64,000 bases of DNA from Vampirovibrionales bacterium. GTDB lineage: Bacteria; Cyanobacteriota; Vampirovibrionia; Vampirovibrionales; Vampirovibrionaceae. The notes under the pieces were generated by a model, which worked only from the letters and a program-made list of their open reading frames with translations, was not told the DNA's origin and ran no database searches. Shown here one piece after another: positions 1 to 64,000 of this stretch. Numbering within the stretch: the stretch's first letter is position 1; every line of letters begins with the position of its first letter. A program made the translations under genes and the position numbers. The DNA lies in assembly GCA_029262635.1 (NCBI GenBank), contig JAJCZA010000012.1, forward strand, positions 62,001-126,000, written 5' to 3'.

Positions 1-2
1 AA

Positions 3-1226
3 GCCTTAGGGGTTAATACAGTTCACGTTTTGCCTATTCATCCTGTTAGCCAGATTATGCGACTAGGGGAGGCTGGAAGCCCTTATGCGCCCTCAGATAT
101 TCTCTCTATCAACCCAGAGTATGGCACCATGGCTGATGCAAAGCGGTTTGTCCAGGAAGCACACCGGCGGGGAATCAATGTGTTGATGGATGTGCCCATG
201 TTTCCCTCTTACAAACTGGCACAAAAATACCCTGAGCTCATTGCACGAGATCCCTATGGGAATCCACTTAAGCCTAATAATTGGTTGGATGTGCTGATGT
301 TTGAGAACAATGGTGCGTTAGTGGACTATTACGAAAACTTTTTTAAACTCATGGATCACTTGGGCGTGGATGGTTATCGGGTCGATATTGCCCGGGTTCG
401 TCCGGCATGGTTTTGGGAATATTTCATTGGGCAATATCCTGATAAGGCTTGGCTAGCTGAAAGCTACAGTCACCAAGACGCCTCGCCCATACAAAACATT
501 CCACGCGATGTGCCGGAACATCTATTGAAAATTGGTTTTGATGCCATCTATGGTCAGTTTCATCGTTTTCCGGAAATGCGGAGCGCTGTGGAATATGCTA
601 ATTATCTGGTTGAGGGCCATGGTATGTTACGGCGAGCCGGGTTGGGAAAGTCGTTTATCGGCTCGTTTCTGACCCCTTATGATTACAGCCTCATGAAGCG
701 GGGTGGGGTGACCATGAATTTTCTTGCGGCCGGTCTTATGGCGACTCAACCTTGGACGAACCCGTATATTCTGGATGGATTCACAACGGGGTATGAAAAA
801 CCTTTTGATATGTTCAATTACCGGGAACGACCCACAGGAAGCTCCCCAGAGGTTGGCGATTTCCTTCAATCCATGCTGAACTTTAGAAAACGGTATGAAA
901 ATGTGATTACTCAGGGGCTTTTTATCCCTATCCCCATTGCGGAAGCCGATGAAAATACACAAATTATTGCGTTTGCCCGGCATCACAGAGGAAAAACCCT
1001 GATGGTGGTTGCCAATAAAGATGTTAATGCTGGCCATTCGGCGGAATTGACGATTCCGGGTGTAAAGGAATCTCAAAAGTTAACCGATTTAGTTCCTGCC
1101 TACGGCAGAAAAAGTACATTCATTGTGGATAACAATAAGGTCAATATAGAATTGGCCCCAGGTCGTATTCACATATTTGAAATTGATACGCCCCGACTGC
1201 CTTTAAACCTGCAATCCTATCGATAA
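3..1226 (+). CDS. Glycoside hydrolase family 13 (alpha-amylase-like) protein, 5' truncated by window edge
   Basis: Frame is open upstream of the listed start (ALGVNTVHVLPIHP), a typical GH13 motif; GVDGYRVDIARV matches GH13 conserved region II. Confidence 0.85.
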   Translation, partial: ALGVNTVHVLPIHPVSQIMRLGEAGSPYAPSDILSINPEYGTMADAKRFVQEAHRRGINVLMDVPMFPSYKLAQKYPELIARDPYGNPLKPNNWLDVLMFENNGALVDYYENFFKLMDHLGVDGYRVDIARVRPAWFWEYFIGQYPDKAWLAESYSHQDASPIQNIPRDVPEHLLKIGFDAIYGQFHRFPEMRSAVEYANYLVEGHGMLRRAGLGKSFIGSFLTPYDYSLMKRGGVTMNFLAAGLMATQPWTNPYILDGFTTGYEKPFDMFNYRERPTGSSPEVGDFLQSMLNFRKRYENVITQGLFIPIPIAEADENTQIIAFARHHRGKTLMVVANKDVNAGHSAELTIPGVKESQKLTDLVPAYGRKSTFIVDNNKVNIELAPGRIHIFEIDTPRLPLNLQSYR

Positions 1227-1333
1227 AAAACGGTAGCGAGGGTTGGATTAATGAATGTAATGAGCAGAGGCAATAAAAAATCTTGAGAGACTTTAATAAG
1301 TCGTCTTAACGTAATGAAAAGGAAACATTTGAT

Positions 1334-1672
1334 ATGAACGTAAAGACTCCTTACAGAATACATTTTTCCAGTAATTTATCAAAAGAACCATTAAATAGAG
1401 TTGTGGCGAAAGACCTGCTCTGCGGTGACCGAATTAAAATTCCTCGAGAGTTATTAGGCTACACTGATGGCGGAGAGGTGCAGGGGAGGCTGTTTAAGCG
1501 GTTTGACTCAACGAGCAATGAACTTCGAGTCGAGGTTGGTGGTGAGGAGTATTATATAAATGTTCAACCGAATGATGAATTTACACTCGTTCGGCGCCCA
1601 GAAACAGAAGAACCCGCTGGCGATGAATTCCAGCGACTTGCTCAAGTTTTGGCTAATTTGAACCGTCAATAA
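1334..1672 (+). CDS. Hypothetical protein, 112 aa
   Basis: Intact ORF with AAGGAAA upstream of ATG; no recognised family. Confidence 0.6.
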   Translation: MNVKTPYRIHFSSNLSKEPLNRVVAKDLLCGDRIKIPRELLGYTDGGEVQGRLFKRFDSTSNELRVEVGGEEYYINVQPNDEFTLVRRPETEEPAGDEFQRLAQVLANLNRQ

Positions 1673-1705
1673 ACGGAAGCATGAGCTTGTAAAATAGGTT
1701 GTCTC

Positions 1706-3313
1706 TTACTCATTTCGTTTTAGCTTACTGTGCCAAATGCCGTAAAAGGCATAAATGAGAAAGCCGATCACAAGCCACCAACCCAGGCGAAACCAGGCGG
1801 CCTGACTGAGTTGAACCATCATGAAAATCATGCAGGCCATACCGGTAATGGGCACCCACGGCACCCATGGGCACCGGAAGGTTTCGGGGAGGTTCAGGGT
1901 TTTAATTTGAAGGAGTTTCCAGGTTGGCATCGTGACCAGCAAGCTCCCCAGGAGCCAAAGCGTTATTTGAACCGGGTTGTTATCAGCCATAAAGCCAACG
2001 CTAACCAGCCCGAGCCCGATGGCAATAGCAATCACGTAACCTGTACTTTTTAGGTCGGTCTTGTTTTGCTTGTAACGGAGAATCAGGGTGCTTGCGGATA
2101 CCATGGTGAAGGCAAACAGGGTACCAATGCTGACCATGTGATGGAGATCTTCCATGGGGGCAAAGGCGGCAATCGTAGCGGCAATCAGGCCGGTTAAAAT
2201 GGTGGCGTTTACGGGGGTTCTGAATTTGGGGTGAATCCGGGCAAACCATGGAGGTAAGAGTCCGTCTCTGGCCATAGAAAAGTAGATGCGAGGCTGTGAC
2301 ATCAGTAAAATCAACACAACTGTGGTCAAACCTGCTACGCCGCCAATGCCAATCAGCGTTTTAGCCCAATCCAGATTAACCGACCCAAAGGCGGCGGCAA
2401 GTGGTGCGCCCTGATCAATTTCCTGATAAGGGACCATGCCGGTAATAACGGCAGCAACGGCAATATAAAGCAAAGTGCAAATGCCAAGGGAGGCCATAAT
2501 GCCGATGGGCATATTTTTTTGCGGGTCTTTCACTTCTTCGGCGGCGGTGGAAACGGCGTCAAACCCAATATAAGAGAAAAACACCAGTGCGGCACCTGTG
2601 AAAATCCCATCCCAGCAAAAAGCGCCTTCGGGGCAGGCGGTTCCGTTGGGGCCATAAGGGGTAAAGGGGTGCCAGTTAGCCGGATCAATGAAAAAGAGTC
2701 CGGCAAGAATAACAAATAGAACGACGCCGACTTTAACAGCGACGATAAAACTATTAAACTGGGCCGATTCCTTAATCCCAATAGCCAGCAGTGCCGTGAG
2801 GCAAAGAATCATGATGCCAGCGAGTGCGTTAATATGATAATCTCCTCCCCAGGGCATTTGAAGAGGTAAATGGATAAGCCAGTCAGGCAGGTGGACTAAT
2901 TGGCCCAAGTATTCTGCCCAGCCGACGGCTACCGCTGAGGAGCCAATGGTGTACTCTAATACTAAATCCCAGCCGATAATCCAGGCAAATAGTTCGCCGA
3001 CACTGGCATAGGAATAAGTATAGGCTGAGCCAGAGATTGGCAGGCGAGAGGCAAATTCCGCATAACACAAGGCGGCCAGGATACAGGAGATGCCCGCAAA
3101 GACATAAGATAGCATAATGGCCGGACCAGCCGCTTCTTTGGCGGCGGTGCCGGTTAAAACAAAAATCCCGGCGCCAATCATAGCGCCTACGCCGATGGCG
3201 GTTAGGTCAACAGCGTTAAGTGCCCGTTTGAGTCCTTCCTTTTTCTCTTTAGACTCCTCTAGAATAGTGGCTAGCGGTTTGGTGCGGAAATAAGGGTTCT
3301 GTTGCTCACTCAT
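1706..3313 (-). CDS. APC-family amino acid permease (cationic amino acid transporter-like)
   Basis: About 12 TM segments; LTAIGVGAMIGAGIFVLTGTAA signature. Confidence 0.92.
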   Translation of the reverse strand: MSEQQNPYFRTKPLATILEESKEKKEGLKRALNAVDLTAIGVGAMIGAGIFVLTGTAAKEAAGPAIMLSYVFAGISCILAALCYAEFASRLPISGSAYTYSYASVGELFAWIIGWDLVLEYTIGSSAVAVGWAEYLGQLVHLPDWLIHLPLQMPWGGDYHINALAGIMILCLTALLAIGIKESAQFNSFIVAVKVGVVLFVILAGLFFIDPANWHPFTPYGPNGTACPEGAFCWDGIFTGAALVFFSYIGFDAVSTAAEEVKDPQKNMPIGIMASLGICTLLYIAVAAVITGMVPYQEIDQGAPLAAAFGSVNLDWAKTLIGIGGVAGLTTVVLILLMSQPRIYFSMARDGLLPPWFARIHPKFRTPVNATILTGLIAATIAAFAPMEDLHHMVSIGTLFAFTMVSASTLILRYKQNKTDLKSTGYVIAIAIGLGLVSVGFMADNNPVQITLWLLGSLLVTMPTWKLLQIKTLNLPETFRCPWVPWVPITGMACMIFMMVQLSQAAWFRLGWWLVIGFLIYAFYGIWHSKLKRNE

Positions 3314-3578
3314 TCAAAACACTCCCGTGGTGATCTTCTTTGTTTTTTATTCTTTATTAATTGTAGGCCAAGATGTGGGATTGTGAGAGGGAAACAGATC
3401 AGAATCAGGAGAAAATCCTCTTCACAGTGGACGTCTCTGTTTTTAGGGTGCGTTAGAAGGGCTCGGAAATATCATAAATAACCGGGCATCATAAATAAAA
3501 AGACCTATTCGGAGAAAATGAAAATAAGGGAATAGAAAAGGGTTGTTTCCTGGTGAGAACGTTTTAGCGTTAACTTCA

Positions 3579-4691
3579 CTATTGGTTTTCCGCTACGTTG
3601 CCACCACTGATGATGCTAACGGTTATTTTTCCGGCGGTTGGGCGGCAGTCCTCCTGGCATAAGACGGGTGAGACGGCGACACCGGCTGCACCTTCCACGT
3701 GGGTGTTGAGGTCGGATTGTACAAAATTCAGTCCTTGTTCGATATCTGCATTGGGAACCTCTCGAAGAGAAACCCTTAGATGTTCTAATCGATGACGGCT
3801 TTTTGCTTCGAGTGTCTTTACTCGAATGGCGTCACCCAATGGCGATGCCATGTCGGCCAGGCGCAAGCCAATAAAGCGGAGAGTCAGGTTTTTCAAGCCC
3901 GGAATTGTTTTTGATGCGGAACCGAGCCCATTGGCTATTCCCGTGAGTAATCCACCGCCGCCGACCGGGACAATCACATCAAGTTGGTGTGTTTCCGGCT
4001 TTAATAAAGGTAACACCTGTTGGGCCAGTTCAAGACCGATGGTACCTTGCCCTGAGATGACATCATGATCCAGAAAAGGGTCAATGTAATGCCCTTTTAG
4101 GCTTTGGGCATGGGTGCGGGCCTCCTCAAAGTTTTGGCCTTGTAAAACCAGCTGGGCATTAACGTCCTGAGCTTTTAGGTTTTCTATTTTAGCCAGCAGT
4201 TTTTCTTGTTTGGTTGGCAGTACGTTTGTCGGGATGACCAGTTGAACTTGTTTAGGGCGAAGCAACTCGGCGGCTTTTAAAACGCCCATGGCGTGATTGC
4301 CTGTTGACACCGTGACAAATGAATTTTTTCCTTGTTCCATGGCTCTCGACATCGAAACAACAGCACCACGAACCTTATAAGCGCGTGTACTGGTTAAGTC
4401 TTCTCGTTTATAAAACAGTCCGGGTTTTTTGCGGGAGGCCTGAAGGGGAGTAATGGCGCCATGGGTTTCTCGAGGCAGACCGGTTAAGCGTAACGCATCG
4501 ATATAAGGTAACAATCGTTTCTGCGCTTGAAGGCTATTGAGATAAAGAGAGTCCAAATCATGGTTGGCCGCCTGACCAAAATGCGGGAAAAAAGCTTGGG
4601 AACCCATAGAATGCGTTTGTTGAGTCAAGCGGTTATTATTTATGGTCGGAGGTCTTTGGGTTGTTACGGATTGAAATGAGAGTGTCGTCAT
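3579..4691 (-). CDS. ilvA: Threonine dehydratase-like PLP enzyme
   Basis: KREDLTSTRAYKVRGA PLP-lysine region, STGNHAMG, VPVGGGGLLTG; Ile-rich leader peptide upstream supports ilvA over a catabolic enzyme. Confidence 0.8.
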   Translation of the reverse strand: MTTLSFQSVTTQRPPTINNNRLTQQTHSMGSQAFFPHFGQAANHDLDSLYLNSLQAQKRLLPYIDALRLTGLPRETHGAITPLQASRKKPGLFYKREDLTSTRAYKVRGAVVSMSRAMEQGKNSFVTVSTGNHAMGVLKAAELLRPKQVQLVIPTNVLPTKQEKLLAKIENLKAQDVNAQLVLQGQNFEEARTHAQSLKGHYIDPFLDHDVISGQGTIGLELAQQVLPLLKPETHQLDVIVPVGGGGLLTGIANGLGSASKTIPGLKNLTLRFIGLRLADMASPLGDAIRVKTLEAKSRHRLEHLRVSLREVPNADIEQGLNFVQSDLNTHVEGAAGVAVSPVLCQEDCRPTAGKITVSIISGGNVAENQ

Positions 4692-4718
4692 GGGGGAGGT
4701 GTCCTTTTCGGTTCAATG

Positions 4719-4755
4719 AAAAAACCGCCGGTGATGTGAAGCATCCCGGCGGTTT
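4719..4755 (-). terminator. Intrinsic terminator/attenuator hairpin between leader peptide and ilvA
   Basis: Minus strand AAACCGCCGG-GATG-CTTCA-CATC-A-CCGGCGGTTTTTT: perfect 10 bp GC-rich stem plus inner stem and U-run, about 28 nt before the ilvA ATG. Confidence 0.88.
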
Positions 4756-4781
4756 GTGTATGTTAAGTTCTTCTTAGCGTA

Positions 4782-4856
4782 TCAACAGCAATCAGAACTC
4801 ACCGGGGAAGCAGTGAGCATAATAATAATTTGAATGCTGTTAATCAATGTGTTCAT
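4782..4856 (-). CDS. Candidate regulatory leader peptide MNTLINSIQIIIMLTASPVSSDCC
   Basis: 24-codon ORF with 5 Ile codons (including three tandem ATT) directly upstream of the terminator and ilvA; Shine-Dalgarno weak. Confidence 0.72.
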   Translation of the reverse strand: MNTLINSIQIIIMLTASPVSSDCC

Positions 4857-4924
4857 AAGAATAATCGAAATAAAAATCCTGATTAAATTTAGAAAAAATG
4901 TAAGGTTTATTATTTAACCAGATT

Positions 4925-4940
4925 TTTGAAACGAGGTCAA
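4925..4940 (-). promoter_or_regulatory. Candidate sigma70 -35 and spacer start for ilvA leader transcript
   Basis: Minus strand TTGACC (4940-4935), then 17 nt, then TTAAAT; upstream of leader ATG. Confidence 0.4.
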
Positions 4941-4988
4941 ATAAAAAGAAAGCCTCGTTATTGATATTAACGATCAATTGACGAGGCT
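4941..4988 (-). terminator. Intrinsic terminator on minus strand
   Basis: AGCCTCGT-CA-ATTGAT-loop-ATCAAT-A-ACGAGGCT followed by TTCTTTTTATTT on the minus strand. Confidence 0.75.
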
Positions 4989-5238
4989 AAATAAAAGTGT
5001 GTCTGTATTGGAGGCTCAGCCTCCAGAAGGAAGGACTAATTGAAACTAATTCTCAATTGAGAGGTATCTTAGCCTAATTGAGAATTAGTTGCAATAGTTT
5101 GTTTTTCCATGCTCTAAATATTAATCAAAGAGTTGTCTTTTCGGCTGCGATACCGCTTTTTAAATTTCCTTAATTTAAAGGGTTTACAGAATAGAAACCT
5201 CTCGTTTATACTGCTATCTATACTATTTAAAAATCTAT

Positions 5239-5310
5239 TCCTCAGTAGCTCAATGGTAGAGCATGCGGCTGTTAACCGCAGGGTTGTAAGTTCGAGTCTT
5301 ACCTGGGGAG
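5239..5310 (+). tRNA. tRNA-Asn(GTT)
   Basis: Cloverleaf read by eye: acceptor TCCTCAG/CTGGGGA, anticodon arm TGCGG-CTGTTAA-CCGCA, T arm GTAAG-TTCGAGT-CTTAC, discriminator G; 72 nt. Confidence 0.97.
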
Positions 5311-5345
5311 ATTTTTTTTGTTTTATTTACAGGGGGCGTTCTATC

Positions 5346-5897
5346 TTAGGAACGGGAAACGAGCTTGGTGAGCCCGCGAAGCATGTCGTCGAGCAAGCCG
5401 AAGTCCCAGGGAACTAATGCTTGGTCGTATTGAGCGTTTCGCTCTGTTTCGATTTGGGCTAATTGCTTTTTGAGTTCAGGTGAGGCTTGAATGCCTTTGG
5501 CTCTAAAGCGTTTGACGTAATTGGCATAGCCTTCCAGTTCGCCGGAGTCTACCCAAATACCCTGATCTTCCCGGCACCGATCAAATACAATGCCTGAGCC
5601 TAGGTTCCAATGGTATTTTTCCAGTATCGAGCCATCCCGAGGACAACAGCGTTCCCCTTCTGAAAAACTTTTATCCAGAGATTTCGTTTTGTACTCTCCC
5701 TCAAAGGCTTGATCAATGTTTTCAAGTGTGTCACTTAGCTCAACGGCACTCAATTCATGTTGATCAAACCAGATGCCGCATTGATTGACTTGGCAAATGT
5801 CCAGTTCAATGTTATGAAACCCGAACGCATGGAGAGGTTCGTTGCAGACGGGGCAGGCCATGGGCTTTCCTTGGTGAGAAGCGGCGGGATAACTCAT
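5346..5897 (-). CDS. Zinc-ribbon (TFIIB-type zinc-finger domain) protein
   Basis: Two repeats: CPVC...CQVNQCGIWFDQHEL and CPRDG...CREDQGIWVDSGEL. Confidence 0.75.
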   Translation of the reverse strand: MSYPAASHQGKPMACPVCNEPLHAFGFHNIELDICQVNQCGIWFDQHELSAVELSDTLENIDQAFEGEYKTKSLDKSFSEGERCCPRDGSILEKYHWNLGSGIVFDRCREDQGIWVDSGELEGYANYVKRFRAKGIQASPELKKQLAQIETERNAQYDQALVPWDFGLLDDMLRGLTKLVSRS

Positions 5898-5950
5898 CGG
5901 AGGGAATCCTTTGTTTAACAGTGTTTATGTCTCTCTATTATAAACTGGAT

Positions 5951-6544
5951 TTACATAAACCCGGTTGATAATGTTTTGTGATGAGAAGAGGGTGTTTGTT
6001 GACTTCCATGGATAAAGGCATTTAGAAATGTCCGTATATCAACACCGGGTGGAAGGGGTTTTTGGGAAAGGCTTTTCAGGGGTTGCGCGGACCAGGCTTC
6101 TTGGGATAAGTCATCAATGACCTCATAATAGGGCAGAATGTCCAGGCTTTTAATAGGAATGGCTGGGTTGGGTGGTGTTTTAAAATTCAAATTACAGGTG
6201 GCAAGGGCATCGTTCAATTGAATAACAACGCCATAAGCTCGGCAAAGGGAAGGCCGGTGATCGTAAAGGGCACATTCGCCATTGACTAAAACAGGACAGG
6301 CCATTCGGCGGGAGTCGCTTAAGTTTTCCATAATCTGTTTGGCAGTTTCCGGTTTGGCTTCGGCAAATCCATTGAGCAAATTAAGCCCTTCAATATAGCG
6401 GACCTTAAACCCATTAATACAACAGCCAGAACAGCCTTTTTTACATTGAATTTCATCGGCAAACTCGTCAAACAGCTCGCCACTTTTTCTCTGAAGAGTG
6501 GCCAAAACCTGATAGTACAAATCAAAAATGCCTTGCCGATCCAA
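5951..6544 (-). CDS. YkgJ-like cysteine cluster protein
   Basis: CKKGCSGCC...CPVLVNGECALYDHRPSLCRAYG. Confidence 0.82.
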   Translation of the reverse strand: MDRQGIFDLYYQVLATLQRKSGELFDEFADEIQCKKGCSGCCINGFKVRYIEGLNLLNGFAEAKPETAKQIMENLSDSRRMACPVLVNGECALYDHRPSLCRAYGVVIQLNDALATCNLNFKTPPNPAIPIKSLDILPYYEVIDDLSQEAWSAQPLKSLSQKPLPPGVDIRTFLNAFIHGSQQTPSSHHKTLSTGFM

Positions 6545-6760
6545 TGGGTCCGATACCTTCTGTTAATCCCTGTTGATCACAGAATAAAGGGTTTTTTCAG
6601 AAAATCCATCCTCTGTTTTAGGGACGTGTCACTTCTCCAGAGTCCCATGATTATTTGAGACACCCGAAGACGGTTGTCTTCGCATCGGATCCTCGGTATG
6701 ATAGTAAACTTACGATGATTGGTATTCATACGGATAGTGTTCTAAATAGGAGTTCAAGGA

Positions 6761-7732
6761 ATGAAAGTTCTCGTCAGTGGATCGTCCGGGTTGGTCGGGT
6801 CAGCGTTGTGTGAATTTTTAACTCAGTCGGGTCATGATGTTTATCATTTGGTTCGCAGAAAGCCACGCAATGAGCTGGAAATTCAATGGAGTCCTGAGAA
6901 AAACACCATTGATCGTAATGCATTAGAAGGGTTTGATGCGGTTATTAACTTGGCGGGTGAGAGTGTTCTGGGTGTTTGGACGAAGCAAAAAAAGGCCGCT
7001 ATTCAGGAGAGTCGGGTGGATGGTACGAAGCTACTGGCTGTAGCCTTAGCTAGCCTGAAAAATAAACCCAAAGTCCTTATTAATGCTTCGGCTATTGGCT
7101 ATTACGGCAGTCGAGGAGATGAGGTTCTTACAGAATTGAGCTTGCCGGCTTCATCGGCTCAACTGCAACAACGAAAAGCCCCGGTTTTTCTGTTTGATCC
7201 GGCATGGGGGGCTGGTTTTCTCTCTGAAGTCTGTCGTCGATGGGAAGAGGCAACGAGTCCGGCTTTAGAGTCGGGTATCCGAGTGGTCCAGCTTCGTACC
7301 GGTGTGGTTCTCAGCGAAAAAGGAGGGGCTCTGTCCAAGATGCTCCCTGCTTTTAAATTAGGCATTGCGGGCCCGCTGGGTAATGGAAAACAGTATATGA
7401 GCTGGGTAACGCTGGATGATCTGGTGGGCATGGTTAACCATGCTTTAGTTCATGACGAGATTAAAGGGCCCATTAATGCGGTGGCTCCCAATCCGGTGAC
7501 GAATGGGGAATTTACAAGCGCCCTGAAGGAACGGGCGTTTCTGATCCCGGGTTTGGGTAGCATGACCAATTTTATTCCGGCACCAGCTTTGGCGATTAAG
7601 TTGGGAACGGGCGAAATGGGCAATGCCCTGTTGCTCTCCAGCACTCGGGTTGAACCGTCTCGCCTGAAAGCCACAGGTTATAAATTTCTCCATCCCGAAA
7701 TCAAGGGTGCGCTTCGCCACGTCCTAAATTAA
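6761..7732 (+). CDS. TIGR01777-type (YfcH-like) NAD-dependent epimerase
   Basis: MKVLVSGSSGLVGSAL Rossmann start; LINASAIGYYGSRGDE; LRTGVVLSEKGGALSKMLPAFKLGIAGPLGNGKQYMSWV. Confidence 0.93.
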   Translation: MKVLVSGSSGLVGSALCEFLTQSGHDVYHLVRRKPRNELEIQWSPEKNTIDRNALEGFDAVINLAGESVLGVWTKQKKAAIQESRVDGTKLLAVALASLKNKPKVLINASAIGYYGSRGDEVLTELSLPASSAQLQQRKAPVFLFDPAWGAGFLSEVCRRWEEATSPALESGIRVVQLRTGVVLSEKGGALSKMLPAFKLGIAGPLGNGKQYMSWVTLDDLVGMVNHALVHDEIKGPINAVAPNPVTNGEFTSALKERAFLIPGLGSMTNFIPAPALAIKLGTGEMGNALLLSSTRVEPSRLKATGYKFLHPEIKGALRHVLN

Positions 7733-7814
7733 ATAAAACGGGCAACTTTTTTGTGTTTTTCGGTTTTATGCTACCAATAAGGTCATTACAAGACATTAGA
7801 GGGGCTCTTTCAGC

Positions 7815-9020
7815 ATGGCGGCACCGATCAGCTATATCACCAAACGCCTTTTGGTCGAGGGTGAAAAAAACCTAAAGCAACTCAGTGACGAAGGGTTTAT
7901 GGGGGTTTGGCGCACCTTGACAGAGATGGCTAAAAAACCGACTGAGGCCGACTCATTCATTAAGCTTAATGTCAAAAGTCAAGCGAAAGCGACAGATTTC
8001 AAAGGGATTTTCGGGTTTTTTAACAAATTTGCTGAATCCGCCAAAGTCCTATGGAATAAATGGACAGGGCACTTATCTCAACTCATTGAAAACGTGAAAT
8101 CATTGGCCAAACGAAAAGCAGAAAGAGAAGCAGTACGTTCGGTCAAGGAAGTACTGCCGCCCAAAGAAATTCTTGAAAATATAAAAAACAGTTTGTCCCC
8201 TCAAGCGAGGCAAACCCTTAGCCAGGATGTCTACAAAATTCTAAAAGAAACAAAGAGTGAGAATCTCCCCAAAGACTTTGTGGCTATGGGCCTTAATATC
8301 TTGAAGAATAATGGCCCTGACGCCATGGCGTTAACCGACTCTCAAGTTCATCTCCTGCTCAAGAATTACAACAAATTACCCAAGGAAGGTGCTTTGGCTT
8401 CTCTGAAGGACTCGCTTGCGGCGGTGATTAAGAAGTCGGGTATTCAGTCGAGGGTACTGCCTTTAGGACAGCCCGTAAAAGAGCTTTTTGACCAAAAACT
8501 GGCAGAAGAAATCACTCGGGTCGGGAAAACCAATATTAAGGCTTTATCCAAAGCGGTAAATGAGCCTGCAATGGCATTTGTAAATAAAGAGGGGCGCGTA
8601 CTTTTTAAGCCCAAAGTGTCGGTTCCGAGACATGTATCTGCTCAAGGGGTTAGCTTAACCTCAGAGCAGGATCGGCGTTTATTGGCGCTCTATTTGGCCT
8701 CAAAAAACAAAGATTTGGGGACAATCCAAGGATATGCTAAGACGTTGGTAAACCATATGAAGCAAAAGCCCGATGAGTTTTTGAAAGACTATCTGGCCAT
8801 GGCAAAAGGCCCCGGTAGTCACGGTGAAGCGCTGAATCTTGGGCTGTTGCCCAATAAGCCTTCCGGTCGTGTTATTGCCGAAAATGCTAAAGAGATTATT
8901 CAAAAACTGAACCCGAATGATGCGAGTGAAATGGGGAAACTGGCTCAAGGGCTAGTCAGCTTACTGGAAGACCCCATGTTATTGTCTAAAATGCCAAAGA
9001 CGCTTCAAGCGACCCTCTAA
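7815..9020 (+). CDS. Hypothetical protein, Lys-rich, 401 aa
   Basis: Intact ORF; no recognised domain. Confidence 0.65.
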   Translation: MAAPISYITKRLLVEGEKNLKQLSDEGFMGVWRTLTEMAKKPTEADSFIKLNVKSQAKATDFKGIFGFFNKFAESAKVLWNKWTGHLSQLIENVKSLAKRKAEREAVRSVKEVLPPKEILENIKNSLSPQARQTLSQDVYKILKETKSENLPKDFVAMGLNILKNNGPDAMALTDSQVHLLLKNYNKLPKEGALASLKDSLAAVIKKSGIQSRVLPLGQPVKELFDQKLAEEITRVGKTNIKALSKAVNEPAMAFVNKEGRVLFKPKVSVPRHVSAQGVSLTSEQDRRLLALYLASKNKDLGTIQGYAKTLVNHMKQKPDEFLKDYLAMAKGPGSHGEALNLGLLPNKPSGRVIAENAKEIIQKLNPNDASEMGKLAQGLVSLLEDPMLLSKMPKTLQATL

Positions 9021-9089
9021 ACGGTGTCTTGACGAAAGACTAAAATTTAATCGCTTAATTCCCCAACTTAAAGCGGTACAATAGCGTGT

Positions 9090-9950
9090 ATGAAACAAAT
9101 CATGAAAGTGCTGTTGAAGTTCGATCTGGACGAGCTGGATTTTATTTCCTGGTTTCTCGTGTTGGCGTTTTTCTGCGTGTCCGCCTTCTTTTATCAAGGC
9201 GATATTCAGCAAACCTTCTTTGGGGCCTGTGCCATTATTGTGCTGATGCTGTTTGTCTCTCACAGCATCGCTTTGATTCTGGGTGTGCTGAAAAACCATC
9301 CTCGCATGGGGGAGTTGACCGGCTATATTACGAATGGCCCGGAAGCGCTGGTGATTATGGTGGGGCTGTTCCATAACAAGCTCTATTTCGCCATGGGGGT
9401 TCCGCTGGGATCTAATTTTGCCAACCCCATCTTGTTTACGGTGGCGGCTTTGATTACCGGTATGTTTTTGATGCTGTTCAAGGAAAATATGATCCGAATC
9501 GGGACCATTCTACTGGGCACTATGGGGCTAGCCGCCAGCTTCTTTCTGCTGCCGGAGAGTCGAGATTCTCTGTTATGGGGGTGGGCCGGGATCGCGCTAG
9601 CCTTGAGCACCACATTTTATTTCATGAAAATTGATGAGGCGGTTGAGGAGGAGATTGAGGATGCTATTCCACCACTGTATATTATTCCTGCGATTCTCTT
9701 TCTGATAACCGCAGGCTATTTCCTGGATCCGGCAGTGAGCTTTACCGCAATAAACAGTCGAGTGCCCGAAGGCGTGATTAGCTTTTGTATCTTGAGTTTC
9801 ATCACGTCATGGCCTGAGTTTCGGACCGCGACCAGCTTGCTGAAGCGGAAAAAAATGAAAGCAGCTGTGCTGAATATTCTAATCAGCAACATTACTAACC
9901 TATGGCTGGCCATTCTGGGTGTGGTTATTTATCTATTACTACCGCATTAA
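9090..9950 (+). CDS. Sodium/calcium exchanger-like membrane protein
   Basis: Two alpha-repeat-like segments: NGPEALV..GVPLGSNFANPILF and SWPEFRTATSLLKRKKMKAAVLNILISNITNL. Confidence 0.7.
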   Translation: MKQIMKVLLKFDLDELDFISWFLVLAFFCVSAFFYQGDIQQTFFGACAIIVLMLFVSHSIALILGVLKNHPRMGELTGYITNGPEALVIMVGLFHNKLYFAMGVPLGSNFANPILFTVAALITGMFLMLFKENMIRIGTILLGTMGLAASFFLLPESRDSLLWGWAGIALALSTTFYFMKIDEAVEEEIEDAIPPLYIIPAILFLITAGYFLDPAVSFTAINSRVPEGVISFCILSFITSWPEFRTATSLLKRKKMKAAVLNILISNITNLWLAILGVVIYLLLPH

Positions 9951-9975
9951 AGGCAGACTTACTTGAAGATAACGA

Positions 9976-10653
9976 TTAAAGATGCTGGCGCTGGTCGAGT
10001 AAATAGATCCCAATGAGTCGGGCAACGAGGATAGTCGTATAAAGAATACCGGCAATGGCTTCAAGTAGAGAGAGAGACTGGGCCTGTAAGGTGACAGGCA
10101 GAATATCGCCATAGCCCAGTGTGGTGAGGGTGATAAAACTGTAATAAATAAAATTAGGAAAATCCAGAATACTATCGGTGGGGTTGATATAGGTTGAAAT
10201 GAAAGAACCTGGCGCGACGCCCTCAAGAAAGGCATAAGCCATGGCCCAGGTGAGTCCCATGAGCAAGTACACACAGACGGCGCCTTGAAGGGTGTAGTGG
10301 GTGACCCGCTCACACCGGATAAAAATAAAGACGAGAAAGGTATATAGGGTGTAGATGCTGAATAGAACGGAAAGAGCCAGCCGAAGGGATTCCATAAAGC
10401 CGACCTGATAGAAAATACCAGCGATGTTTAAAATCATAATGGGTAGAAACAAACAAGAACCGATGATAAGGTGTTGCCGTGTGTCGCTCAAGGCATATAC
10501 GGCTGAGGCAAAGACGCCGATATAGAGAAATCGGATAAATTCCCCTTCAATGGAACGGGTATTTTCAGACACGTAGGGATAAATGACGAGAATAGCCAGT
10601 AAGAAAATCAATAAAAACGTAAACCGATGAAGGACAAGTTTGGCGTTTGGCAT
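9976..10653 (-). CDS. Potassium channel-like (ion channel pore domain) membrane protein
   Basis: FIYYSFITLTTLGYGDILP selectivity filter and TM segments. Confidence 0.85.
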   Translation of the reverse strand: MPNAKLVLHRFTFLLIFLLAILVIYPYVSENTRSIEGEFIRFLYIGVFASAVYALSDTRQHLIIGSCLFLPIMILNIAGIFYQVGFMESLRLALSVLFSIYTLYTFLVFIFIRCERVTHYTLQGAVCVYLLMGLTWAMAYAFLEGVAPGSFISTYINPTDSILDFPNFIYYSFITLTTLGYGDILPVTLQAQSLSLLEAIAGILYTTILVARLIGIYLLDQRQHL

Positions 10654-10675
10654 TGAAATAGGATTCCTGCTGTTT

Positions 10676-11218
10676 TTAGTGATTATTGGTATCCGTTAAT
10701 CGAAGGTCTTTCGCGACCTCTTCAAGGGATTCTCCAGAATTTTGGGGAAGGGTAAGGCGGGCGATAATGCTTTCAAGCATAGATTCAGCCTCAGTGCTGT
10801 TTTTAAAAACGTAGGTACTGACGACTTCACGAACATCATCGAGTTGTGACGGGTAGTCATTTTTTTGACAGGCCTCTAAATACGTTTGAACCAGTCTAAT
10901 CAGGGTGAGCAGGTGGTGGGCCATAAATTGCCGGTTTTCATCAGTGAGTTGATACAGGTAATTGACCATTTTATGCACGGTCGGGTTTTTGTCGTAGTTT
11001 CGATTCCGTTGTTTGGACTTATAAAGCGCTAATACTTTTTCGCTTCCCAGGCTACGGTAACTTCTAAGGTCTTCTTTTTCCTTCAGATCTCGCTCAACTA
11101 GATGAATGATGCCGTCACAAACAATCACCATCATGCCGTCGGGCAGTTCAAACATAAAACTGAGCGCTTTAGAAGTTGCTGGGTTTTTATCGTACCAACG
11201 CTTAAATGAATCGGCCAT
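10676..11218 (-). CDS. Hypothetical protein (start moved to MADSFKRWY)
   Basis: Intact ORF; the longer listed start overlaps pseG. Confidence 0.6.
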   Translation of the reverse strand: MADSFKRWYDKNPATSKALSFMFELPDGMMVIVCDGIIHLVERDLKEKEDLRSYRSLGSEKVLALYKSKQRNRNYDKNPTVHKMVNYLYQLTDENRQFMAHHLLTLIRLVQTYLEACQKNDYPSQLDDVREVVSTYVFKNSTEAESMLESIIARLTLPQNSGESLEEVAKDLRLTDTNNH

Positions 11219-11262
11219 GGCTGTTTTATTCTGTTCTCCGGCGCTATTCTCGTATAACCCAT

Positions 11263-12336
11263 TTATCGTAACATAGATGCAGGAATTGTAGCGGATTGGA
11301 GCTGTTGGCAAACGCGTGCTGTCCCTTGAGCATCAACAAGTGTCATGCCCCGCTGTCGGATAAACGAAACCCACTCTGGACAATGGCATAGAGTCTGAAT
11401 GATATGAGCGAGTACGTCGGGTTTCAGGGTGTCAATCTCCCCCGCGTACACCTGATAACCGCATTCGGCCAGATAGCGGCTGAGTTCCCGGTGGTTTTCC
11501 GCGATGGAAATCACAAGCCCCGGCAGGCCAAGGGCAAATCGTTCCCACGTGGTGGTGCCGCCGGCACCGATGAATAGATCTGAATCCATCATCTTTTTTG
11601 CCATGTCGGGAATGTTGGTCAGATACTCAAATCCGTGTTGTTTCGCAAAGGCTTGAATCAGAGACGGGTTTGGGTTGGCAGCGCCAACGATGACACTGAC
11701 CTCTAGCGATGGGGCGCTTTCAAATCGAGCCAGCTGGCTAAGGGCTTCCAGAACTTTCAGCGTGGCGTTGTTGGGATCCGCTCCGCCTAACGACACCATA
11801 ATCCGATGAACAGGTTTGACAGCCATAAGCTTTTCCCCCTGAGCGTCGAGTACCTTTCTGGACGCTAAAAACTCTGGGCGAAGCAAGGTATATTCCGTCC
11901 CCAGTAGGCATTTGCATGTTTTCGGAACAAGACCATGGTAGCGAGTCGGCTGATGGGGCATGAAATTTTGATCCAGTAAGATGTCACAGTCATGCGGGCG
12001 ATCAGCTAAATCGTCGATCACTAAAATTTGTTTGACCCATGGTCGACATGTGGATTCCCACTGACGATCCAATTTGTAATGATCCACAATCAGCCAATCC
12101 GCTTTAGATCCGTTTTTAAACAGAGGAAGCTCTGATATGTCAGGTTCAGTAGAAGAGCAGGGAATAACGGGAAACCCTTCCTCTTCAATGCGGGTGTTTA
12201 GGTTGCCTTGAAGCGGTTGGCAAATGAAGACGATTTCATGCCCTTTTTTCCGAAGGGCATTGGCCAGCGTCAGGCAACGAATCACATGACCGGTGCCGAT
12301 GGCGCTGGAGGCATCCGTACGAAAGGCAATGTTCAT
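11263..12336 (-). CDS. pseG: UDP-2,4-diacetamido-2,4,6-trideoxy-beta-L-altropyranose hydrolase
   Basis: AFRTDASSAIGTGHVIRCLTLA; VDHYKLDRQWE; LVIDDLADRPHDCDILLDQN; SLGGADPNN; IGAGGTTTWERFALGLPGLVISIAENH. Confidence 0.93.
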   Translation of the reverse strand: MNIAFRTDASSAIGTGHVIRCLTLANALRKKGHEIVFICQPLQGNLNTRIEEEGFPVIPCSSTEPDISELPLFKNGSKADWLIVDHYKLDRQWESTCRPWVKQILVIDDLADRPHDCDILLDQNFMPHQPTRYHGLVPKTCKCLLGTEYTLLRPEFLASRKVLDAQGEKLMAVKPVHRIMVSLGGADPNNATLKVLEALSQLARFESAPSLEVSVIVGAANPNPSLIQAFAKQHGFEYLTNIPDMAKKMMDSDLFIGAGGTTTWERFALGLPGLVISIAENHRELSRYLAECGYQVYAGEIDTLKPDVLAHIIQTLCHCPEWVSFIRQRGMTLVDAQGTARVCQQLQSATIPASMLR

Positions 12337-14603
12337 AGGGAACGGATTTCCCGTAATATCTCGTCCCCGTTTGCTGAACCGGTTTCAATGGAAAAGATCT
12401 GGATACTGTTTTGACCGGCTTTAAAGCTGGATTCAGGAACGAGTCCGCCAAACAAGAATCGATTACCGTCGCTGGTAATAATCCGTGGCATCGTACACTG
12501 AATAACCCCATTAACCGAAATGGCCAGCCGTTTAGGGAAGGAAGATTTTGATTTCCCGGTGATAGAAACCACTTCACCTTCAATTAATGCTGGAATAAAG
12601 TCGTCGTCTAGTTCAACGGCTTCGTAGGCATCGGGTGAATGAAGCTGGAATGCCCAAGGTGACTCTTTTGGAGGAATAATCGTTAGGTTCTGGAGAGACT
12701 GTCCGACCCAAGGCTTGTTTTTTCCTGACGAAAATACGTTGCCCCAATCGCCGGTTCCAAACCAGGCAAGCTTGTTTTTTAGGCTGGGCGATTGGGTAAT
12801 GTCCAGATTGGTTGCAAACGTGTAACGTTTTTCGCCTTGATTATCCACCACTTCTACCGAGGTAATTTCAGGGTAATCGTCCCGAAGCATGGAGTGGCCG
12901 TCAAATGATGCGGTGTCCAGAGGAATGCGTGTTATATCTGCGATGGTTGGAAGAATGTCCAGTAGGCGAACCGGCTTTTTGACGGTTTGCCCCTGAGTCT
13001 GGTGAGGGGCTTTAATAAACAAAGGAACCTGGATTAAATCGGCATAGTTTGTCGAGGTTAATTTACGCCGTTCTTCACCAATACCACTCCAGTTAGCCCC
13101 GTGATCGGCGACCACGATAATCAGGGTGTCATTATATAGACCGAGTGTTTCCAGTCGTTGAATCATGTCACCGAGGAGGGCGTCTGTTGCGCCCACCTGA
13201 AGGAGATGGCGCTGGTAGTCAAAGAAAATATCCTGCTCGTGTTCCCATTTTGTAAAATATCGATAAGGCCCGATTCGATAGTGTTTTCCGGAGGGGGTAT
13301 AGTTGTAAGGAACGTGGGGCATTAAAATATGCATGAAATTCAACGTCGGTTTTTCGCCGGGGCGGTGGGGCTGAATGCGGCGGATAAATTTTTGGAATAA
13401 ACCCCGTTTATGATTGGCCACGGCTTTTTTACCCGGGCGAGTGGTTTTGGGATCAATGCTCATCCGTTTGGGCGTTTGTGTTTTAGGCGCTGAAATGTTG
13501 GCTTGCACAGGGTTTGTTTGATGAATCTGTGGGACTTCAGGTGCTTTAGAAGAGTTCCAACTAAAATCGCCCCAGTTGTTGCTTACATCAGGCAGGTGTT
13601 TTGCCCATTTTGGTGGGGTGATAATGTGCAGGTACACAACCGCTAAATCGGACACCGAAGACTTAAGCCGTTTAAACCGTTTCTTTTTTCGGGCTTTGCA
13701 GAGTGTTTCAGGACAAAGAGCCGTGTGCTTCTCGCTAATATTTTTCAATTGGTGGGTGGTGCCGAATAGGGTAAACAGGTTATGTGTCAGCTCGCCATTG
13801 GAATGTTTTTCCTCATCCGATGGGCTCTGGCCGGAGACAATAGCCGGAACGGCCCAAAGGGTAGAGGCCCCCACCGTATAGGTGTTTTTATACCATGTGC
13901 CCTCGTGGGCCAAACGGGCAAAATTAGGGAAGCGGGTTGCGTCAATTTCACCATGGGCATCCACCAGAGAGGCTAAGGGCAGTTCGTCTAAAACGACCAT
14001 GACAATAGGAGGTAAGTTTTGGGGCGTGCTAAGACCTGCCGTGGCAGCGGTGTTTTCTGGGGTCTTGCTAATAGGGGCTTCAAAGATAAGGGCGGTGGCA
14101 TCGCTAAAGCAGATAAAAAGCAAGGGGAAAATAACAACAACCGGCGACAAAAACGTGAGCAGTGACCGGGCAGTGGCTTTTTGTAAATATAAAAAAGTGC
14201 TGATTCCAGCCAATAGTAAAGCAATTGCTAGTAATAGCCCTGCGGGAACACCCCCAATTACTGGATTCAAGCTGTTAACCAGCGGGAGAAAAATGGCCGT
14301 GAGTAATATGACGATTATTCCAGCCAACAAACCGGTACGTACTTGTTTGTGAATCAAACCTGCCAATTCTCGAATAAAAATCAGGGGCAAGGCGAGGCCC
14401 AGACTAAGCGTCAGGGTAATGAGCAGAACATCAACCCCATCCATTTGATTGGCCGTAAAAAAACCGGTTTGGGAACCCAGTAAGCTGTATAAGGGTTGAG
14501 CAACGGCAAAGGCGAACAACGTTAAAATATGCAGTCCCTCAATGCTTCGGGTTTTTAAGGTGAGGCTTGGCGGGAGGGGAGAAGGGGTTGAAGAACGTTC
14601 CAT
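12333..14603 (-). CDS. Membrane sulfatase/alkaline phosphatase-superfamily protein
   Basis: N-terminal TM bundle, PPIVMVVLDELP, FMHILMPHVPY, LIIVVADHGANW. Confidence 0.82.
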   Translation of the reverse strand: MERSSTPSPLPPSLTLKTRSIEGLHILTLFAFAVAQPLYSLLGSQTGFFTANQMDGVDVLLITLTLSLGLALPLIFIRELAGLIHKQVRTGLLAGIIVILLTAIFLPLVNSLNPVIGGVPAGLLLAIALLLAGISTFLYLQKATARSLLTFLSPVVVIFPLLFICFSDATALIFEAPISKTPENTAATAGLSTPQNLPPIVMVVLDELPLASLVDAHGEIDATRFPNFARLAHEGTWYKNTYTVGASTLWAVPAIVSGQSPSDEEKHSNGELTHNLFTLFGTTHQLKNISEKHTALCPETLCKARKKKRFKRLKSSVSDLAVVYLHIITPPKWAKHLPDVSNNWGDFSWNSSKAPEVPQIHQTNPVQANISAPKTQTPKRMSIDPKTTRPGKKAVANHKRGLFQKFIRRIQPHRPGEKPTLNFMHILMPHVPYNYTPSGKHYRIGPYRYFTKWEHEQDIFFDYQRHLLQVGATDALLGDMIQRLETLGLYNDTLIIVVADHGANWSGIGEERRKLTSTNYADLIQVPLFIKAPHQTQGQTVKKPVRLLDILPTIADITRIPLDTASFDGHSMLRDDYPEITSVEVVDNQGEKRYTFATNLDITQSPSLKNKLAWFGTGDWGNVFSSGKNKPWVGQSLQNLTIIPPKESPWAFQLHSPDAYEAVELDDDFIPALIEGEVVSITGKSKSSFPKRLAISVNGVIQCTMPRIITSDGNRFLFGGLVPESSFKAGQNSIQIFSIETGSANGDEILREIRSL

Positions 14604-14968
14604 GAAGAGGGTCCTGCTTTATTTTAGGATTTGTTTAAAAGGGAAAATCCTGTTGATTATACCCTAATCTCATTGGGAATCGCCACCCGACCCCTCTAAT
14701 TAGCAACAAACCGGTGGGCACAGTTGGCTTACTTATGAGTTGGATTTGTAAACACCAAAGTATAGGTTGTAACCTTACCCTATGCCTTGGCTCTATTGGA
14801 TTCTCGCTTTTATGGGAATGACAAGGGAATAAGAAAATCTCGAACTGACCCACTATCAACGGGCTTGTTTTCTTGACCCGCTCAATGAGACGGTGCTATG
14901 ATGAGCAAAATTTTCAGCCTTCTATATTTTTACCGAAATGCCTGTAATTTAAGGATTTCCACCTTACG

Positions 14969-15241
14969 ATGAGCCTGCTTCCTTCGACGCTTTTTTCGCC
15001 TAAAACTTCATTGAGTCTTTTCTTTGGGGCACTGTTCTGGCTGTTTTCACCTCTCAGTGCATCGGCCTATCTTGATCCGGGAAGTGGTAGCTTTGTGGTT
15101 CAGGTGGTTGTGGCATCGTTTTTGGGGATTGCCTTTACGCTGAAAACTTTTTGGCATTCCATTACCTATAAGGTAGCTCAGTTATTTTCTGCCACACCAA
15201 AGAAGAATGCCCATGATCCAGACTCTTCACAAAACGTCTAA
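14969..15241 (+). CDS. Small membrane protein with SAYLDPGSGS motif
   Basis: Signal/TM segment, AYLDPGSGSFVVQ, second TM; 3' end overlaps the downstream methyltransferase. Confidence 0.75.
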   Translation: MSLLPSTLFSPKTSLSLFFGALFWLFSPLSASAYLDPGSGSFVVQVVVASFLGIAFTLKTFWHSITYKVAQLFSATPKKNAHDPDSSQNV

Positions 15242-16664
15242 TTCGACTCAGGGGCAATTGGCCAGTTCGTTTCGAGATCCAGATGGATTTCTTTTTTATG
15301 CGGACGGGGTGTTGTATCGACAAATTAATGAAACGTATCGAAGCGACTATGAATGCCTTGAAGCTTCCGGGTTAATGAATGCGCTGACTTCGCAAGAACA
15401 GTTGATTCCGCATGCCGAAGTTGATAAGCAGGTGCTTTTCAATCAGCTGCGGGATGGAGATAGCTTAAAACTTCAGCTAGAGCAAGCTTACCGGATTATT
15501 CAGCCAGAGCCCATCCCGTTTATTTCATATCCGTATGAGTGGTCGTTTAGTCAGTTGAAAGACGCGGCGTTATTGACGCTGGATATTCAAAAACAGGCAT
15601 TGGCCAAAGGAATGAGTTTAAAAGACGCAACGGCGTATAATGTCCAGTTTTTGAATCATCGGCCCGTGTTTATTGATACGCTTTCGTTTGAGGCTTATAG
15701 AGAAGGACAGCCCTGGGTTGCGTACCAGCAATTTTGTCAGCATTTCCTGGCACCGTTGGCGTTAATGGCCATTAAAGATATTCGTTTGAACCAACTGTTG
15801 AAGGTCTATATAGATGGAATTCCGCTGGATTTGGCCAGCGCCCTACTCCCCACCAAAACCCGACTCAACCTTTCTCTGTTGACGCATATTCATTTCCACG
15901 CTAACACGCAGAAACAGTATGAATCCAAAGAAAAGCGTACTTCGACAACGGCTAAGGTCTCTAAGACTGGCTTGTTAGGCATTATCGATAACCTAGAATC
16001 CACCATTAAAAACCTGGAGTGGACGCCTAAAGGGACCGAATGGGGTGATTACTATAGTGCAACTAACTATTCTTCGGATGCGTTTGAGCGGAAAAAGGCA
16101 TTGGTCAACGATTATATTCAGTTACTAAGCCCCAAAACCCTTTGGGATTTAGGAGCGAATACGGGTGAGTTCAGCCGTATTGCTAGTGAACAAGGTATTC
16201 ATACGGTAGCGTTTGATATTGATCCGGCGGCGGTGGAGAAAAATTATCGGACTCTGAAAAGCCATCAGGAAAGTCACTTACTTCCGCTTTTGTTAGACTT
16301 AACCAACCCCAGTCCAGGTTTGGGCTGGGATAATACAGAGCGTGACGCTTTTGCTCAGCGAGGGCCGGTGGATACGGCCATGGCTTTGGCGTTGATTCAT
16401 CACCTGGCGATTTCTAATAATCTTCCGCTGGAGCGAATCGCCCGGTTCTTTAGTCGGGTTGCCCGTTCGCTGATTATTGAATTTGTTCCAAAGAGTGACT
16501 CGCAGGTTAAGCGCCTATTAAGTACTCGGGAAGATATTTTCCCTGAGTATGTTCAGCCTATGTTTGAACACGAGTTCGGACGGTATTTTGATATCAAAGC
16601 CAGTCAGCCGGTGGACGGTTCGGAGCGGACCTTGTATGCCATGATAATTAAAAACAAAGGGTAA
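15207..16664 (+). CDS. Class I SAM-dependent methyltransferase-like protein
   Basis: LWDLGANTGEFSRIASEQGIHTVAFDIDPAAVEKNY. Confidence 0.82.
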   Translation: MPMIQTLHKTSNSTQGQLASSFRDPDGFLFYADGVLYRQINETYRSDYECLEASGLMNALTSQEQLIPHAEVDKQVLFNQLRDGDSLKLQLEQAYRIIQPEPIPFISYPYEWSFSQLKDAALLTLDIQKQALAKGMSLKDATAYNVQFLNHRPVFIDTLSFEAYREGQPWVAYQQFCQHFLAPLALMAIKDIRLNQLLKVYIDGIPLDLASALLPTKTRLNLSLLTHIHFHANTQKQYESKEKRTSTTAKVSKTGLLGIIDNLESTIKNLEWTPKGTEWGDYYSATNYSSDAFERKKALVNDYIQLLSPKTLWDLGANTGEFSRIASEQGIHTVAFDIDPAAVEKNYRTLKSHQESHLLPLLLDLTNPSPGLGWDNTERDAFAQRGPVDTAMALALIHHLAISNNLPLERIARFFSRVARSLIIEFVPKSDSQVKRLLSTREDIFPEYVQPMFEHEFGRYFDIKASQPVDGSERTLYAMIIKNKG

Positions 16665-16679
16665 AGCGAAAGTGAACGC

Positions 16680-17516
16680 CTAGCGTTTTTTGTAGAGGGC
16701 ACCGGGTAGCTGGAGTGTCGTGGCGGGTTTAAAATGGGACTGAACGAAACCGTAAGCCTCCATGCGCTGTTCGGCGGCTTCAATTAAATGGTCGCCTCCG
16801 ACTTCTCGCTGGTGATCCGGATAGCCGGAATACCAGAGCAAGCCCCCTTTGGGCAAACATTGATGGATATTTTTTAAAACCTGTAAAGGCGCTCGAACAT
16901 GTTCGAGTACTTCGCCTGCCAAAACCACATGGTGTTGGCCTAAATTTGGATAAAGATTGCTTTCGGTGACGGATAAAACTTCAAACGGATAAGGGCGTTG
17001 TTCAAAGCGCCAGCGGGCAAAGTCTAAATTCCCCCCTTCAATATCGCATAGAGTAACCGGATAGTTGTGGGTGGCAAAGGCCAATGCGTAGTCGCCCACA
17101 CCACAACCGTAATCCAACACCTTAATATTTTTTCGTTGCCAAGGCAGGTAAAGGCTGTTTAGGTGACGCAACAGTTTGAGTGCCGAAGGAAAACGGGTGT
17201 AGGCTAGCTGAAGTCGAGCTGTGTATAAGATACGGGCATCCTGGTAGTTTTGGGTGAGCCCACTATCCGTTTCAACGGCATTAAACATATTTTCCAACGC
17301 GTCTTTGTCTTTAATGCTCTGGACGTTCTGGGCTTCTTCCTCGCTCATGCCATAAAATTCGGCGAACTCCTGAAGTCGATCCGCTTCCAGTGACAGTGCC
17401 GGGTTGCGTTGAGTGAGGTAAGCCAATCGGGCTTCTGTCAGAGAGAGGTTCTCCCGATCAAACAACAGGGAGCGGAATTTAAGGCGACGTTTTTCGTAGG
17501 AGCGAACGAGATTCAT
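16680..17516 (-). CDS. Class I SAM-dependent methyltransferase
   Basis: VLDYGCGVGDYALAFATHNYPVTLCDIEGG...LAGEVLEHVRAPLQVLKNIHQCLPKGGLLW. Confidence 0.85.
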   Translation of the reverse strand: MNLVRSYEKRRLKFRSLLFDRENLSLTEARLAYLTQRNPALSLEADRLQEFAEFYGMSEEEAQNVQSIKDKDALENMFNAVETDSGLTQNYQDARILYTARLQLAYTRFPSALKLLRHLNSLYLPWQRKNIKVLDYGCGVGDYALAFATHNYPVTLCDIEGGNLDFARWRFEQRPYPFEVLSVTESNLYPNLGQHHVVLAGEVLEHVRAPLQVLKNIHQCLPKGGLLWYSGYPDHQREVGGDHLIEAAEQRMEAYGFVQSHFKPATTLQLPGALYKKR

Positions 17517-17606
17517 GAAGCGCGTATCCTTTGGTGTTCAGGGACAGTGACGAAATCATAGTATAAATAGGGCAAAAACGGTGGTTTTTTCTGGCTTTAT
17601 TACAAA

Positions 17607-19355
17607 TTATGATTTTTTTAGCAGGAGTAATACCGGCCCAGGATTGGTCGGGATACTCTTGTGATGTTTGCCGTATTGAGCCACGGCTTGATAGAGAGCC
17701 AGGTAGTCTTCTGCGTCAGAGGGGTAGTCGATGATGGCTTGTGTGCCGTAGGGCGTAAAAATACCCACGGTTTCAAAGTGTTGGCGAAGGTAAGCGTAGT
17801 AGTCGGGCGGAAACCTCAGGATGTTATGCCCTTCGCCATCCCGGATGGTTTGTGGGTTGATCAGGACGTAGTCGGGTTGAAAACTTTTGACCGTTCCAAC
17901 CGTGGTTTCGGGTTGACCCATTTGTAAAAGCGTGATTCCCGGTAAGCTGTTTTGAAGCACTGGCAAACTTCGAGCCGGGAATGTGTGTTTTTCAATGAGG
18001 AGCCGTTGACCAAGTGTCAGTTGGAGGACAAGTTTTTTTTGAGTTAGAGGTAATAGATGGGTGGCGTTCAGGTGCCCTTGACTCGATGCCAGGGCTTTAC
18101 TCCAGAGAGGCTGTGAAACGGTTAGCAATAAAAAGCTAAGTAGAACCGGCGTGAGCCAAGCGGCAGGTGCTTTGACTCTTGAAACCAGCTGGTGAGTTAA
18201 CCCACTCAGTAAGGCCATGCCAGAGAGAAGGAGAAAAGGCGTTAGGGGGAGCAGATATTTGGCGTTCACCAGACGAAACTGGGCGATGACCAAAAAGAAT
18301 ATCAGGGGAAAAGCCAGCAGAATCCATCCTTTTTTCCAGTCATATTCAGCTGGAAAGAGCTTTTTAAAAAAACGGTTGACGGGTGTTAGTCCAAGAGCCA
18401 ACATGCCCAGCAGATTCAAAACATGGAGGCCCCAGCTGGCGTCCCTTGGCATAATTTTAAACAAGAGTTTAGGGAGGCTGACAAACGCTTTAGCGCTTCG
18501 CTTTAGTCCCATAGTACGTTGAAGCACATGATCCCGCTCAAACGCAAAGTGTTCATAGAATTGTCCGAAGTTTAGTAAAACATAGGGTGAGAGCGTTACA
18601 AACACGAGGCCAGCACCTAAAAAAGCGATCCATAGCTTTCGATCCAGCACCACCTTTTTTAATGCCGGTAACAAAGGTGAACCTTTGGGCCAGCAACGCA
18701 AACTATGAGCGGCCACGAGAAATCCGGCAGAAAAGAAGTTGTACTTGAATGACATGGTCAAGCCAATGGCGACAGCGCAGGCTAGATAATCTCTCCAGCG
18801 GCCCTTATCGTAGATGTTTAGAGCAAACCAGCAGGCCAGCAGAATAAAAAAGAGAGCAGGAATATCTGAGATTAAAATAGGTGTTAATTTGATATGGGTT
18901 GGGTACATTGCCAGTAAGAAAGCGGCACTCAAGCCAACGGTTGCTGAAAAAACCCGTTTGCCAATGGCGTAAACCAGTCCAATGGAAGCGGTGGAAAAAA
19001 GTAAGCTCAAACTTCGGGCACAAATTACGGGGGCAGAGGGCTCTTGCCAGAACACGTTTTCAAATTCGGCCCAAGAAGTTAATGTTCCGCTCAGTAGAGC
19101 GAACAGATAGTGTAAATAGAAAAAGGCAAAGTGGAAGTAGAGAAAAAACGTGGGTTTTTTAAAGTAATGCGGGTTAAAATCCCCATAGCCAAAAGCCATT
19201 ATTTTAGTGAGGTAAATGGATTCGTCTTCATACAAGAGAAAAGGTAAGCCAGAGGGTACGAGAACCGCTCGAAGGCCAAGCCCGAGAAGGAGAATGAATC
19301 CTAGGATAATCCAACTCTTAGGAAGGGGGGAGGGCAAGCGTGTGTTGTGCATCAT
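17607..19355 (-). CDS. GT39/ArnT-type membrane glycosyltransferase-like protein
   Basis: LPFLLYEDESIYLTKIMAFGYGDFNPHYFKKPTFFLYFHF, RSLSLLFSTASIGLVYAIGKRVFSATVGL, multiple TM segments. Confidence 0.78.
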   Translation of the reverse strand: MMHNTRLPSPLPKSWIILGFILLLGLGLRAVLVPSGLPFLLYEDESIYLTKIMAFGYGDFNPHYFKKPTFFLYFHFAFFYLHYLFALLSGTLTSWAEFENVFWQEPSAPVICARSLSLLFSTASIGLVYAIGKRVFSATVGLSAAFLLAMYPTHIKLTPILISDIPALFFILLACWFALNIYDKGRWRDYLACAVAIGLTMSFKYNFFSAGFLVAAHSLRCWPKGSPLLPALKKVVLDRKLWIAFLGAGLVFVTLSPYVLLNFGQFYEHFAFERDHVLQRTMGLKRSAKAFVSLPKLLFKIMPRDASWGLHVLNLLGMLALGLTPVNRFFKKLFPAEYDWKKGWILLAFPLIFFLVIAQFRLVNAKYLLPLTPFLLLSGMALLSGLTHQLVSRVKAPAAWLTPVLLSFLLLTVSQPLWSKALASSQGHLNATHLLPLTQKKLVLQLTLGQRLLIEKHTFPARSLPVLQNSLPGITLLQMGQPETTVGTVKSFQPDYVLINPQTIRDGEGHNILRFPPDYYAYLRQHFETVGIFTPYGTQAIIDYPSDAEDYLALYQAVAQYGKHHKSIPTNPGPVLLLLKKS

Positions 19356-19367
19356 AATGCATTTTAG

Positions 19368-21645
<2,278 letters not shown>

Positions 21646-21658
<13 letters not shown>

Positions 21659-22632
21659 CTAAAAATCAACCTGCTTCTGTATTGAGAATGAAACCGGTTA
21701 ACGGAGTTCCGCCGATGACGTTAGGAACGGTGCAACTCGGGTTAACCTACGGGGCGGCGAATCAAACGGGTCAGCCTTCGGAATCGCAGGCCATCTCGTT
21801 GATCTGTCAGGCTGTCGAAGGCGGAATCACTCATTTAGATTGCGCACAAGCTTATGGTGATGCGGAACGAGTGGTGGGGCAAGCGATGGATTCTCTTGCC
21901 AACCAGGACGTTGCGGTTATTACGAAGCTCTCTCCACTGGATCAGCTTGGGTCGGATACGCTAATAACGCAAGTTATTCAAGTGGTGGACGAGTCGATTA
22001 TCCAATCGTGCGAACGTTTAAAGCGTCCGGTGCTGGATGTATTGATGTTGCACCGCTGGCAACACTACACGGCCTATGAAGGGCAAATTTGGGAACGATT
22101 ACGTTGGCATCAGGAGCAAAGTCGGATTATCCGGTTGGGTGTTTCGGTCCAGTCTCCTGAGGAAGCGCTTGAAGCTTTAAAGGAGCCTCTGGTTTCCTGC
22201 CTTCAACTGCCTTTTAATTTGCTAGATCATCGTTGGAAGTCGGCAGGAGTGCATCACGTTTTATTAGAAAAGCGCCCTGATGTGATGGTTTACGCTCGGA
22301 GCGCATTGCTTCAGGGGATTTTAGCGGCGGACGCTTCGTGCTGGCCGAAAGGTTCCGAGATTCGATCAGACGACTGGGTTCAGCGATTGACGCAATTGCG
22401 AACCGAGTTGAACCGGGAAAGTCGGGTTGATTTATGTCTGGCTTATGTGCGTTCTCAGCACTGGATTCATAGTATCGTGGTGGGTGTAGAAACCCCGACA
22501 CAGTTGGCGGAAAATCTGGCGTTATTTCAGCGCTCTGCCTTAACGCCAATGGAAGTTGAACTCGTGGAAACTCGATTAACCGGTGCCCCAGAAGCCTTGT
22601 TGAACCCCACTTTATGGAGACTATCTGAATGA
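21646..22632 (+). CDS. Aldo/keto reductase
   Basis: TLGTVQLGLTYGAANQTGQP, ITHLDCAQAYGDAERVVGQAM. Confidence 0.9.
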
Positions 22633-23459
22633 CGACCGAAACGTTGACCGGACTCTCTAAGCAGCCCTTGTTTTCTCTGAAGAATCGGGTGGCTTTGCTC
22701 ACGGGAGCGGCAGGGCATCTCGGCCAGGTGATGGCGGAAGGACTTTGTCAGGCGGGCGCGCATGTGATTCTCAATGGACGTACACCAGAAAAAATTAACG
22801 CACTGGCCGACCGTTTAACTGGGAAAGGCTATTTAGCGACGGCCTGCGTTTTTGATATGGAAGATGAGCCCGGTCTATTGGAAGCTGTTGAGCAGATGGG
22901 CCGTGAGTTTGGTCAGATCGATGTGTTGGTGAATAACGCTTATCATGGTGTGGCTGCTCAGGTGGAAAGCGATACGGTGGAGAATTTTAACTCGGCGTAT
23001 CACCTGACGGTGAGCATGCCGTTTCGATTGATTCAGGCGGCATTGCCGTATCTGGAAAAAGCGGCGAAAAAAAATTCAGGCGGCGCGTCGGTGATTAACA
23101 TGGGTTCTATGTATGGCATGGTGAGCCCGGATCCAAGTATTTATGGGGATAGTGGGCAAAATAACCCCCCCCATTACGGTGCGGCAAAAGCCGGGTTGAT
23201 TCAGTTGACCCGCTATCTGGCTTGCCACCTAGCACCGAAAAAAATCCGGGTCAACGCCCTAAGTCCGGGGCCATTTCCACAACCCTCTGTGGCGAAGACC
23301 AATCCGCCGTTTCATCAGGCGTTGTGCGATAAAAATCCCATGGGACGCATTGGCATCTCTGAAGAGCTTATTGGCCCACTCGTGTTTCTCGCTTCTGACG
23401 CCGCTTCTTATGTTACGGGCATTAATCTGCCCGTTGATGGCGGTTGGACGAGTTGGTAG
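22629..23459 (+). CDS. Short-chain dehydrogenase/reductase
   Basis: VALLTGAAGHLGQVMAEGL, NMGSMYGMVSPD, HYGAAKAGLIQLTRYLA, YVTGINLPVDGGW. Confidence 0.94.
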   Translation: MTTETLTGLSKQPLFSLKNRVALLTGAAGHLGQVMAEGLCQAGAHVILNGRTPEKINALADRLTGKGYLATACVFDMEDEPGLLEAVEQMGREFGQIDVLVNNAYHGVAAQVESDTVENFNSAYHLTVSMPFRLIQAALPYLEKAAKKNSGGASVINMGSMYGMVSPDPSIYGDSGQNNPPHYGAAKAGLIQLTRYLACHLAPKKIRVNALSPGPFPQPSVAKTNPPFHQALCDKNPMGRIGISEELIGPLVFLASDAASYVTGINLPVDGGWTSW

Positions 23460-23487
23460 TCTGAAAAAGTTAAAAAGTTACGTTAAA

Positions 23488-23715
23488 TTAGAGGTAATAG
23501 CCCAACGCAAAGGATAGAGCGAAAAAAGTACCGGCGATCCAGGCGGTGATTTTATTCAGAGTGGCTTCGGCCCCTTTTTGGCTTGAAAAAACCTGGGCGG
23601 CACCACCAATAGAACCGATTCCATCGCCTTTAGGGGAATGGAGCATGACCATGACGATGAGTAATAAGGCGGAGAGAATTTGGAGAACTTCAAGAATGAG
23701 TTTAAAAACGTCCAT
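23488..23715 (-). CDS. secG: Preprotein translocase subunit SecG
   Basis: 75 aa two-TM protein with LLIVMVMLHSPKGDGIGSIGGAAQVFSSQKGAEATLNKITAWIA. Confidence 0.93.
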   Translation of the reverse strand: MDVFKLILEVLQILSALLLIVMVMLHSPKGDGIGSIGGAAQVFSSQKGAEATLNKITAWIAGTFFALSFALGYYL

Positions 23716-23845
23716 AAAACAGAGCTTCCATCGAAATTGATTTTGTTGATGACTTATTTAATCACAATCCTTGGCGCTTGCAAATACTTTCGGTACAATA
23801 GGGAGACGATGCGTTATTCGTTAATAATATGGGGAAATCACCATC

Positions 23846-24568
23846 ATGAATTTTAACAGAATACAAACCGGTCGGATGCCTTGGGTTTCGATGATATTGG
23901 GACTGTTGTTTCTGAGTTGGGTGATGGCGGTTGAGCTCCCTTTGGCGTCCGATGCGGCCCCCCCTCGGAAAAGTCGGCTGAGTCAGTTGATTAAAAATAA
24001 ATCAAGTTTGTATTTGCCGACCCGCCTGCTGATTGGGGCGGATAACAAGTTTGTGGTGCGTGTTCCAGCGGGTAATACCGTGGTTCTCTATTTATCCCCT
24101 TTACCTGCGGGGATGAGTACCCCCAATGGCTTACCCCTACGAGTGGGTAAAGAACATCAAGTGCTTGAGGCCATTGCTTCGGAAAAAGGGGTTGCCACCC
24201 TGACGGTTCCTATTCCTGATGAAGTTTCATTAGTCGGACAGCCGGTCTATGTCGAAGCGTATACGTATGGCGCTTCTGACTATTCAGATTTAGAAGTGCT
24301 GGAGCTTCTTGGCGCTGCGGGGCATCGTGTGAAAGAGAACCGATTGGCCATTCAAGAGCCTTCAGATGGCCGGGGGGCAATGGTTCTTCCAGGCTTGCCG
24401 GGGGTTGGATCCGATATGCTTCGGCGCTTATCGACCATGGGGGATATTTATAATTCCGACGATAAGGAACGGATGGAACAGCTGAAAGACGATGGCAACC
24501 TAGATAGAGAGACCCTGCGAGATCAGAATATTTTTATTCCCCGATCGGATGGTGCGGGAGGATTATAA
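23846..24568 (+). CDS. Hypothetical secreted/membrane-anchored protein
   Basis: N-terminal hydrophobic segment; no recognised family. Confidence 0.65.
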   Translation: MNFNRIQTGRMPWVSMILGLLFLSWVMAVELPLASDAAPPRKSRLSQLIKNKSSLYLPTRLLIGADNKFVVRVPAGNTVVLYLSPLPAGMSTPNGLPLRVGKEHQVLEAIASEKGVATLTVPIPDEVSLVGQPVYVEAYTYGASDYSDLEVLELLGAAGHRVKENRLAIQEPSDGRGAMVLPGLPGVGSDMLRRLSTMGDIYNSDDKERMEQLKDDGNLDRETLRDQNIFIPRSDGAGGL

Positions 24569-24579
24569 GCGGTTATTAA

Positions 24580-26403
24580 TTAATAACCGTATCCTGATGG
24601 GTAGTAATGGGGTTGAGGGGTTGATGCCATGGCGGGGTATGTGTAAGCGGCAGGGTTGTAATAAGGCATGGGTTGCATCGTATAGACTGGAACATATTCG
24701 ACATAAGGAGCTGAAGTAACACGGGTTTCAGGCGTGTTGACAGGCTGGAATCCTTCTATCGGTTCTTGTGTTGGGGAGGCCTGCACGTCTTCTAGAGTGG
24801 TAAAGGCATCGGCTGGCAGTGGATCCTGAGTGCGTTGGATGGGGTTGTAGAATGTTTGGTCGCTTGCCGTCGGAATAAAGTACCCCGTGTTTTTATCAAT
24901 CTCGGTCTGAATACGCTGAGCAAGCTTTAAGGGCATCCCCGCATGGTGGATGCGTGGAATGAGCTCTCGAGCGCTACGAACAACCGGTGTGGGGATCGTA
25001 TCATCGCTATCGACTACTTTAAACTTAATTTCGCCGTCTTTCTCATCCACAAAAACGGTGGTAATCGTGATTTCATGGCCACCAACAATGGCCCCGTTAT
25101 TGTCCGTATCGGTGATACCGATAGTCACAGGCTCATCCATTTTTATGGACTCAGCAATATCGGCGGTGGTTTGTTCGAAGGAACGCGTGTAGCCATAGAG
25201 AAAGGGCAGGCCCTCTTCATCGGGTTGGGGGTTGGTTTTGCCTGTGGCAAGCTGATAGGTAATAGACATAACGCCGCCATTATCCTTGATAATGGTTTCC
25301 ATTAATGTTTTTTCTTGTTCGGTGAGTCCCTTGCTCATTTCACCAGGAATTTCGGAGTCCCGGTAATCCGTGGCTGGGTCATAGGTTCGTCGGGTGGCCA
25401 TAAACGATAGCGCCGACTGATAAGCAGCTTCCACACCCGAGCGAGCCTCTCCCTTTTTTCGTCGGTTGCTGGCGTTAACGGTTCGAATATAGCCGGCTGG
25501 CGGGAGTTCGACTTTGATCATCAGCTCGTCCGGGTTTTCTGTTCGAGTGTATTTGATTTTTGCCTGATCCAGAATAGCGAAAGCCTGTTGTGGGTCACTT
25601 GGCGAAATTTCACTGAGCTTGGCTTTCTCGTAAAAAGCTTGCATGGGGCTGGTGATTTCATTAAGGTGTCGTGCGAGTTCGCTGGGACTTTTATCCGCCA
25701 TGTAGTACATGACGCTAGAAGAGACACAGGTCGCACTATTTTTAACCTTAATGTCATTCCACCCTAATGGCCTAACAGCTGGTGTTACACCCGTTCGGTT
25801 AAGAGGGAGCGGGTTATTTCTGACCTGCAAGATCTGCTGGGCGGCGATCTCGCTGAGCGGAGCAAATTTTTGAGTGATGGTGTAGGGTCTGTTCAGGATT
25901 TTAATAACTTCTTCAAGAATCTTTTCGTTTTTGAGTCCTGGAGTTCGCCGGGTTTTAAGAATAGAATAGAGCTGGAACAGAGTAGAGTGCCCGTTTTCAG
26001 CGCTATTATCGCTTAATACGTTTGATTTTAAGAGGGCACTGAGTTCTTTCCTGCCTTTTCTATTTAGGCTGGCTCGTATGTCTCGATACATTTTGATGCG
26101 TCCAAAAAGCCCTTCCTGTGAGTCTTGACTCCCTTTCGAAAGGTAGCGAGTTAGATGGAATGTCTGAAACGGGTGAAACAGGGCCTGTATCAGGCGACTG
26201 CCCATAGAGGTCTCTAGAGCGGGTTGGGCCTGAGCCCGCTGGAAAGAGTCGAAGGTTTTGGAAACAGTATAAATCTCTTGTCGACCGGATTCGGGTGACA
26301 AGAGAGGTGTCGGCTGGTATTGTGGGTTAATTCCTTGAACGCCCATGTGTGCAATAGAACCCAGAATTAAGTGACGTAAGCTTACATCTGCATGAAACCC
26401 CAA
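24580..26403 (-). CDS. Hypothetical protein with possible papain/C39-like cysteine peptidase fold
   Basis: NSATCVSSSVMYYMA, GGHEITITTVFVD and KVVDSDD in Cys-His-Asp order; Tyr/Pro-rich C-terminus. Confidence 0.55.
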   Translation of the reverse strand: MGFHADVSLRHLILGSIAHMGVQGINPQYQPTPLLSPESGRQEIYTVSKTFDSFQRAQAQPALETSMGSRLIQALFHPFQTFHLTRYLSKGSQDSQEGLFGRIKMYRDIRASLNRKGRKELSALLKSNVLSDNSAENGHSTLFQLYSILKTRRTPGLKNEKILEEVIKILNRPYTITQKFAPLSEIAAQQILQVRNNPLPLNRTGVTPAVRPLGWNDIKVKNSATCVSSSVMYYMADKSPSELARHLNEITSPMQAFYEKAKLSEISPSDPQQAFAILDQAKIKYTRTENPDELMIKVELPPAGYIRTVNASNRRKKGEARSGVEAAYQSALSFMATRRTYDPATDYRDSEIPGEMSKGLTEQEKTLMETIIKDNGGVMSITYQLATGKTNPQPDEEGLPFLYGYTRSFEQTTADIAESIKMDEPVTIGITDTDNNGAIVGGHEITITTVFVDEKDGEIKFKVVDSDDTIPTPVVRSARELIPRIHHAGMPLKLAQRIQTEIDKNTGYFIPTASDQTFYNPIQRTQDPLPADAFTTLEDVQASPTQEPIEGFQPVNTPETRVTSAPYVEYVPVYTMQPMPYYNPAAYTYPAMASTPQPHYYPSGYGY

Positions 26404-26437
26404 CGATAGAAAATGTTGCGGTTAATCTATATGAAGA

Positions 26438-27097
26438 TTAAAAATCCGTTTCCGCGTAGTGTTCGGCTTCTTTTTTCAGAGTTTTGATTCGTTCCATGAC
26501 CAACTGGGTGAATTCATCTACCGACTGGCTTTCATAAGGAATAAGTGGGCCAAAGACAATGGTAATTTTTCGATTATTTTTCCCGAAAAGGTGAATTGCG
26601 GCAGGTAAAACCGGGGCTTTGGTACTTTTGGCAAAAAAGCCGACGCCGTTTTTGACTTCAATGACTTCTCCGCCTTTGTTGCGGGTGCCTTCTGGAAAAA
26701 TACCAAGGCACCAGTTTTTAGATTTTAGTGCCGCCTTACACGAGCGAATACTAGAGATGCCAATCTTTTCCCGGTTTAAAGCAATAACCCCGCAAAGATC
26801 CATAATAAGCCGAGTGCGAGGGTCTTCAAGGAGTTCTTTTTTCGCGAGAAAGGACGTATTGGTGTAGGGAATAGAACTGCCGACCAAGAAGGGATCATAG
26901 TTCGACGCATGATTAGAAGCCACAATAAAATGGGTATGGTCTTTCGGGATATTCTCCAGCCCATAGACTTTCGTTTTGGCGATCACATGCATGTAAACTT
27001 GACTGAGCCATTTAAAAAAACGGAAACCATAGATGCGGGAAGGATGGTTAAAATCTGCTTCGGTTCGGGTAGTGTAAGTACTCAGATCAAAGGCCAT
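26438..27097 (-). CDS. plsC: 1-acyl-sn-glycerol-3-phosphate acyltransferase-like
   Basis: ASNHASNYDPF (NHx4D) and LGIFPEGTRNKGGE. Confidence 0.92.
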   Translation of the reverse strand: MAFDLSTYTTRTEADFNHPSRIYGFRFFKWLSQVYMHVIAKTKVYGLENIPKDHTHFIVASNHASNYDPFLVGSSIPYTNTSFLAKKELLEDPRTRLIMDLCGVIALNREKIGISSIRSCKAALKSKNWCLGIFPEGTRNKGGEVIEVKNGVGFFAKSTKAPVLPAAIHLFGKNNRKITIVFGPLIPYESQSVDEFTQLVMERIKTLKKEAEHYAETDF

Positions 27098-28430
27098 GGG
27101 TTGGCTCCTCCTTGGATATTAGTTGTTGGAAAGAGTCGTAAAAATGGGGAAAAGACACTTGAGCCCATTCCCGTCCCTCAATAGGCCAGGGCGTTTTTTG
27201 CCAGTTTTTGAGAGAGGCAATGGCGTTTAGCACGGTCAGAGCCATGGCAATGCGGTGGTCATGGTGAGCAAATAAAGGTATTCCCGGGGATAAAATCTGA
27301 CGGTGTGGCTGTCCTGTAATGCAAAAACCATCAGAGAATTCGTCGATGGCAATGCCCAATTTGTTAAACTCTTGTATAATCGCTTTAATGCGGTCGGATT
27401 CTTTCTTTCGAAGCTCTTCAGCCCCTCTAACTTCCAGCGTTCCGTCCAGAAAACAGCCCATAATCGCTAAAATAGGAATTTCGTCTATCAGGCTAGGTAG
27501 GCTAGGGTTCGATGACTCATGAATGAGTAAGTCACCCTTTAGTGGAGCGGAACGGATGGTCAGGTCGCCTACCGGCTCGCCGCAAAGCGTTTTTTGGTTG
27601 GATAGTTCAATAGAAGCACCCACGTGCCTTAAGGCATTAATAATACCGGTTCGTTGAGGATTTAGGCCCACATGGGGCAGTGTCACATGTGAGTCGGGAA
27701 TGAGTGATGCCGCCACCATGAAGAAAGCGGCTGACGAGATATCGCCTGGAATTTGCCAGGTGACAGGCGAGAGTGTACGCTGAAGTGAACCGGGGACGGT
27801 GATGGTATTGTCAGTTGAGGTGATGGGGACGCCTAGAAATCGAAGCATGCGCTCCGTGTGATCTCGTGTTGGGCTCGGCTCGATTATTTCGCTTGCTCCG
27901 TCCGCAAAGAGTCCAGCTAGAATCAAAGCGGACTTCACCTGGGCAGAAGCAATAGGTAAAGTGTACCGGAGCCCCTTCAGGCTGTTTGTACAAGGGGAAA
28001 TGGTGATGGGTGCCGTGGTGTTATTGTTTGCCCCGGTGATTTGAGCGCCCATTTCCTGAAGCGGTTTTAGCACTCGTCTCATGGGACGCTTGGACAAAGC
28101 GGCATCTCCGGTCAGCTGGACGTGAACACCGAGGGGAGAAAGGAGTCCCGAGAGAAGCCGCATGGTGGTACCTGAATTCATAGCGTCAAGAATAACAGGT
28201 TTTTCTTTTGGTTGTGTAAGCTTATGGGGAACGTGAACCAGTGTTTCATCGGGTTTTATTTGTTTAAACTTTACACCGAGCCGTTCAAGATTATGTTGGG
28301 TGGCCTCGACGTCCTTATTGGGTGGCAGGTTAATAATATGGCTTGTCCCAGGGCACAGTAAGCTCAGCATGAGCGCACGGTGGCCAATGGATTTATCTCC
28401 AGGAAGTTGGAGGGTGCCAAGGAGTGCCAT
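27087..28430 (-). CDS. aroA: 3-phosphoshikimate 1-carboxyvinyltransferase
   Basis: LPGDKSIGHRALML, NSGTTMRLLSGLL, RKKESDRIKAI, HDHRIAMAL. Confidence 0.97.
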   Translation of the reverse strand: MALLGTLQLPGDKSIGHRALMLSLLCPGTSHIINLPPNKDVEATQHNLERLGVKFKQIKPDETLVHVPHKLTQPKEKPVILDAMNSGTTMRLLSGLLSPLGVHVQLTGDAALSKRPMRRVLKPLQEMGAQITGANNNTTAPITISPCTNSLKGLRYTLPIASAQVKSALILAGLFADGASEIIEPSPTRDHTERMLRFLGVPITSTDNTITVPGSLQRTLSPVTWQIPGDISSAAFFMVAASLIPDSHVTLPHVGLNPQRTGIINALRHVGASIELSNQKTLCGEPVGDLTIRSAPLKGDLLIHESSNPSLPSLIDEIPILAIMGCFLDGTLEVRGAEELRKKESDRIKAIIQEFNKLGIAIDEFSDGFCITGQPHRQILSPGIPLFAHHDHRIAMALTVLNAIASLKNWQKTPWPIEGREWAQVSFPHFYDSFQQLISKEEPTHGL

Positions 28431-28469
28431 GAAAAATACCTGAAGCGTTACTTATGCTAAATTAGGAGA

Positions 28470-29798
28470 ATGGTTGATTTCTTCAAGAATGCGCCGGTCC
28501 ATGAGAGCTTTCAGAAGAAGTTCTTTGAGTCTATTTTCCACAAACATAATATTGTGGGAAGTTTTCCCATGGGGTACACGACCCGATCGCTTTATGCGCT
28601 TCCGGCGATGACAGGGCAGGGGATGGCCATTGTGGTTTGTCCAGACGCTTACACTATTTATCGCAACCGGGTTGCGTTGCAACAAGCCGGGTATGGCTCC
28701 CCTCAGGTTATGGCCTTGGACGGTGCCCAGATGCCTCATGAGGAGCGGGCAATTCTATCGCAAGTGAACCACAATCGAGTACAGTTACTGTTTGTGACCC
28801 CGGAAAAATTTTCGTCGATTAGGTTTATTCAGGTCATGGTGCATGCACAGGTTAGCTTTCTGGCCATTGAAGAGGCACACTATTTACTCGATGGGTTTTC
28901 GGGGTCTTACCGGTACTGGAAATTGTGGGAAGGGCTGGAGAACCTGAAGAGAAAACCACCGATTATTTTATTTTCAAGCTTACTTCCACCGGCCCGACAG
29001 CAGGAATTAGTTCGCCGGCTACGATTTTCATCGTATGAGACCTTCCAGAAAGAGCCGGCGCTGGAACAAACTCGAATTCGGGTTAAGTTGCTGATGACAG
29101 AGAACGAAAAATTCCGGTATTTGTGCTCTCAACTGGCCGGACGGCCAGAAGACGGGGCCATTGGAAATGTGTTAAAGCCGGGGTCGGTGGTTATTCGAAC
29201 CAATGGTCGAAAGGTGTGCCAGAAAGTCTCGGCGGCCCTCGTGCAATTCGGTTTTGATCCGGTTTACGTCTATCATCCGGGTTTGGAACCAGCGGATAGG
29301 GAGCGGGTTGAGCAGGCGTTTCTGACTCAAAATAACGCAATTGTGGTGATGTTTGGCTATGGGGGACGGTTTTTAGTTCCGCCTTCCAAACAAAAGCTTC
29401 GGCTATTCTTTTGGGAACTTCCTACTAGCTTGGAGGCTCTTTTTATCAATCTGTTTCAGGTTCCATCAGATGGTTTGGATAGTGAGGTGAGGGCCGTTGA
29501 TGGGCACGTTATTTATACAAAAGAAGACTATGAAAGGATTGCGTCTCGGGTTCGGTATGAGTGGGATAATAATTTGGGAACAAAGCATTCGCAAAAACGT
29601 CAGATTGAAGCATTAAAAACCTTACGGAAATGGGTTCTTTCTACCCGATGCCGTTATGAAACGTTGCTCTCTTTTTGGCGTGGGGATGTGGTGGGTATTT
29701 CACCTGACTTAATGATGGGATGTGGCTATTGTGATTGTTGTCGAGCTACATCAAATGGAGGATTTTTAAGAAAACTCCTCCGGTATTGGCTTTATTAG
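28470..29798 (+). CDS. RecQ-like protein with degenerate helicase motifs
   Basis: Order of RecQ motifs retained: FPMGYTTRSLYALPAM, LLFVTPEKFSS, IEEAHYLLDGF, YHPGLEPADRERVEQAFL, C-terminal CRYETLLSFW...CGYCDCC. Confidence 0.7.
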   Translation: MVDFFKNAPVHESFQKKFFESIFHKHNIVGSFPMGYTTRSLYALPAMTGQGMAIVVCPDAYTIYRNRVALQQAGYGSPQVMALDGAQMPHEERAILSQVNHNRVQLLFVTPEKFSSIRFIQVMVHAQVSFLAIEEAHYLLDGFSGSYRYWKLWEGLENLKRKPPIILFSSLLPPARQQELVRRLRFSSYETFQKEPALEQTRIRVKLLMTENEKFRYLCSQLAGRPEDGAIGNVLKPGSVVIRTNGRKVCQKVSAALVQFGFDPVYVYHPGLEPADRERVEQAFLTQNNAIVVMFGYGGRFLVPPSKQKLRLFFWELPTSLEALFINLFQVPSDGLDSEVRAVDGHVIYTKEDYERIASRVRYEWDNNLGTKHSQKRQIEALKTLRKWVLSTRCRYETLLSFWRGDVVGISPDLMMGCGYCDCCRATSNGGFLRKLLRYWLY

Positions 29799-29931
29799 AC
29801 CGGTTTTTAACGGTTAAATCGAGCTATAATAAAAACTCATTATTGTGTTCAATAAGCGACGAATAAACGCTAAAAACAAGTTTTCAGTTGGACTCAATCG
29901 CCGCCGGCAATAGGGAGTGTAAATTTTAACC

Positions 29932-30717
29932 ATGGATTTAACATCCGTTATCGGAATCATCGTTGCTTTTGGTGCTGTACTTGTCGGGGCCATGATGGAA
30001 GGCTTGGGGCCAGAGTCCCTTTTACAGTTTACGGCGGCGTTGATTGTTATTGGGGGAACGATTGGCGCTACCATGTTAAGCCATCCGGCGAATGAGTTGA
30101 CTGATTTCGCTAAATATTTTGTGAGTATTTTTCTACCCCAGAAGGAAAAGCCGGTTGAGATTATTGAATTTTTAGTTGGCCTCGCCTTAAAAGCCCGTAA
30201 AGAAGGCATATTAGCACTTCAAAATGACATTAAAAGTATTGAAGACCCGTTCTTAAGAAAAGGGTTAGAGCTAATGACTGATGGAACCGACCCTCAATTG
30301 CTTCGAGAGTTATTGGAGACGGAGTTGGGTATGTTTGAGGAAGAAATTGGTCATAGTGCGAAGGTTGGCGAATCTTTTGGCGCCCTAGCACCAACCATTG
30401 GTATTATTGGTGCGGTTCTGGGCTTGATTCATGTTATGCAGAACCTGAATGACCCGGAAAAATTGGGTGGCGGGATTGCGGTTGCGTTTGTTGCCACCGT
30501 TTACGGGGTTGGCGCGGCGAACCTGCTTTTTTTACCGGTGGCCAGTAAAATTAAGTTCAAGGGCAAGGCTTCGGTGGTGGCTCGAGAGATGATGATTGAA
30601 GGGATTCTTTCGATTCAAGCCGGTGAGAGCCCGAACTTTATCAAGGAAAAACTGAAGGTCTTCTTGCCGGCTTCGGTGGCTCGGAAATTAACCGAGGATG
30701 AAGCCGCTAATGCATAG
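29932..30717 (+). CDS. motA: Flagellar motor stator protein MotA
   Basis: IIVAFGAVLVGAMMEG, ALIVIGGTIGATMLSHP, VGESFGALAPTIGIIGAVLGLIHVM, GIAVAFVATVYGVGAANLLFLPVASK. Confidence 0.95.
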   Translation: MDLTSVIGIIVAFGAVLVGAMMEGLGPESLLQFTAALIVIGGTIGATMLSHPANELTDFAKYFVSIFLPQKEKPVEIIEFLVGLALKARKEGILALQNDIKSIEDPFLRKGLELMTDGTDPQLLRELLETELGMFEEEIGHSAKVGESFGALAPTIGIIGAVLGLIHVMQNLNDPEKLGGGIAVAFVATVYGVGAANLLFLPVASKIKFKGKASVVAREMMIEGILSIQAGESPNFIKEKLKVFLPASVARKLTEDEAANA

Positions 30718-30777
30718 AAGCGTCGGTTGCTTTTAGCGAGAAATTAATGCTCGTATCAAGAGAAAGAGAAAGGGTCG

Positions 30778-31929
30778 ATGGGTAAGAAGCATAAACATCC
30801 CGAACATGAGAATCTGGAACGTTGGGTGGTTTCTTATGCGGATTTTATGACCCTGTTGTTTGCGACGTTTACAGCACTTTTTGCTTTGGCGAAGGCTGAG
30901 AATCAGGCAGAGCAAGAAAAAATACTAGAACAATTGCGAACAGGCTTCAAAAATGTGGACCAGTCGGTCATTCAGGGTGTAAAATCGGTTCTGTCGGGAC
31001 AAGCGGCTGGGGATAGTTCATCTGCCATCGATCAAAACTCAGGTGCCAGTGACGGAGTGATGGGCGATTTTAAAAGCATGATGTGGACCCCAGGCGAGGT
31101 GGAAGCTTTTGAAAACGCTGTTCGGAAAATGATGACGGATTTAGAGGATATTAATGCGGACATTGAGAAAGAAAACCAGAATCAAAAGACGGCTCCCCCT
31201 GATGTTGGTGAGCCGGCAAAAAAATCGGTAACCATTCGTCCGGTAGAAGTAACGGCTCAAACACGAGGGATTAAAGTCAGTTTTGATAGCCGGTTCCTGT
31301 TCTACTCAGGTAGCGCGGCCTTGAAACCAGAGGCGGCTAAGGAGCTGGCCAAGGTTGCTGAGCGACTAAGAAAACTGAATGAAACAAATTTAATTCAAGT
31401 GGAGGGGCACACGGACAACATGCCCATTTCCACTGCGGTATACCCGTCAAATTGGGAGCTTTCAACCGCGAGAGCCAGTGCGGTGGTTCGGTATCTTATT
31501 AAAAAAGAGAAGTTTAATCCAGTGAACATGTCGGCTGTGGGCTTTGCGGATAGTCGACCCATTGATACCAATAAAACCAAGGCCGGGCGGGAAAAAAACC
31601 GGCGGATTGATATTATTGTTTATAGCAAACACGCTTCCACGGAAACCGATCCCAAAACACAGCAAGAAAAAAAGTTCCGGCCTCATCTTAAGAAGCCATT
31701 GAAAAACCAACCCCCATCGCTGGACTCTCAGTTAATTGATAGTTTTTCCTTCGATGGGAACAATCAGCCGATTCAGATTAAGTATGTGGATTCTGGCGAG
31801 CCAAACGCATTGGTGCCCCAGATTATTCAACCCATTCCTCCATCCTCTGAGGAGCCTGGACAAGTGGTAAAGCCCATTGAGCTAATTTCTAAACCCAAAC
31901 CTCCTTCAGAATCAAAGGAGCATCATTAG
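30778..31929 (+). CDS. motB: Flagellar motor protein MotB (OmpA domain)
   Basis: WVVSYADFMTLLFATFTALFAL, IQVEGHTDNMPI, NWELSTARASAVVRYLI, KNRRIDIIV. Confidence 0.95.
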   Translation: MGKKHKHPEHENLERWVVSYADFMTLLFATFTALFALAKAENQAEQEKILEQLRTGFKNVDQSVIQGVKSVLSGQAAGDSSSAIDQNSGASDGVMGDFKSMMWTPGEVEAFENAVRKMMTDLEDINADIEKENQNQKTAPPDVGEPAKKSVTIRPVEVTAQTRGIKVSFDSRFLFYSGSAALKPEAAKELAKVAERLRKLNETNLIQVEGHTDNMPISTAVYPSNWELSTARASAVVRYLIKKEKFNPVNMSAVGFADSRPIDTNKTKAGREKNRRIDIIVYSKHASTETDPKTQQEKKFRPHLKKPLKNQPPSLDSQLIDSFSFDGNNQPIQIKYVDSGEPNALVPQIIQPIPPSSEEPGQVVKPIELISKPKPPSESKEHH

Positions 31930-32026
31930 AAACTTCTAAAGCTTGCCGAAGCTCAAATAGAGAAAACATGACGTATGAGGAAAAACTAAACAAAATCCTC
32001 AAATAGCTTACCGGCAGTTCTGATAT

Positions 32027-33847
32027 TTACCGTTTGGCTTTTTTTGCTTCGAGTTTTCGGGTCTTTTTTTCAAGTTTCTTGTATTTTTTAGTAAACCCTT
32101 TGCTGTCCAACAGGGTTGGATTGATTTGGATGGCCTGTTGATAAGCGTAAAAAGCGCTGGCCTTTTGTTTTAACTGCTCATAAGTATCGGCTAGCCTTAG
32201 AAGCGGGGTTTCCCAGCCCGGAACAATTTTTTTAGCGTCCCCGTAAGGGCGAAGGGCCTCTAAGTATTCTTTTTTATTAAAGTGGTTGTTGCCTTCAGCG
32301 ATTCGTCGATCGGCCAGTTGACGTTTGGCTTCAATGCGTTGAAGTCCCTGTTTGATCTCCGGTAGAGGACTTAACTGAAAGCCACGCTGATACATAGCTG
32401 TTGCAGGTATCAATGCCTGAAGTATAAGAAGACGATCCCCCAATCGAAGATACCCCCGAGCGGTTTCGCCATCCAAACGGTCCAATTGCTCATTTGCCTT
32501 TGTGTAGTCGCCAAGAAGGAACAGGGCTTCCCCTGAAACTAGAGGGTCATTGGCTTGGCTCAGGAGCGTTAATTCGTTTTTCAATCCAGAGGGTACAAAA
32601 CCCGCCTTGGCGATACGAGCTTTAAGAAAGGCTAGCTGAAGTTGCGCTTTTTTGTGGACCTGAGGCTCCAGGGCTTTTAAAACATGTTCTAAAAGTGATG
32701 AATCGGTTTGACGATAGTAAGCATCCAGATAGACGGCACTGGCTAACCCCTGAAGCGCATCCTCCTGAATCGTCGGATCGTCGCTAAGCATAAGGGTTTT
32801 GAAAAAGAGGCGACAAGCAGGCTTTGTGTTTTCTGTTCGCAAGTGTTGTTGGGCATTGTCCATCATGTGAGTCAAAATACTCGGATCGTTGGCAATGGCC
32901 TTTTTATAGAAATGCTTGCTTTGCTTTTCGTCACCGTTTTGTTCGTGGAGTTCGGCCATGCGGAGAAGGGTTTGGTTGTGTTGAGGAGCGTCTTTGGCTA
33001 CTTCGGTGTAATATTCAAGAGCTTGTGTGGTGTTGCCCAGTTTTTCAAATTGTTTAGCCAAAAACAGGTTGCGTTCTGGATTACGGCCAAAGTCTAATTG
33101 CTCGGATTTCAGGGCATATTGAATGGCTTTATCCGGGTGTTCGGCATAAGCCAAGAGTTGAGCCACCAGGAAATGGCTCCGACTGTTATCGGGATCCAGC
33201 TCAATAGCATGAAGAGCCGTCTCTTTTGCTCGGGGCAGGTCCTTTACCTGAAGGTAGTACCGGGTGAGCCCTTGAAACGCGGGCACACATTTTGGGTTGA
33301 GTCGAATGGCTCGCTGTAAATTGCGTTGTGCAGAAACCAGATCGTTTTGATCCAGATACCATTCGCCTCGGTAAGCGATGAGGAGAGGGTGATCTAGATT
33401 GAGTGCTTCTCCTTGAACGAAATATTCGTTAGCCCGATCGGTGTATTTTTCTTGAGGGCCGAAGGGATTGGTTGACCATAAGTGGTACAGTCGAGCGAGA
33501 GTGGCGATGACCTCCACGTTTTCGGGGTCGGTGGTTAAAGCGTTTTCCAGATAGACACGTGCCTGAGGATAATCGGTATAGCGTTGGGCGATTTGAGCCA
33601 GTCCTAAAAAAGCGGTAACCTCTTGTGGGTGGCTTTTTAAGTATGCTTCGTAGACGGCCTTGGCATGGTTTCCTCTTCCTGTTTTCAGAAGGCGATCGGC
33701 CTCAAGCAAGATGGGGGAAGGGGCGGTAAAACGAACGGGTTGAGCGCCGGAAAGAAGGAGTGAGCTTGAAACAAGAGATGTCAAGAGAATAAAAAGAGTA
33801 AACAAGCTGGATTGAACGGGTTTTAGGTTTAAGTAAAAGAAAGGCAT
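32027..33847 (-). CDS. TPR-repeat protein
   Basis: Multiple TPR-like repeats (e.g. ALTTDPENVEVIATLARLY); N-terminal signal-like segment. Confidence 0.85.
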   Translation of the reverse strand: MPFFYLNLKPVQSSLFTLFILLTSLVSSSLLLSGAQPVRFTAPSPILLEADRLLKTGRGNHAKAVYEAYLKSHPQEVTAFLGLAQIAQRYTDYPQARVYLENALTTDPENVEVIATLARLYHLWSTNPFGPQEKYTDRANEYFVQGEALNLDHPLLIAYRGEWYLDQNDLVSAQRNLQRAIRLNPKCVPAFQGLTRYYLQVKDLPRAKETALHAIELDPDNSRSHFLVAQLLAYAEHPDKAIQYALKSEQLDFGRNPERNLFLAKQFEKLGNTTQALEYYTEVAKDAPQHNQTLLRMAELHEQNGDEKQSKHFYKKAIANDPSILTHMMDNAQQHLRTENTKPACRLFFKTLMLSDDPTIQEDALQGLASAVYLDAYYRQTDSSLLEHVLKALEPQVHKKAQLQLAFLKARIAKAGFVPSGLKNELTLLSQANDPLVSGEALFLLGDYTKANEQLDRLDGETARGYLRLGDRLLILQALIPATAMYQRGFQLSPLPEIKQGLQRIEAKRQLADRRIAEGNNHFNKKEYLEALRPYGDAKKIVPGWETPLLRLADTYEQLKQKASAFYAYQQAIQINPTLLDSKGFTKKYKKLEKKTRKLEAKKAKR

Positions 33848-33938
33848 GAGGGCGGGTCTCGTTTAACAATTGAATACGAAGGGGTCTTTTCTATTTTAGG
33901 CGATTTTTTATAAAAGAAAAAAGGCTTTCTCAAAGGAT

Positions 33939-33967
33939 TTGACCTCATTGATCATTTACTCTATCCT
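33939..33967 (+). promoter_or_regulatory. Candidate sigma70 promoter of nuo operon
   Basis: TTGACC-N17-TATCCT about 70 nt upstream of nuoA ATG. Confidence 0.5.
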
Positions 33968-34038
33968 GTAGTTTAATCAATAGAAAATGGCGTTTATCAA
34001 TCTTTTAAATCATATCTGCAGAGGCGATTGACCCTACT

Positions 34039-34416
34039 ATGGAAGCTGAGAGTTATTTTCATTTAAATGGTTTTCCCTTACTGTTTATTCTCTTGTTAGG
34101 TGGACTACTTATGCCGTTGACCCTGTTGGGTATCGCTCAGGTGGTTCAGTTTAAGAATCCGACCGATTTGAAGTACACGACATACGAATCTGGAATGGAT
34201 ACGTTTGGTGACGCCAAGATTCAGTTTGACGTTAAATTTTACCTGTTTGCCCTGTTGTTTATTTTGTTTGATATCGAGACGGTGTTCTTGTTTCCGTGGG
34301 CCGTTAGTTTTGAGTCATTAGGACTCCGAGGCCTGGTTATTATGTACTTGTTTCTTGATATTTTACTTTTGGGCTTGATTTACGCCTGGAAAAAAGATGC
34401 GTTGAGATGGCAGTAG
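34039..34416 (+). CDS. nuoA: NADH-quinone oxidoreductase subunit A
   Basis: YESGMDTFGDAKIQFDVKFYLFALLFILFDIETVFLFPWA. Confidence 0.97.
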   Translation: MEAESYFHLNGFPLLFILLLGGLLMPLTLLGIAQVVQFKNPTDLKYTTYESGMDTFGDAKIQFDVKFYLFALLFILFDIETVFLFPWAVSFESLGLRGLVIMYLFLDILLLGLIYAWKKDALRWQ

Positions 34417-34467
34417 TGACGAGCGACGTAGCGTAAAGGAGCGCCGATAATTGGAGAGTATGACCCG

Positions 34468-35184
34468 ATGACTATTAAACAGTCCAAACCGCAGAATCAG
34501 GTGCTTGTTTCGCTTCAGAACATGTTGGAAAGCGCAGGCGTTTTAACCACGACCATTGATTCGGTCTATAACTGGGCGCGCTCCAATTCGGTTTGGCCGA
34601 TGGTGTTTGCCACCTCCTGTTGCGGTATCGAAATGATGTCAGCGTCGGCGTCGGACTTTGATTTGGCTCGTTTTGGGTCGGAAGTGTTTCGGGCAACCCC
34701 GAGACAGTCGGATCTGATGATTACCGCTGGAACGATTACTCATAAGATGGCGCCAGCCCTCGTTAAGCTTTATGAGCAGATGCCGGAGCCCAAGTACGTT
34801 ATCGCTATGGGGGCGTGTACTGTAACGGGCGGCATGTATGAAAACGACTCGTATTCTGTTGTTCGGGGTGTGGATCGTCTGGTGCCGGTGGATGTTTACG
34901 TGCCAGGGTGTCCGCCTCGTCCTGAGGCGTTGATTGATGCCCTGATTCAACTTCAGAAGAAAATTCGAATGGAATCCATTGCGCATCGTCGTGAGCGAGC
35001 TTTGGAGCATCACCCCCGGGTTCGACTTGGGGATGGAGATGTGCTGTTACCCTTGGAAGGTTATGAGGAGCATATCCGGTGGGGTGTTCAGGAAGAAGCG
35101 TATCCTGAAAATTGGATCAAAGAACAAGGTCAGTTAGTCAGAGGAAATATTAAGACCCGTCATGAGCGAAGAGAAACAGTCTGA
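34468..35184 (+). CDS. nuoB: NADH-quinone oxidoreductase subunit B
   Basis: [51 protein letters not shown]. Confidence 0.97.
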
Positions 35185-35689
35185 AAGCAAAGAAGCTGCA
35201 AAAGATGACCTGCCCCCCGTTATTGAACCGGGTGTGTACGGTGAGCTTCTTGAAAAAAAGAAATTTAAAGTCCAGCATTTGGGAATGGACGCTATGGGCG
35301 TTGAAATGATTGAGGTGGCTGCTGAGTCTTTATTAAGAGTTGCGGAATACTTGCGAGATAATAAAAAGTGTCAATTTGATCTGCTGGTCTCTGTTTCAGG
35401 TGTGGACATGGTGGATTACCGCCTTTCAGTGGTTCATCTGTATTCGCTTTCTTCTAATGAATCCCTGTGTATTAAGGTTCGGGCGGATGAAAAAGAGGCA
35501 GTTCCTAGTTTGATGCCGATTTGGCCTGCGGTGGATTGGCATGAGCGGGAAACGTACGATCTGATGGGCATTATTTATGAAGGACATCCGGACTTGCGGC
35601 GGATTTTAATGCCAACAGACTGGATTGGGCATCCGCTAAGAAAAGACTATGTAGAAAATGATCCGCGACTAGTATGGAATAGACGATAA
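35162..35689 (+). CDS. nuoC: NADH-quinone oxidoreductase subunit C
   Basis: [41 protein letters not shown]. Confidence 0.96.
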
Positions 35690-36993
35690 TGAGTGATATT
35701 CAAGGCATTACAATTGAGCGAGACATTCAATCTGAAGATATGGTGGTTAATATCGGCCCTCAGCATCCGAGTACCCACGGTGTCTTGCGTTTAGTGACCA
35801 CGCTAAACGGTGAGGTGGTTAAAAATATGGAGCCGGTGGTGGGTTACTTGCACCGAAGTAAGGAAAAAATGGGCGAAAATCGCACGTTTTTCCAGTATCA
35901 ACCCATGATTGATCGGGTGGAATACCTGAGTGCTTTTTATGACCATTATGTGTACTGTACGGCATTGGAAACGCTGGCAGGGCTGGATATTCCAAAACGA
36001 GTCCAGTACATACGCATGATCACTATGGAGTTAAACCGGATTTCTTCTCACTTGCTTTGGTTTGGAACGTTTTTACTGGATTTGGGCGCTACGAGTCCTT
36101 TCTTTTATGCGTTTCGAGATCGAGAGAAAATCCTGAAACTTTTTGAAGATATTTCGGGCGCACGAATGATGTACAACTACTACCGAATTGGTGGACTTAA
36201 TGCCGACATTCCTGATGGATGGATTGAGGATGTGCGTAGAGTGATTAATGAATTGCCCAAGCGTTTTGCCGAGTATGAAGCCATTGTCAACAAAAACCCC
36301 ATTGTCATGGATCGGTGCATTGGTATTGGTATTATTAATACGGAAGACTGCTTGAAGTATGGGGTGACCGGTCCGGCCCTTAGGGCTTGCGGTGTGGCTC
36401 AGGATTTACGGAAAACGAATCCTTATTGCAGTTATGATGAAGTCGATTTTGATGTGCCCACGTCAACGGACGGGGATGTCTATGCTCGCTATCAGGTTCG
36501 AATTCAAGAGATGTATGAGTCGCTTCGAATTGTGCACCAGGCTTTGGATAACCTGCCTGGCGGTGAACCGGCAGACATTCGAAAGCTTCAGGCCGAATAT
36601 GATGCGGTAGCGACTGAAATTAAAGAAGCGAAAAAACGCGTGATTGTGGCCCAGAAGCAGGAAACAGAACCAGAGCCGGCGGATGTAAAAAAGATGGAAG
36701 AGGAACCGCCAGAGTTAGACAAAGATTGGCGGATTCAGGGTAAGAAAAAAGTTAATATGGTTAGCTTTAAGCCACCTGTTGGTGAGTGTATGTCTTTGGT
36801 GGAATCGCCTCGTGGCTTTCTGGGATGCTATTTAATTAGTGATGGCTCGCCTAAGGCGCTACGAATCAAGTGGCGGGGCGCCTCTTATTCAAACCTCTCT
36901 ATTCTGCCATCGATGATGATTGGCAACCTGTACCCTGACCTGATGGCTGTGTTTGGAAGCTTGGATGTAATTTTACCGGAGGTGGATCGCTAG
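35689..36993 (+). CDS. nuoD: NADH-quinone oxidoreductase subunit D
   Basis: NIGPQHPSTHGVLRL, ELNRISSHLLW, C-terminal GSLDVILPEVDR. Confidence 0.96.
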   Translation: MSDIQGITIERDIQSEDMVVNIGPQHPSTHGVLRLVTTLNGEVVKNMEPVVGYLHRSKEKMGENRTFFQYQPMIDRVEYLSAFYDHYVYCTALETLAGLDIPKRVQYIRMITMELNRISSHLLWFGTFLLDLGATSPFFYAFRDREKILKLFEDISGARMMYNYYRIGGLNADIPDGWIEDVRRVINELPKRFAEYEAIVNKNPIVMDRCIGIGIINTEDCLKYGVTGPALRACGVAQDLRKTNPYCSYDEVDFDVPTSTDGDVYARYQVRIQEMYESLRIVHQALDNLPGGEPADIRKLQAEYDAVATEIKEAKKRVIVAQKQETEPEPADVKKMEEEPPELDKDWRIQGKKKVNMVSFKPPVGECMSLVESPRGFLGCYLISDGSPKALRIKWRGASYSNLSILPSMMIGNLYPDLMAVFGSLDVILPEVDR

Positions 36994-36996
36994 AAA

Positions 36997-38430
36997 ATGA
37001 CTGTTGGACTGAATGTGATGAATCCCTACCAATTGCCCGACTGGTTTATCCAGCTTCACGTCTGGGTTAGTGAGAATATTCCCGGCTTATCTTTTATTGA
37101 TATTATGGATCCGTGGCAACAGGCACTGATGCTTTTTGTGTGGGGTGTGGTGTTGTTTGTGCTCATCTCTTTTGGGGTGGCCAAGCCGTCGGTTGTGTTT
37201 ATGGTCTTGATGGAACGGAAAGTCTTGGCGTGGGTTACCCAACGGAAAGGCCCGAACCGGGTTGGGCCTTGGGGCTTGCTTCAGACTATCGCTGATGGAG
37301 TAAAGCTCTTATTTAAAGAAGATGTGATGACTCCTGGACAGGATAAATTGCTGTTTACGCTTGGGCCGGTGATTTTCTTTTTGCCCGTGTTTGTTCTGTT
37401 TGCCTTGGTGCCGTTTACGGGTGCGATTGCTCAGGATGGTGAAATTGTCTTTGGAGGGCTCCTCGGTATTGGGTTGCCGGTGGGAGCCCTTTTGCTGTTT
37501 GCTTTATCCTCGATTTCAGTGATTGGCATGGTACTGGCGGGCTGGGCGAGCAACAATAAATATTCGCTTATTGGCGGAATGCGAAGTGCGGCGCAGGCGA
37601 TTAGTTATGAAATTCCATTAGTTTTGGCCGTGCTAGCGGTTGTGCTGTATGCGGGTTCCATGAATTTGATGGATATTGTGGAAGCTCAGCGAGGCCCGCT
37701 TGGGATGTTTTCCTGGTTTGGCATTTTTCTGATGCCTTTGTCTTTTCTAATTTTCTTGATCTCGTCCATTGCCGAAGTGAATCGGATTCCGTTCGATTTG
37801 CCGGAAGCGGAAAGCGAGCTGGTAAGTGGTTATAATACAGAATATAGTGGCATGAAATTTGCGATGTTTTTTTTAGCTGAGTATGCGGCTTTGTTTGTTA
37901 TGTGTGCCTTGACGGTTGTTTTCTTCTTTGGCGGGTTTATGTCGCCACTGGCGGGCGCAACACTCGGTGGTATCCACTGGACCTCTACGTTGGTAGGAAC
38001 TCCAGGCTTGATTGCAGGTTTGAGTCTTGCTTCTGCGCTTGAAAATATGTTGGGAGTGGCATCTGGCAGTGTGGCACCGTGGATAATTCAGTTGGAGATG
38101 GTGAGCTGGATGGTCTTGAAAATCTATTTCTTTATTTTCTTTGCCATGTGGATTCGAGGAACCCTGCCTCGATTGAAGCCAGATCAATTAATGGGCTTTA
38201 GCTGGAAATTCCTGATTCCTCTCAGTTTACTTAATATCTTTATGGTGTCGTTCTGGCGAATGTGGTTACCCCCGGTGAAAGACCTAGAGTCTATGGTCGC
38301 CAATTTTACCCAGAACATGCCTTTTGGTATTGTGTGGGCATTGGTTTTGGTAGTTGGTATTGGCGGGTTTTGCTGGTTTATGAGTGAACTTCAGACCCGT
38401 AAATTAAAAGCGAGGTTTACCCAATCATGA
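36997..38430 (+). CDS. nuoH: NADH-quinone oxidoreductase subunit H
   Basis: MERKVLAWVTQRKGPNRVGPWGLLQTIADGVKLLFKED, DLPEAESELVSGYNTEYSGMKFA. Confidence 0.97.
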   Translation: MTVGLNVMNPYQLPDWFIQLHVWVSENIPGLSFIDIMDPWQQALMLFVWGVVLFVLISFGVAKPSVVFMVLMERKVLAWVTQRKGPNRVGPWGLLQTIADGVKLLFKEDVMTPGQDKLLFTLGPVIFFLPVFVLFALVPFTGAIAQDGEIVFGGLLGIGLPVGALLLFALSSISVIGMVLAGWASNNKYSLIGGMRSAAQAISYEIPLVLAVLAVVLYAGSMNLMDIVEAQRGPLGMFSWFGIFLMPLSFLIFLISSIAEVNRIPFDLPEAESELVSGYNTEYSGMKFAMFFLAEYAALFVMCALTVVFFFGGFMSPLAGATLGGIHWTSTLVGTPGLIAGLSLASALENMLGVASGSVAPWIIQLEMVSWMVLKIYFFIFFAMWIRGTLPRLKPDQLMGFSWKFLIPLSLLNIFMVSFWRMWLPPVKDLESMVANFTQNMPFGIVWALVLVVGIGGFCWFMSELQTRKLKARFTQS

Positions 38431-38918
38431 GTCCTGTTGGTAATGAAAATAGAGTGCTAAGCGGTCTGGTTGAAATCGGTCGAGGCTTGGCTACTGTCAT
38501 GAGCCATTTTGGGCGTGAGCCGGTGACCCTGGAATACCCGGAAGTGATGCCGGACTTAAGTACCCGCTTTCATGGACGGCTGTGTTTGCTCACCAAATCG
38601 GATAGTACGGATTTGTGCATTGGCTGTAAGGCGTGTGCACGGGTTTGTCCGTGTGATGATTTGATTCAGATTGAAATGCACCGGGACGAAAATAAAAAAC
38701 CGGTGATTGATCGTTTTACCATTGATATAGGTCGATGTATTTTTTGTGGTAACTGTACCGAAGTCTGTCCGGTGGATTGCATCAAAATGTTATCGGATTT
38801 TGAACTGGCGGATTATAGCCGTGAAGCGCTGGTGTTGGATAAATTCGATCTGAACCTTCCGGGTGAGGCGTCGGACCAGTGGCGTGTGGAGCACGGGCTG
38901 GAAAAAACCGTAAAATAA
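38427..38918 (+). CDS. nuoI: NADH-quinone oxidoreductase subunit I
   Basis: Two 4Fe-4S motifs: CIGCKACARVCPCDD and CIFCGNCTEVCPVDCI. Confidence 0.95.
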   Translation: MSPVGNENRVLSGLVEIGRGLATVMSHFGREPVTLEYPEVMPDLSTRFHGRLCLLTKSDSTDLCIGCKACARVCPCDDLIQIEMHRDENKKPVIDRFTIDIGRCIFCGNCTEVCPVDCIKMLSDFELADYSREALVLDKFDLNLPGEASDQWRVEHGLEKTVK

Positions 38919-38948
38919 TGAATACGAATTATTGGAAGAGAACGAACC

Positions 38949-39629
38949 ATGATTGTTGAGAACATACTATTCTGGATTTTTGCCCCGCTAGCGGTGACCG
39001 CCGCTTTGGGTGTTGTGTTTCATCGCAGCTTGATTTATTCTGCGCTGTTTCTCATTGTTGTGTTTCTATCTATTGCTGGTGTTTTTGTCCTGAATAATGC
39101 CGACTTTTTAGCGGTGGCTCAAACCATTGTTTACGGTGTGGGCCTAACCATTGTTATTTTATTTGGAATTATGTTTACTGGCGATCGCCCCTTTGATGAT
39201 CGCTTGGCTTCACCGGGCAAACGGCTTGCTTACCTGATTGTAGGGGCCATGTTATTGGCCATGTTGATTCCCGCTGCGGTTTATCAATACAATATTCATC
39301 CGGCTTCCGAAGCTTTGATTGCTACGTATATGACCGAGGGTAGTACGGGTTTACTGGGTTTAGCCTTGTTTACACAATATGCCTTGCCTTTTGAAGTGGC
39401 TTCCGTACTCTTGTTACTTGCCATGGTGGGCGCGATTATTCTTTCTAAAAAACAGATGGTTCCCACCGAAAAAACCTCGGTTAAATATGCGTTACCTTCG
39501 ACAACCCTGGGAAGCACAGCGGAAGAAATTTATGAGAAAGCCCCGTTTCATGGGCACTTGCCCAAGGAGCAACCGGCCTCTGAAGCGGAAACAAATGGCG
39601 CTGAAACACAAGAAATGATAGGAGTTTAG
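38949..39629 (+). CDS. nuoJ: NADH-quinone oxidoreductase subunit J
   Basis: Position in operon; VVFHRSLIYSALFLIVVFLSIAGVFVLNNADFLAVAQTIVYGVGLTIVILFGIM. Confidence 0.94.
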   Translation: MIVENILFWIFAPLAVTAALGVVFHRSLIYSALFLIVVFLSIAGVFVLNNADFLAVAQTIVYGVGLTIVILFGIMFTGDRPFDDRLASPGKRLAYLIVGAMLLAMLIPAAVYQYNIHPASEALIATYMTEGSTGLLGLALFTQYALPFEVASVLLLLAMVGAIILSKKQMVPTEKTSVKYALPSTTLGSTAEEIYEKAPFHGHLPKEQPASEAETNGAETQEMIGV

Positions 39630-39633
39630 CAGG

Positions 39634-39978
39634 ATGCTGGATACGGTTTTCAATGTGACACTGACCCATTATTTGGTTTTGGCATCGGTTCTTTTTATTA
39701 TTGGTCTTGTGGGTGTTATGACCTGTCGTAATGTGATTCGGGTGCTGATGTCTCTGGAGTTGATGCTTAATGCGGTTAACATTAATATGGTGGCATTTAA
39801 TAATTATCTGAATCCAGAGATGGCAGATGGAACCCCTTTACTTTCCGGTCATGTGTTTTCGATTTTTATTTTAACCATTGCGGCGGCTGAGGCGGCGGTG
39901 GGTCTGGCTATTGTCATTGCCCTGTATCGTCAACGCGCAACCGTGGATATGGAAACGTTTAACCTGCTTAAAGGTTAA
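39634..39978 (+). CDS. nuoK: NADH-quinone oxidoreductase subunit K
   Basis: NVIRVLMSLELMLNAVNINMVAF, AAAEAAVGLAIVIALYR. Confidence 0.96.
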   Translation: MLDTVFNVTLTHYLVLASVLFIIGLVGVMTCRNVIRVLMSLELMLNAVNINMVAFNNYLNPEMADGTPLLSGHVFSIFILTIAAAEAAVGLAIVIALYRQRATVDMETFNLLKG

Positions 39979-40055
39979 AAGGTACAGAAAGTAAAAATAA
40001 GAAGTAACAGGCATTTAAAACACGACATTTTTAACGAAAGAGGTCTTCTCAAACA

Positions 40056-42068
40056 ATGGAACAACTGACACATTGGCTTATCGAAAACGTTTGGATGATT
40101 CCTGTTTATCCACTGTTGGGGTTTTTCCTGATCCTGCTGATTCGAGTGGTCGGGGGTGTGACCAATGACAGCACCAAAAAATTCTGTATGGCGACAACCG
40201 TTTTAGCTACGTTTATGGGCCTAATGCATACGTTGCCCTTTGTTTCCCAGTTGTTAGCGGGCCAACTGCAAGATATTCAGGTGAATGTACCGTGGCTCAA
40301 AGCGGGTAATTTTGTTCTGTCCATGGGTTATCTGATTGATCCCATGTCTGTCATGATGCTGTTTGTGGTGACCTTTATCAGTCTGTTTATTCAGATTTAT
40401 ACCCACGGCTATATGGAAAAGGATCCGGGCTATTCCAAGTTTTATGCCTATTTAGCGTTGTTTAATTTTTCCATGTTAGGTTTGGTCTTGAGTACAAACC
40501 TGTTCCAGATGTATATTTTCTGGGAACTTGTTGGTGTGTCTAGCTATTTGTTAATTGGCTTTTGGTTTACTCGTCCGGATGCGGCAGCGGCTTCGGTGAA
40601 AGCTTTTTTAATGAATCGGGTGGGCGACTTTGGCCTTTTAATTGGCATTTTGCTCTTCCTGTTTATGACTTTCAACTGGTGGATGACCTCTGCAGGTAAT
40701 GAGGTTCTGTTGTCCTTTACTGGCATGACCCAGTTTGCCCAAGCGGCTCATTTGAATCCAGGGCTTTTGCCGCCTGCAGGCGTCATGACTCTGATTGCGA
40801 TATTAATTTTTATGGGACCTATGGCAAAAAGCGCTCAGGTTCCTCTTCATACCTGGTTACCTGATGCAATGGCCGGCCCCACACCGATTAGTGCCCTGAT
40901 TCATGCGGCAACTATGGTGGCGGCTGGTGTCTACTTGGTGGGTCGGGTGTTTCCGGTGTTCCAGTTATCGCCTTCGGCAATGATTTTTGTAGCGGTTATT
41001 GGAACCATTACGGCGGTTATTGCGGCGACCATTGCTTTGACTCAGACGGATATCAAAAAGGCACTGGCCTACTCAACCTGTTCCCAGTTAGGGTTTATGG
41101 TGGCGGCTATGGGATGCGGTGCTTTCGCGGCAGGACTATTCCATTTGTTTACCCATGCGTTCTTTAAGGCCATGTTGTTTCTTTGTTCGGGTAGCGTGAT
41201 CCATGCCTGTGAAGACGAACAGGATATGACGAAGATGGGTGGTCTGCTGAAAAAATTGCCCATTACAGGCTGGACTTACTTGATTGGAACCCTGTCTATT
41301 TCTGGTATGTTATGGACCAGCGGGTTTTGGTCAAAAGATGAAATTTTAGTCGGTGCCCAGTCGTTTAATATGGTTATTTTTTGGATTCTTGCTATAACGG
41401 CTGGGGTGACTGCTTTTTACATGTTTAGAACCTTCTATATGACCTTTTTGGGTGAATATCGAGGGGAAGCGCATGTCCATCATGAGTCGTCCGCTATGGT
41501 ACTTCCGTTAGTGGTTTTAGCAGTGCCGTCCTTGATTATTGGCTTTTTGCTTTCTGGTAAATCAGGGCTGGTTGGTCTGCAACTCCCCTCGTTTTCGGAT
41601 ATGATTGTTCTAACAGGCATGAATCATGGGCATGAAGTGGCACACGGGGCCACTCATGGCGCCGCACATCATGGGCCTTTTTCCCATGACCAAATCGGGT
41701 ATTTATCCATGGGGTTGGGGCTGGCTGGTTTTGCGCTGGCAACACTCATGTATTGGAAACCCCTGAATGACCTGCCTGGCAAGTTACGCTCCTCGTTTTC
41801 TCCCCTCTATCAACTGTTTTTAAATAAATGGTACTTTGATACGATGTATGGTGCCTTTGTGGATAAAGTTTATCTGGTATTTGCCGAAGCGTCGGCTCGA
41901 TTTGATAAGGGCTTTATTGACGGCATTGTTAACTGGACGGGCACTTCGGTTATGGGGACCGGTGGCGCGTTACGTAAATTACAGACCGGTAAAGTCCAGA
42001 CATACGTTGCGGTAGTGGCTTTCTCGGTTGTTATTCTGACCCTGTTATTAATGTATTGGTTTCTATAG
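40056..42068 (+). CDS. nuoL: NADH-quinone oxidoreductase subunit L
   Basis: FWELVGVSSYLLIGFWFTRPDAAAASVKAFLMNRVGDFG, QVPLHTWLPDAMAGPTPISALIHAATMVAAGVYLVGR. Confidence 0.97.
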   Translation: MEQLTHWLIENVWMIPVYPLLGFFLILLIRVVGGVTNDSTKKFCMATTVLATFMGLMHTLPFVSQLLAGQLQDIQVNVPWLKAGNFVLSMGYLIDPMSVMMLFVVTFISLFIQIYTHGYMEKDPGYSKFYAYLALFNFSMLGLVLSTNLFQMYIFWELVGVSSYLLIGFWFTRPDAAAASVKAFLMNRVGDFGLLIGILLFLFMTFNWWMTSAGNEVLLSFTGMTQFAQAAHLNPGLLPPAGVMTLIAILIFMGPMAKSAQVPLHTWLPDAMAGPTPISALIHAATMVAAGVYLVGRVFPVFQLSPSAMIFVAVIGTITAVIAATIALTQTDIKKALAYSTCSQLGFMVAAMGCGAFAAGLFHLFTHAFFKAMLFLCSGSVIHACEDEQDMTKMGGLLKKLPITGWTYLIGTLSISGMLWTSGFWSKDEILVGAQSFNMVIFWILAITAGVTAFYMFRTFYMTFLGEYRGEAHVHHESSAMVLPLVVLAVPSLIIGFLLSGKSGLVGLQLPSFSDMIVLTGMNHGHEVAHGATHGAAHHGPFSHDQIGYLSMGLGLAGFALATLMYWKPLNDLPGKLRSSFSPLYQLFLNKWYFDTMYGAFVDKVYLVFAEASARFDKGFIDGIVNWTGTSVMGTGGALRKLQTGKVQTYVAVVAFSVVILTLLLMYWFL

Positions 42069-42074
42069 GAGCGT

Positions 42075-43814
42075 TTGAACCTCGTGTCTGAAAACTTTTT
42101 GCCTCAAAACTACCTTACTTGCCTGCTTGCGCTGCCTATTGTTTTTGCGTTGGCTCTTCCCTTCCTTAAACCCAACGAAGGGAGTAAGAATATCCATTTT
42201 TATGGTGTAGGCGCTTCGGTTGTCCTTTTTCTGTTTTCGTCACTTGCCTGGCTGGTAACGGGGCGTTTAAAAGGTGATGGACTGAATCTTTTATACAATT
42301 CGTTAACGGAAGTTCATCCGTGGTTTCCTAATTTGGGGATTCACTATGCTGTCGGGGCTGATGGCCTGTCATTGACCATGATGATTTTAACCACGTTTCT
42401 GTTGGTGATGGCGTCAGTGGCCAGTATTACCAACATTAAAAAACGAGTTAAGCTTTACTATGGCATGTTGTTTATTCTTACCACGGCGGTGATGGGTGTT
42501 TTTCTGGCGCGGGACTCTTTCCTCTTTTTCCTTTTCTATGAGTTAGAACTGATTCCCATGTACTTGCTGATTGCCATTTGGGGCGGTCCGAATCGTAAAT
42601 ATGCATCGTTGAAATTTGTCTTGTACACGCTGTTTGGCTCGGTCTTTTTACTGGCTGGAATTTTAGGGCTTTATTTTCACATCAGTAGTACCGGTGGTAT
42701 CGCGGTGCAGGGACAAGAATTTCTGTTCCCGATTATTCAGGCCCATGCGGCGACGTTGGCACCGACGGCCCAGTTGTTAATCTTTTTGGCGTTTTTTATT
42801 GGTTTTGGCGTGAAATTGCCTATGGTGCCGTTTCATACTTGGTTACCGGATGCCCATGTTGAGGCGCCGACGCCGGTTAGTATGCTGTTAGCCGGGATTC
42901 TTTTGAAAATGGGCGCTTATGGGATGATGCGCTTTTGTTGGGAGTATTTGCCCGAAGCGGCTTACGAGCTTGCTCCATGGGTGGCGGCACTGGCGGTGAT
43001 TAACATTGTTTATACGGCTGGCGTTGCGCTGGTTCAAAAAGACTTAAAAAAACTGATTGCCTATAGTAGTGTCAGCCACATGGGCTTTGTCCTGTTGGGG
43101 CTAGCGGCCATGAATGAGCTTGGTTTTAATGGCGCCGTGTTTGTAATGTTTGCTCATGGAATCGTTAGTGCGGCGCTCTTTATGTGTGTGGGCACCCTGT
43201 ACACCCGAACCCATACTCGAATGATTGCGGATTTTGGTGGTCTGGGCAAGCAGGTACCGGTGATTTTCTACTTCTTTATGTTTATGTCCATGGCCAGTTT
43301 AGGTTTGCCCCTGTTAATCAGCTTTGCCAGTGAGACGCTGGTGTTTTATGGGGCGTTTTTGTCCGATTTCTTTCACCATACGATTCCTTTTTTCGGGTTG
43401 AAGCTCTTCTGGCATATGCGTTTAGCGACCTTGTTATCGGCGTTGGGTATTATTATTGGTGCCGCTTACCTGCTCTGGATGTTAAAGCGAGTCTTTTTTG
43501 GTGAGATGCCTAAAAAATGGAATCAGTTGGCCGACGCAAGCCGAAGCGAGGTCTTTGTGTTGGCGACGCTGGCTCTTTTGGTGATGGGTTATGGATTTCA
43601 ACCGGCGTTGATTACGCACCATTTTGAAGCGGAAGTGTCTAATGTGGCCCGAATGTATCCGATGATTCATGCGCGAAAGCAAATGGAAGCGTCGGCGGCG
43701 CGTCAAATAAAAGGACCAAAATCAACGATAAAACAGTTATCCAGTGCCGAATCAATATCTGGCGCACAAGTAGAAGACACTGTCGAACAACAGGAGTTGG
43801 TTACCTATGAATGA
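42075..43814 (+). CDS. nuoM: NADH-quinone oxidoreductase subunit M
   Basis: FYELELIPMYLLIAIWGGPNRKYASLKFVLYTLFGS, PFHTWLPDAHVEAPTPVSMLLAGILLKMGAYGMMRF. Confidence 0.97.
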   Translation: MNLVSENFLPQNYLTCLLALPIVFALALPFLKPNEGSKNIHFYGVGASVVLFLFSSLAWLVTGRLKGDGLNLLYNSLTEVHPWFPNLGIHYAVGADGLSLTMMILTTFLLVMASVASITNIKKRVKLYYGMLFILTTAVMGVFLARDSFLFFLFYELELIPMYLLIAIWGGPNRKYASLKFVLYTLFGSVFLLAGILGLYFHISSTGGIAVQGQEFLFPIIQAHAATLAPTAQLLIFLAFFIGFGVKLPMVPFHTWLPDAHVEAPTPVSMLLAGILLKMGAYGMMRFCWEYLPEAAYELAPWVAALAVINIVYTAGVALVQKDLKKLIAYSSVSHMGFVLLGLAAMNELGFNGAVFVMFAHGIVSAALFMCVGTLYTRTHTRMIADFGGLGKQVPVIFYFFMFMSMASLGLPLLISFASETLVFYGAFLSDFFHHTIPFFGLKLFWHMRLATLLSALGIIIGAAYLLWMLKRVFFGEMPKKWNQLADASRSEVFVLATLALLVMGYGFQPALITHHFEAEVSNVARMYPMIHARKQMEASAARQIKGPKSTIKQLSSAESISGAQVEDTVEQQELVTYE

Positions 43815-45453
43815 TTTGATTCAATCCATATTTGGTTGGGTTGTTGAAAGCCCGTTTGGGCAATTTGTCAGTGCAGAGAACCTGTTGTTACTGACTCCCG
43901 AATTCTTATTGCTGGTGGTGATTTCTGTGGGCCTGTTTCAAACCATGAGTGATCGTTTGGATGATCAGAAAGAAACCTGGAAGCTTTCTGTTCTCGGCGT
44001 GTTTTTGGCATTGTTTAGTCTGGTTTCAATTTTTCTCATTGTGGATCCAGCCGATGGAGTGTCTTATCTTTTTATGGACTCGTCGACTTTAATGCCATCG
44101 ACACTTGGCTTGCCTGTGTTCTATGACATGTTTCGGGCGGACCTGTTTTCTGTTACGGTTCGCTTTTTCCTTCTCCTGGGCACGTTGTTGGTCTTGCTCT
44201 TTTCCCGTCGTTATATTGAAACCCGCTCCTCAGTGCCCGGCGAGTTTTATATTCTGATGCTAGGCGCTACGCTAGGCGCTATGCTCATGGCGGGCGCTAA
44301 TGATCTCATCATGCTGTTTGTGGCGTTGGAAACCCTGGGGATTTCCTCTTTTATTCTGGCGGGCTACTTACGTGGGGAGCCAAAAAGTACAGAAGCCTCT
44401 CTGAAGTATCTGGTGTTTGGTGGAACCGCTACGGCTGTTCTGCTGTTTGGTTTTTCGCTATTGTATGGTCTTTCAGGTGGACAAACCGGCTTTCAGGAAA
44501 TTGTCCAGGGACTTCAACAGGCCAATAGCTCTGGCCTAAATTTTGCCGTGGTGTCACTCATGTTTATCATGATTTTAGGTGGGTTTGCGTTTAAATTATC
44601 GGCAGCGCCTTTTCATATGTGGACACCGGATATCTATGAAGGTGCGCCCACTCCGGTGACCGCGTTTTTATCCGTGGTGTCCAAAATGGGTGCTTTTGCG
44701 ATGGTAATCCGCTTCCTTTTTGTTGTGTTGAGTGTGGCACCGGCGCAAGAGATACTGATGCCTCTTTACATGATTTTTGGCGTACTGGCGTTGATTTCGA
44801 TGACGCTGGGCAACGTGGCGGCGCTTAAGCAAACCACCATTAAGCGCATGCTGGCTTACAGTACCATTGCCCATGTTGGGTATCTTTTCCTCGGCTTTCT
44901 GGTGATGGGTGTGGATTCCATTTCCAGTATCCTGTTTTACCTAATGACCTATGTATTTATGAATCTCGGCGCCTTTGCCGTGGCGGTTCAGTTTACCAAT
45001 GAAACGGGACGGGATGATATTGCCGCCTATGCCGGGCTGGTTCAGAAAAAACCGTTCCTTGCTTTCTATATGACTTTTTTCTTGCTTTCGCTGGCTGGAA
45101 TTCCCATTACGGCTGGCTTTTTCGCTAAATTTTTCCTTTTTCAAACCGTTGCGGCGGCTGGTAGTGGCTATATCTGGTTTGTTGTTATCGCTTTGTTAAA
45201 TAGTACCATTTCACTCTATTACTATATCAATGTGATTCGACTGATGTTGGTAGCCGAGCCGTCAGACACGGTAATCGCTATGTCACGACGGGTGGAATTT
45301 GCCACCGCTCTTCCGGTTACGTTGGCGTTGATGATTTGTTTCTTGGGAACACTACTTCTTGGTGTGTATGCGGATCCCTTGATGGCCCTATCACGTGATG
45401 CCGTAAGTCAACTTAAGGTGACGGATTCGCAAATGCTGTCTCAGTCAAAATAG
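43807..45453 (+). CDS. nuoN: NADH-quinone oxidoreductase subunit N
   Basis: APFHMWTPDIYEGAPTPVTAFLSVVSKMGAF, MLAYSTIAHVGYLFLG. Confidence 0.97.
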   Translation: MNDLIQSIFGWVVESPFGQFVSAENLLLLTPEFLLLVVISVGLFQTMSDRLDDQKETWKLSVLGVFLALFSLVSIFLIVDPADGVSYLFMDSSTLMPSTLGLPVFYDMFRADLFSVTVRFFLLLGTLLVLLFSRRYIETRSSVPGEFYILMLGATLGAMLMAGANDLIMLFVALETLGISSFILAGYLRGEPKSTEASLKYLVFGGTATAVLLFGFSLLYGLSGGQTGFQEIVQGLQQANSSGLNFAVVSLMFIMILGGFAFKLSAAPFHMWTPDIYEGAPTPVTAFLSVVSKMGAFAMVIRFLFVVLSVAPAQEILMPLYMIFGVLALISMTLGNVAALKQTTIKRMLAYSTIAHVGYLFLGFLVMGVDSISSILFYLMTYVFMNLGAFAVAVQFTNETGRDDIAAYAGLVQKKPFLAFYMTFFLLSLAGIPITAGFFAKFFLFQTVAAAGSGYIWFVVIALLNSTISLYYYINVIRLMLVAEPSDTVIAMSRRVEFATALPVTLALMICFLGTLLLGVYADPLMALSRDAVSQLKVTDSQMLSQSK

Positions 45454-46861
45454 GCGGTGTCGGGACAGTAACTTCATGTTGAACGGGCATGTGATGTTGG
45501 GCCATTAACATCTGGAGTTGCTTTAATGATCGCTGACTTAGTAATGTGTTGCGATAAGCTTTCCACTCCTGCTTTTTTTTAAATTTTCGTTTCCCTGGGA
45601 GTAAACCATTGGCCAGTTCGGGTAAAATGCCCCAGTTGCTGTTAATGGGCTGAAAATTTTTGCCGACAGCTTCGTCTCGGGTAATGTAATGGAGAAGGGA
45701 GCCGAGCATGGTTTCTCGTGGCAGGATCAAGAGAGGTTTGTTTTCTACCCGCTGGCGGATATTGAGAGCTGCTATTAAGCCAGTGGCAATGGACTCCGTG
45801 TAACCTTCAGTTCCCGTGAGTTGTCCTCCGATGAAGATGTGAGGGTCGGTTTTGAGCTGAAGCGTGGATTGAAGAACCTCTGGGCTATGAAGGTAGGTGT
45901 TTCGATGCATTACCCCGTAGCGAACCACATCGGCGGACTCCAGGCCCGGAATCATTTGGATCATGGCTTTTTGGTCGCCCCATTTAATGTTGGTTTGGAA
46001 ACCAACCATGTTATAGAGGGTGCCTTCCCGGTTATCCTGTCGGAGCTGTACTACCGCATAGGGCCAGCGTCCTGTTTTTGGGTCGGTTAGCCCCACCGGT
46101 TTCATCGGGCCATAACGCAGGGTATCAATACCCCGTGAAGCAATGACTTCCACGGGGAGACAATTTTCAAAGTAGTTGGCTTTCTCGTCTTTTTCAAAGG
46201 TTTTCAATTCTATTTTTTCCGATGCCAGAATAAATTGAACCAGCGCCTCGTATTGGACCTGATCCAGTGGGCAGTTGATATAGCTTTGGGGTTCTTCGGA
46301 AATCTTTTCATCCCCGTAGCGATCCAGCACAAAGGCCGTATCGAAATTGATTGATTCTTTCGTTATGATGGGCGAAGCGGCATCAAAGAAAAAGAGTTGT
46401 TGTCGGTTGACCTTTTGGGCGAGCGCTTCGGTGAGCTTGGGAGAGGTCATAGGACCGGTGGCGATGAGAATAAAGTCGGCGTCTTCAGGTAGGGTGTCGA
46501 TTTCTTCGCCCTTAAAATCAATGTTTGGATGGGCCATAATACGATCCGTGACTCGTTGAGCAAACTCGTCCCGATCCACGGCCAAGGCTTTGCCCGCCGG
46601 GACTGAAATTTCCTGGGCAATGGCCAAAAGCTGACAATTTAAAGTGTCCAACTCTAGTTTGAGCAAGCCGCTGGCAGTAGTCGGGCCTTGAGAGCCAAAG
46701 CTATTACTGCATACGATTTCAGCTAAATTGGTATTATGGTGGGCCGGGGATTTTTTTTGAGGTTTCATGTCATATAAGGTGACCGGAATCCCTTGTTCGG
46801 CGAGTTGAAGCGCGGCTTCCGAGCCGGCGAGTCCGCCGCCGATAATCACAATATAGGCCAT
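45413..46861 (-). CDS. trmFO: Folate/FAD-dependent tRNA (uracil-54-C5)-methyltransferase
   Basis: IIGGGLAGSEAALQLAEQGIPVTLYDMKPQKKSPAHHNTNLAEIVCSNSF; INCPLDQVQYEA; QLTGTEGYTESIATGLIAA. Confidence 0.96.
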   Translation of the reverse strand: MAYIVIIGGGLAGSEAALQLAEQGIPVTLYDMKPQKKSPAHHNTNLAEIVCSNSFGSQGPTTASGLLKLELDTLNCQLLAIAQEISVPAGKALAVDRDEFAQRVTDRIMAHPNIDFKGEEIDTLPEDADFILIATGPMTSPKLTEALAQKVNRQQLFFFDAASPIITKESINFDTAFVLDRYGDEKISEEPQSYINCPLDQVQYEALVQFILASEKIELKTFEKDEKANYFENCLPVEVIASRGIDTLRYGPMKPVGLTDPKTGRWPYAVVQLRQDNREGTLYNMVGFQTNIKWGDQKAMIQMIPGLESADVVRYGVMHRNTYLHSPEVLQSTLQLKTDPHIFIGGQLTGTEGYTESIATGLIAALNIRQRVENKPLLILPRETMLGSLLHYITRDEAVGKNFQPINSNWGILPELANGLLPGKRKFKKKQEWKAYRNTLLSQRSLKQLQMLMAQHHMPVQHEVTVPTPPILTETAFANPSP

Positions 46862-47028
46862 TAGGTTTGAATCCTTTGTTTTGGGGCGTGTTAAAGGGTC
46901 GATTGCTTTTGTATTGTATCTAAAACAGGGTTTATTTTATGTTTTCGATTTTTCGCATCCTTCTGCCATAATAGAAAATATCATTCCGTCGATGGTACCG
47001 ATTGACGATAAACCGGGAGTTTTTCTTT

Positions 47029-47934
47029 TTGACAAAATCCATACCGAAATTGGCTTATTTAGGTCCGGAAGGTTCCCATTCCCATCAGGCGGCTTTACGT
47101 TTGGTCGCGGATGAACGTCTTAAAGGTGCCTTAGTCGATTATGAACTGGTGTCGTACGCCTCGCTAAACACGTTGATTGAGGCGGTGAGTGCCGGAAAGG
47201 TTCAATTCGGCATGATGCCGGTGGAAAACGCTTTGGAAGGATCCGTTATCGAATCCATTGAAGCTTTGGGCGGCGAGTCGTATTCGTTGGATATTGTGCT
47301 GGAATGTTCTTATCCTGTGATTCATTGCTTAATTCAGAAAGGAGGGAAGGAACGGCCTATTTTATCGGTCATGTCTCATCCTCAGGCATTAGGACAATGT
47401 CGAGAAACCCTAAAGACGCTTTTTGGTAACACGTTGGAAAAAGAGGCCATGTCGTCCACATCAGAAGCAGTTCAGCAGTTGGCTGACGCAGAACCCTCCT
47501 GTGCGGCCATTGGAACGGAACGAGCGGCTCAACTGTATGGAATGACTGTGGTTCGCCGTGATATGAGTGATTCGCCTGATAACGTTACCCGGTTTATGCT
47601 GATCACGTCGGCAAAGTCGTCCGGGGAGAAACAGCGGTTTTCCTTTCTCTCAAAGACGGAGTCGGTTAAAACGTTCCTCTGCATGGGGCTGGAGGAGCGA
47701 CCGGGTGTATTGGTCGATATGTTACTGGTATTAAAGGCCTATGGGATTAATATGACCCGAATTGAGTCTCGTCCCAATCGGCAAGATGTGGGTACGTATC
47801 GTTTTTTTATTGACGTGGAAAAGGATTTGAAGCAACCGGAATACGAACGGGTCAACATGTATCTGGAAGCCGATACAACTTATCTTAAAACGTTAGGGCC
47901 TTATTATGCGTTGGGACACCTGCAATCAAGCTGA
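47029..47934 (+). CDS. pheA: Prephenate dehydratase with ACT domain
   Basis: LAYLGPEGSHSHQAAL, MPVENALEGSV, DNVTRFMLI, ERPGVLVDMLLVLKAYGINMTRIESRP; TTG start inferred. Confidence 0.95.
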   Translation: MTKSIPKLAYLGPEGSHSHQAALRLVADERLKGALVDYELVSYASLNTLIEAVSAGKVQFGMMPVENALEGSVIESIEALGGESYSLDIVLECSYPVIHCLIQKGGKERPILSVMSHPQALGQCRETLKTLFGNTLEKEAMSSTSEAVQQLADAEPSCAAIGTERAAQLYGMTVVRRDMSDSPDNVTRFMLITSAKSSGEKQRFSFLSKTESVKTFLCMGLEERPGVLVDMLLVLKAYGINMTRIESRPNRQDVGTYRFFIDVEKDLKQPEYERVNMYLEADTTYLKTLGPYYALGHLQSS

Positions 47935-48660
47935 TTTATCACCCTTCTTTTGGGCTAACTGGCCACGGTCAATTAAATCTTGAAAATACTTTCTTTCTTT
48001 TTCTTTATACTTGTCATCCTCTTTTCGCTTTTGAACCCCCACATGTGAAAGAACACCCATTGTCATTGAGATGTCATTAGGGCCTTTTATTGTAATATTA
48101 AGAGGGTCTAATTTTTTTCGATAACTATGATGAAGGATTTTTCGACCGATCATAAGATGATTGGAAGTGAGGACTAATTTGGATTCTCCCAGAATGTCAC
48201 CGATTGTCGCGGCTGGCATCTTATCTTCAATGCTTAATAAATTTTCATTTTCTCTTAGTGTCACCATGACGTCGGTTAGTTCTCCGACAGAAGGGTGCTG
48301 ATATTTTATAGGTAGATATCCTTCGCCCTTTAGAAGAATTTCATCCTTTTTCAGTGGTTTCATTATTTCTTTAAACAGGGCTCGTTCCTTAAAAAAGGAT
48401 TGTACGAGCAAGCTAAAGCTATATTTCTTTTTAGAATGTATCATCTCGTCCAAAATTACTTTAAAGTGATTGGCTCGCTCTTTTGGGATCGATTCAACAG
48501 GGATAGTATACCCTTCCTCAACGAGGCTAACCTTATAGCGGGTGTCCATATAACGTTCATCGAAGACTCTTTTATCCGTTCTGGAAATAACCAAGCCCCG
48601 AAACTGAGGTTGTGCGAATAGACGCATCATTTCCCCTTTCTTATTTGAGGTTAAAACCAC
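47926..48660 (-). CDS. Hypothetical protein, 244 aa
   Basis: Intact ORF, relatively AT-rich, no recognised family. Confidence 0.6.
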   Translation of the reverse strand: MVLTSNKKGEMMRLFAQPQFRGLVISRTDKRVFDERYMDTRYKVSLVEEGYTIPVESIPKERANHFKVILDEMIHSKKKYSFSLLVQSFFKERALFKEIMKPLKKDEILLKGEGYLPIKYQHPSVGELTDVMVTLRENENLLSIEDKMPAATIGDILGESKLVLTSNHLMIGRKILHHSYRKKLDPLNITIKGPNDISMTMGVLSHVGVQKRKEDDKYKEKERKYFQDLIDRGQLAQKKGDKSA

Positions 48661-48842
48661 CGTCGCTTATTGATTGTAGTTTAATTAAAAAAGAAAAAAG
48701 CGCAAATTTTCTAAAATAACGATTTTCAAGCCTTCTCACTCGATTTAACTTGATCTTAGTCCTCGGTTTAAGCGAGAATAAAAGGATTAGGATATTTTAC
48801 ATATAAACCACAACCTGTTACGTATCTTGTTGAAAGCCTCTT

Positions 48843-49133
48843 ATGACTGTAATAGATCAAGAAACAATAGATCATGTGGCCAAGCTGGCTCGGTTAGACT
48901 TGACCGATGCTGAAAAAGAGCAATATACTCAGGAATTGACCAATATTATTCAACTGATTGAGTCGCTCAACACCATGGATGTCAGTCAAGTGACCCTTGA
49001 ACTGGATGCTTCTCAAGAGGTCCCCTTTCGGGAGGATCTCCCTCAACAACGGTTTGACCGGAAAGATCTCTTGAAGATTGCACCGGAGCCCGAAGAAGGG
49101 TTTTTCCGGGTTCCTAAAATTCTTGAGAACTAA
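48843..49133 (+). CDS. gatC: Asp/Glu-tRNA amidotransferase subunit C
   Basis: VAKLARLDLTDAEKEQYTQELTNIIQLIESLNTMDV, REDLP. Confidence 0.95.
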   Translation: MTVIDQETIDHVAKLARLDLTDAEKEQYTQELTNIIQLIESLNTMDVSQVTLELDASQEVPFREDLPQQRFDRKDLLKIAPEPEEGFFRVPKILEN

Positions 49134-49145
49134 ACCATTCAATGA

Positions 49146-50816
<1,671 letters not shown>

Positions 50817-51057
50817 AAACTTTCGACGATAAGAAACAATCCGTACAACCGAGAGAATGACGTAACTCAAGGGGGCATCAGCCTTCTTGTCAATGAACGG
50901 ACTTAACTGTAACGATAAGTTAAGATTGTTCGCGACATCCCTTCATGAAAACCCAATTAGGCCGATAGCATTAATAGAGCGGCAGAAAAGGTTTGTCCGC
51001 CTTTTTACGCATGCGAAGAACGTACAAGCGAACAAAAAAGAGAGTGTGTTGTTTTTT

Positions 51058-51987
51058 ATGGTGCTTTTAAGAGGGTTGAAAAGAACTCGGATTAAGCAGA
51101 TTCGGTGGGTGGGCATTTTGCTTGTGCTTATTGCTTACTTTAGTTTCTTAGAGCTTAAAATTCCTCTGACACCTGAGGGGTCGTCTGCTCAGGCGACTTT
51201 TCTAGGAGCATCAACCGCTTCTGCGGATTCGAAGGTGTCGCCAGACGAACAGCGAGAGATGAAAAAAGAGGCAGTGGTCATTCGCCCCCGGTTTTTTATT
51301 AATAATAACGACTATCAACCTTCTTGGACGACCTTACCGCTGGATCAATCCATTCAAATGGAACTTCTGGATGAGTCGTTCACGTTAAAGCAAACCCAAA
51401 ATCATTTGGGCACGGAATATTTTAGCTACGCAGGCTATTTATTTTCCCAGATTGCCAATCAGACGAATGACCCTGAAGCCACTGTCGCTCTTCAGAATCT
51501 GGTTAAAAGTACTCATGAACTAAAAACCTATATGAATAATAGCGGAAAAACCTGGTTTGATGGTACGCCTACCGCTAACATGGATCACCTTCAAATCCGT
51601 TCTTATATCATGGGTAATTTGAACCAGCTTAACGCCAGCGCCATCCATCGAACAGATTACTATTCAAATGGTTCGTTTCAAGATTATTCGACGAACAATC
51701 AACAGAAAAAGCCAGGGCCGTCGCTTCAGCGTTTTCAAGAGAGTTTTAAAACAGTGCGCCAAACCCGGTTTATGCAAAACCATCCAGAAACCATGGCTCT
51801 GATTAAGAAACAGGTTGCCCTGCTGGATGCACTGGCCATGAATCTTGAACTCCGCTGGGAAAGTCGTCTTGTTTCCAAAAATCCACAGGCCAAAGTGACC
51901 CGGATGCGCATTTTCGCTGAACAGACCTTGCTCATTGAGCCTGAATACATGGTCACAGCGACCAGTCCTTTTATGGCAACCCAGTAA
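51058..51987 (+). CDS. Hypothetical membrane-anchored/secreted protein
   Basis: ATG inferred at MVLLRGLKRTR followed by a TM segment. Confidence 0.6.
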   Translation: MVLLRGLKRTRIKQIRWVGILLVLIAYFSFLELKIPLTPEGSSAQATFLGASTASADSKVSPDEQREMKKEAVVIRPRFFINNNDYQPSWTTLPLDQSIQMELLDESFTLKQTQNHLGTEYFSYAGYLFSQIANQTNDPEATVALQNLVKSTHELKTYMNNSGKTWFDGTPTANMDHLQIRSYIMGNLNQLNASAIHRTDYYSNGSFQDYSTNNQQKKPGPSLQRFQESFKTVRQTRFMQNHPETMALIKKQVALLDALAMNLELRWESRLVSKNPQAKVTRMRIFAEQTLLIEPEYMVTATSPFMATQ

Positions 51988-52008
51988 AAGTGCGCTACAA
52001 TAAAAATA

Positions 52009-52581
52009 ATGAAGCGATGTATGACTGGATTCCAGACGGCTCTGAAGAGGCCATGGCCAAAGGCTCTGACTGTCTTGATTCTATTGATTTTCTTTTCGCC
52101 CTCAGCGTATAGCTATCATATTGAGGATAATGTGATAGTTCACGCCCAACAGGGAGGGAAACTTATGGTGCTTCAACGATATAATGAAGCCATTGAGGAG
52201 TTTAAAATCGGACTTCGCCTCAATCCATACTCCTCTTTATCCGCCTCGCTCTATAATAATCTGGGCATTGCTTACCAAAAGACCAGAAACTTCCCCATGG
52301 CGATTTCTTCTTACCAGCGAGCCATCCGAATTCATCCTAATTTTGAACTCTATTACAAAAATTTAATTCAAACTTATGCTGATGCCCGTAAGCTTTCCAG
52401 CGCTCGAAACACGATGCGCCATATTCTAAGCATTAATCCAGAGGATAGTGAGGCGTGGTATTTGATGGGCTTGATTTTCGATAAAATGGGAGAAAAACAA
52501 GACGCAAGAGATGCGTTTTCCAGATTTTTGAAACTGGAACCTGAATCACGTCTTGCTCAAAGCGCAAGACGTTATCTGTAA
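52009..52581 (+). CDS. TPR-repeat protein
   Basis: Signal-like N-terminus and TPRs (SLYNNLGIAYQKTRNFPMAISSYQRAIRIHPNF). Confidence 0.85.
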   Translation: MKRCMTGFQTALKRPWPKALTVLILLIFFSPSAYSYHIEDNVIVHAQQGGKLMVLQRYNEAIEEFKIGLRLNPYSSLSASLYNNLGIAYQKTRNFPMAISSYQRAIRIHPNFELYYKNLIQTYADARKLSSARNTMRHILSINPEDSEAWYLMGLIFDKMGEKQDARDAFSRFLKLEPESRLAQSARRYL

Positions 52582-52659
52582 TCCCGTTTCTGTTTCGGTT
52601 AAAATAGTAGAATCAGGTATGAAGGAACTCGATTATTATAGAGAAGGGAATCAACACGC

Positions 52660-54588
52660 GTGGATAATTGGCTGAATCTATTAACCCAATTTGATACATG
52701 GCTTATTGTCGTTGGAGCGGTTCTCGTTGTTCGTCAATTGTTTGTTCTCTTTTCAGCGGAACAGGGACGTAAGCAGGATTTAGTCAAAAAGCTGTACAAA
52801 GCCCGTACGGATTTTAACATTGCTATTCTTGTTCCCTATCTCGATTCGGGTGATCTAACTCACTTGCTTCAGCTCTTGCAGGCCATCAAGGATCAGGAGT
52901 ATCCGTCCAGTAGAATCACCGTTAATGTGGTATGTACTCAGGAAACTGTTCAAGACCTAAGCCCGGACATGGTTAACGTGAATGTAAAGCTTTGGACGTA
53001 TCCAAACCATCGTGCTAGTCATGGGCAAGCTATTTCCTGGCTGATCGAACGCTGTCTCGCCGCAGGGGGTAATCAGATGTTTGCTTTTCTAAAAGCCACT
53101 GATATTGTTAAACCCGACTTTCTTCAGAATGTTGTGGCCGGTGGATTTGAGCATTCTGTTATGCAAGGCTATGTGGCGACGAAGCGCTTGCCCTTCACAC
53201 CGCTCGCTCAGGTGGTTGCCCTCTCCAAACGCCTGATTAATCGAATTAGCAACGCAGGCCGGTATCATTTGGGCCTTAGCTGTCGTTTGCAAGATTCTGG
53301 TTGGGTGATTAAGCAGGAAGTACTGGAAATGATCCCTTACCGCCGAGGGTTTGACCTGGATAACTTGGAGTACTCCCTTCGACTTAATCTTTCTAATTTT
53401 AGGGTTAGCTGGGCACCCAACATGGTGGTTTACAGTGACGAAGACTATCAATTTTTGCCTTTTGTTACCGATTGCATCGGTTCCTTTTTTAATCGAATCC
53501 AGATTTTTATCCGCTATGGCCTGCCGCTTCTTTTTCGTTCCTTAATCCGGCTGGATTTTACTTATTTTGAAGAGTTTGTCACGGTTCTTAAGCCGCCCCA
53601 TTTTATGACAGGCAGTTTATTTGCGCTTTTCGCTTTTCTGGCTTATACCTATCCAGCGCTCTTTCTCGGCGAACCCATTATCTGGGCTTCGTTTGCAGGT
53701 AGCGTTTTCGTTTTGCACCTTTTCAGCATGATGGTTGCTCGAGGCAAGACGGTGGACTACGTTACCAGTATTCTATGGACGCCGCTTCTTTATATCGCTG
53801 GCCTGGTTTCGATGCCGGTGGCCTTTGTTAACTTTCTTGTGGCTCTCACCTTGGGTAGCGGGTCGCTTGAAGGCACCAAAAGCTACAAAAGTGAGTTTAG
53901 AACCCGTTTTAATGAAACCATTGATCCTGAACCATCGATGTTTGATACGGCCCATCAGCAAGAAGCTATTATCCGGGATATGCTGGTGGAAAATGCTCCT
54001 AATGAAGCAGAAATGCGTCGTTTAAAGCGAAATAGAGAACAAGGACACCAACAACAGATCAAGCCCTATGCTCATTCACTTTCTCCTTCCAGTATGTCCC
54101 CGGCGCCTACGCCCAAGCATACTCGGGTGATTGAAAAAAACGTGCCCATCTCCAATGGAAAGCGTCAGGTTGATGCCATCCTGAAAACAAAAACCAGTCA
54201 TGATGAAGCCAATGAAGCGTTGTATCAGATGACGCTGGAATATAAAACGGTTTCCTTCTCCAGCCAGACTTACCGTATTCTTGATCAGGCCTTTTACGAG
54301 TTGGAGTCCAAAATGCTTAGTAAAGGTTTAACCATTGTTTCTTGCGGTAGTTGCGGCTATTTTTACAACCCAACTGCCGATGTGCCGGGGGCGGTTAAAA
54401 ATGCGGGTGTCTGCCTGTTCGGTAAAAAAGGGCGGGATGTGAATCTGAATACGGATGCAGTGACGGTTATTAGCCCTTCGTGCCCTTATCATGCTTCGTT
54501 GGATCGCCGGGAAGCGATTGTTCGGGAATGGCAAGAGAGTTTGGTTCCCGTTGGTTCCCATACGGCCAGCATACTGCCGTCCTCTTAA
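52660..54588 (+). CDS. GT2/cellulose-synthase-like membrane protein with C-terminal Cys-rich module
   Basis: GT2-like fold (FNIAILVPYLDSGDLTHLLQLLQAIKDQEYPSSRITVNVV) plus TM segments; tail CGSCGYFY...GVCLFG...SPSCPYH; GTG start. Confidence 0.68.
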   Translation: MDNWLNLLTQFDTWLIVVGAVLVVRQLFVLFSAEQGRKQDLVKKLYKARTDFNIAILVPYLDSGDLTHLLQLLQAIKDQEYPSSRITVNVVCTQETVQDLSPDMVNVNVKLWTYPNHRASHGQAISWLIERCLAAGGNQMFAFLKATDIVKPDFLQNVVAGGFEHSVMQGYVATKRLPFTPLAQVVALSKRLINRISNAGRYHLGLSCRLQDSGWVIKQEVLEMIPYRRGFDLDNLEYSLRLNLSNFRVSWAPNMVVYSDEDYQFLPFVTDCIGSFFNRIQIFIRYGLPLLFRSLIRLDFTYFEEFVTVLKPPHFMTGSLFALFAFLAYTYPALFLGEPIIWASFAGSVFVLHLFSMMVARGKTVDYVTSILWTPLLYIAGLVSMPVAFVNFLVALTLGSGSLEGTKSYKSEFRTRFNETIDPEPSMFDTAHQQEAIIRDMLVENAPNEAEMRRLKRNREQGHQQQIKPYAHSLSPSSMSPAPTPKHTRVIEKNVPISNGKRQVDAILKTKTSHDEANEALYQMTLEYKTVSFSSQTYRILDQAFYELESKMLSKGLTIVSCGSCGYFYNPTADVPGAVKNAGVCLFGKKGRDVNLNTDAVTVISPSCPYHASLDRREAIVREWQESLVPVGSHTASILPSS

Positions 54589-54825
54589 GAAAATGTTTCG
54601 ATTCATTCATATTTTGGCACAAAACCTTAAGAAAGTGTTTTTATGCCACTGTAGGGTATCCCTATGGGGGATTCTACAATAAAATAAACTCAAAATGGAA
54701 TAGACACACAGGGAACAGGTAAACCGATTTAAAACGGATTTCAACGGGAACCTAAACACGTTACAAAGAACAAGTCACACAAGGGAATCAACGAGATACT
54801 CTATTGGTTATAGGGGAAGAACACT

Positions 54826-55071
54826 ATGTCTCCAGTTACAAATAATATTTCATCCAATGCAGCAAGCTTTTTTAGCAGTGGTTTGTCACCAAATAGTAGT
54901 AAGCCCAAGTTCGGCAAGAGCGATGACGCAAACAGGATTGCTAAAGCACTACCAAAGGCAGGTTTTGGCAATAATACAGTAAGCTCTAAAACCGGTTCGC
55001 TTCAATCTGGTAACGATTTTCAGCGTATTTTGGAAAATAACTACCCAGGCAGAACACTTGGCGTGGGCTAA
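54826..55071 (+). CDS. Small hypothetical protein, Ser/Asn/Lys-rich
   Basis: 81 aa ORF preceded by AGGGGAAG; low complexity. Confidence 0.5.
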   Translation: MSPVTNNISSNAASFFSSGLSPNSSKPKFGKSDDANRIAKALPKAGFGNNTVSSKTGSLQSGNDFQRILENNYPGRTLGVG

Positions 55072-55095
55072 CAGAATACTCTGACAAGCTTCGTT

Positions 55096-56742
55096 TTAGT
55101 GCCGGAACTCACGGACACCGGTGGTGACCATGGGGAGCTGATGCTGATTTGCCACGGCAATCACGTCTTTATCCTTAATGCTGCCACCGGGCTGAATAAT
55201 GGCCGCGACACGAGCCTGAACAACAGCCTCCACGTTGTCTACTGCGGGAAGAAAGCCATCGGAGGCCATTACAGCGCCTTTTGCCTCATCACAAGCTTGC
55301 CTTAATGCTATTTCCAGCGCACCGATTCGACTGGTTTGTCCTACGCCAATGCCCACGGTTCGTTTACCTTTGGCCAGTACAATAGCATTGGATTTCACGT
55401 GTTTGCAGACTTTCCACGCAAATACCATGTCTTCCATCTGGCTGGGATCCGGACGGGTTTCAGTCACCACACCCAGCGTACCTTCGTGGAGCAATTGATC
55501 AATGCCTGTCGTCTGGGCGGGGTCATCCGCTTGAACCAGAAAGAGATCGTCGGAAGCCTGCTTAAAGAGGAAATTCGGTGTTTTAGCCTGTTCATCATCT
55601 TGAACCGGCAACGGTCGCTGAATCACCCGAAGGTTTTTCTTCGTTTGGAGTAATTCCAGTGCCGCCGGTTCATAGCCCGGTGCGACGATAACTTCCAGAA
55701 ACACGTCTTTCATCTGTTCTGCCGCCGCCACATTCACCATGCCATTAAAAGCAACGACGCCTCCAAAAGCACTTAGGGAGTCCGCAAAAAAGGCGGTGTG
55801 ATACGCATCGTCAATGGTATGACCCAATGCCACGCCACATGGGTTGTTGTGTTTAATCACAGCACAGGCCGGTTCTGAGGTGAATTCAGTGGCAATAGCC
55901 CAGGCGGATTCCATGTCAACAATGTTATTAAACGATAAGGGCTTCCCATTAAGGAGTTCAAACCCTTCCCCCGTTTCTGCGGGCTGGCCGGGTTGCGTGA
56001 GACGGTATAGTGCCGCTTTCTGGTGTGGGTTTTCGCCATAGCGCATATCCCGAATCTTATTTAGGTTCAATGTCATGTGAGTGTCCAGCGTAGCCTCTGA
56101 AGTCCCCATTGATGTTTCTGCGGAAGCCGTTGAACAATTAGGGTTAGCCGATTGTCCCAGAAAGTAGCGCTGAATGTGGCCGTCGTAGTCTGCTGAATGA
56201 GTAAACGCGTCCGAAGCGAGTTTTTTTCTAAACGGGACACTCGTTTTACCGTCGCCGAGTTTTAGTTCTTGTAAAAAGCTGTCGTACTGTGTCGCGTCGC
56301 AGAGTACATTGACCGAGGCATAATTTTTGGCGGCCGCGCGAATCAGGGAGGAACCTCCAATATCAATATACTCCACCATTTTCGCCTCATCGTTGGCTAG
56401 GGTGGTATCGGCTAAGGCGGCTTCAAACGGATAGAGATTCACAATGACCGTCTCAATATAAAACGGGACGGTATGCGAGGCGTCGTCTCGTTTGGCGAGA
56501 ATACCGGCAAAAATTTCCGGGTGAAGGCTCTTAACTCGTCCACCAATGAGTTCGCCGAATCCGGTAATCTCGGAACTTTCGATGGAAGGAATGCCCTGTT
56601 CTTCTAAAAATTTTCGAGTGCCTCCAGTGGAGATCAATTCATAACCATACACATCAACCAGCGCTTTTGCCAGAGGTGCCAGGCCGGATTTATCATATAC
56701 GCTGATAAAAGCCCGAGGACTATTGGACGAGGATAAACTCAT
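55096..56742 (-). CDS. purH: Bifunctional AICAR formyltransferase/IMP cyclohydrolase
   Basis: AFISVYDKSGLAPLAKALVDVYGYELISTGGTRKFLEEQGI, GRVKSLHPEIFAGIL, RYGENPHQKAALYR, KHNNPCGVALG. Confidence 0.98.
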   Translation of the reverse strand: MSLSSSNSPRAFISVYDKSGLAPLAKALVDVYGYELISTGGTRKFLEEQGIPSIESSEITGFGELIGGRVKSLHPEIFAGILAKRDDASHTVPFYIETVIVNLYPFEAALADTTLANDEAKMVEYIDIGGSSLIRAAAKNYASVNVLCDATQYDSFLQELKLGDGKTSVPFRKKLASDAFTHSADYDGHIQRYFLGQSANPNCSTASAETSMGTSEATLDTHMTLNLNKIRDMRYGENPHQKAALYRLTQPGQPAETGEGFELLNGKPLSFNNIVDMESAWAIATEFTSEPACAVIKHNNPCGVALGHTIDDAYHTAFFADSLSAFGGVVAFNGMVNVAAAEQMKDVFLEVIVAPGYEPAALELLQTKKNLRVIQRPLPVQDDEQAKTPNFLFKQASDDLFLVQADDPAQTTGIDQLLHEGTLGVVTETRPDPSQMEDMVFAWKVCKHVKSNAIVLAKGKRTVGIGVGQTSRIGALEIALRQACDEAKGAVMASDGFLPAVDNVEAVVQARVAAIIQPGGSIKDKDVIAVANQHQLPMVTTGVREFRH

Positions 56743-56882
56743 GGGATAATTCCTTCTGTTGTTTGGAGTATGGGTGAATTCAGCCTTGAACTCAGCTCCA
56801 TTGTACGGGAAAACCGCTTTAGTCCCAACCCATTAAATGGTAAAGTTTAAGGGATGTTATAAAAAGAAAGCTTTTTTACCGT

Positions 56883-57155
56883 ATGTTTGCAACGTCCGCT
56901 GATTTTTTCCACTATACGTGCGATGGTTGCGGAGCCTTATTTTGCGAGCGGGTTAACCTGATGAATTTAGCTCTGGGTCTTGTCGATGACGCGTTTTGCC
57001 TTGCTTGTCTTGCCAGGGAGCACCAACAAAGCGAACAAGCTATGGCCGAATTCTGTTGGGGTTATGTTCAGGCTCGAGATTGTTTTAAGACTCCTTGGCT
57101 TAAATTTGACGCGACCGCCTGCCCCAAACAGGAAACCTCTACCTGTTACTGTTAG
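56883..57155 (+). CDS. Small Cys-rich protein
   Basis: CDGCGALFC, CLACLA and C-terminal CPKQETSTCYC; precedes tusA-like ORF. Confidence 0.6.
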   Translation: MFATSADFFHYTCDGCGALFCERVNLMNLALGLVDDAFCLACLAREHQQSEQAMAEFCWGYVQARDCFKTPWLKFDATACPKQETSTCYC

Positions 57156-57185
57156 CGGACTTAAAATAAGACCGGAGTTGACTCC

Positions 57186-57443
57186 ATGACCAATTTTTCT
57201 GAAAAAAAAACGCCGCAAACCACGCTGGATTTAAGGACGACGAAATGCCCTCTAAATTTTGTTCAGACTAAATTAGCGTTGGAGAAACTGGCCGTTGGCG
57301 AGATTTTGGAAATCCTGATTTTGATCGATGGTGAATCTGCCATTAACATCCCCAACAGCATCCGTCAGGAAGGCCATCAAATCGTAAAAACGACTCATCA
57401 AGCCGATCATTGTCAGACTTTATGGATTCAGAAGTGTTCATAA
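57186..57443 (+). CDS. TusA-family sulfurtransferase-like protein
   Basis: TLDLRTTKCPLNFVQTKLALEKLAVGEILEILI (CP motif), C-terminal Gly/His/Ile segment. Confidence 0.85.
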   Translation: MTNFSEKKTPQTTLDLRTTKCPLNFVQTKLALEKLAVGEILEILILIDGESAINIPNSIRQEGHQIVKTTHQADHCQTLWIQKCS

Positions 57444-57514
57444 TTAATAATAGACTTGCCTGTCTGTGGTAAGCTAACCCGGTGAAACAGCCCAAATGAA
57501 AAGGAGTAAAAGTA

Positions 57515-57997
57515 ATGACCACCGCTATTAAAGAAATTAATATTGGTATCCCCACCGCTCAGCGTGAAGCCGTTGCACATGGATTGGCCAAATTACTGGC
57601 TGATAGCTATACTCTCTATTTAACCACCCACAACTTTCATTGGAATATCACGGGTCCCATGTTTCAACCGCTTCATCAGGTTTTTGAGGAGCATTACCTG
57701 GAGCTTGCCGAGGCGGTGGATACGGTTGCAGAGCGAATCCGGGCACTCGGATTTCCGGCTCCGGCAACCTACCGGGAGTTTTCTCAACTTACTCGTATCA
57801 AAGAACCAGAAGGTGTCCCCGAGGCCAAAGCCATGATTCGACATCTGGTTGAAGCTCATGAAAGCGTTGTTCGCACAGCACGAGAAATACTCCCATCGGC
57901 TCAGGAAGCTAATGATGAAGTGACCATCGGCTTGCTTACGGATCGAATGACCATTCATGAGAAAACCGCCTGGATGCTCCGAAGTTTCGAAGCCTAA
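57515..57997 (+). CDS. dps: Dps-family ferritin-like protein
   Basis: LYLTTHNFHWNITGPMFQPLHQVFEEHYLELAEAVDTVAERIRALG. Confidence 0.95.
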   Translation: MTTAIKEINIGIPTAQREAVAHGLAKLLADSYTLYLTTHNFHWNITGPMFQPLHQVFEEHYLELAEAVDTVAERIRALGFPAPATYREFSQLTRIKEPEGVPEAKAMIRHLVEAHESVVRTAREILPSAQEANDEVTIGLLTDRMTIHEKTAWMLRSFEA

Positions 57998-58088
57998 GGA
58001 CTTAACCTGCCATCCCTCCATAGGGTGATGGGTATGTATCATCTTATGGCTTTTATTGGGGGTATTATGCTGTTCAATTTTTTAAGAC

Positions 58089-58106
58089 ATTAGCCAAATG
58101 GCTAAT
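58089..58106. promoter_or_regulatory. Inverted repeat ATTAGCCA-AA-TGGCTAAT upstream of the globin
   Basis: 8 bp perfect arms, 2 nt spacer, in the dps-globin intergenic region. Confidence 0.5.
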
Positions 58107-58201
58107 ACACGGAGAGCGATCCTTATTTTATGCTAAATGATAATCGCTCTATCAACTGACACTGAATCAAAGACTTACAATCAAGTAAAGGACTTTAACC
58201 C

Positions 58202-58726
58202 ATGAACCCACAAGTACTCAAAGACACATTAAAACGAATTAAAGTAGAGAATGGAGGCATTACCGCTTTTGGTCTTCGGTTTTATGAACGGCTGTTTGAA
58301 AAATACCCCCAGGTAAAACCACTGTTTACAACGCCCCCAGAAGACCAACATAAAAAACTGGTTTCTTCAGTTGCTGCCATCGTGGCATTGGTTCAAAGCC
58401 CGGATAAGTTGATGCCGTTTCTTCATGCGATGGGTATTCGGCATAAGGCTTATAAAACATTGAACAGCCACTATCCTGCGGTGGGTGAAAACTTGTTAGC
58501 GGTCATGAATGAGCACCTCTCCAAGGAAGGCCAATGGACGGACGAAATGCAGGAAAACTGGAGTGAGGCGATGAAAACAGTGAGCAGTGTTATGATTGAA
58601 GCGGCCGATAACCCGGACAAATTTAAAGACGAAATGGCCGCCGCTGGCTTTGAACCCGATGGTTTCCGGAAAGACACGAAAAAACCTTGGGAACTTGAAG
58701 CCATTAGCATTGCCTACTTAAAGTAA
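58202..58726 (+). CDS. Single-domain bacterial globin
   Basis: FYERLFEKYPQVKPLFTTPPEDQHKKL, AMGIRHKAYKTLNSHYPAVGENLL; proximal-His region. Confidence 0.88.
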   Translation: MNPQVLKDTLKRIKVENGGITAFGLRFYERLFEKYPQVKPLFTTPPEDQHKKLVSSVAAIVALVQSPDKLMPFLHAMGIRHKAYKTLNSHYPAVGENLLAVMNEHLSKEGQWTDEMQENWSEAMKTVSSVMIEAADNPDKFKDEMAAAGFEPDGFRKDTKKPWELEAISIAYLK

Positions 58727-58746
58727 GCGCTATTTGCTTAACACTT

Positions 58747-58785
58747 AATAATCCCCTACCCGTCAGGTGTTAGGGGATTATTTTT
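58747..58785 (+). terminator. Intrinsic terminator after globin
   Basis: AATAATCCCCTA-loop-TAGGGGATTATTTTT; 12 bp stem; could act bidirectionally. Confidence 0.85.
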
Positions 58786-58861
58786 ATGAGGCCGGTGGGC
58801 TTATACTATTGAATGGTTAAGGCCCTTTATTCTAATGACTAAGCGAACCCTATTCAATGTT

Positions 58862-59785
58862 TTAAGTTTCGGCTCCATCCACCACCACCACGGTGCCCGC
58901 CTCATCTCGGTCAAGAGCTAAAAAGGTCATATCAGGAGCTTGCGTGGCTTTAAATGTTTCCAAAGCCGTCATCAGTGCGTTTTTTTTGTAGGCTTCATGG
59001 AAAATCGCCAGGGTAGAGCCGGCACCGCTAATAACCACTCCCAACGCACCAGCGGTTTCGGCCAATTGTTTTAAGAAAGCGAATTCAGGAATCAGATTCC
59101 CTCGGTAAGGATGATGAAGACGGTCGTCTAATGCGGAGCGAAAGGCCTCTGCATCCTCTTTAAGTAGACTGTAGGTCAATAGGCTGGCTTTACGCAGATT
59201 AAAAATAGCATCACTTAATACATAATGTTCGGGCATCGCTTTTCGGGCGGTTTCGGTGAGCAGGGGATGTGCCGGTACAGCGAGTAAAACCTTCCACTGG
59301 CTTGGCCATGGGAGCGGATAACTCTGGGTACCATCACAGAGTAAAGTCCCTCCAAGCAGAGCGGGAGCAATGTTATCGGGATGTCCTTCCAGCAGAGTAC
59401 CCAGTTCAACGAGTTGACTCGGTTTCAAAATCCTGTCATTCCAGTAATTTCCGGCACACAGGCCAGCAGCAATCGCTGTCGAACTACTACCCAGTCCTCG
59501 AGCCATTGGGATATGGGCCTGAAGGGTCACATGGAAAGCCGGACGCTCCTTCCTGAAGTGATGATAGACCGTATCAAGTGCTCGGAAGAGAAGGTTGTCT
59601 TTGACCTTTAGATCACTTAAGGGCACGCTGGACTCAGGGTGAACGATGATTTGATCGGTTTCTGCTTCCTGAAAAGTAAACGTGTTATATAAAGTCAGGG
59701 CCATACCAAAACTATCAAAGCCGGGGCCCAGGTTCGCTGTGGTCGCAGGGGTGCGTACGGTGAGGGTTCTTAACGGTGTTGTCAT
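58862..59785 (-). CDS. thrB: Homoserine kinase
   Basis: TVRTPATTANLGPGFDSFGMAL, IPMARGLGSSSTAIAAGL, GHPDNIAPALLGG, ISGAGSTLAIF. Confidence 0.96.
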   Translation of the reverse strand: MTTPLRTLTVRTPATTANLGPGFDSFGMALTLYNTFTFQEAETDQIIVHPESSVPLSDLKVKDNLLFRALDTVYHHFRKERPAFHVTLQAHIPMARGLGSSSTAIAAGLCAGNYWNDRILKPSQLVELGTLLEGHPDNIAPALLGGTLLCDGTQSYPLPWPSQWKVLLAVPAHPLLTETARKAMPEHYVLSDAIFNLRKASLLTYSLLKEDAEAFRSALDDRLHHPYRGNLIPEFAFLKQLAETAGALGVVISGAGSTLAIFHEAYKKNALMTALETFKATQAPDMTFLALDRDEAGTVVVVDGAET

Positions 59786-62589
59786 GGTTGATTTGTTTGG
59801 GTTGACGTTGGTTGTGGCGAGGCTTGAACAGAAACATCTTGTGGCGGGGCCACAATGGAAAGGACCATGGGCTGAGAAAAGTATTTTTGAGCTACTTGCT
59901 GTACATCAGCCGCAGTGACTTTCTGAATGTGTTCGGGATAGCATTGATCAAACTCATAGCCCATACCCATGAGTTCATAAAAGCCCAAATAAAAGCTTTG
60001 ATTGCTGTTAGTTTCATGCGCCAACGCAAACCCGCCGCTCAGTTTGTTCTTTGCTTCCTGAAGCTCTTTTTCTGGGACGGGCGTGTCTTTCAGGCTGTTA
60101 ATTTCTCGCTGGAATTCCTGAATTACTTTTTTTTGATTCTTGGGATCCGTTCCAATATATAGGACAAACCGGCTTTTATCCTTAACGCTGGGAAGGGAGC
60201 TAGAAACCACATAGGCAAGCCCCTGCTTTTCCCGTAAGTTTACAAATAAACGAGAGCTTAGTCCGGAGCCAAGAAGTGAGTTTATTACTTTTAAAGTGGC
60301 GTAATCCTCCGATGTGGCTTCGGTTCCTAGCCAACCTTGGGCAATCCATGTCGCCGACTGTTTGCTTTTCCCGTCTCGGATAATAACATCTTCTTTTAAC
60401 GGCGGAACCACTGGGGTTTCCATCGGATCTTTGACTAGGCTCGAATCTTTATTAAGAGTTTCAGGAAAAGCTGAAAGGAGGTAGTTTTTAAGAACCTCGG
60501 GCTGGAATTGTCCAACCGCACTAACCACCATATTGGTGGGAACAAAATAATCATCAAAATAGGCTTGAATCGCTGGAGCATCAATAAGCTTCAGATGACT
60601 TTCAACGCGGCGGCCAATATTGCCGTAAGGATGATAAGGGTAAAGTGCCAGATTCAGGTTTTCCATAGCCACAGAGGCAGGCTGATCCCGACTGGACTGG
60701 ATGGACAAAGCGAGATGCTCTTTTGCTTTGGTGATTTCGTCTGTAGGAAAAGTAGGATGACGCATAATGTCCTGAAGAACAAGAAACAGCTCACCTAGAT
60801 CTTCGTAAACCGCGTCAGCGCTAATCTCAATATAATCATCATGATTGCTGATACTCAAATTCATACCACGGGACTCCAACTCCCGGTTGATGGCTTCAGT
60901 GTTTCGAGCCAGAGTTCCTTTTTTGAGAAGCTGAGTCAGAAGCTGAGATGTTCCGGGTAATGTTTCGCCTGCTTTACCGCCACGGATAAAAATCCGAAGT
61001 GCCACAGTTTCGGACTCTTTTCTCGGTTTTGAAATCAGCGTCATCCCATTGGGTAAAACCTCTTTGGTAACTTTAGGGGCTGACATACTATTTGCTGTAG
61101 GCTGAAAGTGGGTATTTGGATTTGCGGCAGCCAACAGTTGTTGTTTTAACCGGGCCTCTTCCTCTGAGAGTGAGGTAAACGTACCCTCCGGGACCACTTC
61201 GACCAAAACCGCCCGATCCAGAGTCAAGTAACGATTCAGGGCTTTCTTTGCATCCGTTAAAGTAACCTTCTGAAGGTTGGGCACATAATCTGTATAGTCG
61301 CTCAGGTCACCGATAATAACATTGTAGCCAATAGAACTGGCGACGCCATCCGTGGTTTCATTGAGGAACACAAAGTCCTTAATGGTTTGAGTTTTTGACT
61401 TCTCAAGTTCTTCAAGGGTTATACCGGTTTGTTTAAGGCGATTTAGGGTGTCAAAAACTGCCTGCTTCGCCTCATCGAGATTCTCTGGTTTGAGTTCGGC
61501 AAGCACATAGACCAGTCCGGCATATTTTTGCGTCCAGTTACCGGCGCTGATGCTTTTGACCAAGTTTGTTTCCTCTTTAAGCCGTCGGTATAAACGAGAG
61601 CTTTGACCGGTTCCAAGTGCCATCATGGCTGTATCTAACGCATAGGTGTCTTTTTTATCCTCCACATTGGGACCAATAAAGGCCAGTGCCAGATAAGCCT
61701 GTGAGACGTTCGGGTCTTCGATTACCCGGGTTTTCACCTCCGTTAGCGCCGGAACACGGTCGTTTTTAGGTGGGATATATGCATGAGTGCCTTGAGTAAC
61801 GGGTGGAAAATCTGATGCGGGGAACGCTTTTTTCACCAGCTCTACCACGTCGGCAGTGTTAACATCACCCACAATAACCGTTTGAAAGTTCTTCGGCTGA
61901 TACCAGTAGTGGTAGTAGTTTAGAATGCGTTCTCGGGGCACAGAACCAATCAGTTCTTTAGGGCCGAGCGTATCGTATGTGTATCCATGACCTTTAAAGA
62001 GTAGTTCAGAAAGGGATACCAGAAGTCGCCGTTTAGGGTTGTCATTGGCTCGGTTAATTTCCTCCTGAACCACTTTACGTTCTCGCTTTAGCTCTTCTGC
62101 CGGTATGGTGGCTTGCAGGAGCATGTTGGCATGGAGATCCAAGGCTTCCTTAAAAAACGGGGTTGCCGTGGTGATGTAGTAATGGGTAAAGTCATCACTG
62201 GTGGCAGCGTTAAAATTACCCCCTTTTGATTCAATCAGACGATCAATTTCACCGACCTGGAAGCGGTCGGTCCCTTTAAAAAGTAAATGTTCGAGAAAAT
62301 GAGATACGCCGTTGGTGTTTTCTGTTTCATTAACCGAACCGGTGGCCACCCAGGTGTCAATGGTAACAATGGGTTGATCATGGGCCTCTTTAATATACAG
62401 CCTCTGCCCAGAGGGGAGCTGGATTTGGTAAATACCACGATCATTGTTTATGTCTTGAGCGGCTTTTATCGTTTTCGGCGTCGGAGAAGAGGGGGGTTCA
62501 AAGGGCTTGGCCAAGGACACAGGGGATAAAATCAGACTGCCCAACAGAGTAATCGAAAGTAGTGCGGTCAGCCAGCGCTTTAATAACAT
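59782..62589 (-). CDS. M16-family zinc metallopeptidase, two M16 halves
   Basis: HFLEHLLFKGT active site with downstream E; second M16 half; ATGA overlap with thrB. Confidence 0.95.
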   Translation of the reverse strand: MLLKRWLTALLSITLLGSLILSPVSLAKPFEPPSSPTPKTIKAAQDINNDRGIYQIQLPSGQRLYIKEAHDQPIVTIDTWVATGSVNETENTNGVSHFLEHLLFKGTDRFQVGEIDRLIESKGGNFNAATSDDFTHYYITTATPFFKEALDLHANMLLQATIPAEELKRERKVVQEEINRANDNPKRRLLVSLSELLFKGHGYTYDTLGPKELIGSVPRERILNYYHYWYQPKNFQTVIVGDVNTADVVELVKKAFPASDFPPVTQGTHAYIPPKNDRVPALTEVKTRVIEDPNVSQAYLALAFIGPNVEDKKDTYALDTAMMALGTGQSSRLYRRLKEETNLVKSISAGNWTQKYAGLVYVLAELKPENLDEAKQAVFDTLNRLKQTGITLEELEKSKTQTIKDFVFLNETTDGVASSIGYNVIIGDLSDYTDYVPNLQKVTLTDAKKALNRYLTLDRAVLVEVVPEGTFTSLSEEEARLKQQLLAAANPNTHFQPTANSMSAPKVTKEVLPNGMTLISKPRKESETVALRIFIRGGKAGETLPGTSQLLTQLLKKGTLARNTEAINRELESRGMNLSISNHDDYIEISADAVYEDLGELFLVLQDIMRHPTFPTDEITKAKEHLALSIQSSRDQPASVAMENLNLALYPYHPYGNIGRRVESHLKLIDAPAIQAYFDDYFVPTNMVVSAVGQFQPEVLKNYLLSAFPETLNKDSSLVKDPMETPVVPPLKEDVIIRDGKSKQSATWIAQGWLGTEATSEDYATLKVINSLLGSGLSSRLFVNLREKQGLAYVVSSSLPSVKDKSRFVLYIGTDPKNQKKVIQEFQREINSLKDTPVPEKELQEAKNKLSGGFALAHETNSNQSFYLGFYELMGMGYEFDQCYPEHIQKVTAADVQQVAQKYFSQPMVLSIVAPPQDVSVQASPQPTSTQTNQP

Positions 62590-62668
62590 GGGGGAACCCT
62601 CTCAAGATTGACGGTGAATCATATAAACAGTTAAGCTTTCTTTTGTGCTTATGGCTGAATTATAACAG

Positions 62669-62717
62669 AAAACCCCGATTCCTTTTGTATGGGGGAGAAG
62701 GAATCGGGGCTTTTTAT
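62669..62717 (-). terminator. Intrinsic terminator after the HTH gene (possibly bidirectional)
   Basis: CCCCGATTCCTT-loop-AAGGAATCGGGG stem; TTTTC on minus side, CTTTTTATTTT on plus side. Confidence 0.8.
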
Positions 62718-62735
62718 TTTGGCAATGCCTAAAAA

Positions 62736-63320
62736 TTAGCTGATTTTTAAATAGTTTTTAACACCTTGAAACATAGCATTAATTAACCCAATATTGGTCA
62801 GCGGATCAATGCCGCCTGTCGTTAGGAATTGTTGCAAGCGGGCCTGCCAATAAGGGTGAACCTCGTCTTTTTGGACGCCAAGAACCGAAGCAATGGTACA
62901 AAGTTGAGACCAATCCAACGGAAGGGGTAACGAGCCACGCCACATATCCACAATGTCGACCCGCTGATTTCGTGAAAACTTTTTTAGAAACTGAACATTG
63001 GTTAGTCCCAATGCGGCTTGCTGTTGTTTAAGAAACTCAATGCCCGGATCTAAGACCCGCGGTTCTTCAGGAAGGCGGTATTCTGGAAAAGATTCCGGCT
63101 CAACTCCCATGACAACCGCAATACGCTCTAAGGTGGTAATTCGGGTTGAAAAGGCAATATCCCTGTCGATCAAACTATAAACATAGGATAAGGTAACCCC
63201 GATCATTTCAGCGAAATCTTTTTTATGCAGATTTGCGCCCTCTAAAAACTGAATTAAGCGTTCACTACTGGTTTGCTGCGAAACGCTAGTTGTAGATACC
63301 ATTTGACTTGCCTCCCCCAA
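62736..63320 (-). CDS. XRE-type helix-turn-helix protein
   Basis: LHKKDFAEMIGVTLSYVYSLIDRDIAFSTRITTLERIAVVMGV, followed by a second HTH-like unit. Confidence 0.75.
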   Translation of the reverse strand: MGEASQMVSTTSVSQQTSSERLIQFLEGANLHKKDFAEMIGVTLSYVYSLIDRDIAFSTRITTLERIAVVMGVEPESFPEYRLPEEPRVLDPGIEFLKQQQAALGLTNVQFLKKFSRNQRVDIVDMWRGSLPLPLDWSQLCTIASVLGVQKDEVHPYWQARLQQFLTTGGIDPLTNIGLINAMFQGVKNYLKIS

Positions 63321-63622
63321 TATAATTGGTATTAACCTTTACGTCAGCCATTTAATTTAATACTAACTTAGCCCTTATTCTATAATAAAAAAACTTAAAG
63401 AAACGAGAAAAAGGAAAATTATGAGGAATTCTTAGAATCAGCAGAATGATTTCTAAGGTGCGAAATATTTGTAATGAAGTCAGTTTAAAGGGTTTGCTCT
63501 TGTTTTACTTTATTCTCGCAGTGTAAATACTTGTAAATCCTTGAGTAAGCCTTCTTTTTTTACGTTTGAGTAAGGTTTACACTCCTCAAAGGCAACATTG
63601 ATAAAATAGAGAAAAACTAAGC

Positions 63623-63811
63623 ATGACGAAAGAGACAATCTTAAGCGTGACCCCTGCATTTTTGGAAAAACGAAAGTCTTATGATGACTTTTCAGAAACA
63701 GTTGGGGTGTCAAAGCCTTCTTTTTATCCATTGGCACAGGAGCAACAAAAGGATGACGTTCTTAAAAAAAGGCAAGAGCGCTGGCATCGTGCGGCGGTAA
63801 CCCTTTTATAA
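63623..63811 (+). CDS. Small hypothetical protein, 62 aa
   Basis: Intact ORF directly upstream of the ligase-like gene; charged. Confidence 0.4.
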   Translation: MTKETILSVTPAFLEKRKSYDDFSETVGVSKPSFYPLAQEQQKDDVLKKRQERWHRAAVTLL

Positions 63812-63833
63812 CCATTGAGCTATTAGAATTGAC

Positions 63834-64000
63834 ATGGATACACCGAAATTATACCAATGGGTATCGGGCGCTGAAACGGGTGCGTTTAACATGGCGCTCG
63901 ATGAAACCTTGTTAGAGTGGGCTAGAAGTCTTCCGACACCGGCTCTTATTGTTCGAACCTATGGCTGGTGTGCACCCACACTATCCTATGGAGTACATCA
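63834..64000 (+). CDS. Lipoate/biotin protein ligase-like protein, 3' truncated by window end (not in ORF track)
   Basis: My translation: MDTPKLYQWVSGAETGAFNMALDETLLEWARSLPTPALIVRTYGWCAPTLSYGVH, typical N-terminus of the LplA/B fold. Confidence 0.8.
   Translation, partial: MDTPKLYQWVSGAETGAFNMALDETLLEWARSLPTPALIVRTYGWCAPTLSYGVH

Follow-up and report, generated by a model that had tools for sequence, protein, structure and literature searches.

A short isoleucine-rich open reading frame and a terminator precede a dehydratase-like gene

The window, by which we mean the whole 64,000-nucleotide stretch of DNA analysed here, carries on its minus strand a possible promoter, a 24-codon open reading frame (ORF), an intrinsic terminator and the gene for a threonine-dehydratase-like enzyme, in this order. 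The features at the locus are as follows.

4909..4940, minus strand: candidate promoter, TTGACC (4940-4935), 17 nt, TTAAAT (4917-4912); read by eye, weak
4782..4856, minus strand: leader peptide ORF, MNTLINSIQIIIMLTASPVSSDCC followed by the stop codon; a homologous BCAA-codon ORF precedes ilvB in eight relatives (alignment A3), and in G017 by layout
4719..4755, minus strand: intrinsic terminator hairpin AAACCGCCGGGATGCTTCACATCACCGGCGGTTTTTT with a T6 tract, −22.2 kcal/mol; segment 4 is at 4731-4725
3579..4691, minus strand: threonine-dehydratase-like PLP enzyme of 370 aa, the putative regulated gene; orthologues lie directly 3' of ilvC in most relatives
1706..3313, minus strand: amino acid permease; best NCBIfam match BcaP (branched-chain transporter), below the cut-off

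The ORF starts with an ATG at 4856 and its TGA ends at 4782. Codons 5, 8, 10, 11 and 12 are Ile codons (5 of 24), all of them ATT and three consecutive. The terminator begins 26 nt after the ORF, and the dehydratase ATG, at 4691, follows its T run after a further 27 nt. The preliminary description of this DNA had reported such an arrangement, with a 24-codon minus-strand ORF holding five Ile codons including three consecutive ATT, a spacing of 26 nt to a hairpin with a TTTTTT run and the dehydratase ATG about 28 nt later (27 nt as counted here), and each of these elements is present in the sequence. When the 64-kb window was scanned for strong terminators that follow a short ORF with an amino-acid run, this locus was the sole match among five terminators. 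The Ile codons of this single sequence prove little by themselves, because ATT triplets abound as well in the AT-rich sequence that immediately precedes the ATG; the homologous leaders in relatives described below removed the doubt over chance Ile codons.

At the spacing usual for a ribosome-binding site, no Shine-Dalgarno-like sequence was found ahead of the leader ATG; the corresponding pairing amounts to −0.5 kcal/mol versus −5.3 kcal/mol for the dehydratase. The leader ATGs of several relatives look equally poor in this respect by eye. The candidate promoter TTGACC-17-TTAAAT was missing from the list produced by a consensus promoter scan. Just upstream of the leader's promoter region, at 4985-4940, lies a terminator-like palindrome AGCCTCGT...ACGAGGCT with a T-rich end; the tRNA-Asn gene near it (5238-5311) is on the opposite strand.

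The leader can adopt two mutually exclusive structures

The pairing elements of the leader are distributed between the ORF and the terminator.

4836..4845, minus strand: outer stem P1, 5' arm GATTAACAGC, inside the ORF; three pairs with both-side changes across relatives
4811..4817, minus strand: segment 1, CTCACTG, immediately after the codons ATT-ATT-ATT-ATG; partner of segment 2
4798..4807, minus strand: segment 2, CCCCGGTGAG, inside the ORF; alternative partners segment 1 or segment 3
4794..4799, minus strand: antiterminator extension, 5' arm AGTTCT
4780..4789, minus strand: outer stem P1, 3' arm GCTGTTGATA, including the leader stop codon
4766..4771, minus strand: antiterminator extension, 3' arm AGAACT
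4745..4752, minus strand: segment 3, CCGCCGGG, terminator 5' arm and antiterminator 3' arm

The terminating state contains three pairings, namely the outer stem P1 (GATTAACAGC/GCTGTTGAT), an inner protective hairpin between segments 1 and 2 (CTCACTG/CGGTGAG, −7.6 kcal/mol) and the terminator. In the alternative state segment 2 pairs with segment 3, and this helix is lengthened by AGTTCT:AGAACT. The complete antiterminator (CCCGGTG plus AGTTCT with AGAACT plus CGCCGGG) is calculated at −18.8 kcal/mol compared with −22.2 kcal/mol for the terminator, so that two structures of similar energy exclude each other. The pairing previously suggested between a CCCCGGT stretch of the leader and the terminator 5' arm can form, as CCCGGTG with CGCCGGG. 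AGTTCT and AGAACT, which had been noted as a further complementary pair, can also pair (4799-4794 with 4771-4766), but they do not make up a separate element and instead extend the antiterminator beside segment 2:segment 3. The 219-nt leader folds with a z-score of −5.9, and none of 200 shuffles folds as well.

Homologous leaders precede ilvB in the same order

Leaders homologous to that of the window precede ilvB in eight genomes of the order (G001, G005, G006, G007, G008, G009, G010 and G013). Their ORFs are packed with Ile, Leu and Val codons, 9 to 17 in each (for example in the peptide MNILNSVVIILVVILSGPAGGI), and ACCGCCGG...CCGGCGGT after the BCAA-rich ORF corresponds to the terminator stem of the window. 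A covariance model of the eight relatives' leaders, with the window left out, matches the window at 4850-4720 on the minus strand with 61.5 bits (E=4.9e-12 over 64 kb); leader sequence identity is 57-66%. The ilvB leader of a further genome, G017, is alike in layout and different in sequence: its segments 2:3:4 read GGCTCGGT:ACCGAGCC:GGCTCGGT and its P1 CTTTACAA:TTGTAAAG, all having been replaced together. The ilvB genes of G014 and G015 have no such leader in front. When the 600 nt upstream of ilvB were searched in 30 genomes belonging to other orders of the class, in which ilvB may not be the first gene of its operon, no leader with a terminator was found. The covariance model gave weak matches (E 0.04-1) in further families of this class. 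A search of Rfam, covering amino-acid leaders, ilvB motifs, riboswitches and the T-box, yielded no relevant match at E<=5 for the window or for the leaders of the relatives.

The leader sequences were trimmed and realigned (alignment A3), with nine sequences entering the pairing counts. The terminating structure is paired in 95.3% of cells and has a covariation score of 0.120, against 0.065 for shuffles and at most 0.045 for slid versions; its 10-bp terminator stem is paired in all nine sequences. For the alternative structure, 90.5% of cells are paired and the covariation score is 0.162 against 0.066 for shuffles, a value reached by one of 500 shuffles. Changes on both sides of a pair occur at three pairs in P1 and at four pairs in the antiterminator extension. 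Segments 2, 3 and 4 hardly vary among the nine aligned sequences, and support for their pairing therefore comes from G017. The extension helix of the relatives, TTGAATC:GATTCAA, covaries and lies in a shifted register with respect to the window; the window's extension is thus a functional counterpart of it and not a column-by-column match. Conserved codons, compensatory changes and competition between terminator and antiterminator, which the preliminary description had proposed to look for in related genomes, are accordingly found there. Homologues that keep the hairpin and lack the codons, the case named as speaking against an attenuator, were not seen, as all nine ilvB leaders found in the order keep an Ile/Leu/Val-rich ORF.

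The relatives also contain a second small ORF between the attenuator terminator and ilvB (L017, L018, L019, L020, L023, L024, L025 and L026; for example MTTHTFSNFQAISKLLNRVVVLLLG...). It is Val/Leu-rich in several of them and reaches or overlaps the ilvB start, which looks like translational coupling. The idea that the dehydratase N-terminus represents a fusion with this small ORF, both starting with MTT, was rejected because the resemblance is too short. Several genes of G014 open with tandem ATG codons, giving MMM to MMMMMM (L078: 4061, 5352, 5791, 8797 and 9811), as does ilvB of G015.

Codon selection and computed switching

In the relatives, the seven or eight codons between Asn-Ser/Asn-Asn and a conserved CTC all specify Ile, Leu or Val. 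The eight-codon block spans 24 columns, of which the eight second codon positions never vary and every other column does (p=1.4e-6 from a plain count that ignores kinship). Invariance confined to second positions fits selection for Ile, Leu and Val codons in frame rather than for RNA structure alone. The length of the block changes in multiples of three. The window has a block of six codons, IQIIIM, two of them non-BCAA, and this shortening could be the start of decay.

The effect of a ribosome on the leader was computed by folding a transcript that stops short of segment 4. In this calculation 29 nt round the ribosome were kept unpaired, and pairing of segment 3 with upstream sequence served as the readout. 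Computed antitermination of the window leader is 0.70-0.72 with the A site at codons 2-14, 0.06-0.08 at codons 15-19 and 0.18 in the absence of a ribosome. None of 300 dinucleotide shuffles attains the contrast between stalls at Ile codons 10-12 and later stalls, which is also insensitive to footprint size. A ribosome on the stop codon is predicted to cause partial antitermination (0.55), so that the repressed state would depend on stop-codon dynamics or ribosome release. The computed drop in the relatives also falls directly after the last codons of the Ile/Leu/Val block, and the switch of the window is equally sharp. Without a ribosome the relatives' leaders favour the antiterminator, indicating that this third state is not conserved.

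The dehydratase-like gene has probably lost its operon and its pathway

The 370-aa protein encoded downstream of the leader has a clear PALP domain (102.6 bits, cut-off 35). No C-terminal regulatory domain was found in it, and its best match among the NCBIfam threonine ammonia-lyase equivalogs, at 111 bits, lies below the curated cut-off of 378.75. The protein is conserved as a family in the order, with orthologues in 12 of the 17 other genomes (41-50% identity over matched stretches). The operon of the relatives reads ilvB-ilvN-ilvC-dehydratase, ilvB and ilvC being assigned by family model and ilvN by position and look only. In the window, 265 nt with no terminator-like site reported separate the dehydratase gene from the permease gene, and the two are possibly co-transcribed.

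No ilvB, encoding the acetohydroxyacid synthase (AHAS) large subunit, was detected in the organism's own genome (G000, 95.9% complete); the best match, at 22.5 bits, is a gene resembling a 2-oxoacid oxidoreductase. A true ilvD (dihydroxyacid dehydratase) was also not found in G000, whose sole ilvD-family match scores 497 bits, below the cut-off. Since most relatives with a true ilvD (>700 bits) also carry a second ilvD type, the 497-bit match is read as a putative Entner-Doudoroff dehydratase paralogue. Ketol-acid reductoisomerase is present in G000 (G000:C5:611897-612835; L073 7895-8944) and is of the paralogue type, as judged by score and not by tree, that genomes without AHAS have kept; the enzyme is retained in members of the order where the AHAS large subunit was not found.

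Since neither an AHAS large subunit nor a true dihydroxyacid dehydratase was detected in G000, the dehydratase is unlikely to contribute to isoleucine synthesis there. The earlier argument that the codon content fits the gene as the committed step to isoleucine thus does not apply to this genome. Its gene content makes the organism a probable Ile/Val auxotroph, in which the 370-aa enzyme may degrade threonine or serine instead. We speculate that a signal of Ile starvation would be sensible were the permease co-transcribed.

Leaders with other amino-acid runs occur elsewhere in the order

Following weak covariance-model matches revealed leaders with runs of other amino acids. In G000 itself, a second unit with the leader MNRNTNTYFYFYFFSRACRSCED and the terminator CAAAGACCGCAGGCC..GGCTTGCGGTCTTTG precedes a DAHP synthase gene (L179; G000:C7, about 62.8 kb, minus strand). 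Its computed switch falls at the end of the Phe/Tyr block, which none of 200 shuffles matches. Phe/Tyr leaders with terminators precede DAHP synthases across the order, including those of G000, G003, G004, G005, G006, G007, G008, G010, G011, G012 and G013 (handles besides L179: L164, L165, L166, L167, L169, L172, L173, L174, L180 and L211), and Trp leaders stand before two further DAHP synthases (L178 and L212). In most Phe/Tyr leaders the computed antitermination falls just past the last Phe/Tyr codon; those of G003 and G007 are less clear.

A paralogous protein family of no assigned function provides another set, many of its members being preceded by a short ORF with a Met or Trp run and a terminator (Met: L112, L115/L193, L186, L188, L194, L202 and L205; Trp: L203 and L207; aromatic: L192/L213 in G000). 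The family has no match in Pfam, NCBIfam or the PDB, and the predicted structure of a Met-leader protein was of low quality (pLDDT 57). Computed switching of these Met and Trp leaders is less clear, and reading them as attenuators is for this reason a lead only. A BCAA-rich leader MNRNATTLNNQHRVVIIDVAVIIPITGLPGINLH with a terminator was also seen before an uncharacterised 134-aa protein in G011, a genome without ilvB (L111 5640-5772; G011:C104).

Taken together, the balance of these observations tilts towards leader-peptide attenuation being a general means of amino-acid sensing across the order, one that is lacking or cannot be recognised in the sister orders sampled and that would control ilv, DAHP synthase and the paralogous Met/Trp-leader family. 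Its origin or spread would probably have been independent of the systems of Proteobacteria and Actinobacteria, and it may be retuned upon pathway loss, as in the window.

A model for the leader and its alternatives

Homology, codon conservation, the alternative pairings and the computed folding response all support the candidate put forward in the preliminary description, a ribosome-mediated attenuator. On this sequence-based evidence, the leader is very probably a transcription attenuator that senses charged Ile-tRNA and descends from the attenuator of an ilv operon. The ribosome would trail RNA polymerase along the leader ORF. Scarcity of Ile-tRNA would make it stall at the ATT codons and cover segment 1, leaving segment 2 (with AGTTCT) to pair with segment 3 (with AGAACT); no terminator would form, and the dehydratase gene, perhaps with the permease gene, would be transcribed. 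When Ile-tRNA is plentiful, the ribosome would move on and cover segment 2, allowing segments 3 and 4 to pair and transcription to stop. In the absence of translation, the segment 1:segment 2 hairpin and P1 would prevent segment 2 from reaching segment 3, which would again favour termination. The attenuator seems originally to have served an ilvB-ilvN-ilvC-dehydratase operon and to have been retained at the last gene after ilvB and ilvD were lost, with most of the leader's Val and Leu codons disappearing and chiefly Ile left. Here we infer translation of the ORF, actual termination, the response to Ile and the order of the evolutionary events.

The leader might instead be a relic, an ilv attenuator stranded before the dehydratase gene that is neither translated nor responsive and whose terminator merely lowers expression. 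The failure to find ilvB and a true ilvD in G000, the shortened BCAA block with its two non-BCAA codons and the leader ATG without a Shine-Dalgarno-like site would all fit a relic. The ORF, the T6 tract, the terminator, the protective hairpin and the antiterminator are nevertheless all intact, the computed switch is as sharp as in the relatives, and Ile codons still stand directly before segment 1. Moreover, AGTTCT:AGAACT differs in sequence and register from the helix of the relatives and yet pairs, as if it had been maintained. We regard loss of function as unlikely on these grounds.

The strong structure of the leader (z=−5.9) and its covarying P1 would also suit a riboswitch or protein-binding attenuator, in which P1 and the inner hairpin form an aptamer for a small molecule or a protein and the ORF is incidental. 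Such an aptamer would not account for invariance limited to second codon positions of the Ile/Leu/Val block, for length changes that preserve the frame or for the leaders with other amino-acid runs at other genes of the order (Phe/Tyr before DAHP synthase), and Rfam holds no match; we consider it very improbable. Still less credible is an ordinary terminator of an upstream transcript combined with a chance ORF, a combination that AT-rich surroundings with many ATT triplets and the second terminator-like palindrome upstream, at about 4985-4940, might bring to mind. The homology to leaders in eight genomes, recovered by a leave-one-out search, is in our judgement already enough to refute it, and the codon-position switch is reproduced by none of 300 shuffles.

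Comparison with known attenuators

The mechanism proposed here is the textbook one, placed in a lineage where an attenuator seems undescribed. In Enterobacteria, ilvGMEDA and ilvB (with ivbL) are preceded by a short Ile/Val/Leu-rich ORF and by antiterminator and terminator hairpins that exclude each other. Likened by general description, the window shares the codon-rich ORF and the mutually exclusive hairpins; it differs in having segment 2 inside the ORF, a lone dehydratase gene downstream and mostly Ile codons. The Phe/Tyr leaders before DAHP synthases follow the same logic as the pheA- and trp-type leader attenuators of Proteobacteria, from which they differ in regulated gene and lineage (sequence was compared through Rfam only).

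Most descriptions of leader-peptide attenuators concern Proteobacteria and Actinobacteria. According to a survey in 2010, no leader-peptide system had been demonstrated in any other group until that survey's own example from Firmicutes (PMC2965389). In a search of the open literature, we found no report of a leader-peptide attenuator in cyanobacteria or melainabacteria. A conserved set of attenuators in an order related to cyanobacteria would extend the reach of the mechanism, and its leaders hint at the regulation of genes without known function. The window would add an attenuator that has outlived the operon it served and drifted towards one of three amino acids, so that the evolution of codon specificity could be put to the test.

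Among published motifs, ilvB-OMG has 41 representatives in various phyla, with a BCAA- (and Thr-) rich uORF before ilvB, and is a presumed attenuator (PMC10272879). The BCAA-rich uORF is shared by description, with no match of the Rfam ilvB motifs to the window or the relatives' leaders at E<=5. In the Corynebacterium ilvB-II motif, a BCAA-rich uORF, usually of 15-17 codons, overlaps a first stem before ilvBNC, with a terminator just downstream; the loop of this stem and one arm of the terminator together make the antiterminator (PMC10272879). This uORF, likened by description, is the closest published relative in function to the leader of the window, although it belongs to a different phylum and the ORF of the window is longer, with 24 codons.
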